42,227 nt of DNA from the NCBI GenBank assembly GCA_013001055.1, contig JABDNH010000020.1:1-42227 (forward strand), written 5' to 3'. A program made the translations under genes and the position numbers. Below are positions 1-42,227 of the stretch, piece by piece. Origin of the DNA: Sphingomonas sp. (GTDB taxonomy: Bacteria > Pseudomonadota > Alphaproteobacteria > Sphingomonadales > Sphingomonadaceae). The notes under the pieces were generated by a model. That model saw nothing but the letters and a program-made list of their open reading frames with translations. It was not told the origin of the DNA and ran no database searches. Numbering within the stretch: the first letter of the stretch is position 1; each line of letters opens with the position of its first letter.

Positions 1-442
1 CCTCTGAGGTGAACGAGGAGATGCTCATCGAATGCTAATCGAGCATTAGACCCTTGCCAGTATTCGCGTTCCAGTCGTGGAAAGCTAGACGTCCGACTTT
101 TGGCGCATAGCTGCCGAAGCCTGGAACGGCGGAAATGGGGTCGTTAGCGGACGGGCGGCTTTTTGGTGGGAAGCGGACAATCAAATCAATTTTGCACGCC
201 AACAGGGAGCGTGGCGACCTATCGCATATCATTCGATGCCCCAGCCCCTGCGAACCCGCCGCTGCAGAGAGTTAAGGCCCCGATCTGCCTTATCCACTTC
301 AAAGGCTTGCTGAGCTGAGCTAACCCGCCCGCGAGTTAGTCTAAATCCGATACTATTTACGCGTCATTTCCGGTCATAAAAGGTGTGTGGAACCAGAATC
401 CTTTGTGATGCGTAAGTAATGCGCATAACAGGAGGTATAAAA
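1..442. other. Left-edge region with no convincing gene
   Basis: The first 38 bases can be read on the plus strand as the last codons of a frame ending in TAA at 36-38, so a gene may end here, but too little is visible to judge. A 65-codon minus-strand frame at 35-232 has no recognisable domain and I do not call it. A short inverted repeat (AATGCT / AGCATT around a 5-base loop, near 31-47) could fold. The right end holds the promoter-like site described separately. Confidence 0.4.
389..414 (+). promoter_or_regulatory. EcfG-type (general stress response) promoter candidate
   Basis: GGAAC at 389-393 is followed after 17 bases by CGTA at 411-414. The alphaproteobacterial EcfG consensus is GGAAC, 16-17 bases, CGTT, so the match has one mismatch. 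It lies about 30 bases upstream of a strong Shine-Dalgarno and the ATG at 443, with no other gene between. The assignment is by consensus only. Confidence 0.5.
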
Positions 443-1150
443 ATGACTATACGCAATGATAGTGATAGGGACATTGAAGCTACCGTCGTCAGCGCAACCG
501 AGGCACCTGCGTTGTTGAGCCGAGTTTCTTGGGGAGCGATTTTCGCCGGTACTGTCATCGCGCTTGGAATATTGTTTCTCTTGGGCCTTCTGGGGGCAGC
601 GATCGGCCTTGCCGCCATTGATCCGGGCGCCGAAGATCCGCTGAGCGGGATCGGGATCGGAGCGGCGGTGTGGTGGGCGCTAGCCAGCATCATTGCGCTC
701 GGGATCGGTGGATTCGTTGCCGGCCGCCTCTCAGGAATCCCCGACAACGCCTCGTCCACCGCCCACGGCGCAAGCGTGTGGGGGCTCGTCACCCTGGTGA
801 CCCTGTGGCTGGCTACCAGTACTGTCGGCGCGGTCTTAAATACCGCCACGGGTGCGGTAGGTACCGTTATGCAGACCGCCGCGCAGGCTACTGAAGTGCG
901 CGACGTGCCTGCGGATATGATCGAAAGCCAAGCTGAAGAGGCGATCGACGAAGTCCGTCCGATCAACGAACAGCAAGTGCGCGAACGCGCCGAGCGCATC
1001 GCTGATCGGTCTGCTGCCAATATCTCGAATTCGGCCTGGTATGCTTTCTTCGCATCCTTCCTTTCGCTGATCGCGGCGATCGTGGCGGCGGGTGCAGGCG
1101 CACCCAAGCATGCGATGCTTACGTCGCGCGAGAAAGTCGAACTCAACTAG
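443..1150 (+). CDS. YrzE/PhnA-like four-segment membrane protein
   Basis: A 235-residue predicted inner-membrane protein. Hydrophobic segments lie near residues 29-58, 70-95, 110-133 and 196-219, rich in Gly and Ala. A charged, helical stretch (about 150-192) separates the third and fourth. The start at 443 is chosen over an in-frame ATG at 419 because AGGAGG at 430-435 sits 7 bases upstream. The style matches small alphaproteobacterial membrane proteins annotated as YrzE-family or PhnA-like, whose role is unknown; a link to envelope stress is only inferred from the EcfG-like promoter just upstream. It lies in the accessory margin left of the tRNA-Met integration site. The reading frame is certain, the function is not. 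Confidence 0.75.
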   Translation: MTIRNDSDRDIEATVVSATEAPALLSRVSWGAIFAGTVIALGILFLLGLLGAAIGLAAIDPGAEDPLSGIGIGAAVWWALASIIALGIGGFVAGRLSGIPDNASSTAHGASVWGLVTLVTLWLATSTVGAVLNTATGAVGTVMQTAAQATEVRDVPADMIESQAEEAIDEVRPINEQQVRERAERIADRSAANISNSAWYAFFASFLSLIAAIVAAGAGAPKHAMLTSREKVELN

Positions 1151-1299
1151 AGCAGAGGGCGCCTAATCACGCTTGTGGCTGTGGAGAAGTGGGCGCCTAA
1201 CGCGAAAAGAGTGGGCGGGGATCCTGTGTACAACGCCATTTTGCGGTTTGGCACGGGAGTTGCGCTCGCTTGTTCATGGGTGTGAGAGAGGGTGAGTAA

Positions 1300-2265
1300 C
1301 TGAGGAAGTTCGGGATCTTCCTGCTTCTCGTCGCGGTGGCGATGCTAGCGTCAGTACTCGCCTCGCTGGTTCCGAGTGACAAGTGGTTCATTCGGGTCGT
1401 CGATCTCGTGCGCGAGCCGATGTCATATGGGGCGGCACTACTGCTCTTTCTCGGGATCTTCGTGAAGTGGCGCTGGCGCTGGGTGACGGTGGCATTGTTC
1501 GCTGCGACTATTGCAATCAACGTCGCGCGCATTTGGCCTTATTCGGAATTGGCGGCCACTCAGTTCCAGCTCGCTGACCAGGCTGACTCACGTTGTTTCT
1601 CGGCGCTCAGCGCCAACGTGAAAGTGAAAAATCGAGAATTTGACCGGCTGGTGAGCCAAATCCGTCGCTATGATCCCGACCTGTTATTCCTGATGGAGAC
1701 GGATCGACGGTGGGTCGACGCGCTGGGGCCACTGCTCGACGACTATCCGCATGTTCAAAGTCATCCTCAGGCCCATGCCTTCGGGCTGGTTTTCGCATCG
1801 CGTGTTCCAGTTGCCAAGTCGAACATCGTCGAGAATACTTATCGCGACACACCGACCTTATATACCACCTTGCAGGTTGAAGGGGCGCCGGTCGAATTTA
1901 TCGGATTGCATCCCAAGCCCCCGCTTCCCGGATGGAATAGCTAGCTACGCGACGAAAACATACTGCATGCCGGTGTTCAGACGCCTGACCGCCTCCCCGA
2001 TGCCATCGTCATGGGGGATTTGAACGATGTCCCTTGGTCGCGGACAACGAGTAAGTTTCGCGAAATGGGCGATTGGCGTGATCCGCGCGTCGGTCGTGCC
2101 GGTCACGCTCTTGTAAACGCACCGACTTTGTTAGTGGGGACTCCAATTAGTGGCTCGCTCTTGGCAGGCTTAGTGGGCTTGGCAGCAATTGCGGCCGGGC
2201 CTCTGATGTGCGGAAGAAAATGGAACCTGTCATTGATCCAGCCAGTCGCACGGACTTCTCCTTGA
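1300..2265 (+). pseudogene. Broken endonuclease/exonuclease/phosphatase family gene
   Basis: One frame carries an N-terminal membrane region (two or three hydrophobic stretches) and then an EEP-fold domain: LLFLMETDRRW with the catalytic Glu, IGLHPKPPLPGWN, and after a TAG at 1942-1944 the same frame resumes with MGDLNDVPWS (the Asp/Asn motif). In intact relatives this is continuous, so the TAG interrupts the domain. A TAGCTAGCTA microrepeat lies at the stop. After PRVGR the frame diverges into unrelated sequence and the last part of the domain, with the GSDHxP motif, is not found in any frame. Start is unclear: CTG 1300 follows the preceding stop at 1297, and GTG 1336 is the first conventional start. 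The gene is probably dead, though a truncated product to 1944 could be made. Bases 2266-2514 hold no further gene that I can see. Confidence 0.75.
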
Positions 2266-2514
2266 ATATGGAGAATTCGAAGTTCGGCGATGATGGTTGG
2301 CTGCTTCGGTCGGGAATGACCGATTGGGGGTCGTTGGCTCGCGGGCAGATCTAGGGTGATTTTGTGGGGGCCTCAGGCGAGGGCATCCATCATGCCCACA
2401 CCGCCTAGACCGACGATAGAAGAAGCCGTCCGGCTTGACGCCGAGCAATCACCTTCCCTAAAATTTTGAGAATCGTTAGTATCAGCGTCGGATAAACGCA
2501 TTTGGGGGAATGCA

Positions 2515-3312
2515 ATGGCGACTGTCGCACAGGGAACCGGATCGATTGGGCCGCCGCGCGAAGGTCTGATCGACCGATGGATTTTCGTGTTCATGGCCGG
2601 CCTGTTTTGCGTTACGACGTTGGCCGGCTTCATACCGTCTTCACTTGAAAAGATCGCAGCTGTCGAAGCCGGTCTGAGACCTCCTTTCCCTCCCGTCTTG
2701 CACTTGCACGCTGTCCTCATGGGAGCTTGGTTGACGCTGTTACTCACCCAGACGATACTGATGGCGCGCGGATCTCGCACATATCACATGAAACTCGGCC
2801 TAGCCTCGCTGGTCCTAGCGCCAGCCATAATCCTTACTGGCTTCGTGCTCGTGCCGACGATTTATGGCGGTGTGCAGGGCGCCGCACGGGCCGCTCCACC
2901 CGCCGTTGCGAGCGAATTTCAAGACTTGCTCGTTCTGCTTGGCAACATCGCACTTCTTCAGATCCGTGCGGGCCTACTGTTCGCGATTTTCGTTTTCCTC
3001 GCCCTCCGGGCACGCAAAACTGATCCCGGCTTTCACAAAAGGATGATCATTCTCGCAACGGTGATCCCCCTGCCCGCCGCAATTGACCGGATCACCTGGC
3101 TGCCGCACAGCTTTCCAAAAGCCCCTTGGTCAGCTGATCTCTACGTCCTGCTCTGGATCGCGCCGTTATTCATCTGGGACTTGCTAAGGAACGGGACGGT
3201 GCACCGGGCCTACAAAGTATGGTTCGCCTTTGTCATCCCTGCAGCAATTGTGGTGAATGCGCTCTGGGGATCAGAATGGTGGCAGCAGGTCGTGCCGCGC
3301 CTTCTCGGCTGA
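2515..3312 (+). CDS. Multi-spanning membrane protein with conserved-looking histidines
   Basis: A 265-residue integral membrane protein with about seven hydrophobic segments (for example near 21-41, 60-83, 94-116). Histidines lie at helix ends: HLH at 63-65, H91, one in GFHKRM and one in VHRAY. Such pairs can bind heme or metal in membrane proteins, but this is inference. I do not recognise a named family with certainty; it resembles uncharacterised proteobacterial membrane proteins. A GGGGGA stretch just upstream serves as ribosome binding site. It is a single gene ending before the duplicated tRNA fragment, in the accessory margin. Confidence 0.7.
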   Translation: MATVAQGTGSIGPPREGLIDRWIFVFMAGLFCVTTLAGFIPSSLEKIAAVEAGLRPPFPPVLHLHAVLMGAWLTLLLTQTILMARGSRTYHMKLGLASLVLAPAIILTGFVLVPTIYGGVQGAARAAPPAVASEFQDLLVLLGNIALLQIRAGLLFAIFVFLALRARKTDPGFHKRMIILATVIPLPAAIDRITWLPHSFPKAPWSADLYVLLWIAPLFIWDLLRNGTVHRAYKVWFAFVIPAAIVVNALWGSEWWQQVVPRLLG

Positions 3313-3357
3313 TTTCGAGCAACAACCGCCCGCTCAAGTTCGGTTCGAACGAAAGTA

Positions 3358-3397
3358 TGGTAGCGGAGGAGGGACTTGAACCCCCGACACGCGGATT
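3358..3397 (-). repeat. Displaced 3' fragment of tRNA-Met (att-like repeat)
   Basis: These 40 bases are identical to 4158-4197, the 3' part of the tRNA-Met gene on the same strand. Identity runs from the encoded CCA tail through the T arm, variable loop and 3' anticodon stem, and stops exactly after the anticodon. Bases on either side differ. The copies are exactly 800 bp apart. A tRNA 3' fragment repeated in direct orientation is the usual trace of tyrosine-integrase insertion into a tRNA gene. No integrase gene is visible here. Confidence 0.85.
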
Positions 3398-3499
3398 GCG
3401 AACCTTTCGACCCAACGGTATCGGCAACTTTCATCTCGCCTGGCCATTGAGTTCATGAAGGCCGCCTTGGCTGCCATGAACCAACGCTAGGACATCACC

Positions 3500-4096
3500 A
3501 TGAACATTCTCATCGCCGGCGCGACTGGCAACACTGGAAAGCGCCTTGCCAACCAGTTTTCCGAAAACGGCCATCACGTGATCGCCATGCACCGTGAAGA
3601 TTCCGACACAAGCGGGCTTCCGAACGACGCCGAATTGCGCCAGGCCGACCTCACGGACCTGCCGAACAACGTGTGCGACGGCGCCGACGTGGTGGTCTTC
3701 GCAGCCGGTTCGGGCGGTGATACTGACGACGAAATGACCGACAAGATCGACCGAAACGGTGCAATCTCGCTGATAGACAAGGCAGTGGCATCGCCGGCGA
3801 AACGATTTGTTATGCTTAGTTCGGTCGGCGCGGGTGATCCGGATGCAAACTCCGACCTCACCCACTACCTCAAAGCGAAGCATGATGCGGACGAGTATCT
3901 CAAGGCCGCCGGTATAGACCACGCCATTATCCGTCCGGTCGCCCTTACCGACGAGGACGGGACGCGGGACATCCTTCTGGGAGACGAGGTCGACAAAACC
4001 GCCAAGGCTCATCGCGGCGATGTCGCGGCGGTCCTGGCACGCGCCGCGACACAGGACGAACTGCTTGGCCGCACAGTCCTGATGCAGAGCCTGTAA
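3500..4096 (+). CDS. NAD(P)-binding SDR-like oxidoreductase
   Basis: A 198-residue single-domain Rossmann protein. GATGNTG at residues 7-13 is the dinucleotide-binding loop, followed by an AD(L)TD segment, a VVVFAAG strand and RFVMLSS before a YLKAKHDAD helix that gives the Tyr-x-x-x-Lys-like arrangement (YLKAK). This fits the NAD(P)H-binding atypical SDR group (NmrA/YwnB-like, Pfam NAD_binding_10). Substrate is unknown. It is the only gene between the two 40-bp tRNA-Met repeats, so it may be cargo of a reduced integrated element. An AGGA lies a few bases upstream of the ATG. Confidence 0.8.
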   Translation: MNILIAGATGNTGKRLANQFSENGHHVIAMHREDSDTSGLPNDAELRQADLTDLPNNVCDGADVVVFAAGSGGDTDDEMTDKIDRNGAISLIDKAVASPAKRFVMLSSVGAGDPDANSDLTHYLKAKHDADEYLKAAGIDHAIIRPVALTDEDGTRDILLGDEVDKTAKAHRGDVAAVLARAATQDELLGRTVLMQSL

Positions 4097-4157
4097 CGGC
4101 CGCAGGTGATCGGGCGGGGCGATGCCACGGACACACGCGTGATGATGTCATGAACTG

Positions 4158-4197
4158 TGGTAGCGGAGGAGGGACTTGAACCCCCGACACGCGGATT
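4158..4197 (-). repeat. Second copy of the 40-bp att-like repeat, inside tRNA-Met
   Basis: This is the intact-gene copy of the repeat at 3358-3397. Together they bracket a 760-bp segment (3398-4157) with one reductase gene. If this is an integration product, this copy restores the functional tRNA. Confidence 0.8.
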
Positions 4198-4234
4198 ATG
4201 ATTCCGCTGCTCTAACCAGCTGAGCTACTCCGCC
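4158..4234 (-). tRNA. tRNA-Met (anticodon CAT)
   Basis: A full 77-nt cloverleaf with encoded CCA on the minus strand. The anticodon arm is GCGGA / ATCATAA / TCCGC, giving CAT. The acceptor stem GGCGGAG / CTCCGCT has a G1-U72 wobble. A CAT anticodon can be elongator Met or lysidine-modified Ile2; the overall style favours elongator Met, but an Ile2 identity cannot be excluded by eye. The unpaired-like first position of initiator tRNA and its GGG/CCC anticodon stem are absent, so it is not the initiator. Confidence 0.9.
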
Positions 4235-4385
4235 CCAAGGCATTGGCACACGCGATATATTGCGCTGCGGTGGGAGCCTATAGAAGCCGCCCTCTTCCCC
4301 GTCAATCATGACATTCACGGCAAACGGGAACAAGCGGGCCCGGCTGCGGTTTGGCATCATGAAAGAGTAGAAAGAGGCCGACCCG

Positions 4386-4799
4386 ATGGAACCTGTGACC
4401 CCGTTAGAAACCTTGTGCCGGATCATCATTCGCGCCCGCGAATATGAAGCGCAGGTACCAACGAATTACGACGTCGATGAAAGCCCCGACAATGTCGACG
4501 GCAATGACGAGGACGAAGCCTATTCGGTACTCGACGACGACATCAACACCAGCGTCGAAGAAGAACTAGAAGGCATTATCGATGATCTTGCCGACGACCA
4601 GCGGGCCGAACTGCTCGCCTTCGTCCTCGTTGGCCAGGGTGACTACGACGCCGACGAATGGAAGGACGCGCTCGAAGCGGCAGGTGAGGAAAGCCAGATC
4701 ACCGAGGTGCTGCTGGAAACGCCGATGCTGGCCTCCGTGCTCGAGACCGGCATGGCCGCATTCGATCTGAACTGCGAAGGAATTGGCTCCGTCACCTAG
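4386..4799 (+). CDS. DUF3775 family protein
   Basis: A small acidic protein of 137 residues. The C-terminal half (about 60-115) has the DUF3775 pattern: IDDLADDQRAELLAFVLVGQGDYDADEW, resembling the family's helix, then GRGD-like and EW positions. The N-terminus is helical and the centre is Asp/Glu rich. No enzymatic motif is visible and no function is known for the family. AAAGAGG lies upstream of the ATG. Its TAG stop interlocks with the stop of the convergent gene in a shared CCTAGG, leaving no room for a separate terminator. Confidence 0.8.
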   Translation: MEPVTPLETLCRIIIRAREYEAQVPTNYDVDESPDNVDGNDEDEAYSVLDDDINTSVEEELEGIIDDLADDQRAELLAFVLVGQGDYDADEWKDALEAAGEESQITEVLLETPMLASVLETGMAAFDLNCEGIGSVT

Positions 4800-5332
4800 G
4801 CGATGTCGAGCCCGCGGAAGCGCCAGCTCCCCAGCTTTTCCCACGGCCCATCCATGTAACGATGCAGCGATAGTCCGATGATATCGAGCGGTTGCGGTTC
4901 GAAAGCCTCGCGCTTTTCATCCAATAGCGCCTTCGCCTCGAATGGTTTGACCTTGTTCTGGATCGTGATGTGCGGTCGCCAGCCCTGGCTGTCCTGCGCT
5001 GTCAGCATGCCATGGAAATGGTCTGCGATGACATCGCGGATGCGCCGCAGGTCATCGGATTCTACCTTGTAGGCCACTCCCCTGCCCAGCGAGATTACCT
5101 CAGCCAGGCGGGCACGTGGCGGCTTGCAGTCATTGGTGATGCGTTTGAGCAGGCTTGCGGCTTCGGCCCCGCAGCTGGGTGGAAGCGCGTGGAACATGGT
5201 AAGGTGAGCGTCGAGAAAGTTGCGCTCGGCAGGAAAGTGCGCCTTGCGCTCACCGGTAAGCCGGTCGTGAACGCGCCGCTCAAGCGCAGCCGTGACAATG
5301 AGGGCACCACTCATGCAGAGACCTTGCGGCAT
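4796..5332 (-). CDS. 2'-5' RNA ligase-like 2H phosphoesterase
   Basis: A 178-residue protein with two short H-x-T signatures: HLT at residues 43-45 and HIT at 121-123, spaced as in the 2H phosphoesterase fold (LigT / 2'-5' RNA ligase family). These enzymes act on 2',3'-cyclic or 2'-5' phosphodiester bonds; the physiological substrate is unknown. The frame is open upstream to 5401, but the ATG at 5332 has GGAGG five bases before it, so I place the start there. ATG 5314 (MSGALIV) with AAGG is the alternative. It is divergent from alanine dehydrogenase, about 90 bp apart. Confidence 0.8.
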   Translation of the reverse strand: MPQGLCMSGALIVTAALERRVHDRLTGERKAHFPAERNFLDAHLTMFHALPPSCGAEAASLLKRITNDCKPPRARLAEVISLGRGVAYKVESDDLRRIRDVIADHFHGMLTAQDSQGWRPHITIQNKVKPFEAKALLDEKREAFEPQPLDIIGLSLHRYMDGPWEKLGSWRFRGLDIA

Positions 5333-5421
5333 CTTGGCCTCCGCTTCAACGATTAGGGTGGGACAAGTCACGCGCGCGGCGTTATAGGCGCGCCAAAACA
5401 AGGCTTCAGGAGAAAGTTGCC

Positions 5422-6534
5422 ATGCGCGTTGGTGTGCCCAAGGAAATCAAAAATCACGAATACCGGGTCGGATTGACCCCCACGTCGGTCGCCGAGCTTG
5501 TCAATCACGGCCACGAAGTCATCATCGAGACGCAGGCCGGCATGGGCATCGACTTCACGGACGAAGACTACGTGCGTGTCGGTGCCATCATCGTCGAGAC
5601 AGCGGCAGAGGTGTTCGAGCGGGCCGAGATGATCGTGAAGGTGAAGGAACCGCAGCCGCAGGAAATCGCGATGCTGCGGCCCCACCACACGCTCTACACC
5701 TATCTCCATTTGGCGGCCGACAAGCCGCAGACCGAAGGCCTGATGAAGTCGGGCGCCACCTGCATCGCCTATGAAACCGTGACGAGCCCGGCTGGCACGC
5801 TGCCGCTTCTAAAACCGATGAGTGAGGTTGCGGGTCGCATGTCCGTGCAGGTGGGGGCGCACTATCTCGAGAAAGAACAGGGCGGACGCGGCGTACTTCT
5901 CGGCGGTGTGCCGGGTGTCTATCCGGCCAAGGTTGCGATCCTCGGTGGCGGTGTGGCTGGCGTGAATGCCGCGATGATGGCCACTGGCCAACGCGCCGAT
6001 GTTACCATCTACGACATCAATCCCGACCGCCTCGCCGAGCTCGACCTCCACTTCGGCAGCACCATCAAGACGCAATATGCCGCCAAGGCCGCAATCGAGC
6101 GCGCCGTGGCGGAGAGCCATCTCGTCATCGGCGCGGTGCTGGTGCCGGGCGCGGCCGCGCCCAAGCTGGTCACGCGCGATATGCTCAAGTTGATGAAGCG
6201 CGGTTCGGTGATCGTCGATATCGCGATCGACCAAGGCGGCTGCTTCGAGACATCAAAGCCGACGACGCACGACGATCCCGTCTACGAGGTCGACGGGGTC
6301 ATTCACTATTGCGTGGCGAACATGCCGGGCGCGGTAGCGCGTACGTCGACCTTCGCCCTCAACAATGCGACGCTCCCCCACGCCGTTCAGATCGCCAACA
6401 AAGGTCCCGTTCCGGCGATGAAGGACGACCCGCATCTTGCTAATGGTCTCAACGTTTCGGATGGCAAGGTTCGTCACAAGGCGGTCGCCGACACGTTCGA
6501 CGATATCGATTACGAGCCGGTCGACTGGGCCTGA
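5422..6534 (+). CDS. ald: Alanine dehydrogenase
   Basis: Catalyses the reversible NAD-dependent oxidative deamination of L-alanine to pyruvate and ammonia in the cytoplasm. Length 370 residues, as usual for the family (about 371). Key residues are all in place: R15 and K75 (pyruvate binding), H96 (catalysis), the NAD loop GGGVAG at 175-180, D198 for the ribose, and D270 in DIAIDQGG. AGGAG lies about 8 bases before the ATG. The 3' end overlaps the convergent ccmI gene by 25 bp, so both proteins read the same DNA at their C-termini. It may be transcribed alone from the short gap after 5332. Confidence 0.95.
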   Translation: MRVGVPKEIKNHEYRVGLTPTSVAELVNHGHEVIIETQAGMGIDFTDEDYVRVGAIIVETAAEVFERAEMIVKVKEPQPQEIAMLRPHHTLYTYLHLAADKPQTEGLMKSGATCIAYETVTSPAGTLPLLKPMSEVAGRMSVQVGAHYLEKEQGGRGVLLGGVPGVYPAKVAILGGGVAGVNAAMMATGQRADVTIYDINPDRLAELDLHFGSTIKTQYAAKAAIERAVAESHLVIGAVLVPGAAAPKLVTRDMLKLMKRGSVIVDIAIDQGGCFETSKPTTHDDPVYEVDGVIHYCVANMPGAVARTSTFALNNATLPHAVQIANKGPVPAMKDDPHLANGLNVSDGKVRHKAVADTFDDIDYEPVDWA

Positions 6535-7166
6535 ATATCCTGCACTTCCTCCGAGCCCAGCATCGGCGCATAGGCAGCGATAGAAAGCATGGTGATCTGG
6601 CGCATGTCGTCGCCCATCTCGCTATTTTCGAGAAGATCGCGCCATGTCTCGATTGCGAGGCGCGGTTCGCCTGAGCGCGCCTGCGCCAGTGCACGGAAGA
6701 AGCGCGGGCCGGGATGCGTGTCGCCAGCCAGCGCTTCGGCGCGCGCATAAGCAAGCCGGGCTGCGGGCGTGTAGCCGCCGCCATGGTCTGCCAGCGCATT
6801 GCCATAAAGCGTCCACAAGGCGAAGTTGCGCGGATGCTCACGCACGGCGGACTTCATTACGCCGGCCGCGCTGCGCGTGTCGCCGCGTCCTGCGTAGGCC
6901 GACGCCATCGTGGCCCACTGCTCGGCCGTATTGAAGCGGCCGAAAAAGGTCTGGCGCGCACCATCGAGGCTCATCGGCGCGCGGACATTCTGTGTCGCTT
7001 CGCGCGGCGCCCCCGCTTGGCCGGGTGACCCGTAGATCGCATAGCCGGCACCGCCGAGCGACAGTGCCGCCGCTGCGTAGGTGAGCCAAGCCTGGCGCAC
7101 GCCCAGCAGCCAAAGCGTAATGACGACCAGCATGGCCGCGACCGCGAAGAGGAACAGCCCCATCAT
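6510..7166 (-). CDS. ccmI: Cytochrome c maturation protein CcmI (CycH)
   Basis: A 218-residue membrane protein with two N-terminal hydrophobic segments (about 4-23 and 30-46) and a C-terminal TPR-like helical region. CcmI binds apocytochrome c and presents it to the CcmFH heme lyase. It is shorter than the classical about 400-residue CcmI and has only one periplasmic TPR module. The ATG at 7166 overlaps the ccmH stop, with GGAGG nine bases before it. It is the last gene of the ccm operon and its last 25 bp overlap convergent ald. Confidence 0.85.
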   Translation of the reverse strand: MMGLFLFAVAAMLVVITLWLLGVRQAWLTYAAAALSLGGAGYAIYGSPGQAGAPREATQNVRAPMSLDGARQTFFGRFNTAEQWATMASAYAGRGDTRSAAGVMKSAVREHPRNFALWTLYGNALADHGGGYTPAARLAYARAEALAGDTHPGPRFFRALAQARSGEPRLAIETWRDLLENSEMGDDMRQITMLSIAAYAPMLGSEEVQDIQAQSTGS

Positions 7167-7573
7167 CGCTTGATCCTCCGCGTGAAACGGCCACGCAGCA
7201 ACCACAGCCCGGCGAGTATCAGTATAATTGGCGCAGCATAAAGGGGTAGTGTCAGCGAAGATGCCGGCGGCCGATAGGTCACCCACTCACCATAGCGTTC
7301 GACAAGATAATCGCGGATCTCGTCAGGACTGTCGCCGGCCAGCATCCGTTCGCGCACGAGATGCCTCATGTCGCCCGCCATTTCTGCATCACTGTCGGCG
7401 ATCGACTGCCCCTGACAGACAAGACAGCGCAACTCGAGCATCAGTTCGCGCGCGTCGGCTTCCATCTGGGGATCGGGCAACTGGACATAGGCCCACTCGG
7501 CGGCGGGCAGGTCGCTCTGCGCCTGGAGCGGTGCAGCCAGGAGGAAGGCGGCGAGGATGACCAGCCTTCTCAT
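7163..7573 (-). CDS. ccmH: Cytochrome c maturation protein CcmH
   Basis: A 136-residue thiol-redox protein that helps keep apocytochrome c cysteines reduced. It has a cleavable signal at 1-18 (AAPLQA), the LRCLVCQGQ motif with C50 and C53, the CcmH helical bundle, and one C-terminal membrane segment (about 103-121). The ATG at 7573 overlaps the ccmG stop (ATGA); an in-frame codon upstream is ignored because this start fits the operon pattern and the signal peptide. Confidence 0.93.
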   Translation of the reverse strand: MRRLVILAAFLLAAPLQAQSDLPAAEWAYVQLPDPQMEADARELMLELRCLVCQGQSIADSDAEMAGDMRHLVRERMLAGDSPDEIRDYLVERYGEWVTYRPPASSLTLPLYAAPIILILAGLWLLRGRFTRRIKR

Positions 7574-8088
7574 TGTGCTGCCTCCCATTCGCGCCTCAGC
7601 GTGGGCACATCGGCGGGCAGCAACGGTCCTTGATGATGATAGGTGATCATCCCTTCGCCATTGACGATGAAGGTCTCCGGTACGCCCGACGCGCCGAAAG
7701 CGATCATCGCTGCACTGTTGGGATCGTTGCCGAGGCGATCGAACGGATCGCCATGCTCGGCCAGGAAACGCGCGATATCTTCAGGCTTGTCGCGCACCGC
7801 GATGCCGTCGATCGGGATACCACTCCGGGCCAGATCGTCGAGCAAGGGTGCCTCGGCGATGCACGGCAGGCACCAGCTGGCAAAAATATTCACGAGGCGC
7901 GGGTGCCCGCCGGCAAGGTCGGCGCTCGAAAGTCCCGGCTTGCCCTCCAGCGCCGTAGCCAGCGCGAACTCGGGTGCGGGTTGCCCGACGAGGGTCGAGC
8001 GCACCTGCTCTTCGCGCGGGACTGCAAGGCGCCATCCCGCGACGACGATGATGGCAATGAACACGATGATCGGGATGAATCGCGTCAT
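7570..8088 (-). CDS. ccmG: Thiol:disulfide interchange protein CcmG/DsbE
   Basis: A 172-residue membrane-anchored periplasmic thioredoxin. Residues 3-19 form the anchor. The active site is WCLPC with C73 and C76, and the cis-proline lies in GVPETF. It passes electrons to the CcmH/apocytochrome thiols for heme attachment. The start overlaps the ccmF stop by 4 nt. Active-site residues between the cysteines are L-P rather than the common EcDsbE V-E pair, which is within family variation. Confidence 0.94.
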   Translation of the reverse strand: MTRFIPIIVFIAIIVVAGWRLAVPREEQVRSTLVGQPAPEFALATALEGKPGLSSADLAGGHPRLVNIFASWCLPCIAEAPLLDDLARSGIPIDGIAVRDKPEDIARFLAEHGDPFDRLGNDPNSAAMIAFGASGVPETFIVNGEGMITYHHQGPLLPADVPTLRREWEAAQ

Positions 8089-10028
8089 AGCGCATATCCC
8101 TTTGCACCGCTGCCAACCCGCCCGGCCATCGCGCGCGCCCGGCGACGTTCACCGAAAACTCGGCCGAAGAGCGCGATAATTCCGCCTAGCGCAACGAGCA
8201 GGCCGCCTAGCCAAATGGCTGTCACGAAGGGTTTCCACCACAGCCGCAGTTGCCAGCCTTCCGAAATACTCCCCTCGCCCACGACTGCGTAAAGTTGACC
8301 GTTCCACCGGGTGGCAAGAGCGCTCTCGCTCGTCGTCATCGGCGGTGAAGTGAAGAAACGCGTCTGCGGTTTAAGCTCGACCACGCCGCTACCGACACTC
8401 GCGCGCAGGCTGGCCTCGACCGCTGTCCAGTTCGGCCCCGCGACCGGGTCGACGCCAATAAATTCGACCGTCCATGGTCCGACCTCGACCTGCTCCCCGG
8501 GATGGGCACGCACCAGTCGCTCCACGGTAAACGCGCTTTCCGAAGCAAACCCGATAAGCAGTACGCCGAGCCCGGCATGCGCCACGACCATGCCGATGAT
8601 CGCTAGCGGTGTGCGCAACAGGCGCCGACCGGCAAGCGGCGCGAAGCTGGCAATGATGAGCCCGGGGCCAACGGCAAGTCCGGCGCGTTCGAGCCAGCTC
8701 ATCTGCGCGCCGACGATATAGGTGCCAACGAACGTGGCAACGCTAATCAAGGCGCCAACGATCACGATCTTACTGAGCGGCTTGTCGTGGCGGCGCCAAC
8801 GCAAGCTCGGGCCGACGAAAAGGAAAAGGCCAAGGAGCAGCGCTAAAGGCCCGATAACGAGGTTGAAATATGGCGGCCCGACCGAAATGCGGTCGCCCAT
8901 CGCTTCAGCCACGATTGGGTAAAGCGTCCCGAACAGGACCAATGCAAGGATCACCGATAACAAGAGGTTGTTGGCAACCAGCCCGCCTTCGCGGCTGACC
9001 GGGTCAAACGGCTTTCCATCGCGCACATTGCCGATTTTCCAGGCAAAAAGGCCGAGCGCCGCACCGGTGTAGATGACCAGCAGCGCAAGAATGAAGGTCC
9101 CGCGTTCCGGATCGACCGCAAAAGCGTGCACCGAGGTCAGCACACCCGAGCGCACGAGGAACGTACCGACCATCGACATGGAAAAGCCAATCAGCGCAAG
9201 CATCATGGTCCATGCCTTCAGCGCGTCACGCGCGGCAAGCACGCCTACCGAATGGAGCAGTGCCGTCGCCGCCAGCCAGGGCATCAGCGAAGCATTTTCC
9301 ACCGGATCCCAGAACCAGTAACCGCCCCAGCCCAATTCGTAATAGGCCCAGTAACTGCCCGCGAGGATGCCGATGGTGAGGAAAATCCAGCTGCCGAGCA
9401 CCCAGGGACGCATCGCGCGGGCAAGCGGCGCACCGACCTTCCCCGTCAGCATCGCGCCGATAGCGAGGCTGAACGCGACCGACAGGCCGACATAGCCCAC
9501 GTAGAGCGTCGGCGGATGGAAAGCTAACCCCGGATCCTGCAACAGCGGATTGAGCCCCTGCCCTTCGACCGCCGGTGGATTGAGCCGCGCAAACGGGTTC
9601 GATGAGAGAAGCAGGAAGGCGAGGAAACCGGTGGCGATGGCAGCCTGCGCCGCAAGCGTTGCCGACAAAGTCCTGAGATCCAGTCTCTTCTCGAACAGCG
9701 CCACCATCGCGCCCGCGCCGACCAACACCATCAGCCAAAGCAGCATCGAGCCTTCATGGTTCCCCCACGCGCCAGTGATCTTGTAAATCATGGGCTTGGC
9801 GGTGTGGCTGTGCGCCGCGACCAGCTCCACCGACAGGTCGGTGACAGAGAATAGCCAGAGCAGGATCAGGAAAGCCGCTGCAACCAGCACGCCCTGGATC
9901 GCACCGATCTTCAGCGCTGCAGTTGCCGCCTCTTCGTTGCCTCTAAGTCCGGCCACGCCGAAGCCCAGCTGGGCGAGGCACAAAGCCGCGGCTAGCCAAA
10001 GAAGCGCATGACCGAGCTCTGCGATCAC
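8085..10028 (-). CDS. ccmF: Heme lyase component CcmF
   Basis: A 647-residue polytopic membrane protein. The WWD heme-handling region reads WGGYWFWDPVEN, preceded by WGNHEGSMLLW, both diagnostic for CcmF, and about 14 hydrophobic segments follow the family layout. CcmF with CcmH and CcmI transfers heme from CcmE to apocytochrome c on the periplasmic face. Length is normal (about 640-660). ATG at 10028 overlaps the ccmE stop. Confidence 0.96.
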   Translation of the reverse strand: MIAELGHALLWLAAALCLAQLGFGVAGLRGNEEAATAALKIGAIQGVLVAAAFLILLWLFSVTDLSVELVAAHSHTAKPMIYKITGAWGNHEGSMLLWLMVLVGAGAMVALFEKRLDLRTLSATLAAQAAIATGFLAFLLLSSNPFARLNPPAVEGQGLNPLLQDPGLAFHPPTLYVGYVGLSVAFSLAIGAMLTGKVGAPLARAMRPWVLGSWIFLTIGILAGSYWAYYELGWGGYWFWDPVENASLMPWLAATALLHSVGVLAARDALKAWTMMLALIGFSMSMVGTFLVRSGVLTSVHAFAVDPERGTFILALLVIYTGAALGLFAWKIGNVRDGKPFDPVSREGGLVANNLLLSVILALVLFGTLYPIVAEAMGDRISVGPPYFNLVIGPLALLLGLFLFVGPSLRWRRHDKPLSKIVIVGALISVATFVGTYIVGAQMSWLERAGLAVGPGLIIASFAPLAGRRLLRTPLAIIGMVVAHAGLGVLLIGFASESAFTVERLVRAHPGEQVEVGPWTVEFIGVDPVAGPNWTAVEASLRASVGSGVVELKPQTRFFTSPPMTTSESALATRWNGQLYAVVGEGSISEGWQLRLWWKPFVTAIWLGGLLVALGGIIALFGRVFGERRRARAMAGRVGSGAKGYAL

Positions 10029-10465
10029 TGCTCGAGCGTCTCCGCCGCCTCGTGCTGCCTGGCGAGCGAGGGGGGCAGGTAGTTTTCGTCATGCTTGGCG
10101 AGTATTTCATCGGCGACAAAAATGCCCCCGGCATCGAGGCGCCCCTCCGCAACGACGCCTTGCCCTTCACGAAACAGGTCCGGGAGGATACCGGTGTAGC
10201 GCACGGGCACGGTAGGACCACCGGTCACGTCCTCGACCTCGAAGCGTACCGAGATGCCGTCATCTTCGCGGACAAGCGATCCGTTGGAAACCATGCCGCC
10301 AAGGCGAAACGCACGGCCGGGTTCGGCCTTGCCCGCGGCAACCTCTTGCGGCGTAAGGAAGAAGGCGGCGCGATCCTGCAGCCCCCAGATGGCAAATGCC
10401 GCCGCCAGCAACACCGCGCCGATCGCGAGGAATGCGAGCACCAGTCGTTGTTGTTTGGCCTTCAT
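10025..10465 (-). CDS. ccmE: Heme chaperone CcmE
   Basis: A 146-residue periplasmic protein anchored by one N-terminal helix (about 8-28), with an OB-fold domain. The heme-binding histidine is H125 in AKHDENY, with the conserved Tyr at 129. It carries heme covalently from CcmC to CcmF. The tail after residue 131 is short and charged, as usual. Start overlaps ccmD stop by 4 nt. Confidence 0.95.
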   Translation of the reverse strand: MKAKQQRLVLAFLAIGAVLLAAAFAIWGLQDRAAFFLTPQEVAAGKAEPGRAFRLGGMVSNGSLVREDDGISVRFEVEDVTGGPTVPVRYTGILPDLFREGQGVVAEGRLDAGGIFVADEILAKHDENYLPPSLARQHEAAETLEQ

Positions 10466-10590
10466 CGGCGTTTGAGTTCCTCAACATCGCGCTCGGCACT
10501 GCGCATGGCGGCAATGTTCACGATGATGAATACAGCCGTTGCGCCTAGCACGAGCGCATAGGCAGCGATGACGAAAGGCCAGCTAGTCAC
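10462..10590 (-). CDS. ccmD: Heme exporter small subunit CcmD
   Basis: A 42-residue protein with one membrane helix (about 5-26) and a charged C-terminal tail (RSAERDVEELKRR), as in CcmD, which links CcmC and CcmE and helps release holo-CcmE. It begins with GTG at 10590, overlapping the ccmC stop in GTGA, and ends overlapping the ccmE start. Position between ccmC and ccmE is the decisive evidence because the sequence itself is poorly conserved. Confidence 0.88.
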   Translation of the reverse strand: MTSWPFVIAAYALVLGATAVFIIVNIAAMRSAERDVEELKRR

Positions 10591-11315
10591 GCCGCGTCTC
10601 CCGCTTGCCGCCTGAGCCGCGCCTCGCGTTTGGTTTGCGCGATGTCGGTACGCATGCGGATGAAGACGATGGCCGCAAAGAGGAAAGTGAAGCCGAGCAC
10701 GGTTAGCGGTAGTGGCCACAGCAATTCATCGGCGATACTGCTTTCACCACGAAGGAAGTCGATCGAATTTCTTTGGTGGAGCACCTGCCAGAAATCGACC
10801 GAATAGCGAATGATCGGCAGCATCACGATTCCCACCACACCGAGTATAGCGACGCCGCGTCCTTCTCCGCCGCGCTCACGTTCGGCACCCGCGAGTGCAA
10901 TATAGGCTAGGTAGAGGAAGAACAGGATCAGCATCGAGGTGAGCCGACCTTCCCACTGCCACCATGTTCCCCATGTGGGCTTGCCCCAGATCGATCCGGT
11001 GGCGAGGCACAGGAAAGCGAACAGCGCGCCTACAGGGGCAATGGCGCGGCCTGCAACGGCGCCCAGCGGATGACGCCAGACCAAGGTCGACAGGCTGGCT
11101 GCGGCAATGCCGCCCCATGCCGCCATGCCGAGCCATGCAGCAGGTACATGGACGTACAGAATGCGCGCACTGTCGCCCTGCTGGTAGTCGGGCGGCGTGA
11201 CGAACAGCCCGCCAAAAAGGCCCGGCAGCAGCAATAGCAGCCCGAGTACCAGGCAAACGGTCGTGGCAGGCCGCGCGAATTTGAGGAATCGCGCCGGATT
11301 GGCGAAGCGATGCAT
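10587..11315 (-). CDS. ccmC: Heme exporter protein CcmC
   Basis: A 242-residue six-helix membrane protein of the heme handling family. It has the tryptophan-rich WWD segment GTWWQWEGRLTS and the histidine-bearing periplasmic loops (YVHVPAAW, and a His near the C-terminal loop). It delivers heme to CcmE. The start at 11315 gives MHRFANP and normal length; a longer open frame extends to 11660 but is antisense to the next gene. The upstream neighbour is a dehydrogenase, not ccmAB, so the ABC subunits CcmA and CcmB must lie outside the window. Confidence 0.92.
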   Translation of the reverse strand: MHRFANPARFLKFARPATTVCLVLGLLLLLPGLFGGLFVTPPDYQQGDSARILYVHVPAAWLGMAAWGGIAAASLSTLVWRHPLGAVAGRAIAPVGALFAFLCLATGSIWGKPTWGTWWQWEGRLTSMLILFFLYLAYIALAGAERERGGEGRGVAILGVVGIVMLPIIRYSVDFWQVLHQRNSIDFLRGESSIADELLWPLPLTVLGFTFLFAAIVFIRMRTDIAQTKREARLRRQAGDAA

Positions 11316-11370
11316 GGCCAGAGGCTTACCCGCTACAAGTGCCTTTGTCAGTGCGTTTCGGACTGAAAGT

Positions 11371-12423
11371 TCAAGCGCGGCCGATAAGGCGCTGCGCCAT
11401 GCCGTCGGCCACCGCGGCAGGGTCGCGGCCCGACGCGTCGCTTTCGTCCCAGATACGATCGAGGCGGCCCGGAATTGCGTCAATACGCTGGCGCACCAGT
11501 TCATGGCCGCCATCGTCGAGATATTCGGTCGATACGTTGATGATGCCGCCTGCATTGATGACATAATCGGGTGCGTAGAGGATACCGCGGGCCACCAGAC
11601 GTTGACCATCCTCCGGGCGCGCCAGCTGGTTGTTGGCCGCGCCTGCAATGATCGGGACATTCAACGACGCGATGCTTTGTTCGCTCAAGATCGCGCCCAG
11701 CGCGCACGGGCTCAGCACATCGGCCTCGATCGACAGAATTTCGGCAGGGTCGACGACAGTGCCGCCGACTTTGGCGGCCAGCGCCTCGACCTTCGCGGCA
11801 TCGATGTCCGCGACGGAAATGCGCGCGCCCTCGTCGGCACAATGACGTGCCAAATGGCTCGCAACGCTACCCGCGCCCTGCAACGCAACATGGACACCCT
11901 CCAACGTATCGCGGCCGAGCTTGCGCTTCACGGCGGCCTTGAGTCCCAGGAAGACGCCAAGCGCTGTGTGCGGCCCCGGGTCACCCCCGACCTCACCAGC
12001 ATCGTCGACCGGCAAGCCTGCGACGAATTCGGTTTCGCGCGAAATCGCGATCATGTCGGACACACTCATCCCGACATCTTCGGCGGTCACGTAATTGCCA
12101 CCCAGACCGTTCACGGCACGGCCGAAGGCTGCGAGCATTTCAGGCGTTTTGGTCTTGGCGGCGTCAGCCAGGATGACTGCCTTGCCTCCACCAAGCGGCA
12201 GTCCCGCCATCGCGTTCTTGTAGCTCATGCCGCGCGACAGCCGCAGCACATCGGTCATGGCATCGCCATCGTCAGCATAATGCCAGAAGCGCGTACCACC
12301 GGCTGCCGGGCCGAGATGGGTCGAATGCATTGCGATGATGGCACGCAGTCCGCTCGCCGGATCTGTTACGATATGCACCGCTTCATGCGCGTCGAAGTTG
12401 GGACGGTCCCAAATGAAAGTCAT
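11371..12423 (-). CDS. Leucine/Glu/Phe/Val dehydrogenase family protein
   Basis: A 350-residue NAD-dependent amino acid dehydrogenase, most like leucine dehydrogenase in length. Substrate-side lysines are K69 (MSYKNA) and K81 (LPLGGGKAVI), with LGPAAGGTR at the glycine-rich substrate loop, and an NAD fold with GAGSVASHLA. It would interconvert branched-chain amino acids and their 2-oxo acids. Only 55 bp separate its stop from ccmC, on the same strand, so it may lead the ccm transcript. The ATG at 12423 has a weak ribosome binding site. Phe or Val preference cannot be told apart by eye. Confidence 0.9.
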   Translation of the reverse strand: MTFIWDRPNFDAHEAVHIVTDPASGLRAIIAMHSTHLGPAAGGTRFWHYADDGDAMTDVLRLSRGMSYKNAMAGLPLGGGKAVILADAAKTKTPEMLAAFGRAVNGLGGNYVTAEDVGMSVSDMIAISRETEFVAGLPVDDAGEVGGDPGPHTALGVFLGLKAAVKRKLGRDTLEGVHVALQGAGSVASHLARHCADEGARISVADIDAAKVEALAAKVGGTVVDPAEILSIEADVLSPCALGAILSEQSIASLNVPIIAGAANNQLARPEDGQRLVARGILYAPDYVINAGGIINVSTEYLDDGGHELVRQRIDAIPGRLDRIWDESDASGRDPAAVADGMAQRLIGRA

Positions 12424-12456
12424 TTATGTAGCTGCCACCGCTAGTCGATAAAGAAA

Positions 12457-12534
12457 TGGGGCGACCGACGGGACTTGAACCCGCGACATCCGGTACCACA
12501 AACCGGTGCTCTAACCAGCTGAGCTACGGTCGCC
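12457..12534 (-). tRNA. tRNA-His (anticodon GTG)
   Basis: Cloverleaf with encoded CCA. Anticodon arm CCGGT / TTGTGGT / ACCGG gives GTG. An extra G-1 (base 12534) faces C73, the identity element of bacterial tRNA-His; without it the gene spans 12457-12533. Confidence 0.96.
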
Positions 12535-12838
12535 ACGCAAGCACCCCGTCTAGGGCTGCGAGCGGCTCATTAGGCGGCGGCGGAGGCAAAGGCAAGCGTG
12601 AAGCCAATTTGCCACACTACTGACAAAAATGAAGGTAACTTTTTGGTGGCTAAGTCATTAACTCAGAACGAATTTAATTCCGAGATAAAGCTAAAGTCGA
12701 GAAAACAGCCAAAAAATATTCCGTGACTTTGTCCCTAACATAGATTAATACATAGTCTTAAGAAATCTCGTCAGATTTCAAGTGCGTAGTAGTGGCATCC
12801 GTGTTAGCTCGGCCCCACTGTCACTAAGGAGTAATATC
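12535..12838. other. AT-rich regulatory gap upstream of the Crp/Fnr gene
   Basis: These 304 bases hold no gene I can support and are clearly richer in A and T than their neighbours. A perfect short palindrome GAATT-T-AATTC lies at 12670-12680 and could be an operator. A TTGTCC box near 12727 with an AT-rich stretch about 17 bases later may be a sigma-70-type promoter for the regulator. No FNR-type TTGAT-N4-ATCAA site is seen. Both sites are guesses. Confidence 0.35.
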
Positions 12839-13552
12839 GTGATTCGAGACATGTCGCGCGCCGAAACCGGCGTCGAACTCGAAGAGACCCTGGTCAAGGT
12901 AGGAATGGACCTTTCAGCAGCCAAAGCGCTGGGAGAGATGCCGCACAAAGTGGTACACGTAGACCCGCGGCGCCCCTTCCGTGAGCCTGGTTCCCCCCGA
13001 GATGAAGTGATGTTCGTACGATCGGGCATCATGTGCAAGTACAAGTCGGACGGTAGCGGTCGGCGCCAGATCGTCGCGCTGCGTTTCCCCGGCGAAGGCA
13101 TTCTTCCGTCACCAAGCAATGCAGATTACGGTCTCCAGGCGATTGCACGCTCCGAGATCATGGTAGGTTCTGCTGAAGACTTCGCCAAGGTTGTTGAAGA
13201 ACATCCGAGCATCAATGGATTCCTCTACAAGCTGGTGCAGCGCGAGGCATCGATCAGCCATGAATGGCTGGTCAATTGCGGTCGCCGCGACAGCACGGCG
13301 CGCGTTGCGCACTTGCTCTGCGAGACTGCAGCGCGATGCGGAATTGACGGTGCGAAACAGTCGCTCCGCCTGCCCTTCACGCAGCAGCAGATCGCAGACA
13401 TTACCGGTCAGACTTCGGTCAATGTGAACCGGGTCTTCGCCGAGTTGGAGCGTCAGGGCCTGATCGAACGCGAAGGCCGCAATATCAGCTTTGCAGACTG
13501 GAACGAGATAAAGCGGGTGGGCAGTTTCCAGCCCGATTACCTGCTCTCCTAG
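12839..13552 (+). CDS. Crp/Fnr family transcriptional regulator
   Basis: A 237-residue regulator. The N-terminal part is a cyclic-nucleotide-binding-like beta domain (MFVRSGIMCKYK, RRQIVALRFPGE), then a long dimerisation helix, and a C-terminal winged helix whose recognition region is TQQQIADITGQTSVNVNRV. No cysteine cluster of an Fnr iron-sulfur centre is visible near the N-terminus, so it is probably not an oxygen-sensing Fnr. I place the start at GTG 12839 because AAGGAG sits seven bases upstream; ATG 12851 has no such site. Ligand and targets are unknown. A strong terminator follows. Confidence 0.85.
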   Translation: MIRDMSRAETGVELEETLVKVGMDLSAAKALGEMPHKVVHVDPRRPFREPGSPRDEVMFVRSGIMCKYKSDGSGRRQIVALRFPGEGILPSPSNADYGLQAIARSEIMVGSAEDFAKVVEEHPSINGFLYKLVQREASISHEWLVNCGRRDSTARVAHLLCETAARCGIDGAKQSLRLPFTQQQIADITGQTSVNVNRVFAELERQGLIEREGRNISFADWNEIKRVGSFQPDYLLS

Positions 13553-13576
13553 TCACGCAGCGGTCCTGCACAAGCG

Positions 13577-13608
13577 AAAGGCGCCCTTTACGGGGCGCCT
13601 TTTTCTTT
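13577..13608 (+). terminator. Rho-independent terminator after the Crp/Fnr gene
   Basis: Stem AAAGGCGCCC / GGGCGCCTTT with a six-base loop, followed by a T-rich run. It begins 24 bases after the stop codon. The matching A run on the left may give weak function for the other strand. Confidence 0.9.
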
Positions 13609-13629
13609 TCCGGAGACGGAGTCAGGAAA

Positions 13630-13704
13630 TGGTGGGCGCGGCAAGGATTGAACTTGCGACCCCTGCGGTGTGAACACAGTGCTCTACCACTGAGCTACGC
13701 GCCC
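13630..13704 (-). tRNA. tRNA-Val (anticodon CAC)
   Basis: 75-nt cloverleaf with encoded CCA on the minus strand. Anticodon arm CTGTG / TTCACAC / CGCAG gives CAC, with one G-U-type pair in the stem. Acceptor stem GGGCGCG / CGCGCCC is perfect. Confidence 0.95.
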
Positions 13705-13755
13705 CCAAATCCGGGTCGGACGAGGCCAATAGAGCGCCTGCCCGAGCCTGTCCAA

Positions 13756-14031
13756 CTATTTCTGGACAGCGTCCTTCAGGACTTTGCCCGGACGGAATTT
13801 GGGCTGCATCGATGCCTTGATCTGCATCGGTTCACCGGTACGCGGGTTGCGTCCCGTGGACGCCTTGCGCTGCGTGACCGAGAAATTGCCAAACCCGACG
13901 AGACGCACTTCATCGCCGCGCTTGAGCGTCGAAGTCACGACTTCGAGCATGGTTTCGATTGCCCGGCTCGCATCGTTGCGACTTAACCCCGCACGGTCCG
14001 CAACTTCGCCGATGAGCTCCTGCTTGTTCAT
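13756..14031 (-). CDS. hup: HU family DNA-binding protein
   Basis: A 91-residue histone-like protein that bends DNA as a dimer. It has the family start MNKQELIGEVADRAG, the GFGNF turn and the beta-arm region GRNPRTGEP with the Pro that intercalates DNA. Length is that of classical HU. A GGCAGGGAT lies before the ATG. It follows lon on the same strand, as in many Proteobacteria, but a 157-bp gap with its own possible promoter suggests separate expression. Confidence 0.96.
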   Translation of the reverse strand: MNKQELIGEVADRAGLSRNDASRAIETMLEVVTSTLKRGDEVRLVGFGNFSVTQRKASTGRNPRTGEPMQIKASMQPKFRPGKVLKDAVQK

Positions 14032-14188
14032 ATCCCTGCCTCTCCCGCTGCTTGCGCGCGTCGCCTCCGAGAGACTCGCGACGCGACGTGAGTCTCGATG
14101 CGCCTTTAAGACAAACCTAAAGAGGACTGTCTAGGGCAAGACTCCGAAAAATCCGCCAAAATGCCTCCCAAATTGGGATTAATCGAAA

Positions 14189-16582
<2,394 letters not shown>

Positions 16583-16624
16583 GCCCGCCATATGGGCGCG
16601 CGCGACGCGCGGTGCAATGGGTGG

Positions 16625-17140
16625 CTAGGTCGGGATCACGTCCGGGAACGCGATTGTCAGCGCGGGCAGCGTATTTTGCATCGCGTGCGTCAACATCGGC
16701 ACCAGGAATGCAAGGCCGAGATGGCGCCGCCGCCACGTTACGAACTGGAGCGAGAAGATCAGGAACGGCCACCAGATCACGAAGCCCCAATTGAGCGCCA
16801 TCGTGCTGTGCGCGATACCCCACAGGACTGCGCTGACGAATACCGCGATCGCTGGTCGAAGGAAGAGGCTCAAGCCCATCAGGATTGCGCCCATGACCAA
16901 TGTTTCCACAACCGGCGCAAAAACGACGAGCATGAAGAATGCGAGCGCCGCCTGGCCTTCGAGGTTGGAAAAATCGGGCGGCGGCGCGGAAGGCAGAACC
17001 GTCATCACAAGCGCGGAAAGGAGCAGCGATCCGAAAAAAGCGATACTCCAGCCGCCGACGATCGACTGCCACAAGCTTTTGGGCTTGGTTAGAAATTCGG
17101 GCAGGCGCGATAACGGCGCGCCGACAGCTTGCTGGGTCAT
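16625..17140 (-). CDS. CPBP-type (Rce1-like) intramembrane protease homologue
   Basis: A 171-residue membrane protein with four to five helices. It shows the CPBP pattern in reduced form: APVVETL (Glu of motif 1; the usual second Glu and the Arg are missing), WGIAHSTMALNWG (His of motif 2) and THAMQN (His of motif 3). Such proteins cleave peptides within the membrane or act as non-proteolytic relatives. It sits 12 bp after clpX and 42 bp before lon on the same strand, so it may be co-transcribed with them. Peptidase activity is uncertain because of the missing motif residues. Confidence 0.7.
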   Translation of the reverse strand: MTQQAVGAPLSRLPEFLTKPKSLWQSIVGGWSIAFFGSLLLSALVMTVLPSAPPPDFSNLEGQAALAFFMLVVFAPVVETLVMGAILMGLSLFLRPAIAVFVSAVLWGIAHSTMALNWGFVIWWPFLIFSLQFVTWRRRHLGLAFLVPMLTHAMQNTLPALTIAFPDVIPT

Positions 17141-17152
17141 GGAGTCAATTGG

Positions 17153-18436
<1,284 letters not shown>

Positions 18437-18623
18437 ATCAATCCTTCGATTCGCCCGTTGCGAGGAAACGCCCGCAAACTCAGTATGCTAGGGCTTATAG
18501 TAGCAGAGGCAAGCGTGCAAAGTGGTTAACGCATCGCCTCTCTATGACTGCCATATGGCGTCGAGGGAACGACGGTGCAAGATGGCCGGAAGTCGTGCCC
18601 GAAAACGGCACATCGAGCCGGTC

Positions 18624-19022
18624 TCAATAGCCGTTGATCCAGATGCCGTACACCAGCGGGATGGTCAGCAAGACCGAAAGCAGCACGATCCACTTTATCG
18701 GCAGGCCCTTGCTTTGTCGGCGCCGCATCTCGTCGCGCGCCGCAGCTTCCGCATGGGGATGGTTGTGACGAGGGCTCCGGCTCAAGGGTCGGTTGAAATG
18801 GAATACCGGCTCCTCGCTGTAGCCATTCCTCTTGTCGTAACGCCGGCGTTGGTTGGGATTTGAAAGGCATTTGTAAGCGGCATTGATCTCCGCCGCCTTC
18901 GCGCCGCCATCGACTGCCCCGCGATCGGGATGATGCACACGCATTTTTTCGCGATAAGCCTGCCGGACCTCGCTTGCGCTGGCGGTGGGGGAAATACCCA
19001 GCGTGTGATAGTGGCTGTGCAC
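18624..19022 (-). CDS. Membrane-anchored J-domain protein
   Basis: 132 residues. The N-terminal 65 form a J domain with the diagnostic HPD in RVHHPDRG and the helix III pattern AAEINAAYKCLSNPNQRRRYD. A basic, Arg/His-rich linker follows, and a single C-terminal membrane helix (WIVLLSVLLTIPLVYGIWI). It would stimulate an Hsp70 at the membrane. It starts with GTG (no good ATG exists before the HPD). No zinc or C-terminal substrate domain is present, so it is not DnaJ itself. Position between clpP and clpX suggests a link to protein quality control. Confidence 0.82.
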   Translation of the reverse strand: MHSHYHTLGISPTASASEVRQAYREKMRVHHPDRGAVDGGAKAAEINAAYKCLSNPNQRRRYDKRNGYSEEPVFHFNRPLSRSPRHNHPHAEAAARDEMRRRQSKGLPIKWIVLLSVLLTIPLVYGIWINGY

Positions 19023-19129
19023 GCTATTAAATTAACCTAAATCAGCCGCTTGGTCACGGGCAAAAATGCACATAAGAGATAAGTTTTCTGATGCGAGCTT
19101 AATCGGTCGATTATAGGCCGTTAACAACG

Positions 19130-19157
19130 AAAGGCGGACCGCTCGGCCCGCCTTTCG
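19130..19157 (-). terminator. Hairpin downstream of clpP, possible terminator
   Basis: A nine-base stem GAAAGGCGG / CCGCCTTTC with a ten-base loop lies 26 bases after the clpP stop. Its T run is short and broken (TTTCGTTGTT), so it could be a weak or Rho-assisted terminator. A TATAAT-like box follows at 19111-19116 on the same strand and could drive the J-domain gene. Confidence 0.45.
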
Positions 19158-19182
19158 CGTCCTATTTCGATGAAGTCGTCGT

Positions 19183-19836
19183 TTAGCTCGGCGTCACGTC
19201 GGCGGCGCCGGTGTTCTGGTCTTCGCCTTGGCCCGGGCGCTTGTCGAAGACCTGGTCGATCAGTCCGAATTCCTTGGCTTCGTCGGCTTCCATGAACTTG
19301 TCGCGGTCCATCGCCTCTTCGATCTTGGCGATCTTCTGACCCGTATATTTGGCATAGAGCGCGTTGAGACGCGACCGGATACGCAGGATTTCCTTGGCCT
19401 GGATCTCGATGTCGGCGGCCATACCACGAGCACCGCCCGACGGCTGGTGGACCATGATGCGGGCATTGGAGAGCGCAACGCGCATACCAGGCTCACCGGC
19501 GGCCAGCAGGAAACTGCCCATCGAGGCCGCCTGGCCAATGCACACCGTACCCACCTTGGGCCGGATATATTGCATGGTGTCGTGGATCGCGAGACCCGCG
19601 GTGACCACGCCGCCCGGCGAATTGATGTACATGAAAATGTCCTTCTTCGGGTTCTCTGACTCGAGGAAGAGCAGCTGGGCGGTGATGATCGAGGCCATGT
19701 TGTCCTCGACCTGACCGGTCAAGAAGATGATCCGTTCACGCAGCAGGCGCGAGTAGATGTCGAAGGCGCGTTCGCCGCGATTGGATTGTTCAACGACGGT
19801 CGGAACGAGCGCGCCGATAATATCTTCGTGATCCAT
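19183..19836 (-). CDS. clpP: ATP-dependent Clp protease proteolytic subunit ClpP
   Basis: 217-residue serine protease forming the tetradecameric chamber capped by ClpX. Catalytic residues are S105 ([10 protein letters not shown]), H130 (IMVHQPSGG) and an Asp near 179. The start at 19836 has AAGGGA upstream and gives [16 protein letters not shown], with the N-terminal propeptide-like length expected; an open extension to 20010 lies inside the glycosyltransferase gene and is unlikely. A Ser/Gly/Gln tail ends the protein. Confidence 0.96.
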
Positions 19837-19909
19837 GAATGGTCCCTTGATTGAAGTGTCCCCACCTACATCGGAAGAAACGGCAAAAGGTTCAACCCGT
19901 GGCTTGCGC

Positions 19910-20839
19910 TTATTTTGGCGCGGACTGCCCGGGGGCGGGTTGGGCGAGATAGGCAAGCCTGCGCATCTCTTGCCGCTGGCGCGAAATCGCAGCGATGGTG
20001 AGCCCGGCAAAGAAGGTGAGCACTGCGACGATGCTCATCCCGGTGACCAGGATGGCCGTAGGAAAGCGCGGCACCTGGCCGGTTTGCAGGTAGGTGACGA
20101 ACAGCGGCACCGCGAGGACGATCGCAGCCACCTGGATTGCAAGTGCCACCGTGCCGTAAAACTCTCGCGGCTTTTCGACACGGAACAGGCGGCCGATCGT
20201 CTTGAGGATGCGCCAACCGTCGCGGAAGGTATTGAGCTTGCTTTCCGATCCTTCGGGACGCGTCCCGTATCTGGTAGCGATTTCGCCTGTCGGCATCCTG
20301 AGTTCGAGCGCGTGGACACTCATTTCGGTCTCGGTCTCGAAACCAGCCGAAAGCGCCGGAAAACTCTTGGCGTAGCGCTTGGAAAAGGCGCGGTAGCCGC
20401 TGAAGATGTCGGAGAAACTGCGGCCGAACAGCCACGCCAGCAGGCTCGTGAAGGCCTTGTTGCCGAGCACGTGTCCGCCGCGATACGCCTCTTCGGCTTC
20501 GTGGTGGCGCGTACCGACAACCATGTCGAGCTGGTGGTCCCATAACAACCGGACCATTTCGGGCGCTGCTGCCGGATCATAGGTCAGGTCGCCATCGGCC
20601 ATGACGTACACGTCGGCATCGATGTCGGCGAACATGCGGCGCACCACATTGCCTTTGCCCTGCTGGACAACGCTACGCACGACCGCACCGTTCGCCTCGG
20701 CGATCTCGACCGTGCGGTCTTTCGAATTATTGTCGAAGACATAGATGGTGGCGTCGGGGAGGTGCTCTTTGAAACCAGCGATCGTTTCGGCGATCGCCGC
20801 TTCCTCATTGTAGCACGGCAGCAAGACTGCGACCTGCAT
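19910..20839 (-). CDS. Family 2 glycosyltransferase with two C-terminal membrane helices
   Basis: 309 residues. The N-terminal GT-A fold has [11 protein letters not shown] (nucleotide-sugar binding), DNNSKD, and the DGD metal site in [18 protein letters not shown] segment and [12 protein letters not shown] follow, then two membrane helices near the C-terminus. This layout resembles polyprenyl-phosphate sugar transferases, acting at the cytoplasmic membrane face; the sugar and lipid are unknown. ATG 20839 has GGAGGGG about four bases upstream. It lies between tig and clpP with 24- and 73-bp gaps, an unusual insertion into this pair, probably in one transcript with them. Confidence 0.88.
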
Positions 20840-20863
20840 TAGCCCCTCCCCGATCAAGCCAAC

Positions 20864-22429
20864 TTATTTTGCCTTTGCCGGGGCCTTCTTCTTGGCGGCC
20901 GGCTTCTTGGCTGCCGTCTTCTTAGCAGGCGACTTCTTAGCAGCAGGTTTCTTTTCTGCAGTTTTCTTGGCCGGTGCCTTTTTGGCGGGCGCTTTCTTGG
21001 CAGTTGCTGTCTTTGCCGACTTGCTCGCCGGTTTTTTGGCGGGCGTCTTTTTCGTCGCCGCCTTTTTCTTGGTCGACTTCTTGGCCGGTGCCGCTTCTTC
21101 GGCTTCGATTGCGGCTTCCAGCTCTTCGCGCGTCACCGTTTTATCGGTGATCTTGGCCTTGTCGAACAGATGGTCGACGACCTTGTCCTCGTACAGCGGG
21201 GCACGCAGCTGCGCGGCCGCCATCGGATTTTCCTGGATGTACTTGACGAATTGTTCGCGCTGCTGCGGTGCGTATTGCTGTGCAGCCTGCTGGATCAGAC
21301 GGGTCATTTCCTGCTGTGAAACCTCGATCCCGTTTGCCTGACCGATCTCTGAGAGCAGCAGGCCAAGACGCACGCGGCGCTCGGCAATCGTCTTGTAATC
21401 GTCCGCCTCGGCTTCGATTTCCTTCAGTGCAGCTTCGGAGTCTTCCTCATGGCTCGCTTCGTGGCGAAGCTGGTTCATGATGTTTTCGTATTCTGCGTCG
21501 ACCATCGACGGCGGAACCTCGAAATCGTGATCGCCGGCGAGCTTGTCGAGCAGCTGGCGCTTCATTTGTGTACGGGTGAGACCGTTCAGCTCTTCCTCAA
21601 GTTGCGCCTTGACCAGGCCCCTGAGCTGCTCGAGGTCAGTGAGGCCCATATTCTTGGCAAAGTCGTCATCGACCTTCGTCTCGGTCTCGACCTTCACTTC
21701 CTTGGCCGTGATGTCGAATTCGGCCTTTTGACCGGCGAGATCCTTCGACGGATAATCTTCGGGGAAGGTGACATCGATGGTGCGTTCGTCGCCGGCCTTC
21801 ATGCCTTCGATCTGGTCTTCAAAGCCCGGAATCAGGCGGCCCGAGCCCAGTTCGATTTCCATGTCGCTGGCGGTGCCGCCTTCGAACGCTTCGCCGTCTT
21901 TCTTGCCGACAAAGTCCATGACCATCAGATCGCCTTTCCCGGCTTTCTTGGTCTTGGGCGCTTTTTTCCAGCTTTTCTGACCCTTCGCCATCTGCTCGAG
22001 GCGATCGTCGACGACCTTGTCCTCGACTTCGACGTTCAGCCGGTCGAGCTTGAGATCCTTGATTTCGGGTGCCTTGATGTCGGGCAGGGCTTCGAGGCTT
22101 ACGTCGAGCATGGCATCCTTGCCCTGCTCGTATTTTTCGTCGAGCTTGACCTCGGGCTGCATCGCGGGACGCAGCTTCTGCTCGGCGAGCAGTTCCTGAA
22201 CCGCAGTCTGCACGGCATTGTTTAGCGCATCGCCATGGAGCGCCTCGCCATGCATTTTCTTGATCAGGTTGGGCGGCACCTTGCCGGGACGGAAGCCGGG
22301 CATCCGCACCTGCGGCGCGATCCGCTTCACTTCTGCATCAACCTTGGCCTGGATGTCCTTGGCCGGAATGGTCACTTCGTAGGCTCGTTTGAGGCCCTTG
22401 TTTTCCGTCTCGACGGTTTTGATTGCCAC
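20864..22429 (-). CDS. tig: Trigger factor with lysine/alanine-rich tail
   Basis: Ribosome-associated chaperone and peptidyl-prolyl isomerase. The ribosome-binding signature GFRPGKVP is at residues 45-52; an FKBP-like PPIase domain (about 150-240) and the substrate-binding helical C-domain follow. Classical trigger factor ends near 430-450 residues; here about 75 more residues (447-521, bases 20867-21091) are almost only Ala, Lys, Pro, Ser and Thr in AKKxPAKK-like steps, like a histone H1 tail. GTG at 22429 is the start. The tail is probably disordered and strongly basic, which could bind nucleic acid or ribosomal RNA; that is inference. Confidence 0.95.
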   Translation of the reverse strand: MAIKTVETENKGLKRAYEVTIPAKDIQAKVDAEVKRIAPQVRMPGFRPGKVPPNLIKKMHGEALHGDALNNAVQTAVQELLAEQKLRPAMQPEVKLDEKYEQGKDAMLDVSLEALPDIKAPEIKDLKLDRLNVEVEDKVVDDRLEQMAKGQKSWKKAPKTKKAGKGDLMVMDFVGKKDGEAFEGGTASDMEIELGSGRLIPGFEDQIEGMKAGDERTIDVTFPEDYPSKDLAGQKAEFDITAKEVKVETETKVDDDFAKNMGLTDLEQLRGLVKAQLEEELNGLTRTQMKRQLLDKLAGDHDFEVPPSMVDAEYENIMNQLRHEASHEEDSEAALKEIEAEADDYKTIAERRVRLGLLLSEIGQANGIEVSQQEMTRLIQQAAQQYAPQQREQFVKYIQENPMAAAQLRAPLYEDKVVDHLFDKAKITDKTVTREELEAAIEAEEAAPAKKSTKKKAATKKTPAKKPASKSAKTATAKKAPAKKAPAKKTAEKKPAAKKSPAKKTAAKKPAAKKKAPAKAK

Positions 22430-22481
22430 TTGTCGTTCCCGTGTCTTTTCAAATCGTTACAGCGCCAGTTCACCATGAAAG

Positions 22482-22566
22482 TGGTGCGCGCGGAGGGAAT
22501 CGAACCCCCACATCTTGCGATACATGGACCTAAACCATGCGCGTCTACCAGTTCCGCCACGCGCGC
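22482..22566 (-). tRNA. tRNA-Leu (anticodon TAG)
   Basis: 85-nt class II tRNA with a long variable arm and encoded CCA. Anticodon arm CATGG / TTTAGGT / CCATG gives TAG. The acceptor stem is GCGCGCG / CGCGCGC. It lies just upstream of tig on the same strand. Confidence 0.95.
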
Positions 22567-22678
22567 GGACGCTCTTCTAAAGGTGCGCGGCGTATAGCAA
22601 TCGTGGCTGTCAGCACAAGCGTGAATGGCAAAATATGCCGCGAATTTCGAGAGATCGGGCGGTCAGGCCGACGAAACG

Positions 22679-23299
22679 TCACCTGGTGAGCCGCGCGCTC
22701 GCCACCATCGCTTCGAAATCGGGTAGCGCCTCGTCGAAATAATGTTGGCGCGCGCCATCGAGCAGGATGAGATATAGTCGCTCGTCGATGACCGCGCCGA
22801 TCGCCCTGCCCCGCCGCCATAATTCATCGCCCGAAAGATAGTCGAAATCAAACTGGAAACCCTGCGCACCCATGAAATCGCGCGGGACCAAACTGGTGGT
22901 TTCAAATTGCAGCGCACCGGCGCGGCCACGATAATAGCTCTCCAGCATCGCCGCGATCTCGAAGCCGGTCATCCGCTTGTCGAATGGCGGGACCTGGCGG
23001 ATGTCCTTCCTGCGCTGATAGACGAGGCTCTTGCCGTCCTTGAGGCCGGATACAAAGCTCAGCGTATCCAGATAGGGTCCGTTCAGCGTCCAGTCCTCGA
23101 CTTCGCGGACGTCGCGGAAGACGCGGCTAGTCATTCGGTTCCACTCGCGCGGCGGCGTAACCGCCATACGATCGGTGCCGACCTTGTGTTCGCGGGCCTC
23201 GACCAGGCGGAACGACGCGTTGCCAAACGCGCCGCCGCCGCCAGACGCGCATGCGCCAAGAAGAAGACTGGCAGTCATCAGCAGGACCAAACGCATCAC
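22679..23299 (-). CDS. Uncharacterised lipoprotein
   Basis: 206 residues. A lipobox LLGAC near residue 17 predicts lipid attachment and an outer-membrane or inner-membrane location. The rest is a soluble domain with no motif I recognise (features include YYRGRAGALQFETT and FDFDYLSGDELWRRG). It overlaps the M48 protease gene by 4 nt (ATGA) and is the last gene of a long operon, 112 bp before tRNA-Leu. Confidence 0.75.
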   Translation of the reverse strand: MMRLVLLMTASLLLGACASGGGGAFGNASFRLVEAREHKVGTDRMAVTPPREWNRMTSRVFRDVREVEDWTLNGPYLDTLSFVSGLKDGKSLVYQRRKDIRQVPPFDKRMTGFEIAAMLESYYRGRAGALQFETTSLVPRDFMGAQGFQFDFDYLSGDELWRRGRAIGAVIDERLYLILLDGARQHYFDEALPDFEAMVASARLTR

Positions 23300-24522
23300 A
23301 GCACCTCCACACGCGGCAGCATGGCGCGCACCATCTCGGCGTCGGGCGCATCGGGCGCGAGCCGCAGATAGGTGGACAAGGCCTCATAGGCTTCGGGCAT
23401 GCGTTCCTGCCGACGCAGTGCAATCCCGTGCCAGCGCCACGCCTCCACCGGCACGTCCTCATATTGAACGGCAACTTCGTAGCCTTGCGCCGCCCGTTCA
23501 AAGTCGCCGTCGCGGCCGCGCAGCCGCCAGATCTCGGCCTCGGCGTAGCGCAATTGCCCGGTCCAGCCATCGCGCGCGAGCGTTTCCACGACATATTGGC
23601 TGGCCCCGGGATCGTTGAGCTTCACCTGGTCTTCCAACATCGAGGGCCGTAGCCCGGCGAGCACGGCATCGTAGCGTTCACGATACAGCCCCAACTCCGA
23701 ATGCCCGGCGCGCAATTCGGCGGCGCTCACGCGTAGGTCCTTCATCCGACTTTCAGGGCTCGGGTGCGTTCCGAACATCGCGAAACGGCGATGGCGACGC
23801 GTCCCACGGGCCTTTGCCGACATTTCCAGCTCGGCGACAAGCTGCTCCCACGTGTCGGGCATCGCCATCGGGTCATATCCATTTTCAGCAAGCAGCCGCG
23901 CGCCCATCGCATCGGCTTCGGCTTCCAGCTTGCGACTGTAGGAGAGGATCGAAAGGATCGTCGCGAACTGGCCGAGCTGCAGCAGGTCGCCAATATAGTT
24001 GCCCGTTACGCCGCCAACCGCCCCCGCCCCCATCGCGAGGATCGAGAAGGCATCCGCTTTCGCCTTGACCGAGCGCCACTGACGGATCTGGTGCTTGCGG
24101 AGAAAATGCGCGCTTTCGTGCGCAATGACGCCCGCAAGCTGCGCTTCGTTGCGCATTCGCAAAAGCAAGCCGGAAAAGAAAACGGTAAAGCCCGTCGGGA
24201 ACATCATCGCGTTGAATTCAGGCACGCGCGCCAGATATATTCGCATGTCGCCCGCTGCGGGCCCGCCGACACGGCGGATCAGAACTTTCAGATAATCATT
24301 CAACGCGGGATCGTCGATCAGCAGGTTGGAGCCTGCAATCTCCTCTTCGACCCGGTCCATCTGTGCCCACATCGCGATTTCGTCGCGATCGGTCGGGCGA
24401 TAGCCGGGGCCGATCAGCGCCTCCATGTCCTCGGGCTTGATCCGTGCGCTCGCCGGGATGGGCGCGGCCATCAACGCGGCGCCTGCTGCGCCGGTCGCAA
24501 GCAGTTGGCGTCTATCGAGCAT
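23296..24522 (-). CDS. M48 family zinc metalloprotease with C-terminal TPR-like part
   Basis: 408 residues. A probable twin-arginine signal begins the protein (DRRQLLATGAAGAAL, cleavage near ASA at 25-26). The catalytic zinc site is H135-E136-S-A-H139 (HESAH), with a downstream third ligand in LEAEADAMG (E200xxxD204). A TPR-like helical region ends the protein, as in BepA-type periplasmic proteases for outer-membrane protein quality control. Its start overlaps the end of the preceding lipoprotein by 11 bp, and its stop overlaps the next lipoprotein start by 4 nt. Zinc ligands look complete. BepA homology is by layout only. Confidence 0.85.
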   Translation of the reverse strand: MLDRRQLLATGAAGAALMAAPIPASARIKPEDMEALIGPGYRPTDRDEIAMWAQMDRVEEEIAGSNLLIDDPALNDYLKVLIRRVGGPAAGDMRIYLARVPEFNAMMFPTGFTVFFSGLLLRMRNEAQLAGVIAHESAHFLRKHQIRQWRSVKAKADAFSILAMGAGAVGGVTGNYIGDLLQLGQFATILSILSYSRKLEAEADAMGARLLAENGYDPMAMPDTWEQLVAELEMSAKARGTRRHRRFAMFGTHPSPESRMKDLRVSAAELRAGHSELGLYRERYDAVLAGLRPSMLEDQVKLNDPGASQYVVETLARDGWTGQLRYAEAEIWRLRGRDGDFERAAQGYEVAVQYEDVPVEAWRWHGIALRRQERMPEAYEALSTYLRLAPDAPDAEMVRAMLPRVEVL

Positions 24523-25273
24523 CGCGCACCGCCTTGCCGGGCTTCATCCGGCCGAGCAGGCGCTCGACCATCTGATCGGCGCCTTCACGCGTACGGATGT
24601 CGCCAAAGCTGATCCCGGCCATCTGGCTGCCCGTCTGGACAAGGTTGAACCAGACGACGTTTCCGGTGCGAAGATCGACCAGGCTGGCATAGGCAATCTG
24701 CCCGCCCCCGCCGATCGCCGGCGCACAGAAGCCGATGAAGCATCCGGCCACGCCCAACACCTGCATCGCGGTGCGCCCGGTGCCGACCTGCCTGTCCTCG
24801 GCATACATGAAGAGCGCGTAGTCATAGCCGACTTGCTTGCCAAAACGCGTTGCACCGTCGCCGAGCGTATAGGTCAGGCCCTGTTTGCGCTTGTTGGGCA
24901 GCCGATAGCCAGAATAATGATGCAGGACGATCGAATTGCCGACCGCATTGTGGAGCCGCTCGAGCTGCGCGACCGTCTCGGCATCAATGCCGTCAAGTCC
25001 GTCGCGCGTTTCCAGTATATGGACGCGCCCGCCACGCGTACCCTGCTGTTCGCGCAGGCTATCGATAAGGTGGCCGCGTGCCGCCTCGGTCCAATCCGCG
25101 CGCGGCTCCACAAGCCCGCCCGTCGTGACTGTCCCGACGACGACCTGCGGGCGCATGACGAGCAGCGAATAGTCACCTTCGGGCGGCGAAAAATCGACAT
25201 CCGAGACCTGGCGCGTGGAAACGCACGCCGACAATGCCAGCATCAGGAAAAACGCAGTGAACAGGCGACGCAT
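24512..25273 (-). CDS. Uncharacterised lipoprotein upstream of M48 protease
   Basis: 253 residues from the ATG at 25273 (GGGAGA upstream; the longer frame to 25300 lacks one). Lipobox LSAC near residue 16 predicts lipidation. The body is mainly soluble, with one hydrophobic Gly-rich stretch near CFIGFCAPAIGGGGQ; I recognise no family. It is translationally coupled to the M48 protease by an 11-bp overlap, which suggests a shared envelope function. Confidence 0.75.
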   Translation of the reverse strand: MRRLFTAFFLMLALSACVSTRQVSDVDFSPPEGDYSLLVMRPQVVVGTVTTGGLVEPRADWTEAARGHLIDSLREQQGTRGGRVHILETRDGLDGIDAETVAQLERLHNAVGNSIVLHHYSGYRLPNKRKQGLTYTLGDGATRFGKQVGYDYALFMYAEDRQVGTGRTAMQVLGVAGCFIGFCAPAIGGGGQIAYASLVDLRTGNVVWFNLVQTGSQMAGISFGDIRTREGADQMVERLLGRMKPGKAVRDAR

Positions 25274-25338
25274 GACATTCTCCCGCGAACGCAGGTGCAT
25301 TCCTGCGCGCCAAGAGCCTGATCTTCAAGCGTAAATTA

Positions 25339-27000
25339 TCAGTTGCCGCAACGTTTGCCGTGAACGCCATCAAGGCATACGCCGTCAATCTCCGTACCGC
25401 CCAGCGAGAGACCTAGATGCGCCGCGAGGGTTGGCAGGATGTCGACGGTGCGCGCCACATCGGGGCGGTTCACCGGGGCCTGACCCGGTCGATAGAACGC
25501 GATCGGTACACGGCGATCATAGTCCCACGGACTGCTATGGTGCGAGATGAAGGTCGGTCCCGGCCGCTCGATCGGCGTGCGATATTCGGTCAGGACAAAG
25601 GCCAGATCGCCCGAGCGTTCGGGATCATGCCCCGCCCGCTTGCGCTGGAGCAGGGTCCAGTTTGCAGGGTTGCCGGCCGGCATGGGCGTGGCTTCGATTT
25701 CTTCACGCGTGAACACCGCTTCGATCTGCGGATGCGCTGCATAGGTGGCTTTCAGAGCTGCAATGGCTTGCGCGCGCAAGCCAGCGTCCAAATCGCGCGC
25801 CACGTACATGTCATAGGGGGCCTCGCCCGCCACCCAATTCTCCGGAAGTTCGGGCAACTGGCGTTCCACTTCGGCGATTGCCGAACTGTTCAGATCGGGT
25901 GCCATTCGGCCCGTTTGGATGCCTTGTAGCGCCAGACGCTCGGGAAGGTGCGGCGCGCCGTGGTCGGCCGTCAGCACCACCGCATAATCGAGCTCACGCG
26001 CATCGAGCAGGTCGAGGAACCCCTCAAGATTGCGATCGAGGCTGAACATCTGCAGGCACGCTTCGCCGCCATCAGGGCCAAAGGCATGACTGACATAATC
26101 GGTTGCGCTGAGGCCGAGCGAGATCAAGTCTGGCGCATCGCTCGACCTGCCCAGCTGCATGTCGTCAATAAGCGCGGCACCAAGGGCGAGCACGGCGCCG
26201 TCATAGCCAGGGGTGCGACGGAACGCGCCGCTATCGCCCGCCGCCCAGCCGAGACGACCATCGCCGACACGCCATTGGCCTTCGGCGATGACTTCGGGTT
26301 TGGCAGCGCAATATTCCGTCATTTCCAGACCAGTCGACCCTGCATCGATGAGTGTCTGCGTGGCGACAGTGGCGGCAGCGACGACCGGCGGGGTCGGACG
26401 ATCAAGATCGCTGATCCAACCCTCATTGCCCCACCACCAGCGTTGGTCGACCTGACGTCCGCCCATCATTACTGCCGCGCGGTCCTTGCCGGCAATCGAG
26501 ACATTGCGCGATCCCGGATGCGCGGCCTTCATGTAGGCGCCGAGCGTCGGCACTTTGAGCGGCGAAGCGCTGATCACCATGTCGTCACCCGGCGCATCGG
26601 GATCCTCGGCGCAATAAATGACGCGCTCGTCGGCGGGGCGATCGATATCGATCCAGCGATTGGCGATGATCCCGCTACGCGCGGGATGCGAACCGGTCAG
26701 CAACGTCGCATGACCCGGACAAGTCTCGGTCATGCTGTGCGCCTGGTAGGCGTTGAGAAAGAGCGTGCCTTCCCGCGACAGGCGCGCAAGGCCGCCATTC
26801 ATCAGCGGCAGATATTCTTCCAGAAGCTGACTCGATAGCGAATCCACGCTGATAACGACAACCAGATCGGGAGCGTCGACTTCGCCAACCGCAGGAGCGC
26901 CCGGGACAGGAAGGCCGGCAATCGGTTCAGGCGCGGGCTGGCTGGCACAGGCCGATAGAGCAAGCACCGCGCCTGCCATCAAAAGTGTGGACTTGTGCAT
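25339..27000 (-). CDS. PafA/NPP-like alkaline phosphatase lipoprotein
   Basis: 553 residues. The lipobox LSACAS puts Cys at 18. The alkaline phosphatase superfamily fold is recognised from metal-ligand Asp 53 (VVISVDSL), the nucleophile Thr 93 in ETCPGHATLLTG (compare the TxPxH of NPP enzymes), TDYVSHAFGP and LTADHGAP for the second zinc set. It would cleave phosphate monoesters or diesters in the periplasm. ATG 27000 has GGAGAG upstream. A Cys next to the nucleophile and WWW near WWWGNEGW are odd but do not disturb the core. It follows gatB by 25 bp. Confidence 0.85.
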   Translation of the reverse strand: MHKSTLLMAGAVLALSACASQPAPEPIAGLPVPGAPAVGEVDAPDLVVVISVDSLSSQLLEEYLPLMNGGLARLSREGTLFLNAYQAHSMTETCPGHATLLTGSHPARSGIIANRWIDIDRPADERVIYCAEDPDAPGDDMVISASPLKVPTLGAYMKAAHPGSRNVSIAGKDRAAVMMGGRQVDQRWWWGNEGWISDLDRPTPPVVAAATVATQTLIDAGSTGLEMTEYCAAKPEVIAEGQWRVGDGRLGWAAGDSGAFRRTPGYDGAVLALGAALIDDMQLGRSSDAPDLISLGLSATDYVSHAFGPDGGEACLQMFSLDRNLEGFLDLLDARELDYAVVLTADHGAPHLPERLALQGIQTGRMAPDLNSSAIAEVERQLPELPENWVAGEAPYDMYVARDLDAGLRAQAIAALKATYAAHPQIEAVFTREEIEATPMPAGNPANWTLLQRKRAGHDPERSGDLAFVLTEYRTPIERPGPTFISHHSSPWDYDRRVPIAFYRPGQAPVNRPDVARTVDILPTLAAHLGLSLGGTEIDGVCLDGVHGKRCGN

Positions 27001-27025
27001 TGCTCTCTCCATTGTTCGCGGCGCT

Positions 27026-28488
<1,463 letters not shown>

Positions 28489-28492
<4 letters not shown>

Positions 28493-29964
28493 CACCACTT
28501 CTCCGGCAGTTCGATGGCTGGGGCGCGTTCCTCGATGGCGAGGCCCGCGTTGAGGACGGTCTGCTCGTCGAGTTCGTTACCGATGAGGTGCAGGCCGAGC
28601 GGCAGGCCGTCACCGTTGATGCCTCCGGGCACGCTCATCGCGGGCAGGCCGGCGAGCGATGCAGGCACCGCGAACACGTCATTCAAGTACATGGCGATGG
28701 GATCGTCGCTCTTCTCGCCGAGGCCGAAGGCAGCGCTCGGCGCGGTCGGCGTCAGGATCAAGTCGCATTGCTCGAACGCACTGCGGAAATCCTGTTTGAT
28801 CAGCGTGCGAACCTTCTGCGCCTTGGTGAAATAGGCGTCGTAATAGCCCGCGCTCAGCACGTAGGTACCGATCATGATGCGGCGCTTCACTTCGTCGCCA
28901 AACCCGTCCTCGCGCGTCTGCTTGTACATGTCGTGCAGGCCGCCGCCTTCGACCGCTTCGCGCAGCCCGTAACGCACGCCGTCATAGCGAGCGAGGTTGG
29001 ACGAGGCTTCGGCGGGCGCGATGATGTAATAGGTCGGCAGCGCATATTGCGTGTGCGGCAGCGAGATTTCGACCGGCTCGGCACCGGCATCGCGCAGCCA
29101 TTCGACCCCTTGATCCCATAGCGCGTCGATCTCGGCCGGCGTGCCGTCGATGCGATATTCGCGCGGAATACCGACCTTCTTGCCCTTGAGGTCAGCGGAA
29201 AGCCCCGCCTCCCACTGCGGCACATCAACTTTGAGCGAGGTCGAATCCTTGGGATCGAACCCGCACATCGCTTCGAGCATGATTGCGCAGTCGCGCACCG
29301 TACGAGCCATCGGCCCCGCCTGGTCGAGCGAGCTGGCAAAAGCGACGATGCCCCAGCGCGAGCAGCGCCCGTAGGTCGGCTTGATCCCGCAAATGCCGGT
29401 GAAGGCCGCGGGCTGGCGGATCGAGCCACCAGTGTCGGTACCCGTTGCGCCTGGCGCAATGCGTGCGGAAACGGCGCTGGCCGAACCGCCCGATGACCCG
29501 CCTGGCGTGATTGCGGCATTCGAACCATCCCGCCGCCACGGGGAGATGACCGGACCGTGCGCGCAAGTCTCGTTGGACGAGCCCATGGCGAATTCGTCCA
29601 TGTTGAGCTTGCCCAGCATGCCCGCGCCCGCCGCCTTCAGGTTGGCCGAAACCGTGCTTTCATACGGCGGCTTGAAGCTACTCAGCATACGGGACCCGGC
29701 GGACGTGGTGACGCCTTCGGTTGCGAACAGGTCTTTCATGCCGAGCGGAATACCCGACAGCGGCTTGAGATCGTCGGTCTGGCGCGCCTTGTCAGCCATA
29801 TCGGCTGCCTCAAGCGCGACCTCGGGCGTCTTCACCAGATAGGCGTTGAGCGTATCGGCGGCCTCGACCGCAGCATTATAATCCTCGGCAATCTCGCGAG
29901 CGGAAAAGTCGCCGGCGCGAAAGCCGTCGCGCAGCTCGGCGATAGTCTTGGTGGTCAGGTTCAC
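28489..29964 (-). CDS. gatA: Asp-tRNA(Asn)/Glu-tRNA(Gln) amidotransferase subunit A
   Basis: 491 residues, the amidase that releases ammonia from glutamine. The Ser-cisSer-Lys triad is K77 (GMKDLF), S157 (TPGGSSGGS) and S181 (TGGSIRQPA). It starts with GTG 29964, whose first base pairs with the last base of the gatC stop (1-nt overlap). Its presence shows that glutaminyl-tRNA is made by transamidation, as in most Alphaproteobacteria. Confidence 0.97.
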
Positions 29965-30251
29965 TATTCGATCACCTTCGGGACTGCGAAGAAGCCGTGC
30001 TGGGCTTCGGGCGCGTTGCTTAACACCTTGTCGCGGATGTTACCGTCGGTGACGATATCCTCGCGCAGCCGCATCTTCTGCTCGATCACTGCGGTGAGCG
30101 GTTCGACCCCGTCGGTATCGACCTCGCCCAGCTGTTCGACCCAGCCGAGGATATTGTTAAGTTCGGGAAGCAGCCGACCGGCTTCTTCATCGGAAAGGTT
30201 GATGCGCGCCAGATTGGCGATGTGGCGCACGTCTTCGAGTGTAACGGACAT
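29964..30251 (-). CDS. gatC: Asp-tRNA(Asn)/Glu-tRNA(Gln) amidotransferase subunit C
   Basis: 95 residues from ATG 30251 ([17 protein letters not shown]). It wraps GatA and GatB. The [18 protein letters not shown] helix and the ending [17 protein letters not shown] are characteristic. A frame extending to 30326 is open but offers no good start. First gene of the gatCAB operon; its promoter must lie in the 78 bp before the divergent DUF3089 gene. Confidence 0.95.
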
Positions 30252-30329
30252 GCGCGGTTCCCTAGCGCCAACCCCCCTGCCCTTCAAGCGATGTTGCAGT
30301 GCAATGCACACGCGGCTAGGCGGCAATCC

Positions 30330-31481
30330 ATGGCAGCGCGATTATTTCTCGGCATTATCGCCCTTCTCACCGTGCTCGTGGTGGGGGGCGTGACCGCATA
30401 TTATCTCTACGGCGACGAGATCCTGGCCGAGCAGGCCATGCCGACGGTCGAATTCGTCGCACCCCCCGAAGAAGATCGTCCGCTTTACGACGAGGATGGC
30501 GACTGGCTGGTCAAGCCCGGCGTCGGTGAGGACTTGGTCGGTTGGGAACCCGGCGAATTCCTGCCGCATCCCTATTTCGACCAGAGCGACGTGATGATCG
30601 ACGATGCGGCCGATCCTGTCGACCTGACGCCCGCCGCGATCTTTTACGTCCACCCGACGACCTACCTCCAGCGCGACCGTTGGAATGCCCCGATCGAGCT
30701 CGATGGCAATGCGGCCTTTCGCGCCCGCATTTTCATCCAGTCGCAGGCGAGTGCCTTTGCCGCGATGGGACAGGTCTGGGCACCGCGCTATCGCCAGGCC
30801 GCTTATGGTGCCTTCTTGAGCACCGAGCCCGACGCACTTTCGGCGCTCGATGTCGCGTTCGAGGATGTGAGTACCGCGTTCGACGCCTTTCTCGCCGCCA
30901 ATCCCGAAGGCCCGATCATTCTTGCCGGCCACAGCCAGGGCTCGCTTCACCTCCTGCGGCTCCTCAAGACGCGGGGCAGCGAGATCGCTGACCGGCTCGT
31001 CGTCGCTTATATCGTCGGCTGGCCGATCGATCGTGCTGTCGATGTTGCCGTGACCGGACCGCCCGTCTGTTCGCGCCGCGATGAAAGCGGTTGCATCATG
31101 ACCTGGCTGACCTTTGCCGATCCGGCCAATCCCAACCTGTTCATGCGCACCTGGGAAGAAGGCAATGGCAGCGAACCGCTGCGTTCGCGCGAACGGCTGA
31201 TCTGCACCAACCCCATCACTGGCGGCGAACCGAACGAGGAACCCGCGCTCGGCCGCGGCACGCTGGTGCCGACCGACGGTCTGCAAAATGCGACGTTGGC
31301 GCAAGGTGCCGTTCGTGCGCGGTGCGATGAGGGCTTGCTTACCCTCGCTGGCGAAGTGCCCGAGCTTGGTCCCTACACGCTGCCGGGCAACAATTATCAC
31401 GTTTATGATTACGCGCTATTCTATGGCGACATACGCCACGACGCCGACCGGCGCCGCGAGGGATGGGAACGCGCGCGATGA
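30330..31481 (+). CDS. DUF3089 alpha/beta hydrolase-like protein
   Basis: 383 residues. One N-terminal membrane helix (about 4-24) anchors a large outer domain. The nucleophile elbow is GHSQGS in [12 protein letters not shown], and [11 protein letters not shown] opens the fold as in DUF3089 proteins. The catalytic acid and His are not securely placed, although a late His is present in [10 protein letters not shown] lipase or esterase role is likely but the substrate is unknown. The start at 30330 fits the membrane segment and an AGG-CGG ribosome site; the stop overlaps the next gene (ATGA). Confidence 0.82.
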
Positions 31482-31948
31482 TCCATACGACACCCGCCGA
31501 GTTTCTTGCGCAATGTCCTGAAGGCAAGCTGGCCGGACTCGATGTCGGTACGAAAACGATCGGCCTGGCGACCTGCGATACGAACTGGTCGTTTGCCGGT
31601 CCTTCCGAGACCATCAGGCGCACCAAATTCCAGAAGGATCTGGGCGCACTGACCGCTTTCGTGGAAGCCAACGGCATCAAGGGCCTCGTCATCGGCTTGC
31701 CGCTCAACATGGATGGCACGGACAGCCCCCGCACCCAATCGACCCGCGCCTTTGCGCGCAATCTCGCACCGCTGGGTCTGCCGATCCTGCTATGGGACGA
31801 GCGCTGGTCAACGATGGCGGTCGAGCGCGCTATGATCGATGCGGACGTTAGCCGCGCCAAGCGCGCCGACAAGGTCGATGCCATGGCCGCCGCGCATATT
31901 CTTCAGGGCGCGATCGACGCGCTGGTCAATCTCGATCCCGAAAGCTAG
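31478..31948 (+). CDS. ruvX: Holliday junction resolvase-like RuvX/YqgF
   Basis: 156 residues with an RNase H-like fold. Acidic residues are D22 in [12 protein letters not shown], a Glu in [11 protein letters not shown] and the DERWST segment. In other bacteria YqgF processes pre-16S rRNA, and a Holliday junction role has been proposed; both remain possible. It starts at 31478, overlapping the upstream stop by 4 nt (ATGA), and pyrB follows 11 bp later. Confidence 0.92.
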
Positions 31949-31959
31949 GCAACGACCTT

Positions 31960-32895
31960 ATGGACCTCATCAAGACCTCGGACCTCTCGGACGACCAGCT
32001 CACCTACCTGCTAGATGCAGCCGATCGCTGGTTCCGCTTCAATCGTACCGTGCGCACCGCCGATGACCGCTTAAAAGGCATCAATGTCGTGACCGCGTTT
32101 TTCGAAAATAGCACCCGCACGCTGCTTAGCTTCGATATCGCCGCCAAGCGCTTGGGCGCGATGGTCACCAACATGCCCGTCGATGCCAGTTCGGTGCAAA
32201 AGGGTGAAAGCCTCCGCGATACGGCGCAAACGATCGACGCCATGCGTATCGACGCCCTGGTAGTGCGTCATGGCGATGCGGAGGCGCCGGCGCAGCTTGC
32301 CGACTGGATGAATGCACCTGTTATCAACGCAGGTGCGGGTTCGGGTTCGCACCCGACACAAGGCTTGCTAGACGTCGCTACCATCCGCCGCCACTTCGGC
32401 AAGGTCGAGAATCTGCGCATCGCCATTTGCGGTGACATCCGCCACAGCCGCGTCGCCAGCTCCACCCGCGCCCTGCTCGACCGGATGGGCGCCGAAGTGC
32501 GGCTGGCTGGTCCCACGGCGCTGATGCATGACGATTATGACGGGCCCGATGGCATCGACGAAGCGGTAACCGACGCCGATGTCGTCATGATGCTGCGGGT
32601 ACAGCGCGAGCGGCTAACGAGCGATCTTGGCGATGCGCCGGGTGAATATCTCAGCCGCTATGGCCTGACGGCGGATCGCTTTGCCAGGGCCGCCCCCGAT
32701 GCGGTCATCATGCATCCGGGCCCGATGAACCGCGGCGTGGAAATCGATAGCGATCTGGCGGACAGCAAACGATCGCTGATCACGACGCAGGTCGAGATGG
32801 GCGTCGCCATGCGGATGGCCGTGCTCGACCTCGTCACGTCGCAAAAAAGGGCCGTCGCCGACGAGAAATCGGCAACGGCCCGTACGATCAACTAG
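31960..32895 (+). CDS. pyrB: Aspartate carbamoyltransferase catalytic subunit
   Basis: 311 residues, the first committed step of pyrimidine synthesis (carbamoyl phosphate plus aspartate). The phosphate motif is S51-T-R-T in FFENSTRT. Carbamoyl phosphate ligands H131 and Q134 are in HPTQGLLD. The usual NAGDG is NAGAG here, so the Asp next to these ligands is replaced by Ala126. No pyrC or regulatory gene follows; the convergent neighbour is on the other strand. The last about 16 codons also carry the terminator of that neighbour. Confidence 0.95.
   Translation: MDLIKTSDLSDDQLTYLLDAADRWFRFNRTVRTADDRLKGINVVTAFFENSTRTLLSFDIAAKRLGAMVTNMPVDASSVQKGESLRDTAQTIDAMRIDALVVRHGDAEAPAQLADWMNAPVINAGAGSGSHPTQGLLDVATIRRHFGKVENLRIAICGDIRHSRVASSTRALLDRMGAEVRLAGPTALMHDDYDGPDGIDEAVTDADVVMMLRVQRERLTSDLGDAPGEYLSRYGLTADRFARAAPDAVIMHPGPMNRGVEIDSDLADSKRSLITTQVEMGVAMRMAVLDLVTSQKRAVADEKSATARTIN
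32843..32881 (-). terminator. Terminator of the SPOR-TPR gene, inside the pyrB 3' end
   Basis: On the minus strand a stem GGGCCGT-T-GCCGA / TCGGC-G-ACGGCCC with a seven-base loop is followed by TTTTTT, 20 bases after the stop of the SPOR-TPR gene at 32902. In RNA the odd pair is a U-G wobble on this strand, whereas on the plus strand it is an A-C mismatch and no T run follows. The signal therefore serves the minus-strand gene, although it is coding DNA for pyrB. Confidence 0.85.
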
Positions 32896-32901
32896 GTCGT
32901 C

Positions 32902-34320
32902 TTAGCGCGAAGCGAGCTTGAACGGCGCGTCGCCAGCGACTTCGCGCACCCAGCATTCACCGCCTGCCTGCTTGATGCTCACGCAGAAATCGCGCGCTTC
33001 GGCGTCCCCTGCAAAGCCCCAGGCAGCAAGGCGATAATATTTCTTGCCATTGACTTCGGTGCGCGCGGCCATTGGCTTGAAGTCGCCGATCGGCGCGAAG
33101 TTGGCAGTGCTGACTTCCCAACCCATGTCGAGCTGGCTGCGCTTGGAATAGGCACCGAGCTGGACGACGATCCGCGATTCGCCCTTGAGCGCTTCGGCAG
33201 CGGCGGTGATGCTGGCCGCCGACTGGGTGAAGCGGGTGGCGTCGCTCGACAGGCCGGCGCTCGGAGCGGTTTCGGCGCGCGCCAGCTTGACTGGCATCGC
33301 CGCGATATCGGCGGGCGTCATGATCGACGGCGCGGGCGCCGCTTCGACGGGCTTGGGCGCAATTCCGTCGATTTCCTGAAATTCGCCGTCGATCACCGGA
33401 ATGTCCGTCACGCGCACGTTGGCGGCGGGACGCTCGGCAAATTCGCGGTTCGTTTCGACGTCGGCGACTTCGAATTCTTCGACCGGCTGTTCGACACGAA
33501 GCGGTGTCGAGATGACCGGGCCGACCTGCGGCGCTACCGGTGGCAGCGCGGCGGCAGCCATTTGCGTGCCATTGTCGGCCTGCGGTACCAACGCAAGGCG
33601 CGTGGGCTGGCCGGGGTCAATCTGGGCGGGCGCCACGCCAGTTAGCGCGGCGACCTGCTGTGACTGATGCGTCGGCGCAGCCATCACCCGCCACTGCGAC
33701 AGGCGTGCATCGAGCTGGTCGGCAGGCACATCCTGCGCGGCAATTGCGCGTGCATTGTCCCAGTCACCGCTTAGTGCATAGGCCAGCGCCAGATTCTGGC
33801 GTGTGCGGGCATCACCCGATGCGCTACGCGCGGCGTTGTCGAGCACCGAAATCGCCGAGTGGTGGCGTCCGGCCAGAGCCAATGCCAGGCCGCGATCGCT
33901 CTCGCTGACGTAACCACGCGCCGTGTCGAGCAGCGAGACGGCGGCATCGCCGCGGCCCTGCGCGATCATCACTAGCGACCGCTTCAAGATGGTTTGTGGC
34001 TGGGCGGGCATGATGCTGAGCGAGTCTGCATAAGCCTGGTCGGCCGAAGCAAAGCGCCCGGCAGCGAAATAGGCATTGCCGAGAAGCGTACGGAAGCCCG
34101 CATCGCGCGGGCTACCTGCAACGGCCTTTTCGGCATAGTTGATCGCAGTCTCGACTTCGCCCTGCACCAGCGCAGCCTGGGCCTGCGTCGCAAGGCCGAT
34201 TTCGTCTTTGGCCACCTTCGATCCGAAGATCGAGGCGTTTGGCCCCGGTGTTGCGCAAGCCGAAAGTCCTGCGGTCAGGACAATCGCTCCAGCAATGTGT
34301 TTCGCGTTTCGAATGGTCAT
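32902..34320 (-). CDS. SPOR-domain lipoprotein with TPR-like repeats
   Basis: 472 residues. A lipobox GLSACATPG (Cys near 22) directs it to the envelope. About residues 35-210 contain TPR-like helices (EVETAINYAEKAVAGSPRD and similar). A Pro/Ala/Val-rich linker follows, then a SPOR domain ending the protein, beginning RIVVQLGAYSKRS and including KKYYRLAAWGFAG. SPOR domains bind denuded septal peptidoglycan. It is the third gene of a ParA / acidic / SPOR operon and ends just before its own terminator. Confidence 0.88.
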   Translation of the reverse strand: MTIRNAKHIAGAIVLTAGLSACATPGPNASIFGSKVAKDEIGLATQAQAALVQGEVETAINYAEKAVAGSPRDAGFRTLLGNAYFAAGRFASADQAYADSLSIMPAQPQTILKRSLVMIAQGRGDAAVSLLDTARGYVSESDRGLALALAGRHHSAISVLDNAARSASGDARTRQNLALAYALSGDWDNARAIAAQDVPADQLDARLSQWRVMAAPTHQSQQVAALTGVAPAQIDPGQPTRLALVPQADNGTQMAAAALPPVAPQVGPVISTPLRVEQPVEEFEVADVETNREFAERPAANVRVTDIPVIDGEFQEIDGIAPKPVEAAPAPSIMTPADIAAMPVKLARAETAPSAGLSSDATRFTQSAASITAAAEALKGESRIVVQLGAYSKRSQLDMGWEVSTANFAPIGDFKPMAARTEVNGKKYYRLAAWGFAGDAEARDFCVSIKQAGGECWVREVAGDAPFKLASR

Positions 34321-34366
34321 GATGCGTATCCCCTAAAGCGTCATTTCCTCTGTGAATTATCTGTCG

Positions 34367-35884
34367 TCAGCCGACCTCTTTGTTCGAAATAGTGTCGAGT
34401 TCGGGCATATCGGCCAGCATCCGGTCGAGCGCCTCGATCAGCAGCTTTTGCGACGATTGCCCCGTAAGGGCGCTCGCGAGGCGCAGCTTGAGATGGCGTT
34501 CCTTGTCGAGACGCAGCGTAAAGGCAGCCTTTCCCTTGCTTCCGGCAGCGGCGCGCGGACGGCGCGGGCGCATGGGCGCGGCAAGCGGCACGACCTTGCT
34601 GATATCGACAGCCGGTTCTCTGGCGGGCGTTTCGGCAACATGCTCGACGGGCTCTTCGGCGGCCGAGAACGGGTCGACCACTTCGGTCTGCGCGTCGAGG
34701 GGTGCGTCCAGGACCAGTTCGTCCTCTTCTTCGGCTTCGGTCGCAAGCGTTTCGTCGTCCTGCTGGCCCTCGTCGATCGCGTCGTTCAGGTCGAACGTTT
34801 CTTCTTCGACTTCGACTGCGTCGGTCAGTTCGAGCGCATCGTCTTCCTCTTCGACGGTGTCGGTGAGTTCGAGCGGCTCTTCCTCGGCCTCGGCGGCCTC
34901 GGGCAGGTCGAACGGTACCTTGTCATCGGCCTCATCGACCGGCTCTTCGATGATGGCGCCGTGCTCGGCAACGGCGTCTTCGTCTTCAGCGATATCGCCG
35001 ACAAATTCGAGGTCGTAGAGGGTAGATTCGTGAGCGACGGGCTCGTCGCCAGGCGCGTCAGCAGTGACATCTTCGACCGGATCGGCAGCAGCCTTGTCCG
35101 TCTCTGCGGCGAGAGCGGCCTCTTCATACTCTTCGAATGTGTCGACCTGCGTAACTTCGTCCGCCGCTTCGACCGATCCATCGGTTATTTCTTCTTCAAC
35201 CGGCTGATCGTCAGTGTGAGCGAAAGCCTCATCCACGACGGGCGCTTCTTCGACAGCCTCAGGCTGCGGCGCGTCATGATCGGCTTCTGCGCCATCTTCC
35301 TGTTCGGCGAACGGTACGTACCCTGCGGGCGATTCGGTCGGCTCGGCCAGCTGCATCGGATCGAGATCGGCCATGTCCTTATGCGCCGAGTAATCCTTGT
35401 CGATGCCTTTATGCTCGTTGAAAGCATTGCCGCCTGCATCTTCAGCTTCGGGATCCCACTCTTCAGCGGTCTCGTCGATATAGTCTTCGCCGTCACACCA
35501 GGCTTCGTCATCCGAAACGGCGAAATGCTTCATGATGTCGGCTTGCTGTTCGCGGACCGAGTTGGCCTGCTGCGATTCAGATTGGATATGGTCCTGGACG
35601 GCCTTGGCAGCACTGAGGCCGGCAAGCGGACCCAGCGCAGCAAGCACGCCCTTGTCATTATCGTCCCCATCGTCGTAGCGGCCCTGCACGAACCCTGGCC
35701 GCGGCGCGGTATCAGAAGATTCTTCGCTGGGCGCGGGCGTTTCTTCACCCATATCGTTCCAGCCGAGATCGTCTAGGCCCTGCCCCATCTCGCCAAAGCT
35801 CTGGCGGCGCATGGCAGGACGCGCGTCACCCTTGCGGGCGAGCAACCCGGAGGACAGCGATGCGAAGGCCTTATGATCGCTCAT
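34367..35884 (-). CDS. Acidic, disordered protein with C-terminal ribbon-helix-helix-like domain
   Basis: 505 residues, not recognised as a named family. A short N-terminal segment has several Lys and Arg (about 15-27, LLARKGDARPAMRR). Most of the middle (about 45-430) is Asp/Glu/Ala/Val rich, with near-repeats such as PLELTDTVEEED, ALELTDAVEVEE and TFDLNDAIDE. A basic Pro/Arg patch (MRPRRPRAAAGSKGK) precedes a C-terminal AAFTLRLDKERHLKLRLA segment that looks like ribbon-helix-helix, a DNA-binding dimer fold. It lies 15 bp after a ParA-type gene, an arrangement typical of ParA partners. An ATPase-stimulating role for the N-terminus is inference. Confidence 0.75.
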   Translation of the reverse strand: MSDHKAFASLSSGLLARKGDARPAMRRQSFGEMGQGLDDLGWNDMGEETPAPSEESSDTAPRPGFVQGRYDDGDDNDKGVLAALGPLAGLSAAKAVQDHIQSESQQANSVREQQADIMKHFAVSDDEAWCDGEDYIDETAEEWDPEAEDAGGNAFNEHKGIDKDYSAHKDMADLDPMQLAEPTESPAGYVPFAEQEDGAEADHDAPQPEAVEEAPVVDEAFAHTDDQPVEEEITDGSVEAADEVTQVDTFEEYEEAALAAETDKAAADPVEDVTADAPGDEPVAHESTLYDLEFVGDIAEDEDAVAEHGAIIEEPVDEADDKVPFDLPEAAEAEEEPLELTDTVEEEDDALELTDAVEVEEETFDLNDAIDEGQQDDETLATEAEEEDELVLDAPLDAQTEVVDPFSAAEEPVEHVAETPAREPAVDISKVVPLAAPMRPRRPRAAAGSKGKAAFTLRLDKERHLKLRLASALTGQSSQKLLIEALDRMLADMPELDTISNKEVG

Positions 35885-35899
35885 GGTGGGATGGCCTCC

Positions 35900-36631
35900 T
35901 TACTGGCCCACGACGCGGCGGCCGAAGCCACCGACCGGACGGGGCGAAGAAGCGGGCGCGGCGGTGTTGGGGCGCTGCGCACCGGGGGCCGTGAAAACGG
36001 TCCGGCGGAAATTCTTTTCAAGACGGTCGGAGATGTAGCCCCACAGTTCGCTGACTTCTTCCGCCGACTTACCGTTGGGGTCCACTTCCATGACGGTGCG
36101 ACCATCGATCATCGAAGCGGCAAAATCGGTGCGGTGATGCAGGGTGACCGGGGCCACCGTGCCGTGCTGCGACAGCGCAACCGCCGCTTCGTAGGTGATC
36201 TTGGCTTTGGGCGTCGCTGCGTTGACCACGAAGATCAGCGGCTTGCCGGCGCGGTCGCACAGATCGACAGTTGCACCCACGGCGCGAAGGTCATGCGGTG
36301 ACGGACGTGTCGGCACAACGACCAATTCGGCCACCGCGATGACCGACTGGATCGCCATGGTAATGGCGGGCGGCGTATCGATGACCGCCAGTTTGAATCC
36401 TTGCTGGCGCAGGACTTCGAGGTCCGAGGCCAGGCGGGCGACCGTTGTCTGGGCGAAGGCGGGCATTTCGTCCTCGCGTTCGTTCCACCAGTCGGCGAGC
36501 GACCCTTGCGGATCGATATCGATCAAGCAGACCGGGCCGTGGCCGGCTCGCTGTGCTTGCACCGCAAGGTGGCCGGACAGGGTCGTCTTCCCCGAACCGC
36601 CTTTTTGCGATGCCATTGCCAGAACGCGCAT
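35900..36631 (-). CDS. ParA-family ATPase
   Basis: 243 residues. The deviant Walker A KGGSGKTT is at residues 10-17, preceded by MASQ; Walker A' gives LIDIDPQGSLADWW, and VIDTPPAI is Walker B. The protein has the compact size of chromosomal or cargo-positioning ParA relatives and a Pro/Arg-rich disordered tail. ParA proteins cycle on the nucleoid in an ATP-dependent way and are driven by a partner. GAGGGGAAG precedes the ATG. No parB or parS-like repeat is visible. It is the first gene of its operon and divergent from the second SPOR gene. Confidence 0.9.
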   Translation of the reverse strand: MRVLAMASQKGGSGKTTLSGHLAVQAQRAGHGPVCLIDIDPQGSLADWWNEREDEMPAFAQTTVARLASDLEVLRQQGFKLAVIDTPPAITMAIQSVIAVAELVVVPTRPSPHDLRAVGATVDLCDRAGKPLIFVVNAATPKAKITYEAAVALSQHGTVAPVTLHHRTDFAASMIDGRTVMEVDPNGKSAEEVSELWGYISDRLEKNFRRTVFTAPGAQRPNTAAPASSPRPVGGFGRRVVGQ

Positions 36632-36787
36632 TATCTTCCCCTCGCGTTAGTGAACGCTGTTGTTCGAGGATGGAATTGACACTGAACTGGCTAAAATCTG
36701 GTTAACGCGCTTAAGACATTGTTGCCCTCGCCTCTTATGCGCTATGAAAAATGACGTCGTTTTGGCGTCAGTCCGAAGGGTGTGAAT

Positions 36788-37777
36788 ATGCGTAGATCGA
36801 CATTTTGGGTGCTTCTGCTGGCCGTTTCGATGGCGCAGCCGGCCGCTGCCCAATCGGTTCGCGACGGTATCGATGCCTGGGCTTCCGGAAACTATGTGGA
36901 AGCGGTCACGATCTGGCGCCCGCTGGCCGATAGCGGCGATGCCGATGCCGCCTTCAACATGGGCCAGGCCTATCGCATGGGCCGCGGGGTCGGCATCGAT
37001 AACGCACGCGCCCAGCGCTATTTTGAATCCGCCGCGCGCCAAGGCCACCTGGATGCCGAGGTCAACCTTGGCCTGATGCTGTTTTCCAATGGCGACAAGG
37101 TGAATGCGATGCGCTGGCTCCGGTCGGCCAGCAGCAAGTCCGATCCGCGCGCCATGCTGGTCTATGGAACGGCGCTATATAATGGCGACGGCGTGCCGCG
37201 CGATCCAGTAGCAGGCTATGCCTATGTAAAGCGCGCCGCGGATACGGGACTTGATCCCGCTCGGCGTACGCTGTCGGAGCTCGACCGACTGTTGTCCGAC
37301 GAGATCAAGACCCAGGGCATACAGCTCGCCGCCCGCCAGCAAGGCCTTGCCCGGACGCCGCGCGAAGCGACTGCACGGCCCAAGACACCCGCGCCGTCGT
37401 CCAAGCCCAAGGCCGTCACACCATCAGCGACCGCCAAGGCAACGCCTCCACCCGCGCCCAAGCCGACCCCGAAACCGACGGCCGCACCGCCGCCCGCGGC
37501 CAAGCCTGCACCTGTAGCAACAGCAAGCGCGGCTGCCACCGCCACGGGCCCGTGGCGTCTCCAGCTTGGCGCCTTTTCGAAGCGCAATTCTGCCAGCGCC
37601 TTGTTCGACAAGGTCAAGGGTAATGCCGCGCTTTCCGGCAAGCGCTCATTCCTGGTGAATGCCGGCAACATCACGCGCCTTCAGGTTGGCCCCTTTGTCA
37701 GCCGGGCCGCCGCCAATGCCGCCTGTAGCCGATTGCAGCAAAGCGGGCAGGCCTGCTTCCCGGTAAAAGTGAACTAA
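36788..37777 (+). CDS. Secreted Sel1-repeat protein with SPOR domain
   Basis: 329 residues. A signal peptide with cleavage after PAAAQ is followed by Sel1-like repeats (GNYVEAVTIWRPLADSGDADAAFNMGQAY and later YVKRAADTGLDPARR). A Pro/Ala/Lys-rich linker (about 195-250) leads to a SPOR domain beginning GPWRLQLGAFSKRN and ending in ACFPVKVN. It is the second SPOR protein of the locus. ATG 36788 is preferred to the GTG at 36782, with AAGGG seven bases before it. Its stop interlocks with the serB stop (CTAA). Confidence 0.88.
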   Translation: MRRSTFWVLLLAVSMAQPAAAQSVRDGIDAWASGNYVEAVTIWRPLADSGDADAAFNMGQAYRMGRGVGIDNARAQRYFESAARQGHLDAEVNLGLMLFSNGDKVNAMRWLRSASSKSDPRAMLVYGTALYNGDGVPRDPVAGYAYVKRAADTGLDPARRTLSELDRLLSDEIKTQGIQLAARQQGLARTPREATARPKTPAPSSKPKAVTPSATAKATPPPAPKPTPKPTAAPPPAAKPAPVATASAAATATGPWRLQLGAFSKRNSASALFDKVKGNAALSGKRSFLVNAGNITRLQVGPFVSRAAANAACSRLQQSGQACFPVKVN

Positions 37778-38619
37778 TTCCAATCGGCCTTGGCGATGCC
37801 GAGGCTCCAAAGCACCGCATCGAGCGGATGGTAATCGAGCCGCGCGTCGGCGGCAGCCGCGACCGCGGGCTTGGCCCGATAGGCAATGCCAAGGTCCGCC
37901 GCGCCGAGCATATCGAGATCGTTGGCGCCATCGCCTATGGCGAGCGACGCCCCCTCGCCCAGCGCCGCCATTTCCTCGCGCAGCACGCTTGCCTTGGTAG
38001 CCCGATCGACAATGTCACCATCGACCTTACCGGTAAGCCGGTCAGCGTCGACGCCAAGCTTGTTGGCGACCACGCGGTCAAAGCCGAGCCAGCCGCCGAC
38101 CACGTCGGCAAAGGCGGTAAAGCCGCCCGATACGAGCACGCAGCGCACGCCCCTCGATTTCAATGTTCTCACGAGCCGCTCCGCACCCGGATTGGGCACG
38201 ATGCGCTCATTGAGCAGCCGCGATATCGTGTCGACCGGCAGACCTTCCAGCAGCGCGAGCCGCTCCCGTAGAGATCCGGCAAAGTCGAGCTCACCCTGCA
38301 TCGCGCGTTCGGTGATGGCGGCGACCTGCTTTCCCACGCCCGCCATGTCACCAAGCTCGTCGATGCACTCCTGTCCGATCATGGTGCTGTCCATGTCGGC
38401 GATGAAGAGACGCGGCATTTCGAAGCCATCGGGCGTGACTAGGATATCGATACCATCCCATCCCTCGACCGCCTGACGAGCAGCCCGGACATTGGAGACA
38501 TCGAAGCGCGCGGCGTTGACGCCATCGCGCCATTGCATGTCGCTACCCAGCCGTTCGGCTGCGGCGGCAAGCAGGCTATCGTCGAGCCGTCCGGCTGCTA
38601 TGAGCGTGGCAATGGCCAA
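37774..38619 (-). CDS. serB: Phosphoserine phosphatase
   Basis: 281 residues, a HAD-superfamily enzyme that makes L-serine from phosphoserine. Motif I is D75-M-D77-S-T (ADMDSTM), motif II GGFTAF, and [10 protein letters not shown] is the Mg site. I place the start at TTG 38619, because AGGAGG lies seven bases upstream; the frame is open to 38718 but there is no comparable ribosome site. The start region overlaps the divergent miaA start. The stop interlocks with the convergent SPOR gene. Confidence 0.9.
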
Positions 38620-39544
38620 TTTGCGTCCTCCTCTCGCCCTCATCGCGGGTCCGACCGCCAGCGGCAAGTCCGCATTGGCGATCGCGGTTGCCAATGCGGC
38701 GAATGGCGTCATCATCAACGCCGATAGTGCGCAAATCTACGCCGATATCGATGTTGTTGCCGCCCGCCCAGGCGCTGACGAACAAGCGCGGGCGCCGCAC
38801 CGTCTTTACGGCGTGCGCGATGGCGCTCACCCCTGTTCGGCAGCCGATTGGGCTGGCCTCGCCCGCGCCGAGGTTGACGCGGCGCACGAGGCGGGCCAAG
38901 TGCCGATCCTCGTCGGGGGAACCGGCCTATACATGCGCACCCTGCTGGAGGGCATTGCCCCCGTTCCCGACATCAATCCCGACATTCGCGAAGAGATCCG
39001 CGCCGCCGACGTGTCCGACAATTATGCTGCGCTGCAGGAAGCTGACCCAGTTGGTGCTGCCGGGCTCAACCCTAGCGATACCACCCGCATCGCGCGTGCG
39101 CTCGAGGTCGTGCGCTCCACCGGCAAGCCCCTCGCCTACTGGCAGCAAAAAAAGGAAGGCGGCATTGGCGATGACGTCGCGCTCGCACCGATGGTTCTGC
39201 TCCCACCCCGCGACTGGCTGGTCGAGCGGTGCGATCGGCGCTTCGCCCAAATGCTGGACGAAGGCGCGATCGATGAAGTCGACGCACTGCTCGCCCGCAA
39301 CCTTGGTCCTGCATTGCCCGTCATGCGGGCCATCGGCGTCCCCGAGATCGCAGCATTCATCCGTGGCGACACATCGCGCGAAGACATGATCGAGGCGGGC
39401 CAGCTCGCCACCCGCAAATATGCCAAGAGGCAATATACGTGGTTCCGCAACCAGCCGCCCGCTGACTGGCCACGCTTCGAGGAGCCGCTCGATGCCCCGG
39501 GCGCGGTGGAACGCGCCGTTTCCATCATCACTGGCAATCTGTAG
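38612..39544 (+). CDS. miaA: tRNA dimethylallyltransferase
   Basis: 310 residues. Transfers a dimethylallyl group to A37 of tRNAs that read UNN codons. The P-loop is GPTASGKS at 13-20, and INADSAQIY and [11 protein letters not shown] are the substrate motifs. The ATG at 38612 lies inside the first codons of divergent serB. Upstream in-frame ATGs (38600, 38492) lie deeper in serB and are unlikely. Nine bases separate its stop from ilvC. Confidence 0.95.
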
Positions 39545-39553
39545 GGCAAGTCC

Positions 39554-40522
39554 ATGGAAATCATTCGCGACGACCAGATCGATCCCGCCCCCCTTGCGGG
39601 CAAGCGCATCGCGATCATCGGTTACGGCAACCAGGGCCGCGCACAGGCGCTCAACCTAGCTGACGGCGGCCACGATATAGTGATCGGCCTGCGCGAAGGT
39701 AGCGCCAGCGCGGCAAGGGTCGAAGCCGATGGCTTGCATCACGCGCTGCCACGCGATGCCGTGGAAGGCGCAGCGCTTACCATGATGCTGTTGCCAGACG
39801 AGGTCATGACGGGCGCCTACGGCATGATCGAGGAGGCTTTGACGCACGGAAGCGCGCTCGGTTTCAGTCATGGCCTCGCCGTCCATTTCGGCTTCATCAG
39901 GCCACGCGACGACCTCGATGTCGTCATGGTCGCGCCAAAGGGACCGGGTACCGCGCTTCGCCAGCTTTTCACCGAAGGCAAGGGAATGGTCGGCTTGTGG
40001 GCGGTCGAACAGGATGCCACGGGCCACGCGGCGGACATTGCGCTCGCTTATGGGCAGGCGATCGGGTGCGCGCGTGCGGGCCTGATTGCCAGCAAATTCG
40101 CCGAAGAATGCGAAGCCGATCTTTTCAACGAACAGGCCGTCGTCTGGGGCGGTGTTCCGGCTTTGCTGGAAGCCGGGTTTGAAACTTTGGTCGACGCCGG
40201 TTATTCGGAAGAACTTGCGCTATTTGAATGCGTTAGCGAGCTAAAGTTGCTCGCCGATCTCATCGAGGCACGCGGCATAGCGGGGATGCGCGAAGCGATC
40301 AGTAACACCGCTGAGCTCGGCGCGGTGCTGGGCGGCCCCAAGATGGTCGACGACACGGTGCGTCAGAGGATGCGCGACATATTGGAGCATGTCCGCAGCG
40401 GCGAATTTGCCGAGGCACTGAAGCGCGAAGAAGCCGAAGCCTACCCGCTCCTCCGGAAGGCCCGCGCCGCAGCACGCGCTTCAAAGGTAGAAACGGTCCG
40501 CCAAAGGATCGCGAAACTTTAG
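39554..40522 (+). CDS. ilvC: Ketol-acid reductoisomerase (divergent)
   Basis: 322 residues, branched-chain amino acid synthesis enzyme converting acetolactate. NADPH loop GYGNQG at 23-28, GLREGSAS at 45-52, H106, K129 (APKGPG), D189 and E193 (EADLFNEQ), and E225 and E229 (FECVSELK) are all present, and S250 begins the SNTAE motif. It is shorter at the C-terminus and more divergent than the usual alphaproteobacterial KARI (about 339 residues). The acetolactate synthase genes ilvB and ilvN are not between miaA and ilvC. It overlaps the next gene on the other strand by 4 nt. Confidence 0.9.
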   Translation: MEIIRDDQIDPAPLAGKRIAIIGYGNQGRAQALNLADGGHDIVIGLREGSASAARVEADGLHHALPRDAVEGAALTMMLLPDEVMTGAYGMIEEALTHGSALGFSHGLAVHFGFIRPRDDLDVVMVAPKGPGTALRQLFTEGKGMVGLWAVEQDATGHAADIALAYGQAIGCARAGLIASKFAEECEADLFNEQAVVWGGVPALLEAGFETLVDAGYSEELALFECVSELKLLADLIEARGIAGMREAISNTAELGAVLGGPKMVDDTVRQRMRDILEHVRSGEFAEALKREEAEAYPLLRKARAAARASKVETVRQRIAKL

Positions 40523-40686
40523 CCAATCTCCTCGGGCCGCAGGACGGTACGCCCTCCGGTTGCCGCACGCTCTGCGTAAGCGCGTTGCATCAGCTTGTGA
40601 ATCTCGACCACGGCCGGATTTTCCGCAGCCTCGGCGCGGCGCAATTCCTGCATCGCGCGCCGGGCATAATAGCGCCGGTCACTCAT
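40519..40686 (-). CDS. Small basic hypothetical protein, 55 residues
   Basis: MSDRRYYARRAMQEL begins it; the rest is helix-forming and rich in Arg, Ala and Glu. AGGGG lies six bases before the ATG at 40686, and an ATG two codons upstream (40692) is a weaker choice. Its stop interlocks with the ilvC stop (TTAG). It resembles small unnamed sphingomonad proteins starting with a YY/YF-x-x-R motif. No function is known. It was recovered by reading the minus strand between ilvC and the BLUF-fold gene. Confidence 0.65.
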   Translation of the reverse strand: MSDRRYYARRAMQELRRAEAAENPAVVEIHKLMQRAYAERAATGGRTVLRPEEIG

Positions 40687-40752
40687 CGTCATCCCCTATG
40701 CTCTCATTGATGACCGTTACGTCATAGCATCGATTGGCGAGTCGCGGAATGA

Positions 40753-41157
40753 TCAAGCGGCGGCGAGGAATGAAGAGTATTGCCGGAGCGGTTTGTAGAT
40801 CGAGGCATGCGCCTTCACGTTGCGCAGTTCGCGTGCCATCTGCGCCAGGCTCATCATCGATCCCAGCGGCGCAATCTGGTCGTAATCGAGGGGTTTTCCC
40901 GGAAACAGGCGAACGTCCGTCTCACGCTTTCCCAGCATCACGATCGCGAGATGCCTTCTGTCTCGACAGATCCGCCGGAAGGTCGCGGTGACTTCTTCGC
41001 AATCGCCTTCGATTATCTCGGCGAAACGGTTCCCGCCCACGATCACCGACCCTGTGATCCCCGTTTCAGTGTTATAATCGCGGCAACGCGCGACGAGATC
41101 GTCGATCGCTGCTCCATCCATGGGCTCGGCCATGATGGAACTGAACGCGAGTCGCAG
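40753..41157 (-). CDS. BLUF-fold protein lacking photoactive residues
   Basis: 134 residues with one BLUF-like domain. Anchors of the fold are IDDLVARCRDYN, GITGSVIVGGNRF and EIIEGD. Aligned by spacing with AppA (Y21, N45, Q63): ours are F6, N30 and E48, at the same 24- and 18-residue distances. So flavin-contacting Asn is kept but the photocycle Tyr and Gln are changed to Phe and Glu. The Trp/Met strand end is also missing (FPGKPLDYD). It probably binds flavin or another ligand without photocycle, or has lost flavin. GGGGAGGGG precedes ATG 41157. It is the same strand as mutL, 81 bp downstream. Confidence 0.82.
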   Translation of the reverse strand: MRLAFSSIMAEPMDGAAIDDLVARCRDYNTETGITGSVIVGGNRFAEIIEGDCEEVTATFRRICRDRRHLAIVMLGKRETDVRLFPGKPLDYDQIAPLGSMMSLAQMARELRNVKAHASIYKPLRQYSSFLAAA

Positions 41158-41238
41158 CATAATCCCCTCCCCAGTCAGGTCGAGGCGCTCTCGCACCGAT
41201 GCCCCTAAGAGAAAAACACCATCGCGTCCGAAACGGTA

Positions 41239-42227
41239 CTACTTGCGTCCGAACAGTTTCTCGATATCGCCGTGGGCAAGCTTGACCCACGTCGGTCTGC
41301 CATGATTGCACTGGCCCGAATGCGGGGTGGCTTCCATTTCGCGAAGCAGCGCATTCATTTCGTGCACTGACAAGATACGCCCCGCGCGCACCGAGCCGTG
41401 GCACGCCATGGTTCCGGCCACGAGGTCGATCCGGTCGCGCAAAGTCACGGTTGACCCGAGTTCGGCAAGTTCGGCGGCGATATCGGCGAGCAACTGAGGC
41501 GCTTTGACCTTCTGGCCCAGCGGCGCAGGGGTGGCGCGTACCAGCATGGCGCCCGGACCGAAGCGCTCGATCTCCAGCCCAAGCTGCGCGAGTTCATCCG
41601 CGGCCTCCTCGAGACGTTCGCAATCGGTCTCGTCCAGCTCGACTGTTTCTGGAATGAGCAGCGGCTGGCGCTTGATTTCCTCCCCCTCACGCGCGGCCCG
41701 CATGCGTTCGAGCACCAGTCGCTCATGCGCGGCATGCTGGTCGACGATAACCAGGCCGTCTTCCGCTTCTGCGACGATATAGGTCGCGGCCACCTGGCCG
41801 CGCGCGGCGCCGAGGGGAAATTTCGCGACTTCGGGTGGCGGCGCATCGGCAATCTCGGCGCGCGCCTGCGGCGGCGCGGCAAATGCGGCGCGTGTTTCCC
41901 ATACGCTGGGCTGGCCGGGATGCGCCGCAAGGTCGTCCGGCCGTGCATAAGCTGCCGCCTCGACCGGCCCCGCAGGATTGGGCGACGGTGGCGCTCCCAC
42001 CGGTTCCACCTGCCAAGCCGCCGGCTGCGCCAATTGCTCGCGACTGGCAGACAGATGGCCCGCTTCTTCCAAGGCTCGTCGGATCCCGCCCACAATCAGC
42101 CCGCGTACGCCCTGCGCGTCTCGAAAGCGCACTTCGGTTTTCGCCGGATGGACGTTGATATCGATTTCGTGCGTCGGAAGATCGAGGAAAAGCGCTGCGA
42201 TGGGGTGGCGATCGCGCGCCAGGAGAT
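41239..42227 (-). CDS. mutL: DNA mismatch repair protein MutL, N-terminus outside window
   Basis: About 329 C-terminal residues on the minus strand; the gene starts beyond the right edge. It shows the end of the GHKL domain (EIDINVHPAKTEVRF), a Pro/Ala linker, and the C-terminal dimerisation part. That part has the endonuclease motif D-Q-H-A-A-H-E-R-L-V-L-E, ACHGSVRAG and GQCNHGRPT (the zinc-site CPHGRP-like motif). This is the form of MutL that nicks DNA in organisms without MutH. Confidence 0.95.
   Translation of the reverse strand, partial: LLARDRHPIAALFLDLPTHEIDINVHPAKTEVRFRDAQGVRGLIVGGIRRALEEAGHLSASREQLAQPAAWQVEPVGAPPSPNPAGPVEAAAYARPDDLAAHPGQPSVWETRAAFAAPPQARAEIADAPPPEVAKFPLGAARGQVAATYIVAEAEDGLVIVDQHAAHERLVLERMRAAREGEEIKRQPLLIPETVELDETDCERLEEAADELAQLGLEIERFGPGAMLVRATPAPLGQKVKAPQLLADIAAELAELGSTVTLRDRIDLVAGTMACHGSVRAGRILSVHEMNALLREMEATPHSGQCNHGRPTWVKLAHGDIEKLFGRK

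What the first reader, a model, noticed from the sequence alone, without database searches (positions are those of the whole stretch)
32902..37777. ParA ATPase with acidic RHH-like partner and two SPOR proteins: candidate positioning system
Seen: a minus-strand operon parA, then a 505-residue acidic protein 15 bp later, then a SPOR-TPR lipoprotein, with a second secreted SPOR protein divergent from parA. Known: ParA ATPases are driven by partners that often carry a basic N-terminal activating peptide and can be disordered (McdB, for example); SPOR domains bind septal denuded peptidoglycan. Inference: the acidic protein may be a ParA partner that places a cargo or a division-site factor, with SPOR proteins as the envelope end. 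No ParB or parS is visible.
Basis: partly seen in the sequence, partly recalled or inferred. Interest (0 to 1): 0.72.

Follow-up and report, generated by a model that had tools for sequence, protein, structure and literature searches.

The report
ParA positioning module tied to septum-binding proteins
A chromosomal relative of plasmid-sharing machinery, an ATPase plus a helper protein that carries a conserved docking tag, is kept next to proteins that probably bind the cell-division wall, and in cousin bacteria the same docking tag is fused directly to such a wall-binding domain, which suggests that it links DNA or cell positioning to division.

Summary
In detail: parA, a 505-aa partner gene 15 bp downstream, a TPR-SPOR lipoprotein gene and a divergent Sel1-SPOR gene. 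It is not chance. This ParA is a core chromosomal orthologue (130 of 147 genomes of the order at >=58% identity), distinct from the genome's own ParA/ParB pair. The partner's acidic length varies even within the genus. [quoted passage not shown] Related ParAs on small plasmids are followed by similar peptide-bearing proteins, and the nearest solved ParA is ParF, so this looks like a domesticated ParF/ParG-type partition module. SPOR genes stay beside parA across most sampled loci of the order. My searches listed no paper on this. Most likely it is a ParA-driven system tying an RHH-DNA complex (or, in the variant, the membrane) to the septal wall. Partner identity is well supported; a septal role is inferred; the cargo is unknown. 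Verdict: new variant of a known kind.

The parts
35900..36631 (-). ParA-family ATPase, 243 aa, deviant Walker A KGGSGKT
   Evidence: orthologues in 130 of 147 genomes of the order at >=58% identity
35915..35932 (-). GGFGRR element in the ParA C-terminal tail
   Evidence: FGRR-like tail in 46 of 46 loci of the set L066-L081, 28 named Sphingomonadales, L161, L166; in 21 of 42 other RHH-type loci; in 0 of 26 SPOR-type loci
34367..35884 (-). ParA partner, 505 aa: docking peptide, long acidic low-complexity region, C-terminal RHH
35816..35863 (-). N-terminal docking peptide ASLSSGLLARKGDARP (residues 8-23 of the partner)
   Evidence: one clear match in the own genome (E 4e-15, next 0.10)
35747..35770 (-). 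second conserved short motif DLGWNDMG (residues 39-46), seen in Sphingomonadaceae partners
   Evidence: alignment A3, read by eye
34403..34531 (-). [quoted passage not shown]
   Evidence: domain bounds set by eye from the alignment
32902..34320 (-). TPR-SPOR protein with a lipoprotein-type signal (LSAC), 472 aa
   Evidence: lipobox read by eye
32944..33177 (-). SPOR domain of the TPR lipoprotein
36782..37777 (+). Sel1-SPOR protein divergent from parA, with an export signal, 331 aa
   Evidence: signal peptide read by eye
37544..37768 (+). SPOR domain of the Sel1 protein
36691..36705 (-). conserved TTAAC-N6-TTAG site 60-74 bp upstream of the parA start (CtrA-like, or an operator of the RHH protein)

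Best explanation
The locus is a chromosomally domesticated ParF/ParG-type module. Supported by sequence: ParA is a ParF-like ATPase; the downstream protein is its dedicated partner, whose N-terminal ASLxxxLLARKGxAxPA peptide is the shared feature of partners of this ParA family; its C-terminal end is an RHH domain. Inferred from ParF/ParG: the peptide's basic residues (RK of LLARKG) touch the ATP-bound ParA dimer on the nucleoid and stimulate hydrolysis, while the RHH dimer binds specific chromosomal DNA, so that a DNA-bound complex is moved or held by the ParA gradient. Inferred from synteny and from the TM-SPOR variant: the process is tied to the division septum. The SPOR-TPR lipoprotein and the Sel1-SPOR protein are its envelope-side companions, and in the related variant the partner itself spans the inner membrane and ends in SPOR, so that ParA dynamics are coupled directly to septal peptidoglycan. 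In the window's version no physical bridge from cytosol to periplasm was found, so the SPOR proteins may act in the same process without contact. My estimates: partner relation about 0.9, RHH binds DNA about 0.75, septum-linked function about 0.6, the full mechanism as stated about 0.4.
For: ParA core conservation; in the class sample of 289 genomes, 39 besides 5 of the window's own family hold a copy at >=50% identity. A docking-peptide HMM hits the gene after parA in 46 of 51 loci and 71 of 75 named loci, none of 7 distant outgroup loci, and 0 of 137 reversed N-termini; 13 of the 75 were among its 15 training rows, and the partner ORF had been picked with a preference for the motif. All 117 hits among 4909 neighbouring ORFs are the partner's reading frame (in 3 the segment printed lay elsewhere in that frame). 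Plasmid homologues: 170 records at E<=1e-30; of 6 read, all 6 have an ORF with a peptide recognisable by eye after parA; the HMM, run on the 4 annotated ones, hit 3 at E<=1e-4 and the fourth at 0.11; 2 of the 4 matched the RHH profile. Closest PDB = ParF (4dzz, E 3e-14). RHH fold. TM-SPOR partners: 8 of 8 above the Pfam cut-off, hydropathy peaks 1.96-2.71 against <=1.31 in the other partners of that set, 1-2 origins inside the RHH family. SPOR downstream of parA in 19 of 20 sampled loci of the order and divergent in 14 of 20; in 28 named Sphingomonadales loci with an RHH partner, 27 and 27, against 2-7 SPOR domains per genome. ParG tails with arginine-finger-like motifs stimulate ParF (PMC7308502, passages read).
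Against: No SPOR domain within the fetched flanks (mostly about 6 kb) of 18 of 18 RHH-type loci outside the order in the genome search sample, nor in 14 of 22 named RHH-type loci not titled Sphingomonadales or below, so SPOR is not obligatory. Two Novosphingobium genomes (L164, L186) keep parA and a downstream SPOR gene but show no docking peptide (best E 0.51; only 150 of 390 and 150 of 361 candidates were scored). The SPOR proteins here carry export signals and the partner has no clear TM. No centromere-like repeat array was seen, and only the region upstream of parA was looked at. Foldseek E-values for the RHH model are weak and no strand is called in the monomer. Plasmid homologues could mean simple DNA partition with no division role.
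Confidence: 0.5

Rival explanations
1. A purely DNA-directed chromosomal partition or locus-positioning module of ParF/ParG type: the RHH protein binds a centromere-like site, and the SPOR genes are only co-regulated neighbours of a division gene cluster.
For: Plasmid relatives with a similar peptide; RHH fold with conserved T-x-R strand residues (the DNA-contact role of such residues is recalled); RHH-type loci without SPOR outside the order.
Against: SPOR neighbours persist in distant loci of the order in which pyrB, serB, miaA and gatA no longer appear and recur in Kiloniellaceae-titled loci; docking peptide fused to TM-SPOR. No centromere repeats seen.
Confidence: 0.3
2. The partner places a protein or envelope cargo (for instance a pilus, chemoreceptor or polar complex) and the RHH serves only as an autorepressor and dimerisation domain.
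For: Partner linker carries further conserved short motifs, DLGWNDMG and PxVLRQ; in 21 RHH-type loci outside Sphingomonadales a third gene follows, most with a related (A/G)SLxxxxIRxR stretch near the N-terminus (PAS_5 above cut-off in 1 of 3 tested).
Against: Apart from SPOR and that third gene, no other family close to parA stood out across both lineages in the clusters printed (28 shown); the peptide gives no second clear match in the own genome.
Confidence: 0.15
3. A McdB-like disordered or acidic partner that positions a condensate or organelle, as the first reader suggested by analogy.
For: The window protein has a 400-residue acidic low-complexity region with pI about 4.
Against: That region is short or missing in other members of the genus and of other genera, while both ends persist.
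Confidence: 0.05

Closest known systems
ParF/ParG (TP228, type Ib plasmid partition)
   Same: Small ParA without an N-terminal HTH; ParF is the nearest solved structure; downstream RHH protein with a mobile basic N-terminal arm; ParG ranks first in the fold search, at a weak E of 0.61.
   Different: Chromosomal and conserved across an order; partner 96-505 aa or longer with a distinct ASLxxxLLARKG peptide; SPOR genes attached; no centromere array found.
Small-plasmid ParA modules of Xanthomonas, Comamonas, Deefgea, Methylomagnum and Acidiphilium plasmids
   Same: 55-66% identical ParA and a similar peptide on the following ORF, which is 80-114 aa in the 4 annotated cases; 2 of those 4 match the RHH profile.
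   Different: No SPOR gene is annotated within the flanks read (up to 2 kb); partner lacks the long linker.
MipZ / canonical ParABS
   Same: ParA/MinD superfamily; Pfam's MipZ model also matches the window ParA above its cut-off, over residues 3-54 only.
   Different: ParA/ParB and a MipZ-like protein (by recall) are encoded at other loci; this ParA has no ParB beside it and scores far below the MinD cut-off (26.4 against 212.9 bits).
FtsN, DedD and RlpA SPOR proteins
   Same: C-terminal SPOR domain; the variant partner has the N-in, TM, periplasmic-SPOR layout of FtsN (FtsN layout recalled).
   Different: The variant's N-terminus is a ParA docking peptide and it is encoded directly after parA.
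McdAB and other ParA/MinD cargo-positioning pairs (PMC10241942, passages read)
   Same: General principle: a charged N-terminal peptide of the partner engages the ATPase and the rest of the partner binds the cargo.
   Different: That paper's text holds no occurrence of 'SPOR' or 'ribbon'.

Membership tests
ParF/ParG-type (type Ib) partition module | Short ParA with deviant Walker A and no N-terminal DNA-binding domain | tested here: met
   243 aa, KGGSGKT at residues 10-16; best PDB hit ParF
ParF/ParG-type (type Ib) partition module | Partner gene directly downstream encoding a C-terminal RHH | tested here: met
   (Foldseek E-values weak; Pfam below cut-off)
ParF/ParG-type (type Ib) partition module | Flexible basic N-terminal arm that stimulates the ATPase | tested here: inconclusive
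   conserved basic peptide present; stimulation not testable here
ParF/ParG-type (type Ib) partition module | Centromere array of short repeats near the operon | tested here: inconclusive
   only a single conserved TTAAC-N6-TTAG site seen upstream; no dedicated repeat scan was run
ParF/ParG-type (type Ib) partition module | Carried by a plasmid that it stabilises | tested here: not met
   lies among housekeeping genes (gatB, gatA, pyrB, serB, miaA, mutL, named by recall), orthologous across the order; close relatives are on plasmids
Canonical chromosomal ParABS | Adjacent ParB (ParB_N domain) | tested here: not met
   the only ParB_N match in the genome lies beside another ParA
MipZ | Full-length match to the MipZ family | tested here: not met
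   PF09140 is above its cut-off (31.6 against 20.7 bits) but only over residues 3-54, the P-loop end; VirC1, ParA/NUBPL and ArsA models are also above theirs
SPOR-domain septal proteins | PF05036 above cut-off | tested here: met
   both window proteins and 8 of 8 TM partners
SPOR-domain septal proteins | Binding to denuded septal peptidoglycan | not testable with these tools
   -
McdAB | Partner binds carboxysomes or other microcompartments | not tested
   -

The most novel reading that the evidence does not exclude
A family of ParA ATPases in which one conserved docking peptide is combined with different output domains: RHH (DNA) or TM-SPOR (septal cell wall). ParA would couple nucleoid gradients directly to septal peptidoglycan, a physical link between chromosome segregation and the division wall. 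The same genome can hold both versions.
Probability: 0.4. Interest if true: 0.85.

Novelty: new variant of a known kind. Interest (0 to 1): 0.7.

Why it matters
ParA-type ATPases are known to position DNA, organelles, chemoreceptors and the divisome. A ParA whose partner ends in a septal-wall-binding domain would give a direct route by which nucleoid state reaches the periplasmic division machinery, or the reverse. It also gives a transferable sequence tag (ASLxxxLLARKGxAxPA) for recognising partners of otherwise orphan ParA proteins, and a likely case of plasmid partition machinery turned into a core chromosomal system.

Tried and rejected
McdB-like acidic partner: rejected as the main reading, because the acidic region varies between and within genera. 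Plain CtrA-regulon reading of TTAAC-N6-TTAG: kept only as a possibility. The site is conserved (24 of 39 Sphingomonadaceae-like loci have one, with its 5' end 60-105 bp upstream of parA; 0.6 expected for the three site forms searched) and CtrA is present, as is the CckA-ChpT-CtrA relay in Sphingomonadales (PMC2877005, passages). But the genome holds only 7 matches of TTAACN6TTAR (one place counted on both strands) against 21 for the reversed control pattern, so no regulon is visible; one other match lies between genes that look like cheA and chpT by recall. CenR was considered through PMC9275681 (passages) and dropped: that paper found no CenKR in Sphingomonadales and a different motif. A second clear docking peptide in the own genome: none (next E 0.10). 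A single origin of the SPOR type is not rejected (AU p 0.154), and two are open as well. Spread beyond the class: in a phylum sample of 299 genomes all 21 matches at E<=1e-40 were in the class, but most of the genomes without a match were not listed, and plasmids of other classes carry the family. AF2 of one chain cannot test ParA-peptide binding; no complex was modelled. Literature: searches (25 of 69 listed; 0 papers; 1; 0; 8; 15 of 226; 0; 15 of 174) listed no paper that by title or abstract opening treats a ParA with a SPOR partner. PMC7822825 (FtsN-like RgsS) holds both words and was seen only as a listing. One search was too broad to use.

Rows dropped: the duplicates L126, L141, L157 and L193 were left out of the counts. 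L110, L124 and L163 gave no partner candidate. L118-L125 are distant outgroup loci, shown in the tree but not counted as family members. L164 and L186 were left out of the trees and of the tail count; they stand as SPOR type without motif. The tail count put L082-L085 and L162 among the other RHH loci although L082-L085 are of the window's order. One RHH-type partner, L180, has a hydropathy peak of 1.87, and one SPOR-type, L151, only 1.4.
Full report
WHAT IS THERE. The four genes are as described. parA (35900-36631, minus) is followed after 15 bp by a 505-aa gene and then by a TPR-SPOR gene with a lipoprotein-type signal; a Sel1-SPOR gene with an export signal diverges from parA (Pfam; signals read by eye). 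NCBIfam's nearest model for the ParA is ParA_partition, just below its cut-off (166.7 against 180 bits). PHROGs gives a ParA-like partition protein (E 2.8e-39). Pfam's MipZ, VirC1, ParA/NUBPL and ArsA models are also above their cut-offs; the MipZ, NUBPL and ArsA matches cover only the P-loop end. The nearest solved structure by sequence is ParF of plasmid TP228 (E 3e-14).

NOT THE HOUSEKEEPING PARA. The genome has another ParA next to its only ParB_N protein, a MipZ-like protein (by recall) and CtrA (NCBIfam above cut-off). The window's ParA is a separate, vertically kept gene: 132 of 147 genomes of the order match at E<=1e-15, 130 of them at >=58% identity, with a gap down to paralogues at <=39%; 15 have no match. 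In the class sample of 289 genomes, 39 besides 5 of the window's own family hold a copy at >=50% identity, and 9 of those 39 hold two or more.

THE PARTNER. In most of 60 fetched loci and 80 named ones the next gene begins with a version of ASLxxxLLARKGxAxPA. A profile of that peptide hits 46 of 51 loci of the first set and 71 of 75 of the second (duplicates removed), none of 7 distant outgroup loci, and 0 of 137 reversed N-termini. Two cautions: 13 of the 75 were among the 15 training rows (a fourteenth, L193, is a duplicate left out of the count), and the partner ORF had been picked with a preference for the motif. Among 4909 neighbouring ORFs all 117 hits are the partner's reading frame (in 3 of them the segment printed lay elsewhere in that frame). 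In the own genome the peptide gives one clear match (E 4e-15; next 0.10). In the same search the three genomes without this ParA (G001, G006, G009) have no match below E 0.29. The last 50 or so residues are a ribbon-helix-helix: the AF2 model of a Sphingomonas orthologue has two confident helices there (pLDDT blocks 95-97; no strand called in the monomer), and Foldseek ranks ParG first, with Arc, CopG, PutA, CdbA and AtaR among the other rows and some non-RHH entries between (all E>=0.6, so support comes from consistency, not from any one score). The acidic middle of the window protein (pI about 4) is variable: same-genus partner reading frames run from 214 to 837 codons and RHH-type partners of other genera are 96-280 aa; of 8 partners outside the genus whose charges were counted, L068 and L072 are acidic and 6 are near neutral or basic. 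Sphingomonadaceae partners also share DLGWNDMG and PxVLRQ (by eye).

PLASMID ROOTS. 170 plasmid records hold this ParA at E<=1e-30, 4 of them at 60-66% identity and 166 below 60%. Six were read. All six have, after parA, an ORF with a peptide recognisable by eye. The profile was run on the four annotated partners, of 80-114 aa: three match at E<=1e-4, the fourth at 0.11; two of the four also match the RHH profile. In a 61-row tree the six plasmid rows sit near a weakly supported, midpoint-drawn base. The simplest story, not proved, is a domesticated plasmid partition module.

SPOR LINK, FIRST LINE: SYNTENY. The own genome has four SPOR domains; two flank this parA. Every one of 147 genomes of the order has SPOR domains, 2-7 each at E<=0.01. 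In the 20 sampled loci of the order, SPOR follows within 2 kb in 19 (not in L085) and diverges upstream in 14 (L081 is cut by its contig end). In 28 named Sphingomonadales loci with an RHH partner, 27 have it downstream (L185 is cut) and 27 upstream (L189 counted although its frame overlaps). Flanking genes such as pyrB, serB, miaA and gatA are not seen in the more distant 14-kb loci. The downstream gene is again a SPOR protein with a lipoprotein-type signal in L148, L149, L152, L154 (titled Kiloniellaceae) and L170 (Kiloniellales), and is present in L161 (Kordiimonadaceae), L166 (Emcibacteraceae) and L162. Against this, 18 of 18 RHH-type loci outside the order in the genome search sample, and 14 of 22 named RHH-type loci not titled Sphingomonadales or below, have no SPOR within the fetched flanks.

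SPOR LINK, SECOND LINE: FUSION. In a related branch the gene after parA encodes the same docking peptide, then one strongly hydrophobic segment, then a C-terminal SPOR domain. Eight of eight tested are above the Pfam cut-off, with hydropathy peaks of 1.96-2.71. Eighteen more named loci have the peptide and match a SPOR profile built from those eight. By title they are Parvibaculum (5), Tepidicaulis (1), Rhodobiaceae (4), and 8 others, one of which is a MAG titled Gammaproteobacteria. L135 is cut by its contig end and L151 has a low hydropathy peak (1.4). A protein search found 72 relatives, 56 with the peptide (the queries' own kind included); the few with a source name are called SPOR-domain, sporulation-related or hypothetical. 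The trees place this type inside the RHH family with one or two origins (a single origin not rejected, AU p 0.154). Five of the nine multi-copy genomes were read at two copies: three pair an RHH type with a SPOR type (G250, G320, G154), one has an RHH type and a type of unknown fold (G425), one has a SPOR type and a copy without a recognisable partner (G402). ParA tails go with partner type: FGRR-like in 46 of 46 loci of the set L066-L081, 28 named Sphingomonadales, L161 and L166; in 21 of 42 other RHH loci (which include L082-L085 of the same order); in 0 of 26 SPOR loci; in 5 of 10 of neither type. A terminal GAA occurs in 21 of 26 SPOR loci, 1 of 88 RHH loci and 1 of 10 of neither type.

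A THIRD COMPONENT ELSEWHERE. In 21 RHH-type loci outside Sphingomonadales the gene after the partner encodes a common third protein, most with a related (A/G)SLxxxxIRxR stretch near the N-terminus; PAS_5 is above cut-off in one of three tested, below it in another and absent in the third.

CONTROL REGION. A TTAAC-N6-TTAG site lies 60-74 bp upstream of parA here. Twenty-four of 39 Sphingomonadaceae-like loci have such a site, its 5' end 60-105 bp upstream, against 0.6 expected from the loci themselves. It could be a CtrA site or an operator of the RHH protein. Genome-wide counts do not show a regulon.

HOW IT MOST LIKELY WORKS. Supported by sequence: ParF-like ATPase, dedicated partner, RHH, SPOR association, replacement of RHH by TM-SPOR. 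Inferred from ParF/ParG (PMC7308502, passages) and from the general rule that a charged N-terminal peptide of the partner engages the ATPase (PMC10241942, passages): the peptide stimulates nucleoid-bound ParA. Inferred from SPOR biology (recalled): the envelope side sits at septal peptidoglycan. Unknown: the DNA or other cargo of the RHH, and whether the cytosolic and exported parts touch in the window's own version.

EXCEPTIONS. L164 (Novosphingobium MAG) and L186 (N. organovorum) have parA followed by the SPOR gene with no RHH partner and no convincing peptide in the genome (best E 0.51; 150 of 390 and 150 of 361 candidates scored). Partners or following ORFs below the profile threshold: L085, L098, L100, L114, L116, L168, L170.

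On re-reading the calls I corrected the claim that acidity is a feature of the whole genus, the description of the plasmid partners' C-termini, the grouping behind the tail count and the titles of the SPOR-type loci.

Noticed in passing
   Followed up: partly
L087, L096, L099, L100, L102, L104, L144-L150, L152-L154, L158, L159, L170, L173, L188, third gene of the operon: A common third protein, most with an (A/G)SLxxxxIRxR stretch; PAS_5 above cut-off in one of three tested. It may be a second ParA partner.
   Followed up: partly
L086, L156, L157 (Denitrobaculum and relatives): ParA partner with the docking peptide but a C-terminal part matching neither RHH nor SPOR; a third output domain may exist.
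   Followed up: no
parA C-termini, many loci: Tail motifs FGRR and (R)GAA go with the partner type; possible specificity or docking elements.
   Followed up: partly
38830-38920: ARAGORN calls a tRNA-Ala (cgc) inside a plus-strand ORF that looks like miaA; probably a false call.
   Followed up: no
40753-41196: ORF that looks like a BLUF blue-light sensor (by recall).
   Followed up: no
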